DNA of 64,000 nucleotides from Vibrio ponticus (GTDB lineage Bacteria; Pseudomonadota; Gammaproteobacteria; Enterobacterales; Vibrionaceae), in the NCBI RefSeq assembly GCF_009938225.1, contig NZ_AP019657.1, forward strand, positions 1,860,001 through 1,924,000, written 5' to 3'. The notes under the pieces are model-generated. The model saw nothing but the letters and a program-made list of their open reading frames with translations, was not told the DNA's origin and ran no database searches. Both the position numbers and the translations under genes were made by a program. Every line of letters begins with the position of its first letter. Position 1 is the stretch's first letter. Below, one piece after another: positions 1 to 64,000 of this stretch.

Positions 1-553
1 TAACAAACAATTGAATACAGGTAAGCAGCAGAATCGGTAAAGTTTGTGAATACTTGCTGTTTACATTGAAGTGCAATGCCAACACGACAGCATTGAAAAG
101 AAACCACAATTGACTGGTTGAACTCTGCCAACCATCTTTTAGCGAAAGAAACGCTAAGCCACTTATCGCAACGGGCAATGACACCCAGAAAATACGCTTC
201 GGTCGTTGCCCAAATAGTATCCAAGCGACAAAGGGCACCATCAACATCGAGAGGCTAAGGATGAATGCCCCTTCCCCCAGCGTATCACTGATTGAAATGG
301 CGTGAATCCAACTCATTAATGCCGTAGCAAGTAAGCACCCCACCATCGCCGCAGAACGAATATCTCGCCAACTGGCACGCTTGAGTGCGCCAATACAAAA
401 TGGCAGCAAACATAACGACGCGAGCAAAAAGCGCAGTCCAACAAATCCAAAAGGCGGTAAACCTTGAATGGTTTCTTTAGAAAAGATCCAACCAAAAGCC
501 GACAAAATGGTCGCCAGAATTAAAATGGTCGCGGCTTTTCGTTCTGATTTCAC
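1..553 (-). CDS. EamA/DMT-family transporter, C-terminus beyond the window
   Basis: An open frame enters from the left edge and runs back to a GTG start at 553 (MKSERKAATILILATILSAFGW...). The 184 visible residues are mostly hydrophobic, with about six predicted membrane segments separated by short basic loops, and the early segment has the 'PPFGFVGLRFLLA' feature typical of drug/metabolite transporter (EamA) proteins. Full members have about ten segments and 280-300 residues, so roughly 100 residues lie outside the window. The substrate cannot be inferred. The GTG start has only a weak AAGAG upstream, so the start is provisional. It is co-directional with the acetyltransferase gene but separated from it by 173 bp in which no other gene is visible. 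Confidence 0.75.
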   Translation of the reverse strand, partial: MKSERKAATILILATILSAFGWIFSKETIQGLPPFGFVGLRFLLASLCLLPFCIGALKRASWRDIRSAAMVGCLLATALMSWIHAISISDTLGEGAFILSLSMLMVPFVAWILFGQRPKRIFWVSLPVAISGLAFLSLKDGWQSSTSQLWFLFNAVVLALHFNVNSKYSQTLPILLLTCIQLFV

Positions 554-726
554 TATCGGTTGCTCTTTATTTTTGCGGAGTCACTGACTGAGTAACGCCA
601 GTGACCAATAGAATGAGGTCGTGCTAGAAATGATGCCATTTCAACCAAACATGCGCGAGCTAGGTCCCATTAAAATTCTCACCAGTTGAGAAACAATGCA
701 ACTATAACGTGACCAACTCGAAATTA

Positions 727-1284
727 TTACTCACCAGATTCTAAACGACGAATCAATTTTGCAGGTGTGCCGCCATAAAGACAATCGGGCTCAACGTCCT
801 TTGTCACTACCGAGTTAGCCGCAATGACTGAGCGAGCACCAATGGTTACGCCTTGGTTAATCACCACGTTGCCACCAATCCAAACATCATCTTCGACCAC
901 AATTGGTTTGCAGAATGTTTCCCAGTTACGGCGACTCATATAATCCAATGAGTGCCCCGCAGTATAAAATTGGGCATTGGGTCCAATCAGCACATGATTA
1001 CCAATGGTAATTGGCGCGCCATCTAGGAATGTCGCATTCATGTTGATAAAGGTTTTTGCACCAATTTTAATCGTTTGACCAAACTCGCATGAGAACGGTG
1101 AGCGAATAATACTACCTTGACCATACTGAGCAAACAGCGCTTGATAGAGTGCTTCACGGCAATCCTCAGCGGTAGCTTTGTTTAAATCCGCCAATAACAG
1201 CGCGGCGCGATCACGAATTTGATTGATAGACTCATCACCACCATCAAATGCCAAACCCGCTACCATCTTTTCAAATTCGGTCAT
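727..1284 (-). CDS. maa: Maltose/galactoside-type O-acetyltransferase
   Basis: Acetyl-CoA-dependent sugar O-acetyltransferase of the hexapeptide-repeat (left-handed beta-helix) superfamily. The protein is 185 residues, the usual length for Maa/LacA. An N-terminal helical Mac domain (about residues 1-55) precedes hexapeptide turns such as 'ITIGNHVLIGPNAQ' and 'IVVEDDVWIGGNVVINQGVTIGARSVIAANSVV'. The catalytic histidine of the family is present at about residue 111 in 'FYTAGHSLD', and the C-terminal 'GGTPAKLIRRL' is also typical. Family members acetylate maltose, glucose or galactosides, probably as detoxification; the acceptor here is not decided by sequence. It stands downstream of the serS terminator, so it probably has its own promoter. 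The gene symbol is by similarity only. Confidence 0.85.
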   Translation of the reverse strand: MTEFEKMVAGLAFDGGDESINQIRDRAALLLADLNKATAEDCREALYQALFAQYGQGSIIRSPFSCEFGQTIKIGAKTFINMNATFLDGAPITIGNHVLIGPNAQFYTAGHSLDYMSRRNWETFCKPIVVEDDVWIGGNVVINQGVTIGARSVIAANSVVTKDVEPDCLYGGTPAKLIRRLESGE

Positions 1285-1350
1285 ATTTTCTTTCCTGCGT
1301 GCAATCGCTCGCTAAATAACACAATTAACAATATTAGAACCAAGCTACAA

Positions 1351-1376
1351 AAAAACCGGCTCGCAAGCCGGTTTTT
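1351..1376 (-). terminator. Rho-independent terminator of serS
   Basis: A perfect 11-bp stem (aaaaaccggct / agccggttttt) closes a four-base loop 19 bp after the serS stop. On the minus strand the U-tract continues into TTTTTTTG. Confidence 0.9.
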
Positions 1377-1394
1377 AAATTCATTTATCGCTGA

Positions 1395-2759
<1,365 letters not shown>

Positions 2760-2795
2760 CTAAATAATTAACCGAACAAATGTATCCAAAAATTA

Positions 2796-4145
2796 CTATT
2801 TTTCATAGCGCTTTTGTGGGCTATTTGCGTCTAAATTAGCCAAGTAATCTAACTTTTCACCAATTTTGGTCTCCAAGCCTCGATTTGTTGGCTGATAGTA
2901 ACGGGTTCCTAACATTTCCGGTGGTAAATACTGCTCACCTGCTGCGTAAGCACCCGGCTCATCATGGGCATAGCGGTACTCTGCTCCGTAACCCAAATCT
3001 TTCATTAGATTGGTCGGTGCATTGCGCAAGTGATGAGGCACTTCATATTCAGGTAAATTGTGCGCATCCGTTAACGCTTGCTTCCAAGCGGTATACACGG
3101 CATTACTTTTCGGTGCGCAGGCTAAATAGACAATTGCCTGAGCGATGGCTCGCTCGCCCTCTGCCGGACCAACACGAGTAAAACAATCCCAAGCGGATAA
3201 TGCAACCTGCATGGCGCGCGGATCGGCGTTGCCGACATCTTCCGAGGCAATAGCAAGCAAGCGGCGTGCGATATAAAGCGGGTCACAACCCGCGGCAATC
3301 ATGCGCGCAGCCCAATATAGCGCCGCGTCTGGGTTAGAACCGCGTATTGATTTGTGCACCGCTGAGATTAAGTCGTACCAAATGTCACCTTTGTTATCGA
3401 AGCGCGAGACCTTCTCGCCAGCGACTTCGGCTAACAATTGCAAAGTGATTTGCTTTTCACCCTGCGCATTGTCTTCTGCCATATCGTAAAGCAGTTCAAG
3501 GTAGTTAAGTGACATGCGTGCATCGCCATTAACTAACTCGGCTAAACGATCGAGAACATTGTCAACAAACTGAGCGGCAACATTACCCAAGCCACGCTCT
3601 TTATCATTTATCGCTTGTTGCAGCGCTTGTTGGATGTCCACAGTAGCCAAAGAGGTCAGCTTGTACACTCGGGCGCGCGACAACAGTGCATTATTGAGCT
3701 CGAAAGATGGGTTTTCTGTCGTCGCACCAATAAAGGTGACGGTACCATCTTCAATGTGTGGCAAAAACGCATCCTGCTGAGATTTGTTAAAGCGATGCAC
3801 CTCATCGACAAACAAAATCGTGCGTCGACCGGCTAACTTATTCTCACGCGCACGCTCAATCGCAGCACGGATCTCTTTCACGCCTGATGTCACCGCAGAC
3901 ACTCGTTCGACTTCCGCGTTAGCGTAATTCGCCGCCACTTCGGCGAGGGTGGTTTTACCGGTTCCAGGTGGTCCCCACAAGATCATCGAGTGAATATGTC
4001 CCGCTTCTAACGCACGACGTAACGGCTTCCCTTCTCCGAGAATATGTTGCTGACCAATATATTGGTCTAGCGTTTGTGGACGCATTCTAGCAGCGAGGGG
4101 ACGAAAATCTTCGTCCCCTGCAAAATCAAACGAGTAATTACTCAC
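2796..4145 (-). CDS. rarA: Replication-associated recombination protein A (AAA+ ATPase)
   Basis: RarA (MgsA) is a clamp-loader-like AAA+ ATPase of the WRNIP1/Mgs1 family that acts at stalled replication forks and binds SSB. The 449-residue protein has Walker A 'GPPGTGKT' at residues 58-65, Walker B '[10 protein letters not shown]' around 109-118, and sensor 1 in '[14 protein letters not shown]'. The C-terminal tetramerisation region ('[26 protein letters not shown]') is intact. It starts 3 bp after the lolA stop, so the two are co-transcribed and probably translationally coupled. Confidence 0.96.
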
Positions 4146-4148
4146 TTG

Positions 4149-4745
4149 TTAGTTCCTTTGGTCATCAACCTCAACACCCTCAGGAATGGTAAAGGTGAAG
4201 CGATTAGCCTTTGGTTTACTTAAATCAATATTAGAGAAGGTAAAGGCACTTGTTTGACCATCTTGTTCAATCACACTAAAGCCTTTCACTGCACCTTTAT
4301 CGTTAATCTCTAATCTAAACTGACCTTGATTGCTATCAACCGCGGTTGGCGTCAAGGTAAAGGTGTCACCTTGTTGCACCACATTGTAGTTATCCCAATC
4401 GCTCGCACGGTTGCGAGTCAGCAGAACAAATGGCGTTTGCTCTGTCGCTTGCTCCTGCCAGTAAATACTGACTTGCTCAATAAACGGGCTGTAGTACCAC
4501 AAGGTTTTGCCATCCGAAACCAATACGTTCTCATCCGGTAGCGTTGTCGTCCAACGGAACAAGCTTGGACGAGCGATTTCGACTTCGCCTTGACCTTCCA
4601 TCACCACATCGCCTTCTGGGCTAGTGACACGCTGTGCGAAATCAGCACTAAAGCCATCGGTCAATTGTAAACGTTCACTCAACTCTTGTTGCGGAGATGC
4701 CCAGACGGAAAAGCTCGCCAAAAGTAATACTAGTGCTTTCTTCAT
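4149..4745 (-). CDS. lolA: Outer-membrane lipoprotein carrier protein LolA
   Basis: Periplasmic chaperone that takes mature lipoproteins from the LolCDE ABC transporter and passes them to LolB at the outer membrane. The 198-residue precursor begins with a signal peptide ([16 protein letters not shown], probable cleavage after residue 16 or 17). The body has the family beta-barrel sequence, including 'FSADFAQRV', '[13 protein letters not shown]' and '[18 protein letters not shown]'. In many gammaproteobacteria ftsK lies directly upstream; here the upstream gene is an unrelated SEC-C protein read in the same direction. Confidence 0.95.
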
Positions 4746-4833
4746 TAATTTCGTTCCTGAATCTGTTCGACTATGACTTTATATCTTGTTATCTAAGAGG
4801 TTATGACCGAGCGAAGTCAACTTAGTTGCAGAG

Positions 4834-5448
4834 CTACTTTCCGCAGCACTGTTTAAATTTCTTGCCGCTACCACAAGTACAAGGGTCATTACGCCCAACT
4901 TCTTTATATGGGTTAACACTTTGACCTTTCGCACCAACTAAAGCTTCATCAGCCGCTTGAGCCACTTCGTTGATCATCAAATCTAACTGCTCAATAAAAT
5001 CCGCAAGCGTCGGAGGCGTTTCGATACCTGCTTGTTGCATTTCAGTGCGCGTCTGCTCTTCATCAATTGCCAGCATAAACGTCGTCAACATGGCATGCAG
5101 CATGCGCAGAGTGCCATCACTAATATTGGTCTCTAGCCACTGATTTTCAATCGTAGGCCATAGCGACATGAAGCCTTCTGCAAAATCCGCTAAGTTTTCA
5201 GCTTGGTTGTCACCGGCAACTAAATCAAGCAATGAGTATTCATTGCGTTTTAAAAAACTGTATTGGTGATTGATTTGTCCAACCACTGGCTTATTTAGCT
5301 GCTCAGCATTATCACCAAACACTTGCTCTAGCCACTCTTCTGGCTGCAAAGGTTTCGTCGCCATATTGGCAGCGAGGGTAACCCCTTCAATAAACAGCTG
5401 AGATTCTTGGCATTGTGTATCAGTTAAAGCAATAAGTTGGTAATTCAT
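4834..5448 (-). CDS. YecA/UPF0149-family protein with C-terminal SEC-C zinc motif
   Basis: 204-residue soluble helical protein. The C-terminus 'NDPCTCGSGKKFKQCCGK' is a textbook SEC-C motif, with Cys190, Cys192, Cys201 and Cys202 placed to bind one zinc as at the end of SecA. The preceding helical domain (residues 1-165) looks like the UPF0149/YecA family: acidic, with 'LADFAEGFMSLWP' and 'LADFIEQLDLMINEVAQAADEAL'. E. coli YecA and related SEC-C proteins bind ribosomes, so a role near the ribosome or secretion machinery is plausible but not shown. A gap of 88 bp separates it from lolA, so it may share a transcript with it. Confidence 0.85.
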   Translation of the reverse strand: MNYQLIALTDTQCQESQLFIEGVTLAANMATKPLQPEEWLEQVFGDNAEQLNKPVVGQINHQYSFLKRNEYSLLDLVAGDNQAENLADFAEGFMSLWPTIENQWLETNISDGTLRMLHAMLTTFMLAIDEEQTRTEMQQAGIETPPTLADFIEQLDLMINEVAQAADEALVGAKGQSVNPYKEVGRNDPCTCGSGKKFKQCCGK

Positions 5449-5704
5449 GTCGCAATCTATCTAAAAAATTAAGGCGGCGATTATACCCTGACAAAGGTTT
5501 GGGGTCACTGACAATACCAAGTAACAAGTTCGACTCATACGTAACACCCCCTACCCTGACCTCAATTCAAACTAACACTTTGTTAATGAATTCAATATGA
5601 ATCAGCAAAATTGACACAAATATCACTGTGAGATGCCTCGCAATTGTTGCATAATCAACCAGGAAATATTTTCTTACATTTACCTTTCTTGCTGATTATT
5701 TACT

Positions 5705-6274
5705 ATGAAAAACAATAAAAATTCTGGTTTTACGTTAATCGAGCTAGTGGTCGTTATCGTCATCTTAGCGCTATTAGCGGTTGTCGCATTACCAAGGTTT
5801 ACCAGCTTTACACGTGAAGCGCATGAAGCACGTGCAGACGGTGCTTTTTCAAGTTTCGCCAGTGCCGTCCAATTGTTTCATTCAAAATGGCTTACGCAAG
5901 GAGAGCCAGAGCCAACAGAGACTGTTGATTATGGAAATAACGATATTCACCCCTCAATTACGGGATATCCTATTTCCGTAGGGGATAATCAACCTCCTAC
6001 AGACTCAGATTACCCGGTCAATGGCGAGGACTGCGTAGATTTATGGCATGCTTTAACAAATAATGACCTCACTATCCGATCCTTAAGCGGCACAGGGGTA
6101 ATCTTACCTTCAGATACAGATATCGTATCTTGGTACCGTGGTAAACATGAATGCACCTATTACTACACTTCTGGGTTTGCCGAGGATGAACACATGCCAA
6201 GCATGTTTTACTCACCGATTACCGGCGATATCACTTTTGGCAGAACCCGTAACAATACTCCCACTGCCCCTTAA
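5705..6274 (+). CDS. Type IV pilin-like protein (orphan prepilin)
   Basis: 189 residues with a class-III prepilin signal: an eight-residue leader ending in Gly (MKNNKNSG), then 'FTLIELVVVIVILALLAVVALPRF', with Glu at mature position 5. This is the form cut and N-methylated by prepilin peptidase and anchored by the helical stalk. The globular part has two cysteines, Cys110 and Cys150, in the C-terminal half, likely forming a D-region disulfide loop. The length and 'HEARADGAFSSFASAVQLFHSKW' resemble MSHA-type minor pilins, but no pilus assembly, ATPase or platform gene is nearby. The SD is weak. A terminator follows 33 bp after the stop, so it is a single-gene unit. Confidence 0.85.
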   Translation: MKNNKNSGFTLIELVVVIVILALLAVVALPRFTSFTREAHEARADGAFSSFASAVQLFHSKWLTQGEPEPTETVDYGNNDIHPSITGYPISVGDNQPPTDSDYPVNGEDCVDLWHALTNNDLTIRSLSGTGVILPSDTDIVSWYRGKHECTYYYTSGFAEDEHMPSMFYSPITGDITFGRTRNNTPTAP

Positions 6275-6306
6275 ACGTGACTTCAATGCAAGAAATCATT
6301 AAAATC

Positions 6307-6333
6307 ACGCCTCCCTAATTGGAGGCGTTTTTT
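6307..6333 (+). terminator. Pilin-gene terminator that contains the dusC ribosome binding site
   Basis: Stem acgcctcc / ggaggcgt with a six-base loop, followed by six T residues that end at the A of the dusC start codon at 6334. The GGAGG at 6321-6325 in the 3' arm is also the only good SD for dusC (8 bp from its ATG). Confidence 0.85.
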
Positions 6334-7287
6334 ATGCGAGTAGTTTTGGGCCCTATGGAGGGCGTTTTAGATCACCTAATGCGTGAGATCCTTACAGACA
6401 TCAATGACTACGACTTGTGTGTCACTGAGTTTGTGCGCGTGGTCGACCAACGTTTACCAGAACACGTATTTAAACGTCTTTGCCCTGAGCTCGACCAAGG
6501 TTCTCAAACCAAGTCAGGGGTACCTGTACACGTGCAATTGCTTGGTCAAGACCCACACTGGATGGCAGAGAATGCGGTAATGGCAGCTGAGCTGGGTGCG
6601 AGAGGTATCGACCTTAACTTTGGCTGCCCTGCCAAACTGGTGAACAAGAGCAAAGGTGGCGCGGCGCTATTGCAACACCCTGAATTAATTCATCGCGTGG
6701 TCAAAGCGTGTCGTGATGCAGTGGATGATACGATTCCAGTAACGGCGAAAATTCGCCTTGGCTGGGAAAACCCAGATGACTGTTTTGAAATCGTAAGTGC
6801 TATCGAATCAGCAGGTGCGAATGAGCTGACGGTGCATGCTCGCACTAAAGAAGGCGGTTACAAGGCAAGTGAAATCAAATGGGATTACATCAACCAAATT
6901 CGTCAACGCAGCTCTATTCCACTCATCGCTAATGGTGAGATTTGGAATTATCAAGATGGTCAGAACTGCATTGCCACGACCGGTGTCGATTCACTGATGG
7001 TATGTCGCGGCGCATTCAATGTGCCAAACCTTGGCAATGTGGTGAAACATAACGCCACGGTGATGCCATGGTCGGAAGTTGTCGAATTGATGTTGGTCTA
7101 TTCACAATACGAAATCAAAGGCGACAAAGGGCTCTACTACCCGAACCGTATTAAACAATGGTTCGCTTACTTGCGTAACCAATACCCAGAAGCTGCCGAG
7201 TTATTCCGCGAAATTCGCACCTTCAATAAAGCTGCGCCGATCGTTGAGCATCTGCAACGCTACCGCGATCAACTCGTCGCCGCATAA
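6334..7287 (+). CDS. dusC: tRNA-dihydrouridine(16) synthase DusC
   Basis: FMN enzyme that uses NADPH to reduce U16 of tRNA to dihydrouridine. The 317-residue TIM-barrel protein has the catalytic Cys98 in 'LNFGCPAKLVNKSKGGAALL', the phosphate-binding 'VTAKIRLGW' strand, 'ELTVHARTKEGGY' and 'PLIANGEIW'. The DusC-type C-terminal helical domain ('QYEIKGDKGLYYPNRIKQWFAYL') distinguishes it from DusA and DusB. A TTG five codons upstream (6319) is in frame, but the ATG at 6334 has SD GGAGG at good spacing and matches the family N-terminus 'MRVVLGPMEGV'. The SD lies inside the upstream terminator hairpin, so transcripts begun further upstream could hide it. Confidence 0.96.
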   Translation: MRVVLGPMEGVLDHLMREILTDINDYDLCVTEFVRVVDQRLPEHVFKRLCPELDQGSQTKSGVPVHVQLLGQDPHWMAENAVMAAELGARGIDLNFGCPAKLVNKSKGGAALLQHPELIHRVVKACRDAVDDTIPVTAKIRLGWENPDDCFEIVSAIESAGANELTVHARTKEGGYKASEIKWDYINQIRQRSSIPLIANGEIWNYQDGQNCIATTGVDSLMVCRGAFNVPNLGNVVKHNATVMPWSEVVELMLVYSQYEIKGDKGLYYPNRIKQWFAYLRNQYPEAAELFREIRTFNKAAPIVEHLQRYRDQLVAA

Positions 7288-7289
7288 CA

Positions 7290-7319
7290 AATAAAGCCCA
7301 TCACTCGATGGGCTTTATT
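7290..7319. terminator. Bidirectional terminator between dusC and the ABC operon
   Basis: A perfect 13-bp stem (aataaagcccatc / gatgggctttatt) with a four-base loop just after the dusC stop. It also lies after the stop of the convergent ABC ATPase gene and can serve both strands. Confidence 0.88.
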
Positions 7320-7349
7320 GTCTTTAGTCACGGGCATATAGACTACTAT

Positions 7350-8144
7350 CTAATTCAACAGCAGACTATCATCCGCCAGCTCTTCACCCCGCACTTTAGA
7401 GAACATCTCTAACAAGTCAGGTACACCCATATTGGCGCGTTGTTCACCGGCAACATCAAGAACAATCTCACCTTGGTGCAACATCACCGTGCGGTCACCA
7501 CAAGCTAATGCATCTTTCATTGAGTGAGTTACCATCATCACTGTAAGATTAAACTCCTGCACGATTCGTTTAGTGAGATCGATAATAAACGCTGCCATGC
7601 GAGGGTCGAGCGCCGCTGTATGCTCATCAAGTAGCAATAACTTACTGTCTGAAAGCGTCGCCATTACGAGACTGACTGCCTGACGTTGCCCACCCGACAA
7701 TAAGCCAATGTTATCACCCAAACGATCTTCTAGACCTAAGCCAAGAATACTGATGCGTTCTTGAAACAACTGACGACGCTTAGACGAAAGTGAGTGACTC
7801 CAGCCACGACGTTTACCGCGCATGTAAGCCAGCGCCATATTCTCTTCAATGGTTAAATCACCGCAAGTACCCGCAAGAGGGTCTTGAAACACCCTGGCAC
7901 ATTGTGTCGCTCGCTGAGCTACGGTTTGTCGAGTCACATCTTGATCATCAATCAGTACTCGTCCGCCCACCATCGGCGTCTCTCCAGTAACCGCACCCAA
8001 TAGCGTCGATTTACCCGCGCCATTAGAGCCAATAACGGTAAGAAACTGATGCTCCGGAACCTCCAAGTAGACGCCTTTTAGCGCACGATTTTCCAAGATT
8101 GTACCGGGATTAAAAGTAACTTGAATATCTTCTAACCGAATCAT
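7350..8144 (-). CDS. ABC transporter ATP-binding protein (ABC_sub_bind-type importer)
   Basis: ATPase subunit of a three-gene importer. The 264 residues hold Walker A 'GSNGAGKST', signature 'LSGGQRQAVSL', Walker B 'LLLLDEHTAAL' (with DEH in place of the common DEP) and the H-loop 'VMMVTHSMKDAL'. Its ATG overlaps the end of the permease gene by 4 bp, showing translational coupling. Importers with this arrangement, pairing a BPD_transp_2 permease with an ABC_sub_bind (PF04392) binding protein, include the TrpXYZ-type aromatic amino acid systems of Gram-positive bacteria. Here the substrate is unproven. Confidence 0.88.
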   Translation of the reverse strand: MIRLEDIQVTFNPGTILENRALKGVYLEVPEHQFLTVIGSNGAGKSTLLGAVTGETPMVGGRVLIDDQDVTRQTVAQRATQCARVFQDPLAGTCGDLTIEENMALAYMRGKRRGWSHSLSSKRRQLFQERISILGLGLEDRLGDNIGLLSGGQRQAVSLVMATLSDSKLLLLDEHTAALDPRMAAFIIDLTKRIVQEFNLTVMMVTHSMKDALACGDRTVMLHQGEIVLDVAGEQRANMGVPDLLEMFSKVRGEELADDSLLLN

Positions 8145-9088
8145 ACCGCTTCTCCTGATCCTTTATTTTGGCTACTGCTTTGACGATTTGAAGCGCTAAC
8201 CTTAATTGGCTTTTTTGCTCGAAGATGGCTCCTCACCTTAGGTGCTATCAGCGCAAACGCGACCAAGACGGCGGTGACTAAATTCAAGTCTGAGGCTTGC
8301 AAACCAAACATTCCGGTACTGAGCGCGAACGCGACCGCGAGACGATACAGCACTGAACCGACGATAACCGCCACAACAGCAACCCAGATCTTGCGACCTG
8401 GGATCAAGGTTTGACCCAAGATCACCGCGGCTAGACCGACTACTATCGTCCCCACCCCAGAGGTCACATCAGCAAAGCTGTTAGTTTGTGCAAATAACGC
8501 ACCGGCAAAACCAACGAAACCATTGGATAATGCCAAGCCAAAGTAGGTATAGAAAGAAGTACTGGCACCCTGCGCCGAAACCATGCGCGCATTGACGCCT
8601 GTGGCACGTAAGCCTAAACCGAAGTCACTGTTAAGTAGACGCACCACAAACCAAGCGGAACTCAACACCAATACACCAACCACCAGCGGACGAATAAGTA
8701 CTGGATCACCCAAGGTTTCAAATGGAGTAAGGATAGTTTCTTCACCAAGCAGCGCCATATTAGGACGCCCCATAATACGAATATTGATAGAAAATGCCGC
8801 GATCATGGTGAGAATTGAGGCTAAAAGGTGCAATATTCCGCATTTCACTGCAAGAAACGCCGTCACCCAGCCTGTCATCGCACCAGCAATTATCGCCATG
8901 CCTGTAGCAACCCAAGGGTCAATACCTGCAACAATCGCGGTTGCAGCCACTGCAGCACCCATTGGGAAGCTGCCATCGACACTCAAGTCAGGAAAATCAA
9001 GTACGCGAAACGTTAGGTAAACACCCAACGCGACCAAGCCATAAACCAGACCTATTTCAAGCGCACCAAAAAAAGCAAAAGCAGACAT
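8141..9088 (-). CDS. ABC transporter permease (BPD_transp_2 family)
   Basis: Inner-membrane channel subunit of the same importer: 315 residues with about eight to nine hydrophobic segments. The fold resembles the LivH/RbsC permease family ('GLVALGVYLTFRVLDFPDLSVDGSFPMGAAVAA', 'SNGFVGFAGALFAQTNSFADVTSGVGTIVVGLAAVILGQ'). The C-terminus is a basic cytoplasmic tail (about residues 290-315, rich in Ser, Lys and Gln). It lies between the ATPase gene (4-bp overlap) and the binding-protein gene (63-bp gap), so the three form one operon. Confidence 0.88.
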   Translation of the reverse strand: MSAFAFFGALEIGLVYGLVALGVYLTFRVLDFPDLSVDGSFPMGAAVAATAIVAGIDPWVATGMAIIAGAMTGWVTAFLAVKCGILHLLASILTMIAAFSINIRIMGRPNMALLGEETILTPFETLGDPVLIRPLVVGVLVLSSAWFVVRLLNSDFGLGLRATGVNARMVSAQGASTSFYTYFGLALSNGFVGFAGALFAQTNSFADVTSGVGTIVVGLAAVILGQTLIPGRKIWVAVVAVIVGSVLYRLAVAFALSTGMFGLQASDLNLVTAVLVAFALIAPKVRSHLRAKKPIKVSASNRQSSSQNKGSGEAV

Positions 9089-9151
9089 ACAAACTCCCTT
9101 TTCTGCTTAATAACTGGGCAGCGCGTGCTGCCCTAGTTGAGCGATGACAAC

Positions 9152-10120
9152 TTATTTAACGCTTTTGGTTGCGCGGTCTAGAACAGATTGAGGGATCTCA
9201 ATACCCAGCTTGCTGGCTGCCCCTGTGTTCACCACTAAATCAGAACCCTTCGCCACTTTAACGTCGAGTGTGCCTGGCTGTTTGCCTTCAATAATCGCTG
9301 CCACGTAGTCTGCCGTTTGCACGCCTACTTGGTAGTAATCAAAACCTAGGCTCGCGATCGCCCCTTTTTCAACATAAGAAGTTGCACCGCCGAGTACCGG
9401 AGTTTTCGCTTGGTTAGCGGCGACGATCATACCTTCAATCGCACTCGCCACTGTATTATCCGTAGGCGCGTAAATCACATCCGATTTTGCCGCAATCGCT
9501 TGAGTCGCTGATTGAACATCAGCACTTTTCAGCGCCGTCGCTTCAACCACTTCAATACCTTGTTTTTTCGCGTTTTCTTTCAATAGTTCAACCAAAGTCA
9601 CGGCATTGGCTTCGCCTGGGTTAAACACCACACCGATTGATTTCACATTCGGTAAGATCTCTTTAATCAATTCAACGTGCTGTCCAACTGGAGAAAGATC
9701 CGACAGACCCGTCACGTTCTTGCCCGGTTGCTCCATTTGGCTCACCAGCTTAGCACCAACAGGATCGGTCACCGCCGTAAAGACCACTGGAATATCGCGG
9801 GTTGCCGACACTAAAGCTTGCGCTGTTGGTGTCGCGATACCAACTAAAACGTCCGGTCTTTCGCCCACATATTGACGCGCGATTTGTACCGCGATTGCTG
9901 GGTTACCTTGCGCAGTCTTATAATCAAACTCGAGATTTTTACCTTGTTCGTACCCTTTCGCCTTTAAGCCATCAACTAGACCTTGACGAGTCGCATCCAA
10001 TGCTGGGTGTTCGACAATTTGAGAAACAGCCACTTTAGCCGTTTTCGCCATAATGCTGTTGGAAGATAGTAGTGCTACACCTGCAAGAACGGCGGTTGCA
10101 ATTGCTTTGCCTGCTTTCAT
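9152..10120 (-). CDS. ABC transporter substrate-binding protein (ABC_sub_bind, PF04392-like)
   Basis: Periplasmic binding protein of 322 residues and first gene of its operon. A signal peptide is clear (MKAGKAIATAVLAGVALLSSNSIMA, cleavage near residue 25). The mature two-lobed fold contains 'VAVSQIVEHPALDATRQGLVDGLKAKGYEQGKNLEFDYKTAQGNPA', 'DIPVVFTAVTDPVGAKLV' and 'VIYAPTDNTVASAIEGM', typical of the ABC_sub_bind family, whose characterised members bind Trp, Tyr or Phe. Ligand assignment here is inference from family only. SD AAGGAG lies 6 bp before the ATG. Confidence 0.88.
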   Translation of the reverse strand: MKAGKAIATAVLAGVALLSSNSIMAKTAKVAVSQIVEHPALDATRQGLVDGLKAKGYEQGKNLEFDYKTAQGNPAIAVQIARQYVGERPDVLVGIATPTAQALVSATRDIPVVFTAVTDPVGAKLVSQMEQPGKNVTGLSDLSPVGQHVELIKEILPNVKSIGVVFNPGEANAVTLVELLKENAKKQGIEVVEATALKSADVQSATQAIAAKSDVIYAPTDNTVASAIEGMIVAANQAKTPVLGGATSYVEKGAIASLGFDYYQVGVQTADYVAAIIEGKQPGTLDVKVAKGSDLVVNTGAASKLGIEIPQSVLDRATKSVK

Positions 10121-10449
10121 CTTAACTCCTTGATTTAAGCAATGATGGGGGATGTTGTGAGTTGCCTACGCCCTGTGGGCAACGGCTAGTTTTAATTTTT
10201 ATACGTACACTTTTTGTGCACTTCGTCCATTATTACCAATTCGTAAAACAAATGGGAAGTAGGTTTTAACATCAAAGCAACAAAAGCAGACTTGCAACAG
10301 AGAGGGGTGGGAAAGCAATAAACGTAGTTTTGTTATTCAGATGGGGAATTACTCTAGATAGAGACACCACTAATGGTGAATAGAACCGAGACTTGGAGCG
10401 CAGTAAGCGCATTTCACTACACTTACTGCTAAAGAATTTATCTCTCGAT
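10121..10449. other. Intergenic region with the leader of the ABC importer operon
   Basis: No gene is visible. On the minus strand it must hold the promoter of the binding-protein gene. A hairpin with 6-bp arms (gttgcc / ggcaac, 10161-10183) lies 40 bp before the ATG. A second, weaker inverted repeat (cagtaag / cttactg, 10400-10427) lies close to the end of the methyltransferase gene. No T-box, Trp-rich leader peptide or TrpR/TyrR consensus was recognised. Confidence 0.5.
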
Positions 10450-11646
10450 TTAACTCAGTTTTTTCGCCTGCAACAATATATTGCGCGGTGAGACTTCTCG
10501 GCTACAAAACTCACTGATAGCCACAGAATAGCCATGCTGTTCGAGATAAAGCGCCTTATCGAGAACTAACCAAAGCTCAATACCACGCTTAAACAATTGC
10601 TGAATTAAACTGAGCTTTTCCATGCGCCAAAAGCGCGCCTCACCTTTAGCTAAATACTCATCAGCATCAAACTGTGGTAACTCGATTGATTTTTGCTTTG
10701 CCGCCCAAAGGCAAAATGCAGCAAAGCCCTCACCAAGTTGCGACTTCTTAATGCTTGGGATTGGCAGATAGTGCTGATAACCGAGCGTTTCGCGCAGCAG
10801 GATATCGAAAGCCAAACGATAGCTCATCTCCTCAAAACGATGGCGTTTAACTCGCTCACCGCCAGTGACTAACTCTTGCAAAGGAATGCGCAACTCTTGT
10901 TTCGTCAGATTCAAAACCGATTGTTGTGCCGCATCCGAGAGGGCTTGATAACGCTCCGCTTGAATGAGATGGTAACAGCAAGGTGAAATGCTCATCGCAG
11001 GTAAATGATGCTTTACCGCTTTATTTATCAGGCTGACATGAAGGTCGCCACAGGCATGCAAAGCAACCGCATGTTGATTGATGTTGAAGACTTGCTCAGA
11101 TTCAGCAGCAAACGCATCACCTTGCACAAATTGCATTGGCAAACCTTGCTTATCCGCCTCAATCTGCCCCGCTTCACACAGTGCTTGTTGATACTCAAAA
11201 CTGGTGACCTTTTGTTGGCTTTGGCTGGCAAGAATTCGCCCAAGGAAACCTTTCCCCGAGCACCACTCAAGCCACTCGCTACCACTTTCCGCTTGTAAAG
11301 CAGATTCACCCATTGCGACGATTTGCTCAAGCTTGCGCCCCGGTACACCTGAATCAATTCCGCGCTCTAATTGCAGCCCAGTTAACGGCAACATATTCAA
11401 CTGCTGTTGTTTAAGAAAGGCATTTAGACTTGGAAAAAATGGCTGGCACGCCAATACGAGTCGATCAAAGTGCTGCTTATACTCTTCAATTTGTTCAGGC
11501 GTGAGCGAATCTAACCACTGACATAATGCAGGCTGTTCTGATAACCAAGGAAGTTGCGACTGCTCAGAAACCAAAAATGGCTCAAAGCGCCAAAATTGTT
11601 GGTGTTCAGTCAGGTAAGAATCAATAAATTGAAATGATGTGAGCAT
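10450..11646 (-). CDS. SAM-dependent methyltransferase of the METTL25/Methyltransf_32 type
   Basis: 398-residue cytosolic protein with a Rossmann methyltransferase core in its middle. The SAM-binding motif I is 'WLEWCSGKGFLGR' (residues 125-137). 'VALHACGDLH' (194-203) matches the HACGxL element of the Methyltransf_32 family, followed by 'SISPCCYH' (219-226), a cysteine pair conserved in that family. The flanking N- and C-terminal domains are helical and specific to this group. The family occurs in vibrios and eukaryotes but the substrate is not known to me; RNA or protein are both possible. It appears to be transcribed alone. Confidence 0.75.
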   Translation of the reverse strand: MLTSFQFIDSYLTEHQQFWRFEPFLVSEQSQLPWLSEQPALCQWLDSLTPEQIEEYKQHFDRLVLACQPFFPSLNAFLKQQQLNMLPLTGLQLERGIDSGVPGRKLEQIVAMGESALQAESGSEWLEWCSGKGFLGRILASQSQQKVTSFEYQQALCEAGQIEADKQGLPMQFVQGDAFAAESEQVFNINQHAVALHACGDLHVSLINKAVKHHLPAMSISPCCYHLIQAERYQALSDAAQQSVLNLTKQELRIPLQELVTGGERVKRHRFEEMSYRLAFDILLRETLGYQHYLPIPSIKKSQLGEGFAAFCLWAAKQKSIELPQFDADEYLAKGEARFWRMEKLSLIQQLFKRGIELWLVLDKALYLEQHGYSVAISEFCSREVSPRNILLQAKKLS

Positions 11647-11717
11647 ACTTCCCTCAGTTTAGCTGCGCGCGTAGCGAGCGCCAATTCTAGAAGGAAGTAG
11701 GTCATTTGAGTAGTAAA

Positions 11718-13075
<1,358 letters not shown>

Positions 13076-13849
13076 ATGGAATTTATGAATATTGGTTTAA
13101 TCATTGCTCTAGTTGCGATTTTGTTGGTCCTCGTACTGGGCTATAACATGATTTTGCAATACAACGCGAAAATCGCTACCGCTAAAAAGCAAGAAAGTGC
13201 GCGATACATTGCCATTATCGATGCCACTGAAGAACTGATCGGTCATGCTCATCACATGCCATACAGTAAAAACCTTTTACTGTGTTTGAACAACCGCATC
13301 TTAGATGCGGTACAAAACATGTACGAGCTTGATCCTAAAAACAAACAGCTTGAACAACGTGTTGAGCACGTTAAACAGCAGATAGAAAACTTGAAAGAGA
13401 ACTTTCAGAATGGTGAAAGTGCGGTTTTCAAAGCGCCGAGTAACGACAAACAAGCGTTGGTGATGTTAAAGCTGGTCAAACGCCTGCGTGATACCATTCG
13501 CAATGAACACAACAAAGGTCGTTTCGATACTGAAGCTTATGTCGCGGAAAATGCGCGTCTCGAAACCATCCAAATTCGTATCAATATTGAAAACGTGATT
13601 AAGCGTTCGAATGATGCCATCGTACGAGGACAACCGGGCACCGCTATCCAGCTGCTGCGTAAAGGGTTGCATGTACTGAGCACTAAAGACGATCCTTACT
13701 CAATTCAAGCACGTGACAAGCTGCAATCAATGTATGACGATATTGAAAAACGTCGTCAAACACAAAGCGCTTCCGAGCAGCAACAAATTGTCGATAAGCA
13801 GCGTGAAGAAGATATGGATGCGCTCTTTGGTGAAAAGAAAAAGTGGTAA
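13076..13849 (+). CDS. Membrane-anchored coiled-coil protein, function unknown
   Basis: 257 residues. An N-terminal hydrophobic segment (about residues 5-27, 'NIGLIIALVAILLVLVLGYNMIL') anchors a long hydrophilic helical body with strong coiled-coil character (about 85-130 and 215-250), ending in a very basic 'GEKKKW'. An internal 'IQIRINIENVIKRSNDAIVRGQPGTAIQLLRKGLHVL' part looks TPR-like. I do not recognise a named family with certainty; similar proteins in vibrios are annotated as hypothetical. The second ATG at 13085 has a better-placed GGAA and may be the true start. A terminator follows 22 bp after the stop. Confidence 0.75.
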   Translation: MEFMNIGLIIALVAILLVLVLGYNMILQYNAKIATAKKQESARYIAIIDATEELIGHAHHMPYSKNLLLCLNNRILDAVQNMYELDPKNKQLEQRVEHVKQQIENLKENFQNGESAVFKAPSNDKQALVMLKLVKRLRDTIRNEHNKGRFDTEAYVAENARLETIQIRINIENVIKRSNDAIVRGQPGTAIQLLRKGLHVLSTKDDPYSIQARDKLQSMYDDIEKRRQTQSASEQQQIVDKQREEDMDALFGEKKKW

Positions 13850-13870
13850 TATAATACCCATAACCCTGTT

Positions 13871-13896
13871 AAAAGGTCGCACATGCGACCTTTTTT
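13871..13896 (+). terminator. Rho-independent terminator after the coiled-coil gene
   Basis: Perfect 10-bp stem aaaaggtcgc / gcgacctttt with loop acat and a six-T tract. Confidence 0.88.
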
Positions 13897-13912
13897 GTTA
13901 GCCAGTAAAGTC

Positions 13913-14683
13913 ATGCTAGAACAATACAAACAACTACTCGAACCCATTAATCAATTTCTGCAATGCTCAACGCCAGATGAATGGATTGAAGAAGCGCGTA
14001 AGCCTGAAAACCTCTCCACTGTTTTGATCGACCACTTACTTTGTGAACTCAAAGCAGGTCAATCGGCTATGTACCTAATCCGCAAATATGCCGTGGATAA
14101 AAGCAGTGCTCATAACCTGTTGGACTGGTTTAAGCCTTACGAAGACTTCGCTTACCGGGACATTGGTTCACTTGCCACCCTCAAAGGTAAAAGCAACATT
14201 TCCAAATCTATTATGGCGAAATCCGATTCACCATATAGCCAAGATTTGATTGATAAAATGGTGCTGCTCATCAAAGAAGAGCTGCATCACTTCTACCAAG
14301 TGCTCGAAATCATGGATAGTCGTGGAATCGAATACCACCCTATTCCTGCTAGCCGTTATGCGAAAGGTTTATTGTCAAAAATGGCAACCCATGAGCCGCA
14401 AACGCTCATCGATAAGCTGATCATTGGCGCTTATATTGAAGCGCGATCTTGTGAACGCTTTGCGAAGCTAGCGCCATACATGGAAGAAGATATCGCCAAG
14501 TTCTATATCTCGCTACTACGCTCAGAAGCAAGACATTATCAAGATTACCTCGTGCTCGCGGAGGAAATCGCGGGTAAAGATATCTCGGACCGCGTCGCGA
14601 TGTTCGGACAAGTGGAAGCTGCACTTATCTCTACAGCGGATCAGGATTTCAAGTTCCATAGTGGCGTGCCGATGACGGCTTAA
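13913..14683 (+). CDS. miaE: tRNA 2-methylthio-N6-isopentenyl adenosine-37 hydroxylase MiaE
   Basis: Non-haem diiron monooxygenase that hydroxylates ms2i6A37 to ms2io6A37 in tRNAs reading UNN codons. The ferritin-like four-helix body carries the expected iron ligands: Glu45 in 'CELKAGQS', the E-x-x-H in 'KEELHHFYQV' (about 122-126), and the Glu and His in 'EARSCERF' and 'RSEARHYQDYL'. An earlier in-frame ATG at 13883 sits in the loop of the preceding terminator and gives ten extra residues without family match, so the ATG at 13913 (256 residues) is preferred. Its SD is weak. Confidence 0.94.
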   Translation: MLEQYKQLLEPINQFLQCSTPDEWIEEARKPENLSTVLIDHLLCELKAGQSAMYLIRKYAVDKSSAHNLLDWFKPYEDFAYRDIGSLATLKGKSNISKSIMAKSDSPYSQDLIDKMVLLIKEELHHFYQVLEIMDSRGIEYHPIPASRYAKGLLSKMATHEPQTLIDKLIIGAYIEARSCERFAKLAPYMEEDIAKFYISLLRSEARHYQDYLVLAEEIAGKDISDRVAMFGQVEAALISTADQDFKFHSGVPMTA

Positions 14684-14703
14684 GTCAGCAAAGTGCACGG
14701 TTG

Positions 14704-14746
14704 ACCAGCCAGCACTTTACCAGCCAACACTTTACCAGCCAGCACT
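14704..14746. repeat. Tandem 15-bp repeat, 2.9 copies
   Basis: Unit accagccagcacttt repeated with one A/G change in the second copy (accagccaacacttt) and a 13-bp partial third copy. It lies between the miaE stop and the shared terminator. Confidence 0.85.
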
Positions 14747-14754
14747 CCGGAAAC

Positions 14755-14783
14755 GAAAAAAGGTCAGCATTTGCTGACCTTTT
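14755..14783. terminator. Bidirectional terminator between miaE and pyrF
   Basis: Stem aaggtcagca / tgctgacctt, loop tt, flanked by A and T runs so that it serves both converging genes. Confidence 0.88.
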
Positions 14784-14802
14784 GAATAGCTTAAGCGCTT
14801 AA

Positions 14803-15498
14803 TTACGCCAGTGTCGCGTTGATTGCCGCTAGAACCGCAGCTGGATCTGCCGCTTGAGTAATTGGACGACCGATAACTAGGTAATCAGAGCCCGCTTGAA
14901 TCGCTTCTACTGGTGTCATGATACGTTTTTGGTCGCCTTGATCAGCACCTGCTGGACGAATTCCTGGTGTGATCAACTTGAACTCTTGACCCAATTCAGC
15001 TTTTAACATTGAAGACTCATGTGCTGAACACACTACACCGTCAAGTCCGGCATTCTTAGTCAGGTTTGCTAGACGAATTACTTGATCTTTTGCCGCCATA
15101 TCCAAACCGATACCCGCTAGATCTGGCTGTTCCATGCTGGTTAGCACTGTCACACCAATCAGTAGTGGACGGTCTTTACCGTAAGGTTCTAGAATCTCAC
15201 GAGATGCTGCCATCATACGCTCACCACCACTGGCGTGAACGTTAACCATCCAAACACCCATCTCAGCCGCTGCGCGTACCGCTTTAGAACATGTATTTGG
15301 AATATCATGGAATTTCAGATCTAGGAATACCGAGAAACCACGTTGGTGAAGCTCTTTGACGAAATCAGGACCAAACAGAGTGAACATCTCTTTGCCTACT
15401 TTCAAACGGCATGACGCAGGGTCAATACGGTCAACAAAAGCTAAGGCATCCGCTTTATTGTCATAATCCAGTGCTACGATGACTTTTTGGTCGATCAT
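14803..15498 (-). CDS. pyrF: Orotidine 5'-phosphate decarboxylase
   Basis: Last step of de novo UMP synthesis (OMP to UMP plus CO2). The 231 residues form a TIM barrel. The catalytic Asp60-x-Lys62-x-x-Asp65 set is visible in '[12 protein letters not shown]', with '[10 protein letters not shown]' and '[14 protein letters not shown]' forming the phosphate-binding loops. It follows lapB on the same strand, as in E. coli, but a strong terminator stands between them, so it probably has its own promoter. Confidence 0.97.
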
Positions 15499-15546
15499 CT
15501 CATCTCCTAATTAACTTATCTCTATCAACTTTGTTGTGCTTAAAAA

Positions 15547-15572
15547 AATGCAGCTAATAAATTAGCTGCATT
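15547..15572 (-). terminator. Terminator of the lapAB transcript
   Basis: Perfect arms aatgcagctaat / attagctgcatt with a two-base loop. On the minus strand it is followed by a run of seven T and sits 11 bp after the lapB stop. Confidence 0.88.
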
Positions 15573-15582
15573 GAAAAATAGT

Positions 15583-16752
15583 TTATTCGCCGTCTAAACC
15601 ACGGATTGGCTTGATCGTTCCCCACCCTTTACATGAAGGACAGTGCCAGTACATAGAGTGCGTTGAGAAACCGCACTTACGACAACGGTAATGAGGTTTT
15701 ACTTTTAACTGTTCACCAACCAGTTTTTGCAGCGTCGCCAAACTCTCTTTCGCGCGACCTTCTTCTGCGTTCATCAAATGGTAATCCATCAAGCGGAAGA
15801 AGCCCTTCATGGTTGGATTTTTCACTAGTTGGCGCGTAAGTAGTTCTTGTGCGGCTTCAGAGCCGTCATGCTGAGCGACTAATTGTGCCAACATCAGTTC
15901 TGCTGATACACCCGCTTTACTCGCAATACATTGACGTAAGAAATCAAGCAACTCATCTTCTTGGCCAAGGTGGTGATAACAATCGGCTAGAATGGGCAAA
16001 ACTTCACTAACAAAGTCAGTGTCTTGATCCAATACCATCGTCATGTACTTAATCGTATGAAGGTAATCTTCGCTATCTAAGTACAACTTACCTAATGCAA
16101 TACTTGCTCGAACACACTTAGGATCTTCGTTTAAAGCTCGCTTGAAGTGGCTAATCGCTTGGCTACGGTCACCGTCAGCTTGATCTTGCATCGCCATTTC
16201 ACAGTAGAAGTGAGCGATACTGACTCGCATGCGCTTGCGACCTAACTTAAGCAGTTGATTAGCATAATAGATCGCTTTTTGCCATTCGCGAGTTTGCTGA
16301 TAGATAGCAACTAATTGGTGCAGAGCCGCTTCGCGGTGATCTGGCTCTTCAACTAACTGCTCAAAAATCTTTTCCGCACGGTCTAAAAAGCCCGACGCCA
16401 TATAGTCTTTGGCAAGTTGTTGCAGGGCGATGTTTTTTTGGTCAATGGTGAGACCAGATCGTGAAATGAGGTTTTGGTGGATACGAATTGCGCGATCAAC
16501 TTCACCACGCGATCGGAATAAGTTACCCAATGCTAGATGCGTATCTATGGTGTCATCATCAACTTGAAGCAACTCAATAAAGTGATCCACCGCTTTGTCA
16601 GACTGATCTGAAAGCAGCAAGTTTAGACCCGTCACATACTGACGAGAGATCTGGTTTGAGTGCTTCTGCTTGTCTTGCTGGGCGCTACGATTACCCATGT
16701 ACCAGCCATAGGCTGCAGCGATCGGCAATAACAAGAAGAGTATTTCTAGCAT
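15583..16752 (-). CDS. lapB: LPS assembly protein LapB (YciM)
   Basis: Inner-membrane-anchored TPR protein that works with FtsH to control LpxC turnover and so balance LPS with phospholipid synthesis. The 389 residues have an N-terminal membrane anchor (about 1-18) facing the cytoplasm, a run of TPR helices (about 35-335) and a C-terminal rubredoxin-like zinc site with Cys357, Cys360, Cys371 and Cys374 ('YRCRKCGF...WHCPSCKGWG'). All key elements are intact. It starts 25 bp after lapA, with which it forms an operon. Confidence 0.96.
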   Translation of the reverse strand: MLEILFLLLPIAAAYGWYMGNRSAQQDKQKHSNQISRQYVTGLNLLLSDQSDKAVDHFIELLQVDDDTIDTHLALGNLFRSRGEVDRAIRIHQNLISRSGLTIDQKNIALQQLAKDYMASGFLDRAEKIFEQLVEEPDHREAALHQLVAIYQQTREWQKAIYYANQLLKLGRKRMRVSIAHFYCEMAMQDQADGDRSQAISHFKRALNEDPKCVRASIALGKLYLDSEDYLHTIKYMTMVLDQDTDFVSEVLPILADCYHHLGQEDELLDFLRQCIASKAGVSAELMLAQLVAQHDGSEAAQELLTRQLVKNPTMKGFFRLMDYHLMNAEEGRAKESLATLQKLVGEQLKVKPHYRCRKCGFSTHSMYWHCPSCKGWGTIKPIRGLDGE

Positions 16753-16777
16753 TGAGAAAAAGGCCTACCTAACTCGA

Positions 16778-17059
16778 TTATGCTTTACTTTGTTCGACCT
16801 CAGTCGAGGTAGCTGGAGTTAGCTTTTTAAGTTGCTTATTAAGTTTTCGAATTTGCAGTTTTGATTTCATGTGTAGGCTACCGAATATGATCCATGCAAT
16901 AACAAAGCCTGTCACAAACACTACACCTAACAATGTAGATAAGTGGAAATCGCCCTGAGCCAGCAGATAGTTAAAAGTGACAACTGCTTGATTTTGAGAA
17001 CCTAACGCTAAAGCTACAAGGAACAAAGCCAGTACGATAACGATTTTTATAATTTTCAT
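16778..17059 (-). CDS. lapA: LPS assembly protein LapA (YciS, DUF1049)
   Basis: 93-residue inner-membrane protein of the LapA family with two transmembrane segments (about residues 3-20 and 38-62), the N-terminal 'MKIIKIVIVLALFLVALALGSQN' and a basic cytoplasmic tail 'SKLQIRKLNKQLKKL'. LapA interacts with LapB and FtsH. In most gammaproteobacteria ihfB lies just upstream; here the upstream neighbour is the 4.5 kb osmoprotectant cassette. Confidence 0.93.
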   Translation of the reverse strand: MKIIKIVIVLALFLVALALGSQNQAVVTFNYLLAQGDFHLSTLLGVVFVTGFVIAWIIFGSLHMKSKLQIRKLNKQLKKLTPATSTEVEQSKA

Positions 17060-17247
17060 ATTCCATTACCCATCTTAAAATCGACTGGTAAGATTATGCA
17101 GCAAAATCACCATTCAGACCACGGATATTAACGATATTCTCAAATTTCAGTGTGATATGGCTATCTTATATCCAAGTAAGTAAAAGTCTCTTACTCGAGC
17201 ATTGTAGTGAATATCACTGGTTGCTCACAAAATTTAGAGCATTAACT

Positions 17248-18084
17248 CTATAACCGATCACTAAGCAATTTAGCAACCAGTGAATTATTTGCATCTCTGA
17301 TCGTCGGCAACTGAAATCTTGCGCTGTTGATATCTTCAAGTTGTAACTGCGCGACGAGCAACTGCTCTTCTTGACCAGCCTCTACCAGTACCTGACCAAA
17401 CGCATCTAATATACGCGACCCCCCCCAGAATCGACTGTTACCTTCTACCGCACAGCTGTTTGCCATCAACAACGGTACACCATAGGTCATAGCAATAAAG
17501 TCGGTGTTAGTTTTCCAACCGTTAGGATTCGAAAACTCATCGGAAACGATATCTGCGGCAGAATTGACAGGAGCTAGCAGTAATGATGGTCTATCGAGCA
17601 TTGCCAAATGAGGCAGTGCCGGGTTCCATAAATCGGCGCAAATCAAGGTATGGATTGGCCAGCCGTCAATATGCTCACACATTACTAGCGCTTCGCCTTG
17701 TCCATACCACTTGCCTTCTTCCAAACCACCATAGGTTGGCAGATTTAGCTTACGGTGCACATGAATCACTTTCCCCTTAGTTAGCAAAGCTTGCGCGTTA
17801 TAAAATTCACCCGGTGCAGCTTGTTCGACAAAACCTACCGCAATCACCATTTCTGGAGCAACGTTCGATAAGCGTTCGAATATCTCATTTACCCGTGGTA
17901 AAGCTACGCGCGGAACACTGGCAAACAGACTGTAACCAGTAAGAGACAACTCAGGAAAAAGTAATACATCAACGCCTTGCTGCTTCGCTTGGCTAATGTA
18001 CTCAATATGTTTCGTGGTGTTTTGTGCCACATCGGCAAGCACTGGGGCAATTTGCGCGATGGCTACCTTTAATTTTTGTTTCAT
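17248..18084 (-). CDS. Carbon-nitrogen hydrolase (nitrilase superfamily amidase)
   Basis: 278 residues with the complete Glu-Lys-Cys triad: Glu45 in 'LLFPELSLTGY', Lys112 in 'HRKLNLPTYG' and Cys149 in 'LICADLWNP'. No signal peptide, so it is cytoplasmic. Superfamily members hydrolyse amides, N-carbamoyl compounds or omega-amides; active-site sequence alone does not choose between them. It follows the osmoprotectant binding-protein gene by about 100 bp on the same strand, which suggests it acts on something the importer brings in. A hairpin at 18109-18132 may reduce read-through from the transporter genes. Confidence 0.85.
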   Translation of the reverse strand: MKQKLKVAIAQIAPVLADVAQNTTKHIEYISQAKQQGVDVLLFPELSLTGYSLFASVPRVALPRVNEIFERLSNVAPEMVIAVGFVEQAAPGEFYNAQALLTKGKVIHVHRKLNLPTYGGLEEGKWYGQGEALVMCEHIDGWPIHTLICADLWNPALPHLAMLDRPSLLLAPVNSAADIVSDEFSNPNGWKTNTDFIAMTYGVPLLMANSCAVEGNSRFWGGSRILDAFGQVLVEAGQEEQLLVAQLQLEDINSARFQLPTIRDANNSLVAKLLSDRL

Positions 18085-18108
18085 GGTATTCCAAACCTTG
18101 CAATCAAT

Positions 18109-18132
18109 AGGGGCAACGTGTTTGTTGCCCCT
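18109..18132 (-). terminator. Hairpin after the osmoprotectant binding-protein gene
   Basis: Perfect 9-bp arms aggggcaac / gttgcccct with a six-base loop. No U-tract follows, so it may be a weak or partial terminator before the hydrolase gene. Confidence 0.5.
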
Positions 18133-18186
18133 TACTTAAAGCCGTGACAGTTAACGTCACTCGCAGTAATCAAGTCATTGAATGAA

Positions 18187-19071
18187 TCAGATAAGTTGAT
18201 TATCGATTAAAAATTGCTTGGCGACTTTTTCAATGCTTTGACCGTCAACATCCACTTTAGCGTTTAACGTCGCCATCACTTCATCATTCAAAAGAGCCGA
18301 AAGCGTATTGAGTTGCGCGGCAAGCTTAGGGTTGTTATTGAGCGTCTCTTGACGCACAACCGGTGCCAATGCGTAATTTGGGAAAAAGCCTTTGTCGTCT
18401 TTAAGTACCACGAAATCAAACGCCTTAATTCGACCATCGGTTGCAAAAACTAATGCCACATCAGCATTGCCAGTTTTGAGTGCTTGGTAAGTCAGACCCG
18501 AATCCATCTTTTTCAGATTTTTACGCGCCAATTTGAACTGGTACTTCTTTTGTAATGGCTTTAGGCCATCAGGGCGAGCGGCAAATTCGACGTTAGAGGC
18601 AAACAATAGCTCATCACCATCCGCTTTTACGTAGTCGGCAAAATCAGAGATCGTCACTATGTTCTTTGCTGCTGCGTCTTTTGCTCGCATCGCAAGCGCA
18701 TAGGTATTGTTTGCCTTTGATGGCTCGAGCCAAACCAGTCCTTTTTCACCATCGAGTTGTTTTACTTTGGCGTAGGCTTGATCGGCTGACATCGGTTGTT
18801 TGATCTTGTTAAACGTGATCAATGAAGTACCGGTATACTCCCAGTAAAGATCGATTTGTCCGTTGTGTTGTGCTTTACGCAGTACTGTCGAGCCCATGCC
18901 ATCGCGCTTGTCCACATCGTAGCCCTGATCCGCCAGGTATTGCTCGGTCATCGACGCAACAATTAATTGCTCGGTAAAGCCTTTGCCCCCAACCACTAAG
19001 TCCGCAGCGTGAGAGAAAGTTGCGGTCAACGCAAGCATCGTTGCACCAAATAAAGTTGTAAGTTTAGACAT
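18187..19071 (-). CDS. Osmoprotectant ABC importer, substrate-binding protein (OpuAC/OsmF/YehZ type)
   Basis: Periplasmic binding protein of 294 residues, signal peptide MSKLTTLFGATMLALTATFSHA. The mature start 'ADLVVGGKGFTEQLIVASMTEQYL' and 'GMGSTVLRKAQHNGQIDLYWEYTGTSL' are hallmarks of the quaternary-amine (glycine betaine/choline/carnitine) binding family, where an aromatic cage binds the trimethylammonium group; Trp97 ('GLVWLEPSKANNTYALAMR') and Tyr residues are candidates. It is the third component after two permeases and the ATPase, all co-directional. Confidence 0.88.
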   Translation of the reverse strand: MSKLTTLFGATMLALTATFSHAADLVVGGKGFTEQLIVASMTEQYLADQGYDVDKRDGMGSTVLRKAQHNGQIDLYWEYTGTSLITFNKIKQPMSADQAYAKVKQLDGEKGLVWLEPSKANNTYALAMRAKDAAAKNIVTISDFADYVKADGDELLFASNVEFAARPDGLKPLQKKYQFKLARKNLKKMDSGLTYQALKTGNADVALVFATDGRIKAFDFVVLKDDKGFFPNYALAPVVRQETLNNNPKLAAQLNTLSALLNDEVMATLNAKVDVDGQSIEKVAKQFLIDNQLI

Positions 19072-19133
19072 TCTATTCCATTCCTATCTGTTGTAGTTTT
19101 TGCGTGCTAATGTAATTCATATCAGTATGCGAA

Positions 19134-19865
19134 CTAGTGTCGCAAAGGGTTAACCCCTTTACTGACAACCCCAAAAGTCAGCATACCCAGTAACATATCA
19201 ACCACGACCGCTAACCCAGCCGTTGGCAATGCACCTGCCAGCATCATGCTTAGCTCATCTAAATCAATGCCGGTAAAAATCAGCTCACCTAACCCGGTAC
19301 CGCCGATTAAAAACGCCAATGGCACGGTACCAATGTTGATAGCAAATGCGGTGCGTATCCCCGCCATGATGACAAACATGGCATTGGGTAACTCAACACG
19401 AAAAAGCTGCTGAGTGGGTGTTAACCCCATACCGGTTGCGGCTTCTTTTAAGTACTCGGGTACCGCTATTAATCCGGTATAGGTGTTGCGCACAATCGGT
19501 AAAATCGTCGCTATGGCGAGAGCAAAAATCGCCGGCACGTTACCAATACCCAGCAGTGTCATCGACAACGCCAATACCGCGAGTGTTGGCACTGTGGTGC
19601 CAATATTAAACACTTGCATCGCTGGCTCTGAGTAACGGCGCATTGACGGACGGCTGATTAAAATACCCGCAGGTATCGCAATCACGATCGCGATTGTTCC
19701 GGAGATCAGGGTCAGCTTTATATGCTCACCCGCTAAGTAAACAATGTCTTCGCTGTAGTACATGAACTCTTCAATAAAGCCATTCGCTTGAAGCGTCGCA
19801 CCAAGCAAAAAGGCACTCAGGACTAAAGCAAACAGCAAAGCATTGCGAATTTGTTCCTGTTTCAC
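19134..19865 (-). CDS. Osmoprotectant ABC importer, permease 2
   Basis: 243 residues with about six membrane segments. It carries the EAA-type loop 'YLKEAATGMGLTPTQQLFRVELPNAMFVIMAGIRTAFAINIGTVPLAFLIGGTGLGELIF' that docks on the ATPase. It belongs to the OpuCB/OpuCD/YehY permease family. It starts 3 bp after the ATPase stop, so it is tightly coupled. Together with the other permease it would form a heterodimeric channel. Confidence 0.88.
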   Translation of the reverse strand: MKQEQIRNALLFALVLSAFLLGATLQANGFIEEFMYYSEDIVYLAGEHIKLTLISGTIAIVIAIPAGILISRPSMRRYSEPAMQVFNIGTTVPTLAVLALSMTLLGIGNVPAIFALAIATILPIVRNTYTGLIAVPEYLKEAATGMGLTPTQQLFRVELPNAMFVIMAGIRTAFAINIGTVPLAFLIGGTGLGELIFTGIDLDELSMMLAGALPTAGLAVVVDMLLGMLTFGVVSKGVNPLRH

Positions 19866-19868
19866 AAC

Positions 19869-20990
19869 TTACCCCTTAGTTTGATATTTCGCGCCCAAGT
19901 GGTGAGTAATGCCGCGTTGCGACACCTCGCCACACAATCGACCTTGAGCATCAACCACTGGCAACCAAGACAAGTCATAGGCAAACATTTTGGATACTAC
20001 GGCGCGTAAATCTTCGTCTTGCTGAATCACCAGTTGAATCCCTGCATAATGTTCACCGCAAAGACCTCGATAAGAGAGCGACATCTCACGGGTAATAATG
20101 CCCACTGGCTGATGTTGTTTGTTTACTTTCACAATCATGCCATGACCATACTCTTCCATTTTTTTCGCCGCTTGTTGCAATGTCTCGCCAGCAGTGACAA
20201 CGGGAACATGAGTTTCCATCACATCTGCCGCTGTGGCTAATTGAAGGCGTTTGAGCGTGCGATCATTACCGACAAAATCGGCAACAAAATCCGTTTCGGG
20301 TTTCGCTAACAGGCGGTCAGGGCTAGAGAATTGCTCCAACTTGCCATCGCGGAAGATGGCGATTTTGTCAGCCATCTTCACTGCTTCATCAATATCATGC
20401 GAAACGAACATAATGGTTTTATTGAGCTCGCGATTCATCTTGAGGAACTCTTCTTGAATCGCATCGCGATTGATGGGATCAATCGCACCGAAAGGCTCAT
20501 CCATTAACAGTACTGGTGCGTCAGCCGCTAATGCACGAATAACACCGACGCGCTGCTGCTGCCCTCCGGACAATTCGTTCGGGTAGCGTTTCATAAAGGT
20601 GTTGGGGTCAAGCGCAACCATATCTAACAGATCTTTAGCTCGCTGTTTGCAGCGTTGTACGTCCCAGCCCATGAGCTTAGGTACTAAAGAGATGTTCTCT
20701 TCTATGGTCATATTGGGGAATAAGCCAGTTTGCTGGATCACATAGCCTATGTTGCGACGCAATGTCACGGTATCGATATCCGTAGTATCTTCACCATTGA
20801 TGAGCACGCGTCCTGACGTTGGTGTCACCAGACGATTAATCATTTTAAGCGTCGTGGTTTTTCCGCAGCCTGAAGGACCAAGTAAAACGCAAATTTCTCC
20901 AGTAGGGACTTCCATACTGATGCGGTCTGCCGCTGTAATCACACCCTGAGGCGTTTCGAAAATCTTGGTCAAATTATCAAGTTGGATCAT
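19869..20990 (-). CDS. Osmoprotectant ABC importer, ATPase with CBS domains
   Basis: 373 residues. The ABC domain (about 1-240) has Walker A 'GPSGCGKTT', signature 'LSGGQQQRVGV', Walker B 'VLLMDEPFGAIDP' and H-loop 'IMFVSHDIDEA'. The C-terminus (about 255-370) has two CBS repeats ('ADVMETHVPVVTAGETLQQAAKKMEEYGHGMIVKV' and 'DLRAVVSKMFAYDLSWLPVVDAQGRLCGEV'). In OpuA/OpuC relatives the CBS pair senses ionic strength and gates transport, so osmotic control at protein level is likely. It lies between the two permease genes. Confidence 0.9.
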   Translation of the reverse strand: MIQLDNLTKIFETPQGVITAADRISMEVPTGEICVLLGPSGCGKTTTLKMINRLVTPTSGRVLINGEDTTDIDTVTLRRNIGYVIQQTGLFPNMTIEENISLVPKLMGWDVQRCKQRAKDLLDMVALDPNTFMKRYPNELSGGQQQRVGVIRALAADAPVLLMDEPFGAIDPINRDAIQEEFLKMNRELNKTIMFVSHDIDEAVKMADKIAIFRDGKLEQFSSPDRLLAKPETDFVADFVGNDRTLKRLQLATAADVMETHVPVVTAGETLQQAAKKMEEYGHGMIVKVNKQHQPVGIITREMSLSYRGLCGEHYAGIQLVIQQDEDLRAVVSKMFAYDLSWLPVVDAQGRLCGEVSQRGITHHLGAKYQTKG

Positions 20991-21026
20991 AAAGTCTGTC
21001 TCTTCGAATAGTCGTCTTACACAGGG

Positions 21027-21683
21027 TTAGCTGCAAACTACAACACCGTTTGGTGTTAATTTCTTTTGGATCTTCGCTAGCCCTAAATCGGCAATAATGG
21101 CGAGTAAACTTACTGCCAGTGCCCCTACGATGAGTTGGCGTGGGTCAGATTGACTAATGCCCCGCGCAATGAAAGAGCCAAGTCCCCCCGCACCAATATA
21201 GGTTGCGATTGCCATGACACCGATATTCATCACCACCGCCATTCGGACACCTGCCATGATGACCGGAATCGCCAAAGGAATTTCCACTAAACGTAAACGC
21301 TGCATACTGGTCAGCCCAATACCTCGCGCAGCCTCACGAAGCGACGGATCGACATTATTAATTGCTGTGTATGTATTGCGAATAATCGGCAATTGCGAGT
21401 AAAGCAATACCGCAATGACCGCGGGAAGATAACCAATACCCTGACCAATTAAGGACAGCGCTGGAATCATGATGCCGAACAAAGCGATCGACGGAATAGT
21501 GATAACAATAGAGGCGAGGTATAACACGATGTTTGCCGCGCGCTGGTTCTGGGTGATTGCAATACCAATAGGTACGCCTGTCAAAATGGCTAAACCGACT
21601 GCTAAGCTAACCAAAGAAAGGTGCTCTACAGTCCTAGTGACAATGATCTCCCAGTTTTCCAGACAAAAGTTAACTACTTCCAA
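21027..21683 (-). CDS. Osmoprotectant ABC importer, permease 1
   Basis: Permease with about five to six membrane segments and the coupling loop 'DPSLREAARGIGLTSMQRLRLVEIPLAIPVIMAGVRMAVVMNIGVMAIATYIGAGGLGSFIARGI'. The open frame runs back to a TTG at 21719, but the TTG at 21683 has SD AGAGG six bases upstream and gives an N-terminus (MEVVNFCLENWEIIVTRTVEHL) that looks like the family start, so that one is preferred (218 residues). No ATG is available. First gene of the importer operon. Confidence 0.85.
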   Translation of the reverse strand: MEVVNFCLENWEIIVTRTVEHLSLVSLAVGLAILTGVPIGIAITQNQRAANIVLYLASIVITIPSIALFGIMIPALSLIGQGIGYLPAVIAVLLYSQLPIIRNTYTAINNVDPSLREAARGIGLTSMQRLRLVEIPLAIPVIMAGVRMAVVMNIGVMAIATYIGAGGLGSFIARGISQSDPRQLIVGALAVSLLAIIADLGLAKIQKKLTPNGVVVCS

Positions 21684-22103
21684 ATTAAACCTCTGGATTA
21701 TGATGTTGAGTAGGACCAAATCGGTCCAAGATGAAATTAAGATTTAGACGTGCAATGTGCACGGAAATAAGACAAAGCACCGCTTTCTGCTCGCTGCGCT
21801 TATGAAATTTAGCGAATAAGTTAAATGACTATTTAAATACAGAAATGCAGGACTTTACCGATGGAATTCAAGATTAATTCCGAATTTAAGCGCGAAAAAT
21901 CATAACAACTCAATATAAATTGTCAAATTCATCAATAATTTTTGTCGGAAATGGGTGAAATCTTAATTAGCGAATTTGAATAATAAAGCAGCAGTTAAAG
22001 GGTTATTTGGAGATTATTTGCATAAAAAAACGGCACTCAATCTGAGTGCCGTTTGTCGACAGGTCGAAGAAATTACATTTTCTGTCAATATAATTTCACA
22101 ATG
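21684..22103. other. Non-coding region between the osmoprotectant operon and ihfB
   Basis: AT-rich. Contains the importer promoter region and the ihfB terminator at 22029-22054. No further gene is seen. This is the right-hand junction of the cassette that separates ihfB from lapA. Confidence 0.5.
22029..22054 (-). terminator. Terminator of ihfB
   Basis: Hairpin aacggcactca / tgagtgccgtt with a short loop. On the minus strand the 3' side runs into TTTTTT (aaaaaaa at 22023-22029). Confidence 0.85.
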
Positions 22104-22385
22104 TTAGCCAATATTTACACGTTCGCGTAATTCTTTGCCTGGTTTAAAGTGAGGAACATGTTTACCCTCAAGTTCAACCTTGTCGCCCGTTTTCGGGTTA
22201 CGACCGACACGAGGTTCGCGGTAATGTAGTGAGAAGCTACCAAAACCACGAATTTCGATACGATCACCGTTCTCAAGTGTTGATGCCATATGCTCAAGAA
22301 TGTCTTTTACCGCATCTTCGACTTCTTTAGCTGAAAGGTGAGTTTGCTCAGCGCAAAGTCTTTCAATCAATTCAGACTTAGTCAT
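22104..22385 (-). CDS. ihfB: Integration host factor subunit beta
   Basis: DNA-bending nucleoid protein that pairs with IhfA; cofactor in sigma-54 transcription, replication and recombination. The 93-residue form starting at '[10 protein letters not shown]' (ATG 22385) matches the family; nine further upstream codons (from 22412) have no family support. The beta-arm '[44 protein letters not shown]' with the intercalating Pro is intact. It lies downstream of rpsA, as is normal, but is not followed by lapA. Confidence 0.96.
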
Positions 22386-22424
22386 AGTTTCCCTCGTAGA
22401 GTGATTTGTCATTTATTATAGTAA

Positions 22425-22532
22425 CTAATACCAATTCCAACAAACACTTGCTAAAAATTTTAGTCAAAATTTGCACAGTTTTTGCAACTATGAATCGCTT
22501 TCATAATAACCAGTTGCAGAAATTGGTATTAG
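22425..22532. repeat. Inverted-repeat element between rpsA and ihfB (CTAATACCAATT type)
   Basis: Perfect 12-bp terminal arms (ctaataccaatt / aattggtattag) enclose 84 bp. Inside are further self-complementary parts (ctaaaaattttag and ttgcaact / agttgca), so the whole can fold as a branched structure. It lies in the ihfB leader. Confidence 0.8.
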
Positions 22533-22543
22533 CCCACAAAAAT

Positions 22544-22571
22544 AAAAAAGGAGCCTTTCGGCTCCTTTTTG
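22544..22571 (-). terminator. Terminator of rpsA
   Basis: Perfect 10-bp stem aaaaggagcc / ggctcctttt with loop tttc and a U-tract on the minus strand, 17 bp after the rpsA stop. Confidence 0.88.
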
Positions 22572-22587
22572 CTTAAAGGGAATTAAA

Positions 22588-24246
22588 TTATTCGCCTTTA
22601 GCTGCTTTGAAAGCGTCTGCCATAGCGTTACCGAATGCAGCGTCATCTTGCTTGTTGATAGATGCCATTGCTTCTTGCTCTTTAGCTTTGATAGATAGGT
22701 TGATTACGCGGTTCTTACGGTCAACACCAGTAAATTTCGCTTCAACGCTGTCACCAACGCTTAGGATTAGAGTTGCGTCTTCTACGCGGTCACGTGCAAC
22801 TTCAGATGCACGGATGTAGCCTTCAACGCCTTCTTCTAGCTCAACAGTTGCGCCTTTAGCGTCTACTGCAGTTACAGTACCGTTAACTAGAACGCCTTTC
22901 TTCTTCTCTGCAACGTAAGCATTGAATGGGTCATTTTCCATTTGCTTAACGCCTAGAGAGATGCGCTCACGCTCTGCGTCTACTGCTAGAACAACTGCAG
23001 AGATCTCGTCGCCTTTCTTGTACTCACGTACAGCTTCTTCGCCAGCAACATTCCAAGAAATGTCAGATAGGTGAACTAGACCGTCGATGCCGCCTTCTAG
23101 ACCGATGAAGATACCGAAGTCAGTGATTGACTTGATCTTACCAGTAACTTTGTCGCCTTTAGCTTGCGCTTCAGCGAAAGACTGCCAAGGGTTAGCTTTA
23201 CACTGTTTTAGACCTAGAGAGATACGACGACGTTCTTCGTCGATCTCAAGAACCATAACCTCAACTTCGTCGCCAACATTAACAACTTTAGATGGGTGGA
23301 TGTTCTTGTTAGTCCAATCCATTTCAGAAACGTGAACTAGACCTTCAACGCCTTCTTCGATTTCAACGAAGCAGCCGTAATCAGTTAGGTTAGTTACACG
23401 ACCAGAAAGCTTGTGACCTTCTGGGTAACGCTTAGCGATTGCTACCCATGGATCTTCGCCTAGTTGCTTAAGACCTAGTGATACGCGAGTACGCTCACGG
23501 TCGAACTTAAGAACTTTAACTAGGATTTCGTCACCTACGTTAACGATTTCTGATGGGTGCTTAACGCGTTTCCATGCCATATCAGTGATATGTAGAAGAC
23601 CGTCAACACCACCTAGATCAACGAATGCACCGTAGTCAGTAAGGTTCTTAACGATACCTTTAACTTCTGCGCCTTCTTGTAGGTTTTCTAGTAGCTCATC
23701 ACGCTCTACGCTGTTTTCAGATTCGATAACTGCGCGACGAGAAACAACTACGTTGTTACGCTTCTGGTCAAGCTTGATAACTTTGAACTCAAGTTCTTTG
23801 TTTTCTAGGTGAGCTGTGTCACGGATAGGACGTACGTCTACTAGTGAACCTGGTAGGAACGCACGGATACCGTTAAGTTCAACAGTGAAACCGCCTTTAA
23901 CTTTACCGTTGATGATACCAACAACAGTTTCAGCTTCTTCGTAAGCTTTCTCAAGAACGATCCAAGCTTCGTGACGCTTCGCTTTCTCACGAGAAAGTTG
24001 AGTTTCACCGAAACCGTCTTCTACTGCGTCTAGAGCAACATCAACTTCAGAACCAACTTCAACTTCAAGTTCGCCAGCAGCGTTCTTGAACTGTTCAGCA
24101 GGGATTGCAGACTCAGACTTAAGACCAGCGTCAACAAGAACGTAACCGTTCTCGATAGCTACTACAGTACCTTTAACGATAGTACCTTGTTGGAATTCAG
24201 TCTCGTTTAGAAACTCTTCAAAGAGTTGAGCAAAAGATTCAGTCAT
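22588..24246 (-). CDS. rpsA: 30S ribosomal protein S1
   Basis: Binds mRNA leaders and helps the 30S subunit unfold them for initiation. The 552 residues contain six S1/OB repeats. The first two are the divergent ribosome-binding pair; repeats 3-6 show the recurrent '[24 protein letters not shown]' pattern. It is slightly shorter than the 557 residues of E. coli because of the C-terminal tail. It lies about 110 bp downstream of cmk. Codon use is strongly biased, as expected for a very highly expressed gene. Confidence 0.97.
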
Positions 24247-24354
24247 TTATTTAATCTTCAATAAATTAAACGTCCACGGGTATCCTACCTCATGGGGTTA
24301 TTAAATTCGCCAGTCATCATCCTTGCGACCAACGCTCTGAGCCGACCCCGTAAA

Positions 24355-25035
24355 TTACGCAGTCAGTTTAGATTCAATATATTGTAGTGCTTTTTCTACT
24401 ACTTCGTCGATACTCATCGACGTAGAGTCAAGCAATAGCGCATCCTCTGCAGGGCGTAGTGGCGCCACTGGGCGATTACGATCTCGGTCGTCTCGCTCTT
24501 GGATCTCGCTCAAAAGGTCAGCAAATTTAACATCTAACCCTTTATCTTGCAACTGTTTAAGGCGTCTCTGCGCTCGTTCTTCTGCGCTAGCGTCTAGGAA
24601 TATTTTCACTTCTGCTTGCGGGAAGACGACGGTGCCCATATCGCGACCATCAGCAACTAAGCCAACACCTTCGGCAAAAGCACGTTGACGACGCAGAAGC
24701 GCTTCACGTACTCGTGGTAGTGCCGCGACTTTAGACGCTGCCATACCAGTTTGCTCTTTACGCAGTTCACCTGAGACATCTTCGCCTTCAAGGATAACTT
24801 TTACCAAGTCCCCTTCCGCGATGAACTGAACATCTAAGTGAGTCGCTAGTGCCACCAATGCATCTTCTGACTCAAGGTCAACACCATGGTGAATCGCGGC
24901 TAACGCTAGTACGCGATAGATTGCGCCCGAGTCAAGCAAGTGAAAACCGAGCTTGTTCGCTAGTTGCATACAAAGCGTGCCTTTACCTGCACCACTTGGT
25001 CCATCTACGGTAATAACCGGCGTATGAGAGGACAT
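24355..25035 (-). CDS. cmk: Cytidylate kinase
   Basis: Phosphorylates CMP and dCMP with ATP. The 226-residue form starts at ATG 25035 ('[20 protein letters not shown]'); eight upstream codons in frame are not family-like. P-loop 'GPSGAGKG', NMP-binding region '[15 protein letters not shown]', and '[30 protein letters not shown]' for the phosphate and base are present. Next to rpsA, as in most gammaproteobacteria. Confidence 0.96.
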
Positions 25036-25230
25036 GAAATACTCCAAGTTGCTTGCCACCAGAGCAAACGGCTCTGACTTTTTCGGCGTGAAATTATAGA
25101 GCTAAATGGAGTCAGGTTCTAGGGAAGTTTGCAAATAAATCCTCTGTCAGAACAGATAACATCGCTTACCTAGGTATGAAACTAAAACTAACAGAGATGA
25201 AAAGAAATACTGCGGTATGACGAATTGATT

Positions 25231-25253
25231 CAAGGGCTCGAGATGAGCCCTTG
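25231..25253 (-). terminator. Hairpin after comEA
   Basis: Perfect 9-bp arms caagggctc / gagcccttg with a five-base loop, 10 bp after the comEA stop. The U-tract is poor, so termination strength is uncertain. Confidence 0.55.
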
Positions 25254-25262
25254 GGCGTAACA

Positions 25263-25562
25263 CTACAGTTTTATTCTGGCGATATTTTTTGCCACCGTAG
25301 CTTCACCGATACCCTGCACCTTAGCCAGGTCTTCGACCTGTTTAAAAGGACCTTGCTGCTGGCGGTACTCAACGATTGCTTGCGCCTTTTTTAGACCGAT
25401 ACCTTTGAGCATATCGGCAATCTCTTGCGCAGAAGCTTGATTAACGTTGACCACTATCTCAATCCCATCATATTTGGGATCTTTGACGTCTTGATCCGAT
25501 GCCACAGCAAACGTAGAGGTGAGTACAAGCAATAGTGTTATTAGTAAAGATTTCATTTTCAT
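25263..25562 (-). CDS. comEA: ComEA-like periplasmic DNA-uptake protein
   Basis: Helix-hairpin-helix DNA-binding protein that holds incoming DNA in the periplasm during natural transformation. A signal peptide (MKMKSLLITLLLVLTSTFAVA) is followed by tandem HhH motifs: 'VNVNQASAQEIADMLKGIGLKKAQAIVEYRQQQGPFKQVEDLAKVQGIGEATVAKNIARIKL'. The ATG at 25562 has SD AAGGA six bases away and is preferred over a start at 25610 (99 residues). In Vibrio, comEA next to ppiD and hupB is the usual place, and expression depends on TfoX and HapR with chitin. I could not confirm the CRP-S type promoter by eye. Confidence 0.9.
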   Translation of the reverse strand: MKMKSLLITLLLVLTSTFAVASDQDVKDPKYDGIEIVVNVNQASAQEIADMLKGIGLKKAQAIVEYRQQQGPFKQVEDLAKVQGIGEATVAKNIARIKL

Positions 25563-25641
25563 TGCGATTCCTTGGTAAAGGGAAGTGGAAATCCACCATA
25601 CATCGGACAAAAAGCCTTTGTTATACGCAACAATTAGAAAT

Positions 25642-25669
25642 AAAACGGGCTGCCGAAGCAGCCCGTTTT
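25642..25669 (-). terminator. Terminator of ppiD
   Basis: Perfect 12-bp stem aaaacgggctgc / gcagcccgtttt, loop cgaa, 29 bp after the ppiD stop. Confidence 0.88.
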
Positions 25670-25698
25670 GATAAGAATGTAACTTACATTTCTATCCT

Positions 25699-27558
25699 TT
25701 ATTGAGTCACAGCAAAGTACTCAATATCGGTCGTCTTACGTAAGATGCTAATCAAACCTTGCAGGTCTTGTTGCGCATTCATCTGCGTCATTTGACTTGC
25801 AATTTGATCGTTGTACTGAGTATTAAATACATCAGATACCGCATCTAGCTCAACCACAACAATATCACCATTGAATGACTTAGATTGTGCGTAACCTACG
25901 CTGCCTTCAACTGGTTTCGGCATTGCAAATACCACTTGAGCCAGTGGCGAGCTGCGGTCGATAGTTTGAACATCACCAAATGCTAAGCCGTTTTCAGCAA
26001 GAATTGCTGTATTGCCTGCTTTTAGCTCATCCACAACTTTAGTTGCTAGTGCAATCGCATTTTGCTCACCCTTCACACGAGATAGTTGAGCAACCACTTG
26101 TTCACGCACTTCTTCTAGAGGCAGAACCGTTTCATCACGCATATCTTCTACGCGAACAACCACTACATGCTCAGGAGCGACTTCAATCACTTCCGAGTTT
26201 AGACCATCTTCGCGAACTTCTGGGCTAAGAATTGCCTGCATCACTGCTGGTGTTTTCAATAGCTCAGGCGCATCAGCTTGCGAGATAAAGTCAGTCGTAA
26301 CGATCTTCGCGTTTACGGCTTCTGCCGCATCATCTAATGAATCCGGGTATTCAAACGCAACGCGCTCAAGTTCACTTTGCAGCTCGTAGAACTCATCAAC
26401 AGCTTTTTGATCACGAAGCTCTTGCTTGATGGTGTCTGCTACCTCTGCGTAAGGCTTAGCAACTGAGTCTTTCAGCTCATCAAGTTTGATAATGTGGTAG
26501 CCGAAATCTGATTTCACTAGACCTGTCACTTCACCTGGAGTTTGTAGAGCAAATGCTGCTTCTTCAAACGCTGGGTCCATCACGCCACGCTCAATCCAAC
26601 CTAGAGAACCACCCTCTTCTGCACTGCCGATATCTTCTGACTTTTCTTCAGCAAGTGTTGCAAAGTCTGCACCCGCATTCAGTTCATCCAAAATCGCTTG
26701 CGCTTTTGCTTGGTCATCACCTTGAATAAGGATATGGCTCACTTTGCGCTGCTCTTCAGAAGAGTATTTGTCTAAGTGCTCTTGGTAGTATTGCTTCGCT
26801 TGCTCATCACTGATAGTGATTGAGTTTTTCAATGCCTCAGCAGAAAGCTCAATGTAAGCGACTTTTGCTTGCTCAGGGCGAGTGTAACGATCTGGATTTT
26901 GCTTGTAGTAGTCAGCAATCTCTTCATCTGTTAGCTGTACTTTTTCAGCAAAATCAGCCAGAGCAAGATCGATTGTCTTAACTTCACGCGTTTGCATGAT
27001 CAGCTTGCTTTGTGCAGAAACTTCACCTGGTAGTGCAAAATCACTTGCTTGAACAGCCGTCAGTAGTTGGTTGCGAACTAAATCACGACGTAGATATTCC
27101 GCAAAGCTCTCAGGGCTGTAACCTGCACGGCGAAGTGCTGATTGGTACACGTCTGAGCTGAACTTACCGTCTACTTGGAATTGTGGCATAGACAATAGCA
27201 ACTCACGAACTTGCGCGTCACTTACACGCAAACCTAAGGTTTTTGCATGTTGCTCTAGTAGCGCATCGTTAATCATACGGTCTAGAACCGACTGGCGGAA
27301 AGATGCAACATAACTAGGGTCAGCTAGTAGATTTGAGAAGTAGTCGCCAAGCTGAGCTTGCATACGATTACGTTCGTTTTGGTATGCCTGCTCGAATTCA
27401 CCACGACTGATTTCGACATTACCTACTTTCGCTGCAACATTGTTGCTACCGCCAACGATGTAGCTGCCTACACCTGCGAATACGAAAGATAGAATAATCA
27501 GGCCAAGGATAATTTTAACCGCGATGCTATTCACGCCTTCGCGCAATCGATCCATCAT
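25699..27558 (-). CDS. ppiD: Peptidyl-prolyl isomerase PpiD, membrane-anchored periplasmic chaperone
   Basis: Periplasmic folding factor held in the inner membrane and associated with the SecYEG translocon. The N-terminus 'MMDRLREGVNSIAVKIILGLIILSFVFAGVGSYIVGG' gives one transmembrane segment (about residues 15-37). A SurA-like N-terminal chaperone region follows, then a parvulin domain in the middle (starting about 'RKVSHILIQGDDQAKAQAILDEL', through 'GGSLGWIERGVMDPAFEEAAF' and 'SDFGYHIIKL'), and a helical C-terminal part. 619 residues from ATG 27558; the nine codons before it are not family-like. GGAG is placed about 12 bp upstream. Confidence 0.94.
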   Translation of the reverse strand: MMDRLREGVNSIAVKIILGLIILSFVFAGVGSYIVGGSNNVAAKVGNVEISRGEFEQAYQNERNRMQAQLGDYFSNLLADPSYVASFRQSVLDRMINDALLEQHAKTLGLRVSDAQVRELLLSMPQFQVDGKFSSDVYQSALRRAGYSPESFAEYLRRDLVRNQLLTAVQASDFALPGEVSAQSKLIMQTREVKTIDLALADFAEKVQLTDEEIADYYKQNPDRYTRPEQAKVAYIELSAEALKNSITISDEQAKQYYQEHLDKYSSEEQRKVSHILIQGDDQAKAQAILDELNAGADFATLAEEKSEDIGSAEEGGSLGWIERGVMDPAFEEAAFALQTPGEVTGLVKSDFGYHIIKLDELKDSVAKPYAEVADTIKQELRDQKAVDEFYELQSELERVAFEYPDSLDDAAEAVNAKIVTTDFISQADAPELLKTPAVMQAILSPEVREDGLNSEVIEVAPEHVVVVRVEDMRDETVLPLEEVREQVVAQLSRVKGEQNAIALATKVVDELKAGNTAILAENGLAFGDVQTIDRSSPLAQVVFAMPKPVEGSVGYAQSKSFNGDIVVVELDAVSDVFNTQYNDQIASQMTQMNAQQDLQGLISILRKTTDIEYFAVTQ

Positions 27559-27652
27559 ACTTTTGTTACTCTCCGCGTATGACACGCAATGACCTCAGGA
27601 CGAGGTACTACGATGTTCATTATTAAATTAAAATTCAGTAGCGCGATAATAT

Positions 27653-27686
27653 CAGAAAAAGAAATGCGCATCAGTATGATGCGCAT
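27653..27686 (-). terminator. Terminator of hupB
   Basis: Perfect 9-bp arms atgcgcatc / gatgcgcat, followed on the minus strand by TTTCTTTTTC. Confidence 0.85.
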
Positions 27687-27733
27687 AAATTAAAAAGGTT
27701 CTAACAAACTACTTAAAAAAGTAGTGTGTTTGA

Positions 27734-28006
27734 TTAGTTACAAGCGTCTTTTAGCGCTTTACCAGCTTTGAAAGATGGTACTTTAGCTTCTGCGATTTGG
27801 ATCTCATCGCCAGTTTTTGGGTTACGACCAGTGCGAGCTGCACGAGTACGAACACTGAAAGTACCGAAGCCAACAAGAGCAACTTGGTCACCAGACTGAA
27901 GCGTACCGCTTACAGCTTCGATGAATGCGTCTAGTGCACGACCTGCTGCTGCTTTAGATAGGTCTGAATTCTCAGCGATTTTTTCTACTAGTTGAGTTTT
28001 GTTCAC
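27734..28006 (-). CDS. hupB: DNA-binding protein HU-beta
   Basis: 90-residue histone-like nucleoid protein. '[32 protein letters not shown]' forms the dimer core and '[45 protein letters not shown]' the DNA-binding arms. It stands between lon and ppiD, as in E. coli. SD AAGGGGAAT lies just before the ATG. A strong palindrome lies 70 bp upstream. Confidence 0.97.
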
Positions 28007-28077
28007 GGTGATTCCCCTTTACGTCGCCTGTTATTATTTTGTGAGACGACTTTTCGTTCCATTTCATTTTAAAATTC

Positions 28078-28110
28078 AGCTTGAAGCCTTGCTATATAAG
28101 GCTTCAAGCT
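28078..28110. repeat. Perfect inverted repeat upstream of hupB
   Basis: 13-bp arms agcttgaagcctt / aaggcttcaagct around a seven-base centre. No U-tract directly follows. It may be a second barrier to lon read-through or part of hupB control. A separate 12-bp palindrome gctaacgttagc lies nearby at 28117-28128. Confidence 0.75.
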
Positions 28111-28131
28111 ACAGAGGCTAACGTTAGCTTC

Positions 28132-28170
28132 CAAAAAAAACGCTGACAAGCACTTTTAGGCTTATCAGCG
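28132..28170 (-). terminator. Terminator of lon
   Basis: Imperfect hairpin with outer arms cgctga / tcagcg and inner pairing. On the minus strand it ends in eight T (aaaaaaaa at 28133-28140). Confidence 0.8.
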
Positions 28171-28200
28171 TAATCTTTTACTTATTTTTGCTGCACATCA

Positions 28201-30552
28201 CTATTTTTCTACAGCAAACTCAACGCCTGACGGGTCTCTTTCCAGCGCAACACTCAGAACTTCGTCAATCCACTGAACTGGAATCACCTTCAAGTCTGCG
28301 ATCACGTTCTCAGGAATCTCTTCCAAATCACGCTCGTTGTCTTTAGGAATTAGCACCGTTTTGATGCCGCCACGGTGTGCCGCTAACAGTTTTTCCTTTA
28401 GACCGCCGATAGGTAGAACTTCACCACGTAGAGTAATTTCACCAGTCATCGCCACTTCAGCTTTCACTGGGTTACCAGTAAGACTTGAAACTAGTGCGGT
28501 GCACATTGCGATACCAGCACTCGGACCATCTTTTGGCGTCGCACCTTCTGGAACGTGCACATGAATATCACGCTTTTCGTAGAAGTCTGGATTAATACCC
28601 AGTTTTTCTGCGCGAGTACGAACCACAGTCATTGCAGCTTGAATCGACTCTTGCATCACGTCGCCTAGCGAGCCCGTTTGAACTAGTTTACCTTTACCTA
28701 GCATCGACTCAGTTTCAATCGTTAATAGATCGCCACCAACTTCTGTCCATGCAAGACCTGTCACTTGACCAACGCGGTTGCTGTCATCTGCTTTACCGTA
28801 ATCGAATCGTTGTACACCTAGGTATTCTTTTAGGTTATCCATCGATACCGTTACTGATTTCAGCTCTTTGTTCAGCAATATATTCTTCACTGCTTTACGA
28901 CAGATCTTTGAAATCTCACGCTCAAGGCTACGTACACCCGCTTCACGTGTGTAGTAACGGATAATGCCGACGATAGCCGAGTCTTCGATAACGATTTCAT
29001 TTGGTTTCAGACCATTACGCTGAACTTGTTTTTCAACCAAATGACGTTTAGCGATGTTCAGTTTTTCGTCTTCGGTGTAACCCGAAAGGCGAATCACTTC
29101 CATACGGTCAAGTAGTGGACCCGGAATATTCATCGAGTTTGACGTCGCAACAAACATCACATCTGACAGATCGTAATCCACTTCTAGATAATGGTCGTTA
29201 AACGCATTATTTTGCTCAGGATCGAGTACTTCCAGCAGTGCCGATGATGGGTCGCCACGCATGTCCGACGACATTTTGTCAATTTCATCCAAAAGGAACA
29301 GTGGGTTTTTTACGCCAACTTTCGACATTTTTTGGATAAGTTTACCTGGCATTGAGCCAATGTAAGTGCGGCGGTGACCACGGATTTCCGCTTCATCACG
29401 CACGCCACCAAGCGCCATACGTACGTACTGACGACCTGTTGCCGAAGCAATAGAACGACCTAGTGAAGTTTTACCTACGCCCGGAGGACCAACAAGACAA
29501 AGGATCGGGCCTTTGAGTTTGTTGATACGGTTTTGTACTGCTAAGTACTCAAGAATACGTTCTTTAACTCGCTCAAGACCGTAGTGATCTTCGTTTAAGA
29601 TCTCTTCCGCTTTCGCTAGGTTTTTCTTAACCTTGCTACGCTTACTCCAAGGCACGCCCAGCATCCAATCAATGTAACCACGGACTACGGTTGCTTCCGC
29701 AGACATTGGCGACATCATTTTCAGCTTTTGCAGCTCTTGCTCCGTCTTTTCACGCGCTTCTTGCGGCATTTTCGACTCGGCAATCTTCTGCTTTAGAGTC
29801 TCAAATTCGTCAACGCCATCTTCACCTTCGCCTAGCTCTTTCTGAATCGCTTTCATTTGCTCATTCAGGTAGTACTCGCGTTGTGATTTTTCCATCTGCT
29901 TCTTCACGCGGGTGCGGATGCGTTTTTCCACTTGAAGAATATCAATTTCAGATTCCATTTGTCCCATCAGGAACTCTAGGCGCTCTGAAATATCAAGAAT
30001 TTCTAGTACTTTTTGCTTATCGACTAATTTCAGCGGCATATGCGCAGCAATTGTATCCGCAAGGCGCGCAGCTTCATCGATACCATTAAGTGAAGTCAGT
30101 ACTTCCGGTGGAATCTTGTTATTTAGCTTAATAAAGCCTTCGAATTGGTTGATCGCACTACGTACAATCACCTCTTGCTCACGCTCATCTAGCTCATTAG
30201 TCACTAGATATTCAGCGTCAGCAACGAAGAATTCATTGTCAATAAACTGATGGATTTGTGCACGTTGTTGACCTTCTACTAGCACTTTTACTGTGCCGTC
30301 TGGAAGTTTTAGCAACTGTAGAATAGTCGCAACGGTACCAACTTCGAATAGATCTTCTTTCGTCGGTTCATCGGTTTCTGCTTCTTTCTGAGCAACCAAC
30401 AGCACTTGCTTGTTGGCATCCATTGCGGCTTCTAGACACGCAATCGATTTTTCGCGACCAACAAACAGTGGAATTACCATATGCGGGTAAACTACTACGT
30501 CTCGTAGAGGTAGTACGGGGATCTCGATACGTTCGGAACGTTCCAAGTTCAT
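28201..30552 (-). CDS. lon: ATP-dependent protease Lon
   Basis: Hexameric AAA+ serine protease that removes misfolded and specific regulatory proteins. The 783 residues show the N-terminal substrate domain ('LPVLPLRDVVVYPHMVIPLFVGREKS'-like), Walker A 'GPPGVGKTSL' near residue 355, Walker B 'PLFLLDEIDK', and the Ser-Lys dyad with Ser678 in 'PKDGPSAGIAM' and Lys721 in 'GGLKEKLLAA'. It lies after clpX with its own promoter, and a sigma-32-like element precedes it. Nothing is missing. Confidence 0.97.
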   Translation of the reverse strand: MNLERSERIEIPVLPLRDVVVYPHMVIPLFVGREKSIACLEAAMDANKQVLLVAQKEAETDEPTKEDLFEVGTVATILQLLKLPDGTVKVLVEGQQRAQIHQFIDNEFFVADAEYLVTNELDEREQEVIVRSAINQFEGFIKLNNKIPPEVLTSLNGIDEAARLADTIAAHMPLKLVDKQKVLEILDISERLEFLMGQMESEIDILQVEKRIRTRVKKQMEKSQREYYLNEQMKAIQKELGEGEDGVDEFETLKQKIAESKMPQEAREKTEQELQKLKMMSPMSAEATVVRGYIDWMLGVPWSKRSKVKKNLAKAEEILNEDHYGLERVKERILEYLAVQNRINKLKGPILCLVGPPGVGKTSLGRSIASATGRQYVRMALGGVRDEAEIRGHRRTYIGSMPGKLIQKMSKVGVKNPLFLLDEIDKMSSDMRGDPSSALLEVLDPEQNNAFNDHYLEVDYDLSDVMFVATSNSMNIPGPLLDRMEVIRLSGYTEDEKLNIAKRHLVEKQVQRNGLKPNEIVIEDSAIVGIIRYYTREAGVRSLEREISKICRKAVKNILLNKELKSVTVSMDNLKEYLGVQRFDYGKADDSNRVGQVTGLAWTEVGGDLLTIETESMLGKGKLVQTGSLGDVMQESIQAAMTVVRTRAEKLGINPDFYEKRDIHVHVPEGATPKDGPSAGIAMCTALVSSLTGNPVKAEVAMTGEITLRGEVLPIGGLKEKLLAAHRGGIKTVLIPKDNERDLEEIPENVIADLKVIPVQWIDEVLSVALERDPSGVEFAVEK

Positions 30553-30586
30553 ATTATTCTCTCTTCCGCTTAGTCTTATGAGCAGT

Positions 30587-30614
30587 ATATGGGGGCTAAT
30601 TGGTTGGAATCAAT
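30587..30614 (-). promoter_or_regulatory. Sigma-32 (heat-shock)-like promoter of lon
   Basis: On the minus strand TTGATT is followed after 13 bp by CCCCATAT, close to the heat-shock consensus (CTTGAA-N13-17-CCCCATNT). It lies about 35-60 bp before the lon ATG and directly after the clpX terminator. Confidence 0.75.
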
Positions 30615-30622
30615 GGAGGAAT

Positions 30623-30655
30623 AAAAAAAAGGAGGACTTAAAGCCTCCTTTTTTG
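30623..30655 (-). terminator. Terminator of clpX
   Basis: Stem aaaggagg / cctccttt with an eight-base loop. On the minus strand it is followed by a run of T. It ends only about 10 bp before the lon promoter -35. Confidence 0.85.
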
Positions 30656-30677
30656 ATAACGATTGTTATTTAGTGAG

Positions 30678-31961
30678 TTACGACTCTGCGCCAGCCGCTT
30701 GGTTGTCTGAATTGCTGTAAATCAGCAGTGGTTCAGACTCACCATTAATCACTGATTCATCAATCACAACTTTGCTTACGTTGTCCATTGATGGCAGTTC
30801 ATACATGGTCTCAAGAAGTACTGCTTCAAGAATTGAACGTAGACCACGAGCACCTGTTTTACGCTCCATTGCTTTCTTAGCAATCGCACGTAGAGCATCT
30901 TCGCGGAACTCAAGCTCTGAGTTTTCTAGTTCAAATAGTGCAGCATATTGCTTCGTCAACGCATTCTTTGGTTCACAAAGAATTTGAATTAGTGCTTCTT
31001 CATCCAATTCAGTTAGCGTCGTCGTTACAGGTAGACGACCAATGAATTCAGGAATCAGACCGTATTTCACTAAATCTTCTGGTTCAACTTGAGTAAACAG
31101 CTCACCAACAGTCTTGTTCTCGTCTTTTGAACGCACTTCTGCGCCGAAGCCGATACCTGCACCTGTTGCTACACGTTGATCAATCACTTTATCTAGGCCG
31201 GCAAATGCACCACCACAGATAAACAGGATCTTCGAAGTATCAACTTGCAAGAACTCTTGTTGAGGATGCTTACGACCACCTTGTGGTGGAACCGAAGCGA
31301 CGGTACCTTCAATCAGTTTCAACAGCGCTTGTTGAACACCTTCACCTGACACGTCACGTGTGATTGATGGGTTTTCTGCTTTGCGTGAAATCTTATCGAT
31401 TTCATCAATGTAAACAATACCACGTTCTGCTTTCGCTACGTCGTAGTCACATTTTTGTAGCAGTTTTTGGATGATGTTTTCAACGTCTTCGCCAACATAA
31501 CCTGCTTCAGTCAGGGTTGTTGCGTCAGCCATTGTAAATGGTACATCCAAGAAACGCGCTAACGTTTCGGCTAGCAAAGTTTTACCACTACCGGTTGGAC
31601 CGATTAGTAGGATGTTACTTTTACCTAGCTCAACACCTTCGCTCGTAGTGTCACCATTGCGTAAACGCTTGTAATGGTTATAAACGGCTACGGCTAGCAC
31701 TTTTTTAGCGTAATCTTGGCCAATCACATAATCATCAAGGTGCTCACGAATCTCGCGTGGCGTAGGCAACGCTTCAGACTGTTTCTTAGGAAGCACATCT
31801 TTGATTTCTTCGCGAATAATGTCGTTACAAAGGTCGACACATTCGTCACAAATGTAGACTGACGGACCGGCGATCAGCTTGCGAACTTCGTGCTGGCTCT
31901 TACCGCAGAAAGAGCAGTACAGCAGCTTACTACTACTGCCCTCTTTGCTTTTATCTGTCAT
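30678..31961 (-). CDS. clpX: ATP-dependent Clp protease ATP-binding subunit ClpX
   Basis: AAA+ unfoldase that feeds ClpP, with substrates including ssrA-tagged proteins. The 427 residues begin with the zinc domain (Cys16, Cys19, Cys38, Cys41). Walker A 'GPTGSGKT' lies near residue 121 and Walker B '[10 protein letters not shown]' further on. The pore loop '[10 protein letters not shown]' and the IGF-type ClpP-docking loop ('[15 protein letters not shown]') are present. It lies about 125 bp after clpP on the same strand; the gap holds two hairpins. Confidence 0.97.
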
Positions 31962-32012
31962 TCGCTAACCTCTTAGCCTTAAATCTATACGCTTTGAGTG
32001 TATATCAATTTA

Positions 32013-32057
32013 GGGCAAATTGCCCCCGTGAATTGAGCGAAACCTTGTCTCAATTCA
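32013..32057. repeat. Two hairpins in the clpP-clpX gap
   Basis: Hairpin 1: gggcaa / ttgccc (32013-32025). Hairpin 2: tgaattgag / ctcaattca (32029-32057). Neither has a U-tract. They may set the clpP/clpX ratio by mRNA processing or partial attenuation. Confidence 0.6.
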
Positions 32058-32086
32058 GCTAAATCGGACTCAAAGTCAATTTTTGC

Positions 32087-32701
32087 TTAACTACGATGAG
32101 TTAATACTTGGTCAATAATACCGTATTCAGCGGCTTGAGCAGCTGACATAAAGTTATCACGATCCGTATCACGCTCGATCACTTCCATTGGCTGACCAGT
32201 ATGCTCAGCTAGCAAAGTGTTTAGTTTTTGCTTGATTGAAAGAATTTCTTGGGCGTGAATTTGAATGTCTGATGCTTGACCTTGGAACCCACCTAGCGGT
32301 TGGTGAATCATTACACGTGCATTTGGCAGTGCAAAACGCTTACCTGGTGCGCCACCAGCAAGTAGGAAAGCACCCATTGAACATGCTTGACCTGTACACA
32401 ATGTCGCAACGTTTGGCTTGATAAACTGCATAGTATCGTAGATTGCCATACCTGCTGTTACGCTGCCGCCTGGTGAGTTGATGTATAGGTAAATGTCTTT
32501 GTCTGGGTTTTCAGATTCAAGGAAAAGCAACTGAGCAACAATCAGGTTTGCCATGTTGTCTTCAACTTGACCGGTCAAGAAGATGATGCGTTCTTTAAGC
32601 AAGCGCGAGTAAATATCGTAAGAACGTTCACCGCGGGAAGTTTGTTCAACCACCATTGGCACGAGTGCGTTCATAATAGTATTTTGGTCTTGGTAGCTCA
32701 T
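32087..32701 (-). CDS. clpP: ATP-dependent Clp protease proteolytic subunit ClpP
   Basis: Self-compartmentalised serine protease that forms two heptameric rings. The 204 residues include the catalytic triad Ser108 ('[13 protein letters not shown]'), His133 ('VMIHQPLGG') and Asp182 ('RDTDRDNF'). The N-terminal axial-loop region is present. Order tig-clpP-clpX-lon is standard. Confidence 0.97.
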
Positions 32702-32723
32702 ATTCTGATGTCCCTAAAATAAA

Positions 32724-32753
32724 TGGCCCGGATGATTTAAATCATACGGACCA
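32724..32753. repeat. Imperfect 30-bp palindrome between tig and clpP
   Basis: Centre atgatttaaatcat is a perfect 14-bp palindrome, extended by CCG/CGG and TGG/CCA pairs with single mismatches. It has no U-tract and is a possible processing or attenuation hairpin. Confidence 0.65.
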
Positions 32754-32807
32754 TTGTTAGCAGAATAGTTAACGCTTAGTCAACTTTTCTACGCAAGATA
32801 TTGCTTA

Positions 32808-34106
32808 TTAAGCAGGTTGGTTCATTAGCTCGCTGAAACCAACTTCTTTCTCAGAAACCTGAGCTTTAGCGATGATTGCGTCAATTGCTTGCTCTTCTAG
32901 AGCGATATTGCGCATGTTGTTCATCATTTGCTCGTTTTGCTCGTAGTAAGCAACAACTTCTGATGGATCTTCGTAAGCAGTCGCCATCTCTTCGATTAGA
33001 GACTTAACTTTAGCGTCGTCAGCTTTTAGCTCTTCAGTCTTGATCACTTCACCTAGAAGAAGACCAATAACTACGCGACGTTTAGCTTGCTCTTCGAATA
33101 GCTCACGTGGAAGCTGAGCAGCAGCTTCTGGGTTGCCACCGAAGCGTTGAGCAGCTTGTTGACGAAGAACGTTGATTTCTTGGTCGATAAGTGCAGCTGG
33201 TACGTCGATGTTGTTTTCGTTAACTAGACCGTCGATAGCTTGCTCTTTGATGCGGTTCTTAACAGCTTGCTTAAGTTCACGCTCCATGTTCTTACGAACT
33301 TCAGCTTTAAGAGCGTCAACGCCACCTTCAACAACACCAAACTTAGCAACGAATTCGTCGTTCAGTTCAGGAAGTTCACGTGCTTCAACTTTGTTCACTT
33401 TGATAGAGAACTTAGCTGCTTTACCTTTTAGGTTTTCAGCGTGGTAATCTTCTGGGAAAGTTACGTCGATTTCGAATTCCATACCTTTAGTTTTACCTTC
33501 GATACCGTCTTCGAAACCTGGGATCATGCGACCTGCGCCCATTTCTAGTGGGAAGTTCTCAGCTTTACCGCCTTCGAACTCTTCACCGTCGATAGAACCA
33601 ACGAAATCGATCGTTGCACGCTTACCAGCTTCTGCAGCTTCTTCAACTTCAGTCCAAGTAGCTTGTTGCTTACGTAGAGTTTCGATCATCTCTTCAACGT
33701 CAGCATCTTTAACTTCTGCTTGTGGTTTTTCTACAGCGATGTTCTCAAGACCTTTAAGTTCGATCTCTGGGTACACTTCGAAAGTCGCAGTGAACACTAG
33801 ATCTTCACCTTCTTTAGTTGCTACTGGAGCAAAAGTAGGTGCGCCTGCTGGGTTGATTTTTTCTTTAACGATCGCTTCGATGAAGTGACGTTGCATAACT
33901 TCACCCATCACGTCTTGACGTACTGCTTTACCGTACATCTGCGCAACCATTTTTAGAGGCGCTTTGCCTTTACGGAAACCATCGAAACGACGGTTTTTAG
34001 CGATGTTGCGTAGTTCAGCTGTTACAGCGTCTTCGATGTTTGCAGCTGGAACAGTAATGTTTAGACGGCGCTCTAGGCCTTCTAGCGTTTCAACAGTAAC
34101 TTGCAT
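32808..34106 (-). CDS. tig: Trigger factor
   Basis: Ribosome-bound chaperone and peptidyl-prolyl isomerase that first meets nascent chains. The 432 residues show the ribosome-docking loop '[12 protein letters not shown]' (about 43-54), the FKBP domain starting about residue 150 ('[44 protein letters not shown]') and the C-terminal arms. SD lies within a long leader. Immediately upstream at 34128-34144 is a 7-bp hairpin. Confidence 0.97.
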
Positions 34107-34610
34107 TCTTCATTAACCTCAATACTGGCTCAGCATGGCTGAGCGTATGAGTTACCTAAGCTTGGCTTGGTAACTGCATCCTTGTTTGTACTCTAAGAGC
34201 ACCTATTAATTTCGAGCATCGACCACCTACTTTGAGGCAATCGAACTAATTAGCGATATCTTTTTCTCGTTATAAAACGGTGAAAGGTATCTCCGATTAG
34301 TCTCAGGACATAGATTTAGACGCAGCATTCTAACGACCTTGACAACCAGTGTCGAGCCGAACCCCTGCTTACATCCCTCAATATCCTAAATTCTCAACTG
34401 AATGCTACATATTTGAGCATTCATCATCGCTAACCGTGTCAGAAATGGGGACATTAATGTGTTTTTCAAGAGAAACTAGCGTTTTTTTTAATTCAAGTAA
34501 TAAAAGGAGATCTAAGTCCGGTTTTCCTGCCCAATTTGATAACCTGCCACAACACCTTAGTAACAAAAAACGCTAGTCTAGAACACTCTATTTTTGACTA
34601 AGGATGCCTT
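34107..34610. other. Divergent intergenic region between tig and dctB
   Basis: 504 bp with no convincing gene. It holds the tig leader with a small hairpin gctcagc-atg-gctgagc (34128-34144), about 22 bp before the tig ATG, and the dctB promoter region. A 75-codon frame starting with GTG at 34349 has no SD and no family-like features. Confidence 0.5.
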
Positions 34611-36392
34611 ATGCAGCTTAACCGACGCACTTTTCTCTATTTGCTGGCGTTGTTTATGTTATGTGCAATCCTTGGTGGGCGCTGGGTGTGGAATAGCAGC
34701 TATCAGAACCAACTCGATCAACATCAAGCGCAGCTAGAACGTTTCTCAAGTCATATCATCACAAAGCTTGATAAATATGACCATTTACCCCGTCTCCTTG
34801 CCCAAGACCGCGAAGTTATCTCCGCGGTACTCAACCCCAATAACTCGGCTCAAATAGACATTACTAACCGTTATCTTGCAGACGTTAACCAAGTCATAAA
34901 TGCCGCAGACACTTACCTACTCGACGCACAAGGCACCACTATTGCGGCGAGCAATTGGAACATTCAACGCAGCTTTGTCGGGCGAAATTTTGCCTGGCGT
35001 CCTTATTTCTCTCAAGCTGTGCAAGGAGAGAAAAGCCAGTATTTTGCGCTCGGTTCAACCTCTGGTCAGCGAGGCTATTATTACAGTTATCCGGTGGTGT
35101 ATGCGGCAGAAATCATCGGCGTAATCGTGATTAAAATGGATCTCTCTGCGATCGAGGATAATTGGCAAAGTGAAACCAACTTTTTTGTTGCTACCGATCC
35201 GAACAACATCATTTTCATGTCAAGCAACCACAAATGGTTATTTCACAGTCTTGCCGACTTGTCGCCAGAGGTTCGCCAGCAAGTGCTGCGCAGTCGTCAA
35301 TTTCTCGATACTGACATTCGATCACTTGGTCTGCGCGGTGACTTAGAAAGCGCCCAATCGGAACTGACCAATTTGCGTAAAGTGGGTGGTCAAGGTGACT
35401 TTATTGTGACCTCTCGGCACCTAGAAGACTTACAGTTAACCATTCGCGTTTTAACGCCAAAACACACCATTTTATGGTCAACATTTAGTTTCCTTCTGGT
35501 ACTCGTCCTACTGTTTGCCATCCTATTTCTTTCAATTCAATTGGCCCATCAATCGCAACTAAAACAACGGCAATTGACCCAAATTCAATCTGAAGCCAAG
35601 CAAAAACTCGAATTCCTCGTAATGGAGCGTACTGCCGAGTTACATGCTGAAATCAACGAAAGAAGCAAGACTGAACAGGCACTAAGACAAACGCAAAATG
35701 AGCTGATCCAAGCGGCAAAACTCGCGGTACTCGGGCAGATGTCAGCAAGTATTAGCCATGAACTCAACAACCCACTGGCGGCCATTCGTAGCTTTGCTGA
35801 CAACGGCAGACGCTTCCTTGCCAAGCAGCAGACAGATCGCGTCGATGAAAACCTTGCGCGAATATCTGCATTAACTGAGCGCATGGCAAAAATTAGCGAA
35901 CAGCTGAAGTCATTTACGCGTAAATCCGATACTCAAGAAAAGCAAAAACTCGCCTTGGCACCTATGATCACGTCGGTAAAAGAACTTATTGCGCCGCAGA
36001 TAAAATCACAGCAAGCGACGTTGACGATCTCAATGCCCGATACGCCAATTCATGTCATCGTCAACCCAATTCAGCTTGAGCAAGTGATGGTTAACCTACT
36101 CAGTAATGCGATTCAAGCCGTGAGCGAACAACCAACGCGAGAAATACAGCTCACGGTTGAGTTACAACCATCTCTCGTCATGATTCATGTCGATGATAGC
36201 GGAGAAGGTATCCCCGCAGCACAACGCGAAAAGTTGTTTGAGCCTTTCTATACCACCAAGAAAAATGGACTGGGCTTAGGGCTTTCTATCTCTCAGCAGA
36301 TACTTCAAGCCATGGATGGGCAATTAACTATAAGTGAATCGCCACTCGGCGGCGCGCGATTTACTATCACCTTGCAGTTTAAGGATCAGTAA
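34611..36392 (+). CDS. dctB: C4-dicarboxylate sensor histidine kinase DctB
   Basis: Inner-membrane sensor that phosphorylates DctD in response to succinate, fumarate or malate. The 593 residues have a membrane segment at about 8-28, a periplasmic dCache-like sensor (about 30-280; 'RNFAWRPYFSQAVQGEKSQYFALGSTSGQRGYYYSYPV' is the ligand-binding strand region), a second membrane segment at about 286-308, a coiled coil, the HisKA domain with phospho-acceptor His383 in 'ASISHELNNPL', and the ATPase N and G boxes ('NLLSNAIQAV', 'DDSGEGIP', 'GLGLGLS'). Its stop overlaps the dctD start (TAATG). SD AAGGA lies six bases before the ATG. Confidence 0.95.
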   Translation: MQLNRRTFLYLLALFMLCAILGGRWVWNSSYQNQLDQHQAQLERFSSHIITKLDKYDHLPRLLAQDREVISAVLNPNNSAQIDITNRYLADVNQVINAADTYLLDAQGTTIAASNWNIQRSFVGRNFAWRPYFSQAVQGEKSQYFALGSTSGQRGYYYSYPVVYAAEIIGVIVIKMDLSAIEDNWQSETNFFVATDPNNIIFMSSNHKWLFHSLADLSPEVRQQVLRSRQFLDTDIRSLGLRGDLESAQSELTNLRKVGGQGDFIVTSRHLEDLQLTIRVLTPKHTILWSTFSFLLVLVLLFAILFLSIQLAHQSQLKQRQLTQIQSEAKQKLEFLVMERTAELHAEINERSKTEQALRQTQNELIQAAKLAVLGQMSASISHELNNPLAAIRSFADNGRRFLAKQQTDRVDENLARISALTERMAKISEQLKSFTRKSDTQEKQKLALAPMITSVKELIAPQIKSQQATLTISMPDTPIHVIVNPIQLEQVMVNLLSNAIQAVSEQPTREIQLTVELQPSLVMIHVDDSGEGIPAAQREKLFEPFYTTKKNGLGLGLSISQQILQAMDGQLTISESPLGGARFTITLQFKDQ

Positions 36393-37732
36393 TGGAAGAC
36401 GTATTCTTTATCGATGACGAAAGCGATATTCGCATTGCAATTGAACAGAGCTTTGAGCTTGAAGATATCTCAGCGCGTTTCTTTGCCGACGCAGAAACTG
36501 CGCTTATCGCCATCAAGCAATCTGGACTCCCTAAAGTCGTGATTAGCGATATCTGTTTACCCGGTATATCCGGTGAAAATCTGCTCACCAGTGTCTTACA
36601 TCAAGATGAGGATATACCGGTTATCTTGATCACCGGGCATGGTGACATCGAAATGGCAGTCAACGCATTACACAAAGGCGCCTATGATTTCATTGAAAAG
36701 CCCTTCGCCATAGACAGATTGATTGATACAACCCGACGCGCAATAGATAAACGCAACCTCACGCTCGAGAATCATGCGCTAAAACGCAGTCTCAAAGCCA
36801 GTCAAACCCTTGGTCCGCGTATTATTGGTGAAACCAACCAAATCCAACAACTCCGTGAAACTATTTCACATATAGCCGACACCAACGCAGACATTTTGTT
36901 ATTTGGTGAAACAGGCACAGGTAAAGAACTGGTTGCTCGCTCAATACACGAACAGAGTTCGCGTCGTGATAGTAACTTTGTCGCCATTAACTGTGGCGCA
37001 GTACCAGAAAACTTAATTGAAAGTGAGTTATATGGGCACGAAAAAGGCGCATTTACCGGTGCAGACAGCCAGCGCGTGGGTAAATTTGAACACGCCAATG
37101 GCGGCACGCTATTTTTAGATGAAATTGAGTCGATGCCGATGCAAGCTCAGATCCGCTTGCTACGTGTGCTTCAAGAACGTGTCATTGAACGGGTAGGATC
37201 AAACCAACTTATTCCCATCGATATCCGCGTAATCGCCGCAACTAAAGTGGATCTCAACCAAGCCGCTGTTGAAGGCGATTTTCGCCAAGACCTTTACTAT
37301 CGCCTCAACGTGGTCACCCTCGATTTACCCGCTCTACGTCATCGAAAAGAAGATATCCCCGCGCTATTCCACCATTTTTTACTGGTTGCCGCTGCGCGTT
37401 ATGGCAAAGACGCCGCCTCTATCCCTAACGCCGATTTACAAAGCTTAATAAGCCATGATTGGCCAGGCAATGTGCGTGAACTGCGCAATTGCGCTGAGCG
37501 ATTTGTGTTGCTCGGGAAATTGGGTGAATTTTCTCATCCCCCCCAGCACGACAAGGCTATTCAGCCGCTGTCAGAGCAAGTGGCTGAATTTGAAAAAATG
37601 CTGATCGAGCAGGCGTTAACCGCAAATGAAGGGCGCATCAACGAGACGATGCAACAGCTGCAAGTGGCGAGAAAAACCCTCTACGACAAAATGCAAAAAT
37701 ATGAGCTTGATAAACGGGATTTTAAAGAATAA
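36392..37732 (+). CDS. dctD: C4-dicarboxylate sigma-54 response regulator DctD
   Basis: NtrC-family enhancer-binding protein. The 446 residues have a receiver domain with Asp53 in 'VVISDICLPG', an AAA+ domain with Walker A 'GETGTGKE' (172-179) and the sigma-54-contacting 'GAFTGA' (219-224), and a C-terminal Fis-type helix-turn-helix ('NEGRINETMQQLQVARKTLYDKMQKYEL'). Its natural target, dctPQM, lies 7 kb further on the opposite strand, behind the heme cassette; a -24/-12 promoter and palindromes fit this. Confidence 0.95.
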   Translation: MEDVFFIDDESDIRIAIEQSFELEDISARFFADAETALIAIKQSGLPKVVISDICLPGISGENLLTSVLHQDEDIPVILITGHGDIEMAVNALHKGAYDFIEKPFAIDRLIDTTRRAIDKRNLTLENHALKRSLKASQTLGPRIIGETNQIQQLRETISHIADTNADILLFGETGTGKELVARSIHEQSSRRDSNFVAINCGAVPENLIESELYGHEKGAFTGADSQRVGKFEHANGGTLFLDEIESMPMQAQIRLLRVLQERVIERVGSNQLIPIDIRVIAATKVDLNQAAVEGDFRQDLYYRLNVVTLDLPALRHRKEDIPALFHHFLLVAAARYGKDAASIPNADLQSLISHDWPGNVRELRNCAERFVLLGKLGEFSHPPQHDKAIQPLSEQVAEFEKMLIEQALTANEGRINETMQQLQVARKTLYDKMQKYELDKRDFKE

Positions 37733-37742
37733 ATGGTGACAT

Positions 37743-37767
37743 AAAAAAGGGCACTGTGCGTGCCCTT
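37743..37767 (-). terminator. Terminator of the heme receptor transcript
   Basis: Arms aagggca / tgccctt with a seven-base loop, followed on the minus strand by TTTTTT. Lies between the converging dctD and receptor genes. Confidence 0.85.
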
Positions 37768-37792
37768 CGGTAACTCAAACAAATACATTTAT

Positions 37793-39889
37793 TTAAAAGT
37801 CATATTTGACGGTCACAGCCCAGTTTCGACCAGCTTGAGTCAGATCTTTGTTCTCGACCGTTTCGCCTTTAACGTCATTCCAGTTGTAGTATTCTTTATC
37901 CGTGAGGTTAAAGACACCAGCTCGAAGTGTTAGATCTTTAATTGGTTTGTAGTAGGCGGTTAAATCAACCACCGTAGCGCTTGAAATGGGTTGAATTTGC
38001 GCGCCTCGCTCACCCTCGGCGATATCGTCTTGCTTCTTAGCTGCGGTATAGCTTAAGTTCAATGATGTGCCCCAATTGTCTGTCGAGTCAAAGTTCACTC
38101 CAACGATAGCATTCCACGGATTCACATCATTGAGTGGTTCGCCATCACCATCTTCACCTTCGGTATAAGCGGCTGCCAATCGAGAGCTAAAGCCTTCGAT
38201 GGGCATAAAGCCATCCCATGACAATTGGTTGGAAAACTCGATACCCTTAATCTTGGCGGATTCAATATTGTTGTACTGCACAATCGCCGGATTCATCGGG
38301 TTCATGAATTGCCCAGTAGTTTCGCTAGTAATGAAGTTGTCGTAATCACTGTAGAAAACCGCAATTTCAGTGTCAGAGCGATCTGTATTATGACGCCAGC
38401 CTAACTCATAGGAGATACTTTCTTCAGCTTTCAAATCTGGATTGGGCTTACTGTAATAGCTCATTATTGGATTTCCATACGAGTAGAACAACTCTTTGAA
38501 ATCTGGAGCACGGAAACCTTGGCTCACTTGAGCAAATAATCGATGTTCTTGGCTTAAACGATACACAGCACCAAGACGAGCGGTAAAGGCTGAATCACTA
38601 AATTTCTTATATTCGCTTGCATCATTATTGCTCGGGTTATCACTTGTATCACCAGGATCGGTTTCAAACCAATCATAACGAACACCTGGCGTGACTGTTA
38701 GGTTACCGATTGAAATTTGGTCTTGAAGAAAAATGCCGTAACGGCGCTCGGATGCGCTAGGGATATAGAAAATTTCCTTATCAGCACCAACGCTATTGTA
38801 CTCTTTATTGATGTTTTCAATATCTTTGTCTTGGAAAGAACCACCATAAACTACGTAGTGTTCGGTATTACCTAAACTAAACTCTTTATCAATCTGTAGG
38901 TCAAACTGATAACCTTCATCGTTATAGATATAGTCTTTGCGTTGACGATTAGAATCACTATCTTTAGTGCGATGGGTAACCCCATTCTCATCTTTGCTTA
39001 AATAATCTAATTGCCACACCACCGAGTCAGCTAATGAGGCATGAACATCCCAAATGTGTTTAATACCTACTTGATATTGTTCCGTGACATCCTCAGACGT
39101 CCCGTTGCTGTATCCAGAATAAGCTTGATCAGCTTTATCGGTGTTTTTTAGATAATTACCGTTAAACTCTACACGATGAGCATCGTTGAGTTGGTACTGC
39201 AACTTCACTAATAGGTTATTCGCCTCTGTATCCTGTTGATCCAAATCGCCAAAATTCTCCAGCTCACTACCATCACGACGGGTATATGCTACTAGCGTTT
39301 CAAGGTCACCAACCTGATTTGCTAACGCAACAGATTCACTGAAGGTATTGTCTTTAGATGAGTAATTGAACTTGGTATGGCCGCCGAAATCTTTTCCTTG
39401 TAAAAAGTCGGCAGGATCTTTGGTTTCGAATGCGACAATACCACCTATCGCATCAGAACCTTGTAAAGATGATGCCGCCCCTTTAACAATCTCCACGGAC
39501 TTAAGTAAGTCAGTATCCACTTCTACTCGCGATGAATTAACAAAAGTGCCGCCTGATTCAAACTGGTTGCCTTGGGCAACGCCATCCACTAGCACTTTAA
39601 TCCGATTGCCATCAATTCCGCGAATATTGATGTTTTGCACTCCTTGACGACCGTTACTTTCGACAGTCACACCTGGAGTATATTTAAATAGGTCATCCAA
39701 ACTGGTGATCATATCGCGCTCAATCGTCTCATCAGTAATCACCGTGACTGAAGCTGCGGTATCAATCACTTGGGTATTGGTACGAGTGGCGGTAACAACA
39801 ACCGTTTCTTGCAATGAAGAGTCATCTGCATAAATTGGCGCAGACAAAAGCCCAGCAATAGCTAGAGCTAAAGGCGTTTGCTTTAACAT
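37793..39889 (-). CDS. TonB-dependent heme/hemoglobin receptor (HutA/HupA-like)
   Basis: Outer-membrane beta-barrel importer of heme. The 698 residues start with a signal peptide (cleaved after Ala21) and a TonB box 'ETVVVTAT' (28-35). The plug domain is about 45-160 and a 22-strand barrel ends in '...WAVTVKYDF', a proper outer-membrane C-terminal Phe. The FRAP box 'GFRAPDFKELF' and 'NPDL' box of the heme receptor family are present. Characterised heme receptors carry a conserved His between these boxes; this protein has none there. It is last in a hutX-hutZ-receptor order on the minus strand, 93 bp after hutZ, and shares the Fur-controlled region upstream of hutX. Confidence 0.85.
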   Translation of the reverse strand: MLKQTPLALAIAGLLSAPIYADDSSLQETVVVTATRTNTQVIDTAASVTVITDETIERDMITSLDDLFKYTPGVTVESNGRQGVQNINIRGIDGNRIKVLVDGVAQGNQFESGGTFVNSSRVEVDTDLLKSVEIVKGAASSLQGSDAIGGIVAFETKDPADFLQGKDFGGHTKFNYSSKDNTFSESVALANQVGDLETLVAYTRRDGSELENFGDLDQQDTEANNLLVKLQYQLNDAHRVEFNGNYLKNTDKADQAYSGYSNGTSEDVTEQYQVGIKHIWDVHASLADSVVWQLDYLSKDENGVTHRTKDSDSNRQRKDYIYNDEGYQFDLQIDKEFSLGNTEHYVVYGGSFQDKDIENINKEYNSVGADKEIFYIPSASERRYGIFLQDQISIGNLTVTPGVRYDWFETDPGDTSDNPSNNDASEYKKFSDSAFTARLGAVYRLSQEHRLFAQVSQGFRAPDFKELFYSYGNPIMSYYSKPNPDLKAEESISYELGWRHNTDRSDTEIAVFYSDYDNFITSETTGQFMNPMNPAIVQYNNIESAKIKGIEFSNQLSWDGFMPIEGFSSRLAAAYTEGEDGDGEPLNDVNPWNAIVGVNFDSTDNWGTSLNLSYTAAKKQDDIAEGERGAQIQPISSATVVDLTAYYKPIKDLTLRAGVFNLTDKEYYNWNDVKGETVENKDLTQAGRNWAVTVKYDF

Positions 39890-39982
39890 TTTTTATTCCA
39901 TTTAAAGGTGAATGACCTGAATGAGTCTTATATTTGTGTTTTCAGGTCTTTTGAGGCTTCCATTGCTCTAGACATTACTCAT

Positions 39983-40549
39983 TTATTTTTGTGGCTGAAT
40001 ATGCCCTTCGGTTAAATGTACAAAATCCAAAAGGTCATTCCCTGATACTTCAAATGCTTGACCAAATCCCTTTACATAGCGACCTGAATCTGGAACCAAG
40101 CGATATAGATTGAAATCCCCAAGCTGACTGAGGTTGTCAATGATTTCGCCAAAACGCTCTCTCAGTGCATGCACCCCTTCGTGCCAGTCACCGGTTTGCT
40201 TTTCGACTAGCTCAGCTTTGGTGTCAAAAGTCAGTCGTTTACGCGCGTAAATCTGCTTACTTTCATTCTCATCTTCGATCATAAGAATCGAAACGTTACG
40301 GTTTGTTTTTAAGTTCTTCCCATGCGCGGCAATGTCACTCACAAGGATGTAATAGCCTCGCTTATCAAACGCAAAAGGCGCGTAAGTAGCGTTAGGTATG
40401 CCTTGCTCACTGATCGTGGCTAGCTGTAACGTTTTTCTGCTATCGCGAAATTCTTGGATCTCTGGTTCCAAACGGTTCTGTAACCGTTCACGACGAACAT
40501 CCTCTCTTTGTTGCTGATCGATTTCAGTCGACTGACTTTCTAAATTCAT
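39983..40549 (-). CDS. hutZ: Heme-degrading protein HutZ
   Basis: Split-barrel (PNPOx-like) heme oxygenase that opens heme and releases iron. The 188 residues include 'RKTLQLATISEQGIPNATYAPFAFDKRGYYILVSDIAAHGKNLKTNRNVSILMI' of the flavin-reductase-like barrel and the C-terminal heme-ligand region 'FVHLTEGHIQP' with the His of HutZ/HugZ. The first codon overlaps the hutX stop (ATGA), so they are coupled. In V. cholerae the partner is HutW; no hutW is in the window. Confidence 0.92.
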   Translation of the reverse strand: MNLESQSTEIDQQQREDVRRERLQNRLEPEIQEFRDSRKTLQLATISEQGIPNATYAPFAFDKRGYYILVSDIAAHGKNLKTNRNVSILMIEDENESKQIYARKRLTFDTKAELVEKQTGDWHEGVHALRERFGEIIDNLSQLGDFNLYRLVPDSGRYVKGFGQAFEVSGNDLLDFVHLTEGHIQPQK

Positions 40550-41067
40550 GCGGAAAACTCCTGTTTCATTTGCTTAAATGCTTCAATTTGTTGCGGGATC
40601 AGCTGGCGCTGCTTGTCGCGTCCCAAGTAGATTTTGAAAGCACACTCCCCTTCTTGAGTAAAAAAGCCAATATAGTGACTCTCTTTACCTCTAAAAGGCT
40701 TACTGACAAACGCGATTTTCGTAATGACATCTAAGCGTAAATGACCATGCAATTCACTCTCACGTCCCATTAGGTTGTAATACCCATGAGCGACCTTACC
40801 GCGAGGAAAAGGCGCTTTAGTCTCAAAAATAGAACCACATGAGTGAACGATAGTCGTGACACTACCCCATGCAGGTATCTGATCAAGAATGCTTTGAGCG
40901 TGCTCACCGCCAATACATGTCAGCATCACATGAGGTAAGGCAAATGTGATTTCGCCCTCACTCAGTTTCAGTTGCTTTGCCATTTCAGAAATAGGCACCG
41001 AATCATCATTAGCAAGAGCCGTGTCGACTAACGTTTGTACTTCCCTTTCAGAGCAAGAGGTATACAT
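40546..41067 (-). CDS. hutX: Heme-trafficking protein HutX
   Basis: Cytoplasmic heme carrier that hands heme to HutZ. The 173 residues show the HutX fold: 'VMLTCIGGEHAQSILDQIPAWGSVTTIVHSCGSIFETKAPFPRGKVAHGYYNLMGRESELHGHL' with the double repeat typical of the HuvX/HemS-like family. SD AGGAGAGAG lies just before the ATG. First gene of the minus-strand heme operon. No hutW stands upstream where vibrios usually have it. Confidence 0.92.
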   Translation of the reverse strand: MYTSCSEREVQTLVDTALANDDSVPISEMAKQLKLSEGEITFALPHVMLTCIGGEHAQSILDQIPAWGSVTTIVHSCGSIFETKAPFPRGKVAHGYYNLMGRESELHGHLRLDVITKIAFVSKPFRGKESHYIGFFTQEGECAFKIYLGRDKQRQLIPQQIEAFKQMKQEFSA

Positions 41068-41548
41068 ACTCTCTCCTGTTTTCTTTGTTGTTTTTTAATT
41101 CCACTGAGATCCCGATAAAGGCAACTAACAGCGATTTAATTCAACTGTAGCAAATGCGGCTGGATTTGCTTTCATTCGCTGCTGTTCATTTTCGTAACTG
41201 AAATTCTTCCTGTTATTCGCAACTTAGAATCATATTTTTGTAAATAGTAATGGTGGAAATTATGTTATACAAAAGATATGATAATGCAAATGATATTTCA
41301 TATCATTATTATTTGAATGGTTTTAAAGCGTTATCTTATTGTAAATCTGGAACATAGCATTTATTGAAAAGGGGCAGCTGGCACCAATCATTGTGTTCGC
41401 CTCAACCGGTTTTTAATCCATTCAAACCATCACATTAGCTCACTCATTACACCGTAGCTTTTGTAACCAACAGTGGAATACAGATCGCTGCTTTAACTCT
41501 CTCTCGCAAAGATATGCAGCGATCGATCTTGTTTATGGAACAACAACT
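41068..41548. other. Divergent control region between hutX and hutB
   Basis: 481 bp without a gene. A Fur-box-like site lies at 41289-41307. The region is AT-rich and must hold both promoters. Confidence 0.6.
41289..41307. promoter_or_regulatory. Fur-box-like site of the heme cassette
   Basis: aatgatatttcatatcatt matches the 7-1-7 Fur pattern (TGATAAT-N-ATTATCA) at 11 of 14 positions. It lies between divergent iron genes. Additional partial repeats (gatatgataatgc) flank it, which may allow more than one dimer to bind. Confidence 0.7.
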
Positions 41549-42400
41549 ATGAAAAACCTCACTCTCCTGTTAGCGATGTTGATTACGGTCAGCGCGACAT
41601 CTACTCATGCTCAAACCAATGAAAACCGAATTATCAGTGCAGGGTCCAGTATTACCGAACTATTGGTCGCATTGGGTGCAAAAGATCAGTTAGTGGCACT
41701 CGACCTTACCAGTAAGCACTTTAATACTGAGGGTGATCTACCCGTGGTCGGCTATCACCGCAGATTATCTCCTGAAGGCTTGATGGCGCTCTCACCTACA
41801 CACCTGATTGGCTCACATGAAATGGGACCAGAGGCAACGCTAACATTGCTCAAAAATGGCGGCGTGAAAGTGGAAACTGTGCCATCTGGTGATACTGAAC
41901 AAGACCTGTTCAATCGTATTGACGCTGTCGCTAAAATTACCGCCACACAAACTAAAGCAGCCGAACTCAAAGCGTCACTAAAAGCCAAACTGGAGAGTAT
42001 GCAACAGCGAGAGATCCAAAGGGCACCAAAAGTCATCTTTACCATGCTCAGTAAAGGTCGATCAGCGACGGTGGCGGGTGATGAGACCACGATTGATGTC
42101 ATCATTGAGCTCGCCGGAGGCAGTAATCCAGCTAAAAGCTCAATGACGTCTTATAAGCCACTTTCGCAAGAAGCCATCGTTGAAATGCAACCTGAGTACA
42201 TCTTAGTGAGTAACCGAGACTGGGGTAAGCTGGGAGGTAAACAAGGTATCTTGCAAGAATACCCGCTGCTTGTTGCCACGCCAGCTGCAACAAATAATCA
42301 AATCATTGCGGTACAAGGCAGTGCCATTATTGGAGGGCTTGGTATCGAGAGCCTAGAGTTAGCTGACCAGCTCTACCAAGAATTCAGTCACACCAACTAA
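41549..42400 (+). CDS. hutB: Heme ABC transporter periplasmic binding protein HutB
   Basis: Receives heme in the periplasm and delivers it to HutCD. The 283 residues have a signal peptide (about 1-21, ending THA), then the class-III binding-protein pattern of heme carriers: 'RIISAGSSITELLVALGAKDQLVALDLTSK', 'VVGYHRRLSPEGLMALSPTHLIGSHEMGP' and 'VAGDETTIDVIIELAGGSNPAKS'. A Tyr/His pair in 'VVGYHRRLS' is a likely heme ligand. First gene of hutBCD; the V. cholerae tonB1-exbB1-exbD1 genes normally before hutB are absent here. Confidence 0.92.
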   Translation: MKNLTLLLAMLITVSATSTHAQTNENRIISAGSSITELLVALGAKDQLVALDLTSKHFNTEGDLPVVGYHRRLSPEGLMALSPTHLIGSHEMGPEATLTLLKNGGVKVETVPSGDTEQDLFNRIDAVAKITATQTKAAELKASLKAKLESMQQREIQRAPKVIFTMLSKGRSATVAGDETTIDVIIELAGGSNPAKSSMTSYKPLSQEAIVEMQPEYILVSNRDWGKLGGKQGILQEYPLLVATPAATNNQIIAVQGSAIIGGLGIESLELADQLYQEFSHTN

Positions 42401-42413
42401 AACGCAGTGCCTT

Positions 42414-43457
42414 TTGATGAACAGTTCGAGATCACTTTCAACAAAGACGCTATGCATTATTTCGTCCATAGCGCTTTACTTAACAACCGTTGCCTCGATA
42501 ACGGTTGGTCCTATGGATATCAGCTTCACGGATAGCATCAAATCCATGTTACCAATCAGTAGTGTCGACACTCCGACTCATATTGCAATGATTATCCAAC
42601 AGGTTCGAATTCCACGCACCTTACTCGCCATTTCTGTAGGTGCTATCTTGGCGCTTTGTGGGGCAGTGTTACAAGGATTATTCCGCAATCCTCTTGCTGA
42701 TCCCGGCATCATTGGAGTGTCATCTGGAGCATCACTCGGGGCGGCGATTGCGATTGTCCTGCTCGGAGGGTTAGCCACTCATTACCCTACACTGATGCTA
42801 ATTGGCACCGTGCCTCTTTTCGCTTGTCTTGGTGGCGTCGTCGTAACATTTATTGTCTACCGTCTCGGCACTGATCAAAATGGTACCTCAGTTACCATGA
42901 TGTTGCTCGCTGGCATTGCTATCTCTGCAGCCGCTAACGCGGGGCTGGGACTGCTCAATTATTTTGCTGATGACCAAGCTCTGCGAGACCTTTCTTTATG
43001 GACTATGGGCTCACTCGCAGGGGCTAATTTGCAAGGTATTGTGCTGGCTTTCACTACCCTATTTATTTTGTTTGTTTGCTACCAACGCGACGCTGACAAA
43101 CTCAATGCCATGTTACTCGGCGAAGCAGAAGCAAGACATATGGGCATTAATGTACAGAGGGTGAAACGACGTCTAATTGTGTTAGCCGCAACTGGGGTTG
43201 GTATCACCGTATCACTGGCTGGCATTATTGGTTTTGTGGGTCTAATTGTTCCCCATCTAGCCCGTATGATAATTGGTCCTAACTACAAGTCACTGCTGCC
43301 CGTGAGCATGTTACTCGGAGCCTTATTACTCTTGTTTGCCGACATGTTAGCGAGAACGGTGGTTGCACCACTCGATATGCCGGTAGGCATCGTGACCGCA
43401 TTAATTGGTACGCCCTTCTTTCTTTGGTTGTTAATCAAACAAAAGGGGCGCGTCTGA
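42414..43457 (+). CDS. hutC: Heme ABC transporter permease HutC
   Basis: 347-residue FecCD-type permease with about nine to ten transmembrane segments. 'RIPRTLLAISVGAILALCGAVLQGLFRNPLADPGIIGVSSGASLGA' and 'GIIGFVGLIVPHLARMIIGPNYKSLLPVS' are family hallmarks. It follows hutB by 13 bp and is followed by hutD after 2 bp, so the three are one operon. Confidence 0.93.
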   Translation: MMNSSRSLSTKTLCIISSIALYLTTVASITVGPMDISFTDSIKSMLPISSVDTPTHIAMIIQQVRIPRTLLAISVGAILALCGAVLQGLFRNPLADPGIIGVSSGASLGAAIAIVLLGGLATHYPTLMLIGTVPLFACLGGVVVTFIVYRLGTDQNGTSVTMMLLAGIAISAAANAGLGLLNYFADDQALRDLSLWTMGSLAGANLQGIVLAFTTLFILFVCYQRDADKLNAMLLGEAEARHMGINVQRVKRRLIVLAATGVGITVSLAGIIGFVGLIVPHLARMIIGPNYKSLLPVSMLLGALLLLFADMLARTVVAPLDMPVGIVTALIGTPFFLWLLIKQKGRV

Positions 43458-43459
43458 CC

Positions 43460-44293
43460 ATGTTTTCTCTACTCTCTAGCCAATCAAATCAGCACCAAAT
43501 CTCACTCGCAGATTACAACGGCAATGTTAGCGTCGAAGTACAACAACTGACAGTTCAAATTGCGAATAAGCCAATCTTACGCAATATCGATCTCTGCTTA
43601 CATCGTAGTGAGTTTACCGCTTTATTGGGTCCCAATGGCACGGGTAAAAGTACTCTGCTAAAAGCCATCACCAATGAGATCGAACACCAAGGAAATATTA
43701 AACTTTATGGACAAGAACGCTGTCTTTGGTCAGCACCCGCATTGGCGCGTCATTTAGGCGTGTTGCCACAACACAGCAGTTTGTCATTTAACTTTACCGC
43801 GCAAGAAGTGGTCGAACTGGGTGCTATTGGTCTTAGCATGACAAATAGCGAAATCAAAAATGTCGTCAAGGCAAACATGCTTAAAACCGATGTCACACAT
43901 TTAGCACAGCGCTATTACCCAACGCTATCAGGTGGTGAAAAACAAAGGGTACATCTGGCTCGAGTGTTAACTCAACTGGAGCAAAGCCAAAATAACACTA
44001 CTATCTTGTTAGATGAGCCTACCTCTGCGTTAGATTTACACCATCAGCACACCACACTTGCTTTGGCTAAGTCCTTAGCAGAACAAGGCGCAACTGTAGT
44101 TGCCGTGCTTCATGACCTAAACCTTGCGGCACAATATGCCGATCGACTGGTGATCCTTAATCAAGGTAGCGTTGCGATTGATGCTACGCCTGAAATTGCT
44201 TTGCAGCAGGAGATTATTGAACAAGTGTATTGCCACAAAGTTTCCATTATCCCTCATCCACAATTAGGACACCCACTCGTCATTGCCAATTAA
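43460..44293 (+). CDS. hutD: Heme ABC transporter ATPase HutD
   Basis: 277 residues starting at ATG 43460, 2 bp after the hutC stop (TGACCATG); an in-frame GTG at 43424 overlaps hutC and is less likely. About 35 extra N-terminal residues precede the ABC domain. Walker A 'GPNGTGKST', signature 'LSGGEKQRVHLARV', Walker B 'TILLDEPTSALD' and H-loop 'VVAVLHDLNLA' are intact. A strong terminator follows. Confidence 0.93.
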   Translation: MFSLLSSQSNQHQISLADYNGNVSVEVQQLTVQIANKPILRNIDLCLHRSEFTALLGPNGTGKSTLLKAITNEIEHQGNIKLYGQERCLWSAPALARHLGVLPQHSSLSFNFTAQEVVELGAIGLSMTNSEIKNVVKANMLKTDVTHLAQRYYPTLSGGEKQRVHLARVLTQLEQSQNNTTILLDEPTSALDLHHQHTTLALAKSLAEQGATVVAVLHDLNLAAQYADRLVILNQGSVAIDATPEIALQQEIIEQVYCHKVSIIPHPQLGHPLVIAN

Positions 44294-44349
44294 CTATTGG
44301 CTTACTGCCAATAGAGAGGTTTGCTGACACCCTTCAGCAAACCTTTTTG
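44294..44349 (+). terminator. Terminator after hutD
   Basis: Two hairpins in a row: ctattggc / gccaatag (44294-44314) and a strong 11-bp aggtttgctga / tcagcaaacct hairpin (44317-44344) followed by five T. Confidence 0.88.
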
Positions 44350-44474
44350 TTTTGCCTCACTCAAATATTCTCGTGTTTGAGTATTTGTCTGATTAACATC
44401 TTGATCGAATTGGCGAATCTCCCTGCCTCACCCATACTATTAGATAGGAAATAGCTCTCAGGGAGTGAAAAGCT

Positions 44475-44660
44475 ATGGGTGAGAAGACCAAAATCAAAGT
44501 GATTATTGATACCGCGCTGATTGATGGTGTGTACCAAACCGAGTGTCGCTCAGGAAAAGACCGAAGAAAAAATCGCCATGTGAAATGGCGATTTTATGAG
44601 AGAAGAAAGGGGCATGACCCACGTAACCCGCAATCAAAATCGATAGATGAGGAGATTTAA
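44475..44660 (+). CDS. Small basic protein of 61 residues, function unknown
   Basis: ATG with SD GGGAG nine bases upstream. The 61-residue product is strongly basic in its centre ('CRSGKDRRKNRHVKWRFYERRKGHDPR'), with one Cys and a C-terminal 'KSIDEEI'. I do not recognise the family. The G-x-D-R-R-K pattern resembles small conserved proteins of vibrios. The stop lies in the loop of a stem formed with the end of the dctM gene (44641-44675). A good SD and basic composition unlike random reading frames support a real gene. Confidence 0.6.
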   Translation: MGEKTKIKVIIDTALIDGVYQTECRSGKDRRKNRHVKWRFYERRKGHDPRNPQSKSIDEEI

Positions 44661-44675
44661 CCCCCTCACCTATCG
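44641..44675. terminator. Hairpin between the 61-residue gene and dctM
   Basis: Arms cgatag-a-tgagg / cctca-c-ctatcg enclose the stop codon of the small gene; convergent to dctM. No long T run, so only a likely terminator. Confidence 0.55.
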
Positions 44676-44680
44676 TCGAA

Positions 44681-46042
44681 TTACTTGGTAATAATTTCTG
44701 GTCCCATCAAGGTGGTTGGTAACCAAGTGGATACCCAAGGCACGTAAGTGACTATGATGAGGAAGAGGAACATCACACCAACCCACGGCAGCGCCGCTTT
44801 TACTACCTGCATCATCGACATCTTCGCTACCCCGGCAGTCACAAACAAGTTGAGACCAACCGGCGGCGTTATCATGCCAATCTCCATATTCACTACCATC
44901 ATGATACCCAAGTGAATTGGGTCGATACCAAGCGCAATTGCAATTGGGAAAACCAGCGGTGCGACAATGATCAGCAGCCCTGATGGCTCCATGAACTGAC
45001 CACCAATAAGCAACAACACGTTAACTACGATAAGGAAAGTAATTGGTCCTAAGCCTGCCGATAGCATCGATTCAGTGATCATTTGCGGAATGCGCTCTTC
45101 GGTAAGCACATGCTTTAGAATCAGAGCATTAGCAATGATAAACAGCAGCATAATCGTCAGCTTACCCGCTTCATACAAGGTATGTTTAGTATCTTTGTGT
45201 ACAAAGGCTTGGAAGATTTTCACAATCGCTGGCTTGGTATTTTGTTTATCAGCAAATGGCCCCATGTCTTTATAGACAAAGTTAGCGATAAAGAATGAGT
45301 AAACCGCCGCAACGGCTGCTGCCTCTGTCGGTGTAAATACACCGCCGTAAATACCACCAAGAATGATAACCACCAGCAGCAAACCCCAGCTTGCGTCTTT
45401 GGCGGAAGCAAACATTTCGCCCCAACCGACAAAGGGTTGTTTAGGAAGGTTCTTAACGCGTGCTGCGATGTAGATAGCTATCATTAACATCACACCAGCA
45501 AGCAAGCCTGGAATCACGCCACCTAGGAACATGCGACCAACCGATACGTCCGTTGCCGCCGCGTACACCACCATTACGATTGATGGCGGGATCAAAATCC
45601 CCAATGTACCCGCGTTACAAATAACACCAGAAGCAAACTCTTTCGAGTAACCATTGCGAACCATACCTGCGATAACGATACTACCAATCGCAACCACAGT
45701 TGCTGGCGAAGAGCCAGACAGTGCCGCAAACATCATACACGCCACAACGGATGCCATAGCAAGACCACCGCGGAACCAACCCACCATAGCGATTGCAAAA
45801 CGAATGATTCGTTTCGCCACACCACCCGTCGACATAAAGCTTGAAGCAAGAATAAAGAATGGGATCGCAAGTAGAGTGTAGTGCCCAGCAAAGGCATTAA
45901 AAAGTGTTTGAGCGACGGATGCCAATGACGCATCTGAATGCATCATCAAAAATAGCATACTGGACAAACCCAGCGAAACGGCGATTGGCACACCAATTAG
46001 CATAAAGCCAACCACCATAACGAATAGCAACAAAATATCCAT
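44681..46042 (-). CDS. dctM: TRAP dicarboxylate transporter large permease DctM
   Basis: 453 residues, about 12 membrane segments, large subunit of the TRAP symporter that moves C4-dicarboxylates with Na+. 'GVPIAVSLGLSSMLFLM', 'ALSGSSPATVVAIGSIVIAGMVRNGYSKEFASGVICNAGTLGILIPPSIVMVVYA' and 'QFMEPSGLLIIVAPLVFPIAIALGIDPIHLGIMMVVNMEIGMITPPVGLNLFV' are strongly conserved DctM motifs. It starts 3 bp after the dctQ stop. Confidence 0.95.
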   Translation of the reverse strand: MDILLLFVMVVGFMLIGVPIAVSLGLSSMLFLMMHSDASLASVAQTLFNAFAGHYTLLAIPFFILASSFMSTGGVAKRIIRFAIAMVGWFRGGLAMASVVACMMFAALSGSSPATVVAIGSIVIAGMVRNGYSKEFASGVICNAGTLGILIPPSIVMVVYAAATDVSVGRMFLGGVIPGLLAGVMLMIAIYIAARVKNLPKQPFVGWGEMFASAKDASWGLLLVVIILGGIYGGVFTPTEAAAVAAVYSFFIANFVYKDMGPFADKQNTKPAIVKIFQAFVHKDTKHTLYEAGKLTIMLLFIIANALILKHVLTEERIPQMITESMLSAGLGPITFLIVVNVLLLIGGQFMEPSGLLIIVAPLVFPIAIALGIDPIHLGIMMVVNMEIGMITPPVGLNLFVTAGVAKMSMMQVVKAALPWVGVMFLFLIIVTYVPWVSTWLPTTLMGPEIITK

Positions 46043-46045
46043 TAC

Positions 46046-46714
46046 CTAGCTCTCCTTGTCGCTTTTATTGTTTTTTGTATCCATCGCATCACCGGCATCC
46101 GCCAGTTCCGCTTTCAGCGCTTCTAAATCTTCCTCCGCTTCATGACCGGCAATCAAACGATCTTGTTTGTTGGTTGCAATGTACCAAGTCACTTGAGCAA
46201 AACGGAAAGTCAGCAGTGCCATACCTATCGGTAAAGCCATATAAGGAATAAAGCGCGGCATTTTTTCATAACGCTCGCCTTCATTAAGCCAGTCGGCTAA
46301 AAACTGCAGCATTTCAGGCATTGGAATGTCGTCGGTTTCGTACCAAGCGCGGTCGGTAACAAATGGGAACCAATAGTTCCATGAACCAACGAGTAGCAAG
46401 ATAGAAAACGCCAAACAGCACGCCGCCGCCAGCAAGGCGTAAACTTTACGCAGGTTGTCCGGCGCCATGTTAATGATCACATCTACACCAATATGAAAGT
46501 GCTTTTTAACACCATAAGAGGCGCCAACTAACACCATCCAGGCAAACATAAATACCGTAAGTTCTAATGCCCAAAGTATGTTGTCGTTAAACACATAACG
46601 GGAGATAACGTTGGCAAACGTTAATAGCGTCATCGCACCAAGAAAAAAGGCGATGAGAGACTCTTCAATGGCGTCAGTTACCCGTCCGACTTTGGTAAAA
46701 AATGACTGTTCCAT
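46046..46714 (-). CDS. dctQ: TRAP dicarboxylate transporter small permease DctQ
   Basis: 222 residues with four membrane segments. The open frame runs to 46828, but the ATG at 46714 ('MEQSFFTKVGRVTDAIEESLIAFFLGAMTLLTFANVISRYVFN') matches DctQ; the extra 38 codons overlap a palindromic repeat and are not coding. An acidic C-terminal tail ('AGHEAEEDLEALKAELADAGDAMDTKNNKSDKES') is longer than usual. The gap to dctP is about 195 bp. Confidence 0.92.
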   Translation of the reverse strand: MEQSFFTKVGRVTDAIEESLIAFFLGAMTLLTFANVISRYVFNDNILWALELTVFMFAWMVLVGASYGVKKHFHIGVDVIINMAPDNLRKVYALLAAACCLAFSILLLVGSWNYWFPFVTDRAWYETDDIPMPEMLQFLADWLNEGERYEKMPRFIPYMALPIGMALLTFRFAQVTWYIATNKQDRLIAGHEAEEDLEALKAELADAGDAMDTKNNKSDKES

Positions 46715-46815
46715 AGTTATTCGCTTCTGAATTGTTTCCCTAAAGAGAAAAAGAAAACAGGTCCTTCTATTAAAATACCCAACGAATCTTAAATAGGGGA
46801 AGAAGACTACTGGGA

Positions 46816-46873
46816 TATACCCAAGCAAGTTCTTGGCGTACGAAATTAAACACCGTGAAATTACTTGGGTATA
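46816..46873. repeat. Palindromic intergenic repeat, copy 2 (TATACCCAAG type)
   Basis: Starts tatacccaagcaa and ends ttacttgggtata; the outer 10 bp arms are the same as in the copy at 12734-12788. Lies between dctP and dctQ, within the transcript. Confidence 0.8.
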
Positions 46874-46909
46874 AAAAGGACCTAAAACTGAGCCAGTATT
46901 AACTGGTTA

Positions 46910-47905
46910 TTAATTATTGGAATCGAGAGCTGCTTGGATAAGATCCGAACCGATATCTTTCTCGAATTTATTCCAAACCGGTTGTAGGGCTGTTACCCAC
47001 TGTTGGCGCTGCTCTGGAGTTAGAGTACGTACCACGCCACCTGCTTCAATGATGTTGGCTTTGTTCTGGTTATTTACCTTGGTCGATTCAGCATTACGTG
47101 TCGCGGTGACTTCTTGAATAATTGTATTTAACTGCTCACGCTGGTCGTCTGGTAAACCTTTCCAGAAATCCGTAGAAGTCACGACTAGGTAATCAAGAAT
47201 ACCGTGGTTGGTTTCAGTAATACCGTCTTGAACTTCGAAGAACTTCTTACCGTAGATATTTGACCAAGTGTTTTCTTGACCGTCGATAACTTTAGTTTGC
47301 AGACCGCCATACACTTCTTTGAATGACATCTTCTGTGGGTTAGCGCCTAGCTGCTCAAACTGCGCGACCAATACATCGGATGCTTGTACACGGAACTTCA
47401 AGCCTTCCGCATCTTGAGGAGTCAGCAGTGGCTTATTCGCCGACATCTGCTTCATACCGTTATGCCAGAATGCCAGACCTTGCAAACCACGACGGTTCAT
47501 CGCATTTTTCAGCTTCTCACCCGATTCCGAATTTTGGAAACGGTCAACCGCATCAACGTCTTCAAATAGGAATGGTAGGTCAAAGATACGGTACTTTTTC
47601 GTGAACTTTTCAAACTTAGAGAGAGAAGGGGCAGCAAGTTGCACGTCACCGTTTAGTAGCGCTTCGAGTACTTTGTTGTCATCGTATAGCGTTGAGTTTG
47701 GAAAAACCTGCATACACAGTTTGCCATTCATCTCATCGTTTACACGCTGTTCCAATAGTGAAGCTGCAATGCCTTTAGGGTGTTTATCTGTGTTGGTGAC
47801 ATGGCTGAACTTAATCACTGTCTCACCAGGATCACAGGCCGCCATCGCATTAAAACTTGTGGCTGCCAATACAGATACGGATAGTAGGGTCAAAGGCTTA
47901 AACAT
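46910..47905 (-). CDS. dctP: TRAP dicarboxylate-binding protein DctP
   Basis: Periplasmic receptor of the TRAP system. The 331 residues start with a signal peptide (MFKPLTLLSVSVLAATSFNAMA, cleavage near 22). 'VIKFSHVTNTDKHPKGIAASLLEQRVNDEMNGKLCMQVFPNSTLYDDNKVLEALLNGDVQLAAPSLSKFEKF' and 'GLKFRVQASDVLVAQFEQLGANPQKMSFKEVYGGLQTKVIDGQENTWSNIY' (with the dicarboxylate-binding Arg) are hallmarks. First gene of dctPQM; preceded by a sigma-54 promoter. Confidence 0.95.
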   Translation of the reverse strand: MFKPLTLLSVSVLAATSFNAMAACDPGETVIKFSHVTNTDKHPKGIAASLLEQRVNDEMNGKLCMQVFPNSTLYDDNKVLEALLNGDVQLAAPSLSKFEKFTKKYRIFDLPFLFEDVDAVDRFQNSESGEKLKNAMNRRGLQGLAFWHNGMKQMSANKPLLTPQDAEGLKFRVQASDVLVAQFEQLGANPQKMSFKEVYGGLQTKVIDGQENTWSNIYGKKFFEVQDGITETNHGILDYLVVTSTDFWKGLPDDQREQLNTIIQEVTATRNAESTKVNNQNKANIIEAGGVVRTLTPEQRQQWVTALQPVWNKFEKDIGSDLIQAALDSNN

Positions 47906-47962
47906 TATTATTCTCCTTGTTAAGTGGACAACCCCATCACTGGGTGTTGATGCTTAACTAAG

Positions 47963-47979
47963 GGCAATAACCAAGCCAA
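47963..47979 (-). promoter_or_regulatory. Sigma-54 (-24/-12) promoter of dctPQM
   Basis: On the minus strand TTGGCTTGGTTATTGCC shows GG and GC spaced by exactly 10 bp, matching the sigma-54 pattern (TGGCAC-N5-TTGC). It lies about 58 bp before the dctP ATG. DctD, in this window, is a sigma-54 activator. Confidence 0.8.
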
Positions 47980-48073
47980 CTTAGTTAAATAAATGTAAAA
48001 TCATTTATTTACAAATAGTTAACAAAAACAAAAGCAAAAATAAAGAAAGCTCTCCGCTAAGAGAAAACCAAAA

Positions 48074-48123
48074 ATGGGTGGAATTTCACCCATAAAAAAT
48101 GACAAATGGGTGAAATCCCCCAT
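48074..48123. promoter_or_regulatory. Tandem palindromes upstream of dctP, candidate DctD sites
   Basis: atgggtggaatttcacccat (48074-48093) and atgggtgaaatcccccat (48106-48123) share the arm ATGGGTG. Their centres are 31 bp apart, about three helical turns, and lie about 95-150 bp upstream of the -24 element, a normal place for enhancer sites. Confidence 0.65.
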
Positions 48124-48472
48124 TTTGCATCCCTATCCCAACGGCTTATTTCCCGCCCGTCGACCGTCACCAAAACCGAAGTAACAGACATCAAATGGAC
48201 ATCGGGCATATTTGGTCACTAAAAGTAAAAGTCACATGAGATCACTTTGTGCATAATTGCTAATTTAGACAATTTGAAGTCGTTTCTTCAGGTAACGTTA
48301 AGTTTTTAGCAAACTAATCAGTTGATATGACTCGGTGAGTATTAATCAATAGCAGAGATGTCACTCGACTACAAAAATTTTTGAACAGTTGAGCGTATCG
48401 CTTGAAGATAAGAGGTAGGTGACAGTTAGCCATTTTAAGTCTGTTTAATTGCTAAGCTCAGACTTCAAACTA

Positions 48473-48527
48473 ACAAACAAAATATGTGGGCGCTAAGAGA
48501 TAAAGGTACTATGTTAGTACCCACATA
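48473..48527 (-). terminator. Terminator of the 37-residue peptide gene
   Basis: On the minus strand outer arms tatgtggg / cccacata enclose an inner hairpin (ggtacta / tagtacc), followed by TTTTGTTTG. It lies 16 bp after the stop codon. Confidence 0.75.
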
Positions 48528-48542
48528 CTTGCTAATACTTTA

Positions 48543-48656
48543 CTAGATAATGTGTTGCACCAGGAAGAACACACTCACAATACCTGCCAGCGAAAAAATG
48601 CAAGTACGGCTAATCACTCCAAAATTGGAAGGTTGTATCATTTCTTGTTCTCTCAT
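48543..48656 (-). CDS. 37-residue single-pass membrane peptide
   Basis: Not previously evident as a long frame. The ATG at 48656 is preceded by SD GAGGTG at a spacing of about 5. The peptide MREQEMIQPSNFGVISRTCI continues into one hydrophobic segment (about residues 19-35) and ends at Ile37. A sigma-70-like promoter at 48690-48717 and an intrinsic terminator at 48473-48527 frame it, giving a complete transcription unit of about 200 bp. No family is recognised. Small hydrophobic peptides of this kind often modulate membrane transporters or sensors, but nothing in the sequence shows a partner. Confidence 0.65.
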   Translation of the reverse strand: MREQEMIQPSNFGVISRTCIFSLAGIVSVFFLVQHII

Positions 48657-48689
48657 AACCACCTCACTTAATATGACATCTTAATTACA

Positions 48690-48717
48690 ATAATATGAAA
48701 ATTGGGCGAATTGACAA
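48690..48717 (-). promoter_or_regulatory. Sigma-70-like promoter of the 37-residue peptide
   Basis: On the minus strand TTGTCA, then 16 bp, then TATTAT, each one change from consensus. Transcription would begin about 25 bp before the start codon. Confidence 0.65.
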
Positions 48718-48843
48718 TTTTTTTATGATGAACTTTTTGTGACACTATTTGAGCAATCTCACATTTAACCAGCTGAATTTAGGGGATATTGACAGATAAA
48801 ACCATCCCTTTTGCAGACATTCCAAGCTATCACCAACCAAACG

Positions 48844-50406
48844 CTAGTTTTTAAAAAGATAGTCAAGACCATTAACGATCGTCACTCGCCAACTGTAATA
48901 ATCATGCCCACTAGCTAGTTCATCGAAATGAACTTGATACTGTTTATCTTTAAGCAGTTGATAGAGTTTTCTGTTGGTCTCAATAATACTGGCTCGCTCA
49001 GGTTGCTCTTCGAATACGCCGGCATTCATGTAAACTTTAAGGTTATTTTCTGGCGATTTTTCTATCTGTTTGGTCAACCAAGCTTTTTGTAGTCGGCTCG
49101 GTGCCCACCAAAAGGAGCCTGACTGACTTAACACATTGCCAAATACCTCAGGGTACTGATGAGCCACATACATCGAAGCCAAGCCACCATAGCTGGATCC
49201 TGTCAAGATGGTTTGCTTTGCTACTGGTTCAATTTGAAACTCTTGCTTAGCCCAAGGTATTAGCTCTGTTGCCATAAATTGGGCAAATTTAGGATTTGGT
49301 GGTAACTCTTTTCCGCGCAGTTTATTGGTCGGGTGATTAACAAATATCGCGCGTAACGGTGGAGTTTTCTTCTCTGCAATTAAGTTATCAAGAATCGTTG
49401 GGGTTGGGACGCGAGTTAAATATTGGTCACCATCAAATACGATTAACAATGGGGCATCTTTGGCTGTCTGATATTGAGCATTGGGTAGGTAAACTTTTAT
49501 CGAGCGAGAATTGTCGAGAATCTCACTAGTTAGCTGGTACTCGTGTACTTCCCCTTTCACCGCTCCGCTCTCGAGTGTGTATTGATCAGAAATCACATCG
49601 CCATATTCCAGCGTAGAAGCGTCACCAAATTTATCATTTGCCGCAATAAACTTAGCTCGAATATTGAGCGGATCCGTTTGTGCAGTTGCCAGTACAGCTC
49701 GTCGTTGTTCAATCCACTCAAAACCGGAAAGCTGAGGAACATTAGGAGCCATGCGATAAGAAAGCCTACTGCCATTTGGGACGTGGTAGCTTTTGTACCA
49801 AATGTCGGTGTTTTTCAATCGCGATAGATAAACGTGACCATCATAAGGTGCGCCAAACAGACGCACATTATGCTCATCACCTCGCCATAAAAAAGTGACA
49901 ATAGCACTACCATCATGGTTAGGCTCGATTAACGGTGAGCCCGAGAGTGCAATCTGTTGCCAAAATTGTCTATCCACATCACTCATACCCGCAGAGAGGC
50001 TTTTACTTACCTCAATTAATTTAGGACTAATTGGTGATTCATTGGGATTAACGCTTTGATCGGATTTAAGTGATTTCTCTTCAACCATCACTTTAATTTG
50101 ATTATCTTTTTCTTGCGTAACAATCTCCAAACTATACTTGCCTGGCGTTGTTACCAACCAGAAAATCTCCCCATCACGCTGACCTTCATCCACAATATCT
50201 TTTACAACGCGACCTTGAGCATCAATGATCCGAGCAAATGCTAAAGACTTGCTACTCTCCACACTACCGCGAATATAACTCGTTTTCTCAATGTGTATCT
50301 CAGCTTGATAAGCATCCGATATCGACACGGTTTCTTCAATATCACTTACCGCGTGCGCTAGCGTTGTCGTTAATGATGCTAAAAGAGGAATCATAACACC
50401 TTTCAT
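48844..50406 (-). CDS. Periplasmic Fes-like (enterobactin/siderophore) esterase
   Basis: Predicted to hydrolyse ferric siderophore esters and release iron. Start taken at ATG 50406 (520 residues); the frame extends only to a TTG at 50427. Signal peptide MKGVMIPLLASLTTTLAHA. An N-terminal Fes-type domain (to about 290; 'IVTFLWRGDEHNVRLFGAPYDGHVYLSRLKNTDIWYKSYHVPNGSRLSYRMAPN') precedes an alpha/beta hydrolase domain with Ser405 in 'TGSSYGGLAS' and His501 in 'ASGHDYYSW'. Fes is cytoplasmic and IroE is periplasmic; this protein combines the Fes domain layout with a signal peptide. A Fur-box-like sequence overlaps the start. It is a single gene on the minus strand, diverging from the unknown secreted protein. 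Confidence 0.85.
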   Translation of the reverse strand: MKGVMIPLLASLTTTLAHAVSDIEETVSISDAYQAEIHIEKTSYIRGSVESSKSLAFARIIDAQGRVVKDIVDEGQRDGEIFWLVTTPGKYSLEIVTQEKDNQIKVMVEEKSLKSDQSVNPNESPISPKLIEVSKSLSAGMSDVDRQFWQQIALSGSPLIEPNHDGSAIVTFLWRGDEHNVRLFGAPYDGHVYLSRLKNTDIWYKSYHVPNGSRLSYRMAPNVPQLSGFEWIEQRRAVLATAQTDPLNIRAKFIAANDKFGDASTLEYGDVISDQYTLESGAVKGEVHEYQLTSEILDNSRSIKVYLPNAQYQTAKDAPLLIVFDGDQYLTRVPTPTILDNLIAEKKTPPLRAIFVNHPTNKLRGKELPPNPKFAQFMATELIPWAKQEFQIEPVAKQTILTGSSYGGLASMYVAHQYPEVFGNVLSQSGSFWWAPSRLQKAWLTKQIEKSPENNLKVYMNAGVFEEQPERASIIETNRKLYQLLKDKQYQVHFDELASGHDYYSWRVTIVNGLDYLFKN

Positions 50407-50420
50407 AATAATAATTCTCA
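50406..50420. promoter_or_regulatory. Fur-box-like site at the esterase start
   Basis: On the minus strand TGAGAATTATTATTA matches the 7-1-7 Fur pattern at 12 of 14 positions and overlaps the A of the start codon. Bound Fur could block initiation of translation or transcription. Confidence 0.6.
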
Positions 50421-50670
50421 CTCTCAATTAAAGAGAAATTATAAACATGGACATTACTAATGAAAGGAATGGCTTAAATTTTTAATTCTTATTGATCACA
50501 TTACACTGTGTAACCAGTCAGATTCGTTACAAAACCATAATTTGTCAGGGGCAATTACAAATTAATTAGAGCTCGATATCACTATTATTACTTACTCTAA
50601 CCTTGGCGTAGATTCCCAAAATAGTCTATGTAAAATAATTAGTTATTGATGGATTGTCAGGGAAAGAAAG

Positions 50671-51432
50671 ATGCATAAAACCATCGCGGGTCTACTACTG
50701 TTTTGCAGCTTCAACATCTATGCCGACTACAGCAATTTCGCTTGGTCCGTCAGTGATACAAAAGGCAATCGTGTCTACGACACCAACAACGTCATTAAAG
50801 CAGCGATAGAACATGATAACTTTATTTCCCTTAGCTACGACGCCAAGTTTGAAAGTGCTGCGCCAGATCTATTCAAACAAATAAATGCGCTTGGCAAATT
50901 CGAACTCGATGCATTTGCTTCACCGGTGTTAATTAACGGTATCCGACAGTTAATCGGAGAATTTGCATGCGCAACCTACCGTTTTGAAGCCCAAAAAGGT
51001 CAAGCACGAACTTGCAATGGCTTAGTCATTGATAAAGATGCCAAAGAAGGTAAGCCCTTCCAAAGCGGGCAATTTGTTGACAATAGACTCGAAATTTCGG
51101 TTAACAGCATCAGACCCAACATGCCTAATCGTAGCTATGATATTTATCTACCCAGTGCCAAAGAGGTCTCTCTCGAATATACCTGGGGCGCTGTCCATGA
51201 GATGGGTTCTTTCTTTGTCAGACAACGCGACAGAAAAGATACGGTATTAACTGTTTACATTGACGGTTATAAATTGGATACCAATGGTGAAAGAGGAACC
51301 AGAATCACCAATCGCCCTGAGATTATTTTTGTCGTCATTCCAAGTGTTGCCAAAATAGGCAAACAGAGCAATCAAGACCATGCCTCGGCTTATGCTATCG
51401 CCAATGCTGACATCATCGTTCCCCGCTATTAA
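50671..51432 (+). CDS. Secreted protein of unknown function, 253 residues
   Basis: A signal peptide (MHKTIAGLLLFCSFNIYA, cleavage near residue 18) and a mature part rich in beta-strand patterns ('KEVSLEYTWGAVHEMGSFFVRQRDRKDTVLTVYIDGYKL'). Two cysteines at about residues 98 and 112 ('GEFACATYRFEAQKGQARTCNG') could form a disulfide. No known domain is recognised. SD GGAAAG lies about 8 bp upstream. It is transcribed away from the esterase gene and ends before the yghU terminator. Confidence 0.7.
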   Translation: MHKTIAGLLLFCSFNIYADYSNFAWSVSDTKGNRVYDTNNVIKAAIEHDNFISLSYDAKFESAAPDLFKQINALGKFELDAFASPVLINGIRQLIGEFACATYRFEAQKGQARTCNGLVIDKDAKEGKPFQSGQFVDNRLEISVNSIRPNMPNRSYDIYLPSAKEVSLEYTWGAVHEMGSFFVRQRDRKDTVLTVYIDGYKLDTNGERGTRITNRPEIIFVVIPSVAKIGKQSNQDHASAYAIANADIIVPRY

Positions 51433-51473
51433 GTGACTAAAATCCAGATTCCAATTGCTCTATTAAGCCAGAA

Positions 51474-51500
51474 AAAGGAAGCCCCTCAATCTGAGGGGCT
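51474..51500. terminator. Terminator between the secreted protein gene and yghU
   Basis: Perfect 9-bp stem agcccctca / tgaggggct with a three-base loop; A-rich on the left so that it serves yghU on the minus strand. Confidence 0.82.
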
Positions 51501-51508
51501 GGTTAAAT

Positions 51509-52369
51509 TTACTTCGGTTGCTTAGCAAGCACTTGATCTATGTCGTCAGCACTATGGCGCTCCACCACTTGCTCCCACTCTTCACCCCAAGCTCGATTGA
51601 CAATACGACCACGTTGCACCGCTTGGCGTTCAGAAATTTCTTGCGCCCAACGAACGAGGTGTGGATAGCTGGCAACATCCAAAAACTCTGCTGCGTCATA
51701 AAGCTTACCGAGTACTAAGTTGCCATACCAAGGCCAAGTCGCGATATCAGCAATTGAATATTCTTCGCCTGCTAAATAACGATTATCCGCCAAATGATTG
51801 TTGAGCAGATCTAACTGGCGCTTGGTTTCCATCGTGAAGCGGTTGATGGGATATTCAAACTTCTCAGGGGCGTAAGCATAGAAATGCCCAAAACCACCGC
51901 CTAGATAAGGCGCACTGCCTTGCAGCCAAAACAGCCAGTTCATCGCTACTGTTTTAGTTGCTGGGTCTTGTGGCAGCAAACAACCAAATTTCTCCGCGAG
52001 ATAAAGCAATATATGCCCCGATTCAAATACATTTACCGCTGGAATCACGGATTTATCTACCAACGCAGGAATTTTTGAATTTGGATTGACCGCGACAAAG
52101 CCTGATGAGAACTGGTCGCCATCACCAATTCGGATCATATGGGCATCGTACTGAGCTTCAGTGATCCCTAAAGCCAACAACTCTTCGAGCATAATGGTAA
52201 CTTTTTGACCATTTGGCGTTCCCATCGAGTAAAGCTGTAAAGGGTGCTCGCCTTCTGGCAGCGCTTGCTCATGTCTCGCCCCAGCGGTTGGTCGATTAAT
52301 GCTTGCCCAAGTTCCACCCGTCTCAGTATCGGTTGTCCACACTTTCGGTGGCGTATATTCACTTGTCAT
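51509..52369 (-). CDS. yghU: Glutathione S-transferase family protein YghU
   Basis: 286 residues with an N-terminal extension before a thioredoxin-fold domain ('HPLQLYSMGTPNGQKVTIMLEELLALG', with 'NPNSKIPALVD' and 'ESGHILLYLAEKFG' making the glutathione site) and a helical GST C-domain ('GQ..APYLGGGFGHFYAYAPEKFEYPINRFTMETKRQLDLLNNHLADNRYLAGEEYSIADIATWPW'). This family (YghU/YfcG) has disulfide-bond reductase activity. Monocistronic, divergent from yegD. Confidence 0.9.
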   Translation of the reverse strand: MTSEYTPPKVWTTDTETGGTWASINRPTAGARHEQALPEGEHPLQLYSMGTPNGQKVTIMLEELLALGITEAQYDAHMIRIGDGDQFSSGFVAVNPNSKIPALVDKSVIPAVNVFESGHILLYLAEKFGCLLPQDPATKTVAMNWLFWLQGSAPYLGGGFGHFYAYAPEKFEYPINRFTMETKRQLDLLNNHLADNRYLAGEEYSIADIATWPWYGNLVLGKLYDAAEFLDVASYPHLVRWAQEISERQAVQRGRIVNRAWGEEWEQVVERHSADDIDQVLAKQPK

Positions 52370-52565
52370 GACAGTTCCTTATCGATTGCTGTGTGATTCC
52401 GATTGGAATGACTATAGATAATCTGGTGACAAAAGCAGCAAAACACAACCTCTATTGAGTAAATTATTGCTTTGAATAACATCGACTACACAATTTATCC
52501 TTGACCCGACTACCAGTGTAAGGTTTAGTGTGCGCCCCACTTTTTTCCCTAACGTTGAGGTTAAG

Positions 52566-53918
52566 ATGTCCCTTGGATTTGATTTTGGAACGGCCAACTG
52601 CTGTGTCGCTCATCTTGTTGAAGATAAAGTCACACCTATCCCTTTGGTAGGAGAGAACATCTACTTGCCATCAACACTTTGCGCGCCAAATGCTGAGTCG
52701 GTTTCAGAGTACCTATTTCGCTGCTTAAACATCGAGCCAAGCAACGACGCAAACCAAGCGGTATTAAGAAGAGCGATCACAATCAACCGTGAAGAAGGGC
52801 TTGAAGTGCGCACCGATGACGTAAAATTCGGTAATGAAGCATTGGAGCTTTATCTCGACGATCCTAAAGACGTTTACTTCGTCAAATCACCTAAATCGTT
52901 TTTGGGTGCGATGGGTTTGCGCGATTTACAACTCTCGTTCTTTGAAGATCTGGTCTGCGCTATGATGAGCAACATCAAACGCCGCGCAGAAAGCTCAGCA
53001 GGCAAAGAATTTACTCAGACTGTTATTGGTCGCCCAGTCAACTTCTTAGGTCGCGGCGGCGAAGCATCCAACATTCAAGCGGTGGATATCCTAACTCGCG
53101 CAGCAAAACGTGCGGGCTTTAAAGATATTGAGTTTCAATATGAGCCCGTTGCAGCAGGCTTAGACTTTGAGGCAACCTTAAATAGTGACAAAAAAGTACT
53201 GGTTGTCGATATCGGTGGTGGTACAACAGACTGCTCGATGATTCAAATGGGACCGACTTGGCGTGGTAAGCAAGATCGTCGTGATTCACTGCTGGCACAC
53301 ACCGGTCAAATGGTGGGTGGTAACGATCTGGATATCTTCATCGCCTTTAAGTGCTTGATGACCGAATTCGGCTTGGGTAGCAAACTAAAAAGTGGGTTAG
53401 ATCTGCCTTTAATCCAATTCTGGAATGCGATTGCAATTAATGACGTTCAAGCTCAACGTGACTTTTATGCCCACGATAACCTATCGATGCTACGCCAGTT
53501 CCACAAAGAAGCGATGCAACCTGAAAAGCTACAACGTCTGGTTAAGTTGCACCAAGAGACATTAGGTCACGGGGTTATCCATCAAGCGGAGTTGGCTAAA
53601 ATTGCCATGTCTGAACATGACGATTACACCACCACTATCGATCTGGTGAGCGAAGCATTCAACGTACCTACCACACGTGAAGCCATTGATGCTGCAATTG
53701 AAAACCCAATGCACAAGATCCGCAGCTTGGTTCAAGACGCCGTAACACAGAGTGGCATCCAACCAGATGTGATTTACATGACTGGTGGTTCATCACGCTC
53801 AAAAGCCCTCACCTCAGCAGTTGCATCAGTGTTGCCAAATACCGAAATTGTCAGCGGCAACTACTTTGGCTCTGTCACCGCCGGTTTAACTCACTGGGCA
53901 AACCTGATTTACCGCTAA
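52566..53918 (+). CDS. yegD: Hsp70-like chaperone YegD
   Basis: Stand-alone Hsp70/actin-fold ATPase lacking the C-terminal substrate domain of DnaK. 450 residues from ATG 52566 ('MSLGFDFGTANC'), with SD GAGG upstream; a longer frame starts at GTG 52530 but is not family-like. Motifs: phosphate 1 'GFDFGTANC', 'VIGRPVNFLGRGG', 'EPVAAGLDFE', phosphate 2 'VVDIGGGTTDCSM' and adenosine 'MTGGSSRSKAL'. Function in E. coli is unresolved. Confidence 0.9.
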   Translation: MSLGFDFGTANCCVAHLVEDKVTPIPLVGENIYLPSTLCAPNAESVSEYLFRCLNIEPSNDANQAVLRRAITINREEGLEVRTDDVKFGNEALELYLDDPKDVYFVKSPKSFLGAMGLRDLQLSFFEDLVCAMMSNIKRRAESSAGKEFTQTVIGRPVNFLGRGGEASNIQAVDILTRAAKRAGFKDIEFQYEPVAAGLDFEATLNSDKKVLVVDIGGGTTDCSMIQMGPTWRGKQDRRDSLLAHTGQMVGGNDLDIFIAFKCLMTEFGLGSKLKSGLDLPLIQFWNAIAINDVQAQRDFYAHDNLSMLRQFHKEAMQPEKLQRLVKLHQETLGHGVIHQAELAKIAMSEHDDYTTTIDLVSEAFNVPTTREAIDAAIENPMHKIRSLVQDAVTQSGIQPDVIYMTGGSSRSKALTSAVASVLPNTEIVSGNYFGSVTAGLTHWANLIYR

Positions 53919-53977
53919 TTACAGCAAAAATTCAGCGCATCTAGTCTCGTCTAGTCTGCCAACACAGCAGGAATTTT

Positions 53978-54003
53978 AGGACTCTCGAATAATTGAGAGT
54001 CCT
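53978..54003. terminator. Terminator between yegD and fecE
   Basis: Arms aggactctc / gagagtcct with an eight-base loop, followed on the plus strand by ttgtattt. Confidence 0.72.
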
Positions 54004-54021
54004 TGTATTTACCAACGTATT

Positions 54022-54786
54022 TCAGACCGCCACGCACATTGGTGTTTGAGCGACTGGATCAACAAAAACTTTCGCACGCAGATCAAACACCTTATCAAGC
54101 ATCTCTTCAGTAAGCACTTGCTTAGGCGTTCCTTGAGTGATCAAACTACCGGCTTTTAGTACGATTAGATGATCACAATATCGGCATGCTTGGTTCAAAT
54201 CATGCAAAACCACAACAATTGTTTTTCCTCTGCTATTCATCGCACGCATCAAGTTCATCAACTCTACTTGGTGAGACATATCCAAATACGTTGTTGGCTC
54301 ATCAAGTAGAATAATATCAGCATCTTGTGCCATAACCATGGCAATCCAAGCTCGTTGACGTTGACCTCCTGAAAGTGATTCAAGCGGAAAATCAGCGAAC
54401 TCAATGACACCTGTATCCCGCATCGCTTGAGTAACAATTTTATTGTCTTCCACACACAGCTTTCCCCAATGAGAGACATAAGGTGAACGCCCATACTCCA
54501 CCAACTTACGGACTGTAATCCCCTCAGGGTTCACCAAAATTTGTGGCAAGAGTGATAACCGTTGAGCAAGCTGTTTATCATGATAATCTCGTAGCGATTT
54601 GTTACCCAATAGAACGGAACCTGACAAAGGCTTATTAATTCGTACTAACGTTTTGAGCAGGGTCGACTTTCCACAGCCATTTGGTCCAACCAACGCAGTC
54701 ACTTTGCCTAACGGGATCGTCAGGGAAAGATTATGTATGATAGTTTTCTTACCATACCCCACCGATAAGTTCTCTGTTCTTAACAT
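54022..54786 (-). CDS. fecE: Ferric citrate/siderophore ABC ATPase (FecE-like)
   Basis: 254 residues starting at ATG 54786, with the fecD stop just upstream (TAACTATG); a TTG at 54795 is less likely. Walker A 'GPNGCGKST', signature 'LSGGQRQRAWIAM', Walker B 'IILLDEPTTYLDMSHQ' and H-loop 'VVVLHDLNQACRY' are complete. It resembles FecE and FepC. Last gene of the import operon. Confidence 0.88.
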   Translation of the reverse strand: MLRTENLSVGYGKKTIIHNLSLTIPLGKVTALVGPNGCGKSTLLKTLVRINKPLSGSVLLGNKSLRDYHDKQLAQRLSLLPQILVNPEGITVRKLVEYGRSPYVSHWGKLCVEDNKIVTQAMRDTGVIEFADFPLESLSGGQRQRAWIAMVMAQDADIILLDEPTTYLDMSHQVELMNLMRAMNSRGKTIVVVLHDLNQACRYCDHLIVLKAGSLITQGTPKQVLTEEMLDKVFDLRAKVFVDPVAQTPMCVAV

Positions 54787-54788
54787 AG

Positions 54789-55760
54789 TTACCAACCCCG
54801 ATATCGATAAAGTAAAAAAATAAAGTAAGGCGCACCGATTAATGATGTAAGCACACCAGCTGGCAACTCAATTGGGGGTTGAATTCCACGAGCGACCCCA
54901 TCAGCAGTAATCACCAAAAGAGCGCCTATCAATGCAGAAGCTGGAACTAGATATCGATGTGCATGAGCAAACATCAATCTTGCCAAATGAGGAGCAAGCA
55001 AACCAACAAAACTGATTGTCCCCACCACGGACACACTAATACTGGCAAGCAATACCGCTATCGCCAATGACCAAACCTGCACCTTCCTCGGCTGAATGCC
55101 TAAAGCCGTAGAGCTCTCCTCGCCAATCCCCATAACATCCAATCGCCAAGCCAACCAAAATGCCAAAGGAAGCAAGACAACCAAAGCCCCCCAAATAAAC
55201 GGAACCTGTTGCCAATTTCTACCCCAAAGGCTACCTGTTAGCCAAACCATCGCGGTATTAATTTCAATTGGATGGACGATCAAAAGATAATCGATGCCAC
55301 TTGCAAGGAAACTACTGACAGCAACACCAATTAGGGCAAGTCTTGCTGGCGTTGGACGGCACCAATAAGCAAGCAAAGCAATTAAACCAGCTGCCAACAA
55401 ACCACCAGCCATCGCTATTGGGGGTAAAAAATAGATCGGTACGTTTGGTGCAACCACGAGCATTAGCGTTGCGGCTAACCCCGCTCCAGCACTGATACCC
55501 ATCAAGTCTGGCGATGCCAGAGGATTACGGATCACACCTTGAACCAACGTGCCCGCTAAACCAAGACCAGCACCAACACCAATCGCGAGAACCATTCTTG
55601 GTAAACGATAAAGATGCACCACAAAGTCGAGTTGCTCAAAATCAAACAAGATCATCAGAACTTGTTCAAAAGAGAGAGTCGCAGCCCCAACAAATAAGGT
55701 TGAAAAAGAGAAACAGGCTAAAACACCTAGTATGATACCTAGTTTAAATGGCTCGCTCAT
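54789..55760 (-). CDS. fecD: Ferric citrate/siderophore ABC permease (FecD-like)
   Basis: 323 residues from ATG 55760, whose first base overlaps the fecC stop (TGATG). About eight to nine membrane segments with 'RLPRMVLAIGVGAGLGLAGTLVQGVIRNPLASPDLMGISAGAGLAA' and 'GTISFVGLLAPHLARLMFAHAHRYLVPASALIGA', typical of FecCD permeases. Pairs with FecC as a heterodimer. Confidence 0.88.
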   Translation of the reverse strand: MSEPFKLGIILGVLACFSFSTLFVGAATLSFEQVLMILFDFEQLDFVVHLYRLPRMVLAIGVGAGLGLAGTLVQGVIRNPLASPDLMGISAGAGLAATLMLVVAPNVPIYFLPPIAMAGGLLAAGLIALLAYWCRPTPARLALIGVAVSSFLASGIDYLLIVHPIEINTAMVWLTGSLWGRNWQQVPFIWGALVVLLPLAFWLAWRLDVMGIGEESSTALGIQPRKVQVWSLAIAVLLASISVSVVGTISFVGLLAPHLARLMFAHAHRYLVPASALIGALLVITADGVARGIQPPIELPAGVLTSLIGAPYFIFLLYRYRGW

Positions 55761-56794
55761 CACGATTTCCTCATTGCCACAATGATAAAACAAGGTGCAC
55801 CTATTAAAGCCGTGATTACCCCGACCGGCGTTTCAGCAGGAAAAGCAATCGACCTGGAGATTGCATCTGCCCATGAAACCAATGCTGCGCCAGCTAATGC
55901 CGAAAGAGGCAACAATACGAAGTAGTTGTTACCGACCAAAGGACGTATTAAGTGAGGAACAAGCAGACCAACAAAACCTATCGGCCCGGCAATAGCAACA
56001 CTGCTACCAGCGAGCAAAACTACGGCAAGGCTACTCAAAATACGAGTACGTTGAATATTTACACCTAAGCCCACAGCAACTTCCTCACCTAGTGATAGAA
56101 GATTCAAGTTACGAGCTTGGATCAGGGCGAGAACGAAACCAGATAACGCGGGGAGCCATAACTGTTTCCACTGTTGTTGATCAATGCTAGATAATGAACC
56201 GGTTAACCAATGCAATACGCTATAGGCCATATCGTCGGCTAAAATGACCGCGGCCCTCGTCAAACCAATCAATAATGCGCTCATCGCGATACCAGCTAAA
56301 ATTAACCTAAGAGGATGAGAACGCTGTGAAAAAAATCCCCCTAGTAACATCACGAAAAAGCCACTCAACAATGCCCCTAACACCGCATTCAATATGCTAT
56401 TAAGCTGAGCGAAAAATGGTACACCAATGGCTGCTAAAGCCATAAAACATGCTGCACCGGCATTAAGACCAAGTATTGATGGCGAGGCTAAATGATTACG
56501 AGTTAGACCTTGCATTAATACGCCAGACATCGCCAAGCTCGCGCCAATAACTAGGCTGGCATGTACTCTGGGCGCACGAAGCGTAGCTATGATTTGATGC
56601 CGCATATCATCGTCATCAAAGGAAAAGAGAAAACCACCTAGATCAACGAGTGTTAGCGAGAAACTCGACCAAGCAATCATAGAAAATACGTAACCCACCA
56701 ACACAACAATAAAGATAAGAGTCGCAAGTGTCGCGACTCTTATCTCTCGCTTGATCGTATTGGTCTGTCGTAATTCGTGTGACAAACCACTCAT
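55760..56794 (-). CDS. fecC: Ferric citrate/siderophore ABC permease (FecC-like)
   Basis: 344 residues; about nine membrane segments after a basic N-terminus ('SHELRQTNTIKREIRVATLATLIFIVVLVGYVF'). 'LRAPRVHASLVIGASLAMSGVLMQGLTRNHLASPSILGLNAGAACF' and 'GPIGFVGLLVPHLIRPLVGNNYFVLLPLSALAGAALVSWADAISR' place it in the FecCD family. It begins 5 bp after the fecB stop. Confidence 0.88.
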   Translation of the reverse strand: MSGLSHELRQTNTIKREIRVATLATLIFIVVLVGYVFSMIAWSSFSLTLVDLGGFLFSFDDDDMRHQIIATLRAPRVHASLVIGASLAMSGVLMQGLTRNHLASPSILGLNAGAACFMALAAIGVPFFAQLNSILNAVLGALLSGFFVMLLGGFFSQRSHPLRLILAGIAMSALLIGLTRAAVILADDMAYSVLHWLTGSLSSIDQQQWKQLWLPALSGFVLALIQARNLNLLSLGEEVAVGLGVNIQRTRILSSLAVVLLAGSSVAIAGPIGFVGLLVPHLIRPLVGNNYFVLLPLSALAGAALVSWADAISRSIAFPAETPVGVITALIGAPCFIIVAMRKS

Positions 56795-56799
56795 CGCTA

Positions 56800-57702
56800 T
56801 TATTGCAGTATTTGCTCAAGATTAACGGCGATTTCTTCAGCGGCGACCATGCCTCGGTTCAATGACCACAGGGCTGGCGAAACACTAATCATCTGCTCAT
56901 TCTTTGTTACCTTAAGCGCTTTATAGAGAGTATTTTTCTGCCATTCGTCCAAGATATCTGGATCTGAGTAAGAACCCACTAACAACCAGTCAGGGTTCAC
57001 TTTTAGGAGTAACTCAAAACTCGTTGGCAGATAAGCTTTCTCAGTTTGCTCGGGAATTGGGCTATGCAATCCCAGTTGCTCTAATACACCACCAGCATAT
57101 GAAGAAGGACCATGCATCCACATACCTTTGGCATTCACCACAGCAAACTGAATTGTGTCTTTACTATCAAATCGTTGCTTAAACTCAGCCATTTTTTGAT
57201 GATGTTGTTGAATACGAGCTTCCATCTCCGCTTGCTTGCCAACAGCAATACCGACTTTTAGAGCTGCTTCTAGGTTCTCGGTGTAAGTTTCACCGCGACT
57301 TTTGAGTAGCAACGTTGGCGCAATCTTTCTCAAATCTTGATAAATCGCAGTATGACGCTCAGCATCAGCAATAATCAAATCAGGTTGCAGTACTGCTATC
57401 GCTTCTAAGCTAGGCTGAGGGCGCATACCTACCGATGTCCAAGGCGAAATTTTAGCGCGAACTGCAGGTATAACTCGATTGATATCATTGTCATCCGCCA
57501 CACCTACCGGAGAAACTCCGACTGCAGCGAGCGCATCTACAAATGAGAATTCCAGTGCGACAATTTTGTTCGGCTGCGTTGAAATTTCAAAACTACCCTG
57601 TTCGTCTTGTATTACTCTAGTTTGAGCAAATGATAATGTTGATACTAACAAGCCGAACACACTGAATATCGTAGTCCACTTACCACAATTGATATACTTC
57701 AT
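56800..57702 (-). CDS. fecB: Ferric citrate-type periplasmic binding protein (FecB-like)
   Basis: 300 residues with a signal peptide (cleavage near residue 26). The mature part matches E. coli FecB closely by memory: '[72 protein letters not shown]' corresponds to FecB's '[34 protein letters not shown]...'. So the ligand may be ferric dicitrate or another citrate-type or catecholate siderophore. First gene of fecBCDE; no fecA receptor or fecIR signalling genes accompany it. A Fur-box-like site lies about 120 bp upstream. Confidence 0.87.
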
Positions 57703-58072
57703 AACTGATTGAATTCCTTACTGGCGCTAACATGATGACTCTTGCTTAGGGCGACAAAAACTAGCTTGCAAAACAGATGTTTACTATTCCGACATTTTGC
57801 TACCCTAAAAAAACACGCAAATGAAAACAAATATCATTAACACTTACAAGCGCATCTAAAGGCTTCATCTTGCAATCACTCTACATTTCATCCCACTGTT
57901 AGACATGAACCGCATTTTCCAACCTTTCACTCAACTTGATAACAGTTTGCTAAATTTCGCCGTATCCCGTTGTCTTTCGCATCATTCTCTCTACCTCATT
58001 TAGTAGGCTAGCTCTCATCTTTGCTGGTTTGCTATTGATAGAATTAGACAAATTCGACCGATCTAACTGCTC
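57703..58072. other. Divergent region between fecB and the PRD regulator
   Basis: 370 bp without genes. It holds the Fur-box-like site at 57820-57838 and the promoters of fecB and of the regulator. Confidence 0.5.
57820..57838. promoter_or_regulatory. Fur-box-like site of fecBCDE
   Basis: aatgaaaacaaatatcatt matches the 7-1-7 Fur pattern at 11 of 14 positions and lies about 120 bp upstream of the fecB ATG. Confidence 0.62.
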
Positions 58073-59836
58073 ATGAGTCTCAATAAACAGCATTTTGATA
58101 TCGTCACTGCCCTTACGATGCAATGCACGTCCCTCAATGCCCTCGCTTCAGTATTCAATATGACTTCGCGCAACCTGCGCTATGCGATTGAGAACATCAA
58201 TTTCTATCTCGAAAAATTGGGAATGACGCCCATCGCCCTAACCAACGGCGAGCTCCACTATCCTTATGATGCCAGTCCATTCTTTAGCGATGTGTTCGCG
58301 ACTAATTTTGTCTACTCCAAACTGGAGCGAGAAGAATACTTAGCCGTCATTGCGCTCTTTGCGCCGCAAACGCCTTTATGTGAGGTTCAGCAGTATCTTA
58401 AAGTCAGTCGACCAACACTTAACAAAGATCTACGCGCCACCAATGAGATGTTCAGTAGCTTGGCATTGGAGCTCGAAGTGATCGATCAGCACCTGCACGT
58501 TTCAGGCAAAGAAAAGCAGATACGTTACTTGCAAATGTGTTACGCCTCTAAGTACCTTTTTTGTAAAAACGACCAAGTACATTATCTCAAGAAGCGCTAT
58601 TTCTATGAGCGGGATATTGTGGCGATTGTGCAGGCATATGTTGAAAAGTATCAGCCATATGAGGCATTTTTGGCGGTTACTCAAATTGAACAAAGTGCCA
58701 ACTGCGCTTTGAGTGATGAGTTCAGAAATCTCTTTACCATCTATGTGATGATCACCTTAAGCCGTATTCAGCAAGGGGTGTTTATTAACCGCAAAAATAA
58801 CGGTACGTTTTTGCAATCAACCAAAGCATTTGGCTATATCAAGCAAGCGCTCGGTTGGCAACAGGAAGGGTATCGTTTTGAAGCGCTGCATTTAGCCGAG
58901 TACTTCCTTGGCGGGATCAATACCGATGGCTTCTATGAAAAACGCCTACAAGCGGAAAGCTTTATATTCCAACTGCTGAGTGTGATTAGCCAAGATTGCG
59001 GCAAAGATTTGTTAACTGATACCGCGTTGCTGAATGACATCGTCACCTACCTGACGACCGCCGTTTATCGCGCGAAGAATAATCTCAACACGCAACTTGG
59101 TGAACAAAGCCCATATTCCAAAGCATTGTTTGAACAAGTTAAAGCCGTTACCGAACAGTATCGACATCATCTTGTTGAGCCACTGCGCAACGAAGAAATT
59201 GGTTACATTACCCGTTTAATCAATCGGGCGATTGAAGCGCGCAGCAGCCATTGTGTCTCTTTGGAAACCTTATTGGCGATTGCGAAAAGCAGCAGTGTTG
59301 AGCTCAACAACGAAGCGTTTGTGAGTCAGGTGCTGGCGCAACTCGGTGACAAGGTGATCGATGATCGCGCTTTACCCTCACTGGATGATCTACTCGTTAC
59401 CCTAAGCGATACGTCAACATTGCCCGCTCAAGGTGAGCTAGTGCCTATACTCAACTGGTTAAGTGGTGAAATGGAACAACTCGGCTTAGTTAACGAACGC
59501 TATTCCCACGGTATCGTCACGCTATTTTACGCCCGTAACCATGCCTACTTTGCTCAACATGGTTTGCTCGTTTGTCACGGTAAAAGCGCATCACACTGTC
59601 AACGAATAAGCATCGCTCACTTACGCTTGGATAAGCCAATCAGTGATGTTTTCCAGCGTAATATCCGCCAAATCATGATGATCAGCCATCTGGATAACGT
59701 ACAGCACTTACGTGCTGTACATCAATTACACCAAAAGCTTACCGAGCAGGGACCGTTCCTTCTTGCCGCAGATACGGAAACCCCACTTAGCAATAGGAGT
59801 ACAAGCGCGCTGTCTGCGTTTCATCCAACTGAGTAA
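58073..59836 (+). CDS. PRD/BglG-type PTS-linked transcriptional regulator (FrvR/LicR-like)
   Basis: 587 residues. The N-terminus has two helix-turn-helix-like parts: 'SLNALASVFNMTSRNLRYAIENINFYLEKLGM' and 'PLCEVQQYLKVSRPTLNKDLRATNEMFSSL' (about 16-50 and 100-130). Helical regions in the middle (about 190-420) fit PRD domains, whose His residues are phosphorylated by PTS enzymes. The C-terminus (about 455-560; 'YARNHAYFAQHGLLVCHGKSASHCQRISIAHLRLDKPIS') resembles an EIIA domain, partly degenerate. Such proteins bind DNA and activate PTS operons. Its 3' end overlaps the convergent M42 gene by 50 bp. Confidence 0.8.
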   Translation: MSLNKQHFDIVTALTMQCTSLNALASVFNMTSRNLRYAIENINFYLEKLGMTPIALTNGELHYPYDASPFFSDVFATNFVYSKLEREEYLAVIALFAPQTPLCEVQQYLKVSRPTLNKDLRATNEMFSSLALELEVIDQHLHVSGKEKQIRYLQMCYASKYLFCKNDQVHYLKKRYFYERDIVAIVQAYVEKYQPYEAFLAVTQIEQSANCALSDEFRNLFTIYVMITLSRIQQGVFINRKNNGTFLQSTKAFGYIKQALGWQQEGYRFEALHLAEYFLGGINTDGFYEKRLQAESFIFQLLSVISQDCGKDLLTDTALLNDIVTYLTTAVYRAKNNLNTQLGEQSPYSKALFEQVKAVTEQYRHHLVEPLRNEEIGYITRLINRAIEARSSHCVSLETLLAIAKSSSVELNNEAFVSQVLAQLGDKVIDDRALPSLDDLLVTLSDTSTLPAQGELVPILNWLSGEMEQLGLVNERYSHGIVTLFYARNHAYFAQHGLLVCHGKSASHCQRISIAHLRLDKPISDVFQRNIRQIMMISHLDNVQHLRAVHQLHQKLTEQGPFLLAADTETPLSNRSTSALSAFHPTE

Positions 59837-60836
59837 CCACATGCTTGAGCAAAGCGAGACAATTGAGCGCATCGCTTTGCTTCACTTGGGTGTAAGCTGA
59901 GTGGCAGTTACGTACAGGTAATATAATCGCTAAGCCAGCAATGCCACTGCCTACCAATGTTGCCGGACCGTTGTCGGTACCGCCACCAGCAAGAAAATCG
60001 CGTTGAACGGCAATACCGTATTCTTTCGCCACATCACTGACCAAGTTCAGCAAAGGGTAATGCCCTAAAGCAATCTTGTCAGCCACCACTAAACATGGTC
60101 CGTGACCAAACAGACGTTGAGAACCAGACTGTGGCGTTAGATGTTTAGCCGTCGCTACATCCAGCACAATGACCACATCCGGCTTCAGTTGCTCAATCGC
60201 AGTTTTTCCGCCTTTGGTGCCCACTTCTTCTTGCACTGTGGCAACAAAATAGAGGTCACACTGTGGTGCGCTCTGTTTGAGTGAGCGCATCAACTCAGCC
60301 CCAAGCCAGCAGCCAATGCGATCATCCATCGCTTTGCCAACTAAGGTTTCGCTGTTATTTAACTGGAAGTGACGAGTAGCAAAGACCGCACTATCACCAA
60401 TTTCGATACCCATTGCCGCCACTTGCTCGCTGCTTGTTGCACCGACATCAAGCCATAGGTCATCAATGGTGAGTTCTGCCAGCGGCTTATCGCTCCAGAC
60501 TAAGCCCGTGTATTTCTCACCACTGCGGGTTTTGAGCTCGATTTCACTGTTGATCGCAACACGTGGATCAATACCGCCGAGCTTAAACACTTTCAGTAAA
60601 CCGTCACTACGAATTTCGCGGATCAAAAAGCCCACTTCATCCATATGTGCAACCACCGCCACTTTAGGACCGGTAGCGTTGCGATTGAGTCGTGCAATCA
60701 GGCTGCCTAAACCATCAAAGCTGATTTCATCAGCGATATCGGCAAGCTCATCACACAAAATTTTTCTTACTTCATACTCACGCCCAGATGGACCATGAGC
60801 ATTATTCAATTGCGCCAACAAACGGAAGTCATTCAT
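59787..60836 (-). CDS. M42-family aminopeptidase (FrvX/glutamyl aminopeptidase-like)
   Basis: 349-residue cytoplasmic dodecameric-type metalloaminopeptidase. The dinuclear metal site is visible: His64 and Asp66 in 'VVAHMDEVGF', the bridging Asp in 'KAMDDRIGC', the general base Glu pair in 'TVQEEVGTKGG', Asp in 'VIVLDVA' and the His near the C-terminus in 'HSAYTQ'. 'GPSGREYEVRKIL' is also typical. Its ATG overlaps the M24 stop (TAATG). In E. coli the M42 protein FrvX is linked to a PTS; here the same arrangement occurs. Family members cut N-terminal residues from short peptides. Confidence 0.88.
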   Translation of the reverse strand: MNDFRLLAQLNNAHGPSGREYEVRKILCDELADIADEISFDGLGSLIARLNRNATGPKVAVVAHMDEVGFLIREIRSDGLLKVFKLGGIDPRVAINSEIELKTRSGEKYTGLVWSDKPLAELTIDDLWLDVGATSSEQVAAMGIEIGDSAVFATRHFQLNNSETLVGKAMDDRIGCWLGAELMRSLKQSAPQCDLYFVATVQEEVGTKGGKTAIEQLKPDVVIVLDVATAKHLTPQSGSQRLFGHGPCLVVADKIALGHYPLLNLVSDVAKEYGIAVQRDFLAGGGTDNGPATLVGSGIAGLAIILPVRNCHSAYTQVKQSDALNCLALLKHVVTQLDETQTARLYSYC

Positions 60837-61975
60837 TAATTTGATACTCCTGGCTCTCTGCTTTGGTGACCAGATTCTTGGGTTACTGGCTCTGTTGCAA
60901 CAGGCTGTAAGGGAATCATGCGTAACTCTCTTGGCAATTGAGTCAGACTTTCACAGCCGTTTTCAGTGATCGCTAAGGTATCTTCAATCCTGACACCGCC
61001 AATCTGAGGCAAATAGACGCCCGGTTCAACGGTAACCACCATACCGACTTCTAATGTGGCGCTGCTATCGGAGGCAAGTTTCGGGTATTCATGACCTTGC
61101 AACCCAACGCCATGACCTAAGCCGTGACAAAATGCCTCTCGATACCCTTGGCGAGCAAGGTACTGTCTAACACCATCATCCACTCGACTGGCAGCGATAC
61201 CAGGTCGAAGCATTTCAACCCCCATTCGCTGCGCAGTAAACACCGCATCAAAAATTGCCTGCAGCTGCTCAGAAACCGGTCCGGTACAAAACGTTCGGGT
61301 CACATCAGAGTGATAACCTTGATACACCACGCCAAAATCAATCGTGACCAGTTCATTTTGCTCAATCACTCGCTGGGATGGTCGACCATGAGGTAACGCC
61401 CCTCGCTCACCAGAAACCACGATCAGAAAATCAATGCTGTCAGCTCCTAACATTCGCGCATGGAACTCTAGGTGTGCCGCGAGTTGATGTTCAGTCATAC
61501 CAAGATGAAAATCACGTAAACCTCGCTCAATCGCTGTTTCGGTGATTTCGCATGCCTTGCGGATCAGAGCAATTTCTTGCTCTGACTTCCAACGTCTCAT
61601 AGGAGTAACGACATTGTTGGTCGGCACCAGTTGTTGCGAGAGCGCCTGTTTTAACTGTTCTACTTGTTGAAAACTTAGCGCATGGCTCTCAAAACCTAAT
61701 CTCTGGATACCGTGAACATTCAGCCTTTGTTGCAGTGTCTCTAACCAACCGTGTTGGTCTGTCGACACGCTCAAACAATCCGGGCTTTGCTCTGCCACTT
61801 GCTGCCAATACTTACCTGCGACCAAAAGTTCGCACCCTAACTGCGTTAGCAATAAGTACCCGCCACTGCCAGTAAAACCGCTCAGATAACGCTTGTGGTG
61901 AGGGTCACTCACAAGCAAAGCATCAAACTGTTCTAAGTAAGGCTCTAAGCTGAATGTCCGCATTTTAATATCCAT
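60836..61975 (-). CDS. M24-family Xaa-Pro dipeptidase/aminopeptidase-like protein
   Basis: 379 residues with a creatinase N-domain (about 1-130) and a pita-bread catalytic domain. The five metal ligands are all visible: Asp in 'VTIDFGVVYQ', Asp in 'YHSDVTRTF', His in 'CHGLGHGVGLQGHE', Glu in 'VTVEPGVYLP' and Glu in 'VRIEDTLAI'. Family members hydrolyse Xaa-Pro bonds. It follows the EIIC gene by about 40 bp. A second ATG at 61963 is possible. The C-terminal tail ('VATEPVTQESGHQSREPGVSN') is unlike the family. Confidence 0.87.
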   Translation of the reverse strand: MDIKMRTFSLEPYLEQFDALLVSDPHHKRYLSGFTGSGGYLLLTQLGCELLVAGKYWQQVAEQSPDCLSVSTDQHGWLETLQQRLNVHGIQRLGFESHALSFQQVEQLKQALSQQLVPTNNVVTPMRRWKSEQEIALIRKACEITETAIERGLRDFHLGMTEHQLAAHLEFHARMLGADSIDFLIVVSGERGALPHGRPSQRVIEQNELVTIDFGVVYQGYHSDVTRTFCTGPVSEQLQAIFDAVFTAQRMGVEMLRPGIAASRVDDGVRQYLARQGYREAFCHGLGHGVGLQGHEYPKLASDSSATLEVGMVVTVEPGVYLPQIGGVRIEDTLAITENGCESLTQLPRELRMIPLQPVATEPVTQESGHQSREPGVSN

Positions 61976-62016
61976 TCATCCGTTATTTCGAGAAACCATG
62001 CATCGAGTGTGTTGGG

Positions 62017-63360
62017 TTAGAAATCGAGTCCCAGCTCATCCAACAATTCATCGTCTTTCTTGCTGAATACTGATTTCTTCTCTTGTTCTGCTTTTAGCGC
62101 CGCTTCACGAGCCATCTCTTGTCTGTCCATGATTCTAAAGAACGGGTAGTAACAGAAGAATGAGGCGACAATCTGTATTGCTTGAACAAATGGCGTCTTC
62201 CAGTCAAAGCTTGTTAAGTAACCTTCAAAGAACAATGGTAGATACGGTGGATCAAAGAACGGTTTCGCTAAGAAGCCATATTTCATCAATACCAGTGGGA
62301 AGATACCAATCAGCGAACCACCCAGTACGAACGGGATAAATAGAATCGGGTTCAAGATAATTGGCGCACCAAATAGCACTGGTTCGTTAATACCAAACAA
62401 ACTTGGCACTAAAGAAACCTGACCAACCTTGCGGTAGCGTTGAGTTTTCGCAATCAACATCGCGATAACCAGACCTAAAGTAACACCTGACCCTGTAAAG
62501 TTAACGAACGCTGAGAACGTACCACCAGTAACAAAGTGAGTCAGTTCAACGCCTGCCGTTTTCGCGGCAATGTTTTCAGAAAGATATTGCACGAAGATTG
62601 GCGATAGGATCGGGCTTAATACTGCTGAGTGGATACCAAAGAACCAGAACAACAGACGTAGCATGATCACAAACCACACCACCCATAGGTTATCCAAACT
62701 ACCTACCACTGGCGCAAGCACTTGCATTAGGATTTCAGGCAGTAGCAAACCACCCGTCCACTCCGCAATAAAGTAACGCGCAGAGACAAACAGCACTGCA
62801 ATAAATGCGGTCGGCGTGATCAGTTCAAATGAGCTAGATACGAAGTCTGGCACACCCTCTGGCATTCTGATCACCAGTCTCTTTTCGGTAAAGAAACGAT
62901 AGATTTCCACACTGGCAATCGCGACAAATATCGCTGTAAATAGACCTTTTGAGTCAAAGAAGCGAATATCTAACGAACCATCTGGGTTGACCGAAGTGGT
63001 CATGATCAAATAAGCAAAAAGGGATAAGGCAACCGCACCCACTGTATATATTTTGTAGCCTTCACTCAAAAAGTAAGCAATTGCTATCACAGTGTAAATG
63101 GCGATAAAACCAAGTGAAAATTTAATTAAAAGATCGATAAGATAAGTGTTATTAATAAACCATTCTTGCACTGCTGCCGAATCAGAAAATACGTTTTTCA
63201 GTGCTTTTAATGGGTAAGCCATTGAACCTAATAATAGGATTGGCGTTAATACCACCATGCCTTTTTTAACGGCACTAAGATGGACTTGTTTATCTATTTT
63301 CTCTGCAATCGGCAATAATATTTTGCTGAGCAGTTTTTCAAAAGAGGCGAATAGGCTCAT
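62017..63360 (-). CDS. PTS lactose/cellobiose-family EIIC permease
   Basis: 447 residues from ATG 63360, preceded by AAGG; five more codons upstream are in frame but have no SD. About ten membrane segments; 'WFFGIHSAVLSPILSPI' and 'SLFGINEPVLFGAPIILNPILFIPFVLGGSLIGI' contain the family GINEP substrate motif. C-terminal cytosolic tail 'AEQEKKSVFSKKDDELLDELGLDF'. EIIB is the preceding gene. The sugar is not known; the family takes cellobiose, chitobiose, lactose or other beta-linked disaccharides. Confidence 0.9.
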   Translation of the reverse strand: MSLFASFEKLLSKILLPIAEKIDKQVHLSAVKKGMVVLTPILLLGSMAYPLKALKNVFSDSAAVQEWFINNTYLIDLLIKFSLGFIAIYTVIAIAYFLSEGYKIYTVGAVALSLFAYLIMTTSVNPDGSLDIRFFDSKGLFTAIFVAIASVEIYRFFTEKRLVIRMPEGVPDFVSSSFELITPTAFIAVLFVSARYFIAEWTGGLLLPEILMQVLAPVVGSLDNLWVVWFVIMLRLLFWFFGIHSAVLSPILSPIFVQYLSENIAAKTAGVELTHFVTGGTFSAFVNFTGSGVTLGLVIAMLIAKTQRYRKVGQVSLVPSLFGINEPVLFGAPIILNPILFIPFVLGGSLIGIFPLVLMKYGFLAKPFFDPPYLPLFFEGYLTSFDWKTPFVQAIQIVASFFCYYPFFRIMDRQEMAREAALKAEQEKKSVFSKKDDELLDELGLDF

Positions 63361-63432
63361 ATACGTAACCTTCATTCATTATAATAAGTAACACCTGCGT
63401 GTATCCGCAGGTGGTAGGGAGAGAGGTAAAAC

Positions 63433-63774
63433 TTAGTCAACCAGGCTCATTTGGTGCTTTTTATGGGCAAGTAGTGCTTGCTTAAGCACCGTCGCTCCAT
63501 CCATTGCACCGTAAATTTCGGCTGATAGTAGAACTGATGGTTTGTTATTTTCTAAAGCTGCCGCTTCAATGTTTTTATATTTGTGGCTTAGCTGAGGACC
63601 TACCAAGATCACATCAAAGTTATTAATTTTTTCTGACAGGCGATCAACTGAAATAGCTTCAAGTGTAAAATCTTCAATATTCAGCATTTGACTACCATTG
63701 ATGGTTTTCTTCATTTCTTCCATCATCATCGTGGTTGAAAAACCGCCAGCACAAACTAATAAAATATTCATCAT
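63433..63774 (-). CDS. PTS lactose/cellobiose-family EIIB
   Basis: Small cytosolic phosphotransfer protein, 113 residues from ATG 63774 (the ATG at 63771 has better SD spacing and would give 112). The phosphocysteine is Cys8 in 'MMNILLVCAGGFSTTMMMEEM', followed by the family 'FDVILVGPQLSHKYKNIE' loop. The open frame reaches 63837 but the extra codons are not family-like. It is first in the minus-strand operon EIIB-EIIC-M24-M42. Confidence 0.9.
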   Translation of the reverse strand: MMNILLVCAGGFSTTMMMEEMKKTINGSQMLNIEDFTLEAISVDRLSEKINNFDVILVGPQLSHKYKNIEAAALENNKPSVLLSAEIYGAMDGATVLKQALLAHKKHQMSLVD

Positions 63775-63838
63775 ACAGCCCTTTGTTTTCATATTTGAGT
63801 ACGGGCTAATTAACAAACATTTACTTACATTCGTCAAC

Positions 63839-63875
63839 GAAACTTGATTTCACTGATATTGTGAAATCAAGTTTC
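63839..63875. promoter_or_regulatory. Perfect 15+15 bp inverted repeat in the divergent PTS promoter region
   Basis: gaaacttgatttcac, a seven-base centre, then gtgaaatcaagtttc. It lies between the divergent EIIB (minus) and EIIA (plus) genes, 65 bp from the EIIB start and 63 bp from the EIIA start. No poly-T tract is present, so an operator for the PRD regulator is more likely than a terminator. Confidence 0.7.
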
Positions 63876-63937
63876 ATCGCTTTTTAATTCGCTTCTGCTA
63901 ATGTGCAACCATCAAGTGAAATCCAAGGAACATCCCC

Positions 63938-64000
63938 ATGAGCAACTCTCAAGAAATGAATGAAGAATTCGAAAAAATCATAATCTCTATCGTTAGTTAT
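63938..64000 (+). CDS. PTS lactose/cellobiose-family EIIA, N-terminus only
   Basis: ATG at 63938 with SD AAGGA eight bases upstream. The 21 visible residues, MSNSQEMNEEFEKIIISIVS followed by Tyr, resemble the N-terminal helix of LacF/ChbA-type EIIA proteins ('E.EE.E..IM.LI..SG'). The rest, including the phospho-His, is beyond the right edge. Together with the divergent EIIB and EIIC it would make a complete enzyme II. Confidence 0.7.
   Translation, partial: MSNSQEMNEEFEKIIISIVSY

Follow-up and report, generated by a model that had tools for sequence, protein, structure and literature searches.

The locus described here lies at the end of the window, by which we mean the whole stretch of 64,000 nucleotides of Vibrio ponticus DNA that was analysed, and it runs a short way beyond it. 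Seven genes were found, with an inverted repeat and a promoter-like sequence between two divergent operons:

58073..59836, plus strand: PRD/Mga-type transcription regulator (587 aa; PF00874 38.6 bits, cut-off 23; PF05043 30.3 bits, cut-off 21.1)
59787..60836, minus strand: YpdE-like M42 aminopeptidase (PF05343 251 bits; PRK09961 298.6 bits, cut-off 412)
60836..61975, minus strand: PepQ/YpdF-like M24 peptidase (PF00557 216 bits, PF01321 68 bits; PRK09795 245 bits, cut-off 393)
62017..63375, minus strand: PTS EIIC, lactose/cellobiose family (TIGR00410 281.8 bits, cut-off 236)
63433..63774, minus strand: PTS EIIB, lactose/cellobiose family (PF02302 43.9 bits, scanned as the longer frame 63433-63837)
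63809..63837, minus strand: promoter-like TTGACG-17-GTTAAT, directly beside the dyad and reading into EIIB
63839..63875, no strand: perfect 15-7-15 inverted repeat (dyad), candidate operator, one site per genome in 7/7 genomes
63938..64000 and on past the window, plus strand: start of EIIA, lactose/cellobiose family (PF02255 106.8 bits)
64404..65588 in window-equivalent numbering (G000:C1:1924404-1925588, L002:8405-9589), same strand as EIIA: MalY/PatB C-S lyase (TIGR04350 341.1 bits, cut-off 340)

The first-pass annotation had placed a PRD regulator, EIIB and EIIC, M24 and M42 peptidases and a divergent EIIA in one locus, and family profiles confirmed all of them as intact genes, with the first 63 bases of EIIA being all that the window holds of it. 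The one-base overlap, TAATG, that it noted between M24 and M42 is likewise read in the sequence. EIIA diverges from EIIB-EIIC-M24-M42, and the lyase stands behind it on the same strand, just outside the window. The regulator gene runs convergently towards the peptidase genes, and its 3' end overlaps M42 by 50 bp. The frames of the locus genes are intact, and this, together with the conservation of the set in 5/5 Vibrio loci despite partly different flanks, rules out an artefact, broken genes or chance clustering.

All three PTS components scored above the cut-offs of the lactose/cellobiose (Lac/Cel) family. Four sugar-specific equivalog models also gave scores for EIIC, each below its cut-off (TIGR00359, 281.8 vs 434; TIGR00394, 167.9 vs 614; PRK09592, 159.8 vs 503; PRK10297, 135.1 vs 760). 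The GIH and INE motifs of EIIC align with those of 3qnq and were invariant in 24 sequences, that of the window among them. EIIB, read from the ATG at 63774, is 113 aa long and has an N-terminal Cys in LVCAGGFST. Several EIIC orthologs have no start upstream of the ATG equivalent to 63360. No relative turned up when IMG/VR was scanned with an alignment of EIIC.

The metal ligands that the first-pass annotation noted held up on alignment, since positions D213, D224, H288, E317 and E331 of M24 were all invariant across 10 sequences and positions H64, D171, E203/E204, D226 and H312 of M42 across 8; we take these residues to be the ligands. M24 is X-Pro-like and fell below the cut-off of PRK09795, presumably the YpdF model. 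M42 scored higher against PRK09961 than against PRK09864 (199.9 bits, cut-off 569), which we take to be the YpdE and FrvX models, respectively, and its closest solved chain was 1ylo. Because both peptidases fall short of the cut-offs for named functional families, their activities could differ from those of the named enzymes.

The lyase passed the C-S lyase model narrowly and scored 451 bits to the E. coli MalY chain 1d2f, in which K233 and Y121, the PLP-Lys and Tyr positions, align with its K237 and Y122. In a tree that took in 8 of 24 further malX-linked loci, it was placed in the MalY clade. The surroundings of 37 fetched loci were read, most lower-ranked MalY matches having returned no locus: the MalY genes with at least about 48% identity, 35 in all, each adjoined a PTS gene (this module in 5, malX in 30), and two PatB genes at 31% identity had no PTS gene beside them. 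M24 or M42 genes like those of the window were found at none of the 30 malX-linked loci within the 1.5 kb read, a search for these two families, and in E. coli, Klebsiella and Cetobacterium no peptidase gene adjoined the malXY region as annotated. Three Vibrio genomes carry a cluster of malX, malY, an M20 peptidase and a related PRD regulator.

Among Vibrio genomes, the module is rare but tightly kept. EIIC (E<=1e-90) was present in 5/227 Vibrio genomes, and M24 (E<=1e-50) in 5/223, the same five, adjoining EIIC in each; the linkage of peptidase and PTS, whose loss the first-pass annotation had named as grounds for abandoning its proposal, thus held for M24. All five genomes with EIIC have the complete seven-gene set. 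In both Photobacterium loci (2/2), EIIA, EIIB, EIIC, M24 and M42 are together; no lyase lies beside them, and MalY is next to malX elsewhere.

A similar set was found in an unrelated lineage. The megaplasmids of Enterococcus raffinosus and E. gilvus carry PRD regulator-EIIA-EIIB-EIIC-M24-M42-PatB in one run on one strand, the regulator being a more distant one, and the order EIIC, M24, lyase recurs on two further E. raffinosus plasmids. EIIC identity between Vibrio and Enterococcus is 58%. The M24s of the two share one side of a branch (98/92), which is a weak test because the other M24 rows were chosen among matches to the Vibrio profile. The Enterococcus lyases scored 307 and 311 bits against TIGR04350, under its cut-off, and a single clade of Vibrio and Enterococcus lyases was rejected (p-AU 1.27e-7, with groups set by gene context after the tree had been seen). 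It appears, therefore, that a C-S lyase joined the PTS-peptidase set at least twice. Equal size of the longest contig, an indirect sign of linkage, was shared by the EIIC and PatB families at least 9 times (shift null mean 0.15, maximum 2) and by EIIC and M24 at least 7 times (null mean 0.06, maximum 2), the rows compared being 60 of the 120 listed for EIIC, all 120 listed for PatB and 40 of the 120 listed for M24; of the 16 coincident contigs, 9 were of 7-20 kb, and the longer ones indicate the same replicon only.

Control regions rule out that any PatB or M24 adjoins a PTS. Among 8 plasmid regions chosen by lyase match, 3 adjoined malX (2 Cetobacterium, 1 Klebsiella), and the other 5 (Priestia, Yersinia, Serratia, Parabacteroides and Listeria) had no adjoining PTS permease operon; the two Enterococcus regions were left out of this tally because they had been chosen by EIIC match. 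The underlying searches had matched 22 and 43 records. In the Listeria stretch, a solitary EIIB lies 2 kb away. The M24 of L. fermentum, the sole unlinked M24 region opened, had no PTS gene adjoining, and two C. somerae plasmids with malX-PatB had no close EIIC match among the matches listed.

Both regulator domains scored over their cut-offs, and a single PRD stretch was detected. The regulator gene adjoins the module in 5/5 Vibrio loci and in one of the two Photobacterium loci; in the other it lies on the same contig, about 7 kb beyond M42. With up to 3 mismatches allowed, the dyad occurred once in each of the 7 genomes, and a reversed-pattern control gave 0 sites. Vibrio and Photobacterium differ at one position of the dyad, in both arms alike. 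The arrangement of promoter and dyad was identical in 7/7 genomes, and the window contains a single such promoter match, which a consensus scan missed because it demands that the second hexamer have A as its second base. The dyad, in which 5 of the 15 pairs are G-C, was also classed as terminator-like. Dyad and conserved promoter together fit a candidate operator, the alternative being a weak attenuator. The regulator is likely an activator of both divergent operons, with the dyad as its supposed binding site. The two Enterococcus regulator genes were not preceded by such a dyad, and the intergenic regions of the malX-malY-peptidase clusters had no inverted repeat with arms of at least 8, hence no sign of a shared operator.

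We tentatively favour the explanation that the seven genes form a self-contained module for the uptake and dismantling of a sugar-bearing conjugate of an amino acid or small peptide. The occurrence of the same PTS-peptidase-lyase combination in Vibrio and Enterococcus suggests such a function. EIIA, EIIB and EIIC would bind the cargo through its sugar moiety and import it with phosphorylation; M24, of the X-Pro or prolidase type, and M42, a broad aminopeptidase of the YpdE type, would trim the flanking residues; and the MalY/PatB PLP enzyme would then cut the C-beta bond of the residual sugar-bearing Cys (S-linked, which we prefer) or Ser (O-linked), giving pyruvate, ammonia and the phosphorylated sugar as thiol or alcohol. 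With this beta-elimination, the lyase may stand in for the phospho-glycosidase that is absent from the module. The PRD/Mga regulator would sense PTS traffic and act on the dyad between both operons. We infer the order of these steps and a substrate common to them. Several observations run against this explanation. The lyase and the peptidases are not obligate partners, as the malX-linked and Photobacterium loci show; the peptidases may differ in activity from the named enzymes; and the available text of PMC5845896 reports that MalY of Lactobacillus sakei, from a similar cluster, has no beta-lyase activity on L-Ser and racemises many amino acids, and that E. coli MalY has a regulatory role. The beta-lyase activity on L-Cys that the same text gives for the L. 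sakei enzyme speaks in favour.

It is also conceivable, though rather unlikely, that an ordinary beta-disaccharide is imported, that the peptidases and lyase are co-regulated scavenging or regulatory genes with no action on the cargo, and that the phospho-glycosidase is encoded elsewhere. EIIC is indeed a true Lac/Cel permease with known sugar-site motifs, another EIIC of this type is present elsewhere in the source genome, M24 and M42 are generic peptidases, and the regulatory role of E. coli MalY (PMC5845896, in the text available) points the same way. However, M24 and the lyase are tied to EIIC in Vibrio, as are M24, M42 and a lyase in Enterococcus, and the lyase was separately recruited. 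Neither the seven Vibrio genes nor the annotated Enterococcus runs include a phospho-glycosidase, and the single dyad per genome speaks against a wider scavenging regulon.

The first-pass annotation had proposed a sugar carrying a peptide or amino acid, for example a peptidoglycan or glycoprotein fragment. A mixed cargo is still the simplest reading, but nothing points to peptidoglycan in particular, and the C-S lyase outside the window makes a conjugate joined by a beta-eliminable S- or O-link a better guess than a muropeptide or plain glycopeptide. A fragment held by amide or peptide bonds, with the PLP enzyme acting as a racemase or transaminase on freed residues such as D-Ala and D-Glu and not as a lyase, seems to us quite improbable. 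The two aminopeptidases could trim a peptide stem; to our knowledge, though, aminopeptidases of the X-Pro and YpdE types do not act on muropeptides, the seven genes include no amidase, LD-peptidase, MurQ or NagA-type gene, and the lyase does reach the C-S lyase model, if narrowly. In vitro, MalY of L. sakei racemises several amino acids, Ala, Glu and Ser among them, with a kcat/Km that its authors place in the same order as that of its beta-lyase activity, but the Km of the racemase reaction for Ala is 150-169 mM (PMC5845896, in the text available).

Near relatives of EIIC or M24 occur, among others, in Cetobacterium somerae, Vagococcus salmoninarum, Enterococcus, Vibrio scophthalmi and V. ichthyoenteri, which we take to be largely animal-associated. 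This, the X-Pro-like M24, which would suit mucin, and the lack of a glycosidase in the module would agree with a mucin-type O-glycopeptide, a mono- or disaccharide linked to Ser/Thr of a Pro-rich peptide and eliminated from glycosyl-Ser by the PLP enzyme, but the sugar oxygen is a poor leaving group, the glycan site has no residue-level support and L. sakei MalY is inactive on L-Ser (available text of PMC5845896), even if free Ser is an unfair proxy for glycosyl-Ser, and so we hold this to be the least probable of the readings.

If the import and dismantling of a sugar-amino-acid conjugate is right, the PTS handles conjugates that are cleaved by beta-elimination and lie outside its usual substrates, and there would be a testable answer to the old puzzle of the E. 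coli malXY operon, in which the gene of a PTS permease is joined to that of a C-S lyase. A broader and more doubtful proposal is that the PTS imports sugar peptides S-linked through Cys, or linked through Ser, that a MalY/PatB lyase and not a glycosidase frees the phosphorylated sugar, and that the same logic may explain MalX-MalY of E. coli and the malX-malY-peptidase clusters of Vibrio; MalY would then serve to break down PTS cargo, and the maltose regulon would be affected secondarily. The Lac-family module is small, apparently has a single operator in each genome and occurs in unrelated bacteria, so that its substrate should be traceable by induction and mutants.

Among known systems, the first-pass annotation had likened the locus to the frv operon of E. 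coli. That operon presumably has PTS genes of another family, an M42 protein (FrvX) and a regulator (FrvR), and we know of no M24 or lyase there. The M42 scores and the gene order of E. coli fry/ypd (fryB-fryC-ypdF-ypdE-fryA) rule out frv as the nearest relative; fry/ypd is nearer, since its genes for EIIB, EIIC, M24 (YpdF) and M42 (YpdE) follow one another as they do here, oriented alike, and ypdF and ypdE share the TAATG overlap of one base. Since fry/ypd already has M24 and M42 beside a PTS in this order, the absence of M24 from frv does not make the pair a novelty. The identities of M42 and M24 to the fry/ypd peptidases are 36% each, and both fall below the YpdE/YpdF equivalog cut-offs. 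In place of the Lac-type EIIA, fry/ypd has the multiphosphoryl protein FryA; its permease we take to be of the fructose family, unlike the Lac-family EIIC, EIIB and EIIA here, and no C-S lyase or PRD regulator is annotated beside it. E. coli malI-malX-malY resembles our locus in that a PTS permease gene adjoins a MalY lyase, but MalX is a glucose-type EIIBC, MalI is a repressor and no annotated peptidases adjoin. Ours is thus not a malXY-type locus, as MalY adjoins Lac-family EIIA, EIIB and EIIC and not a glucose-family MalX.

The sole description of such a cluster found in our literature search is that of L. sakei LT-13, in which 8 kb around malY bring together PRD genes, two aminopeptidases to which the available text gives no family name, Lac/Cel EIIA, EIIB and EIIC, and MalY, in another gene order and with two PRD genes and an extra RDD protein; the available text assigns no function to the cluster, and its Discussion deals with racemase and beta-lyase activity and the parallel with malXY, not with conjugate import (PMC5845896). 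Although its importer is the peptide transporter DtpT, with no sugar and no PTS, the Cys-Gly-3M3SH pathway of Staphylococcus hominis, as described in the available text, proceeds in the manner proposed here, with import of a Cys-Gly S-conjugate followed by a dipeptidase and then the C-S lyase PatB (PMC7385124).

The window covers positions 1860001-1924000 of a contig of 3.2 Mb; the genome measures 4.80 Mb and is that of a Vibrio close to V. fluminensis. All of the genes that the first-pass annotation had listed for this locus, i.e. a PRD regulator, EIIB, EIIC, M24 and M42 peptidases and a divergent EIIA, were found with intact frames, EIIA running on past the window:

58073-59836, plus strand, PRD/Mga regulator, intact frame
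59787-60836, minus strand, M42 peptidase, intact frame
60836-61975, minus strand, M24 peptidase, intact frame
62017-63375, minus strand, EIIC of the lactose/cellobiose family, intact frame
63433-63774, minus strand, EIIB of the lactose/cellobiose family, intact frame
from 63938 onward past the window, divergent to EIIB, EIIA of the lactose/cellobiose family

A seventh gene, encoding a MalY/PatB-family PLP enzyme (C-S lyase), lies 3' of EIIA on the same strand, past the window end. It scored 341.1 bits against TIGR04350 (cut-off 340) and 451 bits against the E. coli MalY chain 1d2f, and in the alignment with 1d2f its PLP lysine K237 falls on K233 of MalY and its active-site tyrosine Y122 on Y121, residues whose roles in MalY are described in PMC5845896. 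Of the sugar-named equivalog models with a score for EIIC, none came up to its own cut-off. The genes beyond the lyase, for an outer-membrane beta-barrel, a GABA-transaminase and a TRAP transporter on the opposite strand, are taken to be outside the module. To its left, an iron-siderophore-type ABC transporter operon occupies 54022-57702 on the minus strand; its binding protein was checked and its ATPase and two permeases were named by frame reading.

EIIC was found at E<=1e-90 in 5 of 227 Vibrio genomes, and these five were also the ones, out of 223, that had M24 at E<=1e-50. In an order-wide sample EIIC occurred in 3 of 394 genomes, all Vibrio; in a family sample, six of 296 genomes had an EIIC ortholog of at least 88% identity, two of them Photobacterium, and the other EIIC matches listed had 34% identity or less. 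The seven genes stood together in identical layout in all five Vibrio loci with EIIC, and at the threshold used no Vibrio genome had the M24 away from the PTS genes. The EIIC of the window is 99.8-100% identical to that of V. fluminensis. These two genomes and G062, another Vibrio genome with the full module, share the GABA-transaminase/TRAP flank, and the loci of V. sinensis and V. renipiscarius have different flanks. In both Photobacterium loci, EIIA, EIIB, EIIC, M24 and M42 are present and the lyase is not; their MalY gene adjoins malX (glucose-type PTS permease) elsewhere. Within Vibrionaceae, EIIC was far better conserved (88-99% identity) than the other proteins of the module, peptidases, lyase and regulator alike; the range was 55-97% in M24 and 48-98% in the regulator. 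The 3' ends of the regulator and M42 genes overlap by 50 bp (59787-59836), and by 50-53 bp in the other four Vibrio loci, a feature not present in Photobacterium. In M24 (60836-61975), a run IDFLIVVSG(E/K)RG..PHGRP(S/T) near the conserved PH motif is common to Vibrio, Photobacterium and Cetobacterium and is one residue shorter than in the Enterococcus M24 and YpdF; it possibly reflects an altered substrate pocket.

Outside Vibrionaceae, a protein search gave relatives of EIIC under the names Cetobacterium (71-72% identity), Clostridium chrysemydis (71%), Sarcina (70%) and Brevinema (67-70%), and those named Carnobacterium, Vagococcus and Enterococcus mostly had 56-58%. In Enterococcus raffinosus and E. 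gilvus, megaplasmids carry, on one strand, PRD regulator-EIIA-EIIB-EIIC-M24-M42-PatB-type lyase, in which the M24, M42 and lyase genes overlap each other. The lyases scored 307 and 311 bits against TIGR04350, below the cut-off of 340, yet this was the best model by far, and the regulator shares about 22% identity with that of the window over the aligned part. Two further E. raffinosus plasmids have EIIC, M24 and lyase at matching positions. For other taxa, linkage was gauged solely by equal longest-contig sizes among protein clusters against a shifted null, which gave 9 coinciding values for EIIC and PatB (null 0.15, maximum 2) and 7 for EIIC and M24 (null 0.06, maximum 2). Nine of the 16 coinciding contigs were 7-20 kb; the rest were long and indicate no more than a common replicon, as for a 637,450-base contig of Cetobacterium somerae with EIIC and M24.

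In the lyase trees, the Vibrio copies fell among gammaproteobacterial MalY and the Enterococcus copies among Bacilli PatB. A single clade of the two was rejected (p-AU 1.27e-7) in a test whose groups were defined by gene context, with the first tree already seen beforehand. The M24 peptidases of Vibrio, Photobacterium, Cetobacterium and Enterococcus were separated by a branch (98/92) from the other M24s sampled, which is a weak test because those others were chosen by similarity to the Vibrio profile. From these trees, it looks as if the PTS-peptidase set was inherited or transferred whole and a C-S lyase was added to it at least twice. Such repeated addition is the strongest argument that the lyase and the cargo belong together.

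Association of a lyase with a PTS is wider than the module. MalY genes were found at E<=1e-90 in 80 of 292 Vibrionaceae. Neighbourhoods were read for 37 MalY/PatB loci; all 35 genes of about 48% identity or more adjoin a PTS gene (5 with the module, 30 with malX), and the two PatB loci at 31% have none beside them. In the 1.5 kb read at the 30 malX-linked loci, a search for M24 and M42 peptidases resembling those of the window found none. Three genomes with the module carry a second cluster, malX-malY-M20 peptidase, with a divergent regulator that is a distant homolog of the PRD/Mga regulator of the window:

L081:7024-12869, locus in G062
L082:6804-12675, locus in V. renipiscarius
L083:6898-12801, locus in V. 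sinensis

These clusters form a glucose-family counterpart of the module. MalX of G062 scored 659 bits, above the cut-off of its model, and the M20 peptidases of G062 and V. sinensis scored 267 and 257 bits to a PepT-like model, slightly below its cut-off of 274. In V. fluminensis, malX and malI are separated by an open frame of 598 aa that matches no Pfam family (L086:10993-12789). Elsewhere, two large C. somerae plasmids and one Klebsiella plasmid carry malX beside a PatB-type gene, and E. coli K-12 has it beside the MalY gene; no annotated peptidase stood beside any of these four pairs. No PTS permease operon was found beside the PatB genes on the Priestia, Yersinia, Serratia, Parabacteroides and Listeria plasmids opened.

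The PTS mechanism requires a sugar hydroxyl on the cargo, the two metallo-aminopeptidases require a free amino terminus and peptide bonds, and a MalY/PatB lyase requires an amino acid whose beta carbon bears a leaving group. Since a short peptide with a sugar attached to a Cys sulfur or Ser oxygen fits all three, we propose it as the most likely substrate. The PTS would import and phosphorylate the sugar-bearing peptide, the peptidases would trim it down to a single substituted residue and the lyase would then eliminate the sugar part from that residue. The earlier idea of a cargo that is part sugar and part peptide or amino acid is the simplest reading, and the substrate named here is a proposal. 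In Staphylococcus hominis, a Cys-Gly S-conjugate is handled by a peptidase and then by PatB, according to PMC7385124. In L. sakei, MalY is encoded in a cluster with PTS and aminopeptidase genes; it acts as a beta-lyase on L-Cys, L-cystine and L-cystathionine, with no such activity detected on L-Ser (PMC5845896), and these data favour the sulfur link. The same paper describes this MalY as a racemase of amino acids too, one with a high Km, which leaves room for such a role of the PLP enzyme here.

The EIIB-EIIA intergenic region contains a perfect 15-7-15 inverted repeat, present once per genome in all seven genomes with EIIC (at most 3 mismatches); a reversed control pattern gave 0 matches. Its spacer varies in letters and is constant in length, and one arm position is altered on both arms between Vibrio and Photobacterium. 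One base past the repeat, a promoter-like TTGACG-17-(G/A)TTAAT that reads towards EIIB was present in the same 7/7 genomes (nine loci read, two genomes twice). This arrangement fits a candidate site at which the PRD regulator activates or represses. The repeat may instead act by attenuation, since it was also classed as a terminator-like hairpin, a weak one with 5 G-C pairs of 15, in the direction of EIIA. The presence of a single site in each genome suggests a regulon confined to the two divergent operons. No such dyad was found in the Enterococcus operons and malX clusters.

The gene combination itself is already in print: the Figure 1 legend of PMC5845896 lists PRD, PRD, aminopeptidase, EIIA, EIIB, EIIC, RDD, aminopeptidase and MalY in an 8-kb stretch, which is absent from strain LK-145. 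The authors remark on the PTS link and the malXY parallel, and the available part of their text proposes no conjugate-import function. In the open-licence literature, we found no paper on the conservation of the cluster, its separate lyase lineages or its function. The first-pass observation is confirmed and extended, and its interpretation partly supported. It had compared the locus with E. coli frv; fry/ypd is a nearer precedent. The E. coli K-12 order is fryB (EIIB), fryC (EIIC), ypdF (M24), ypdE (M42) and fryA, with EIIB-EIIC-M24-M42 as in the window and the same TAATG overlap in ypdF/ypdE as in M24/M42, and the M42 of the window had its best score with the YpdE model, at 298.6 bits short of the cut-off of 412, against 199.9 bits with the FrvX model. 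An M24-M42 pair after EIIB/EIIC was thus already known, and the module differs from fry/ypd in its permease family, its PRD regulator and its lyase.
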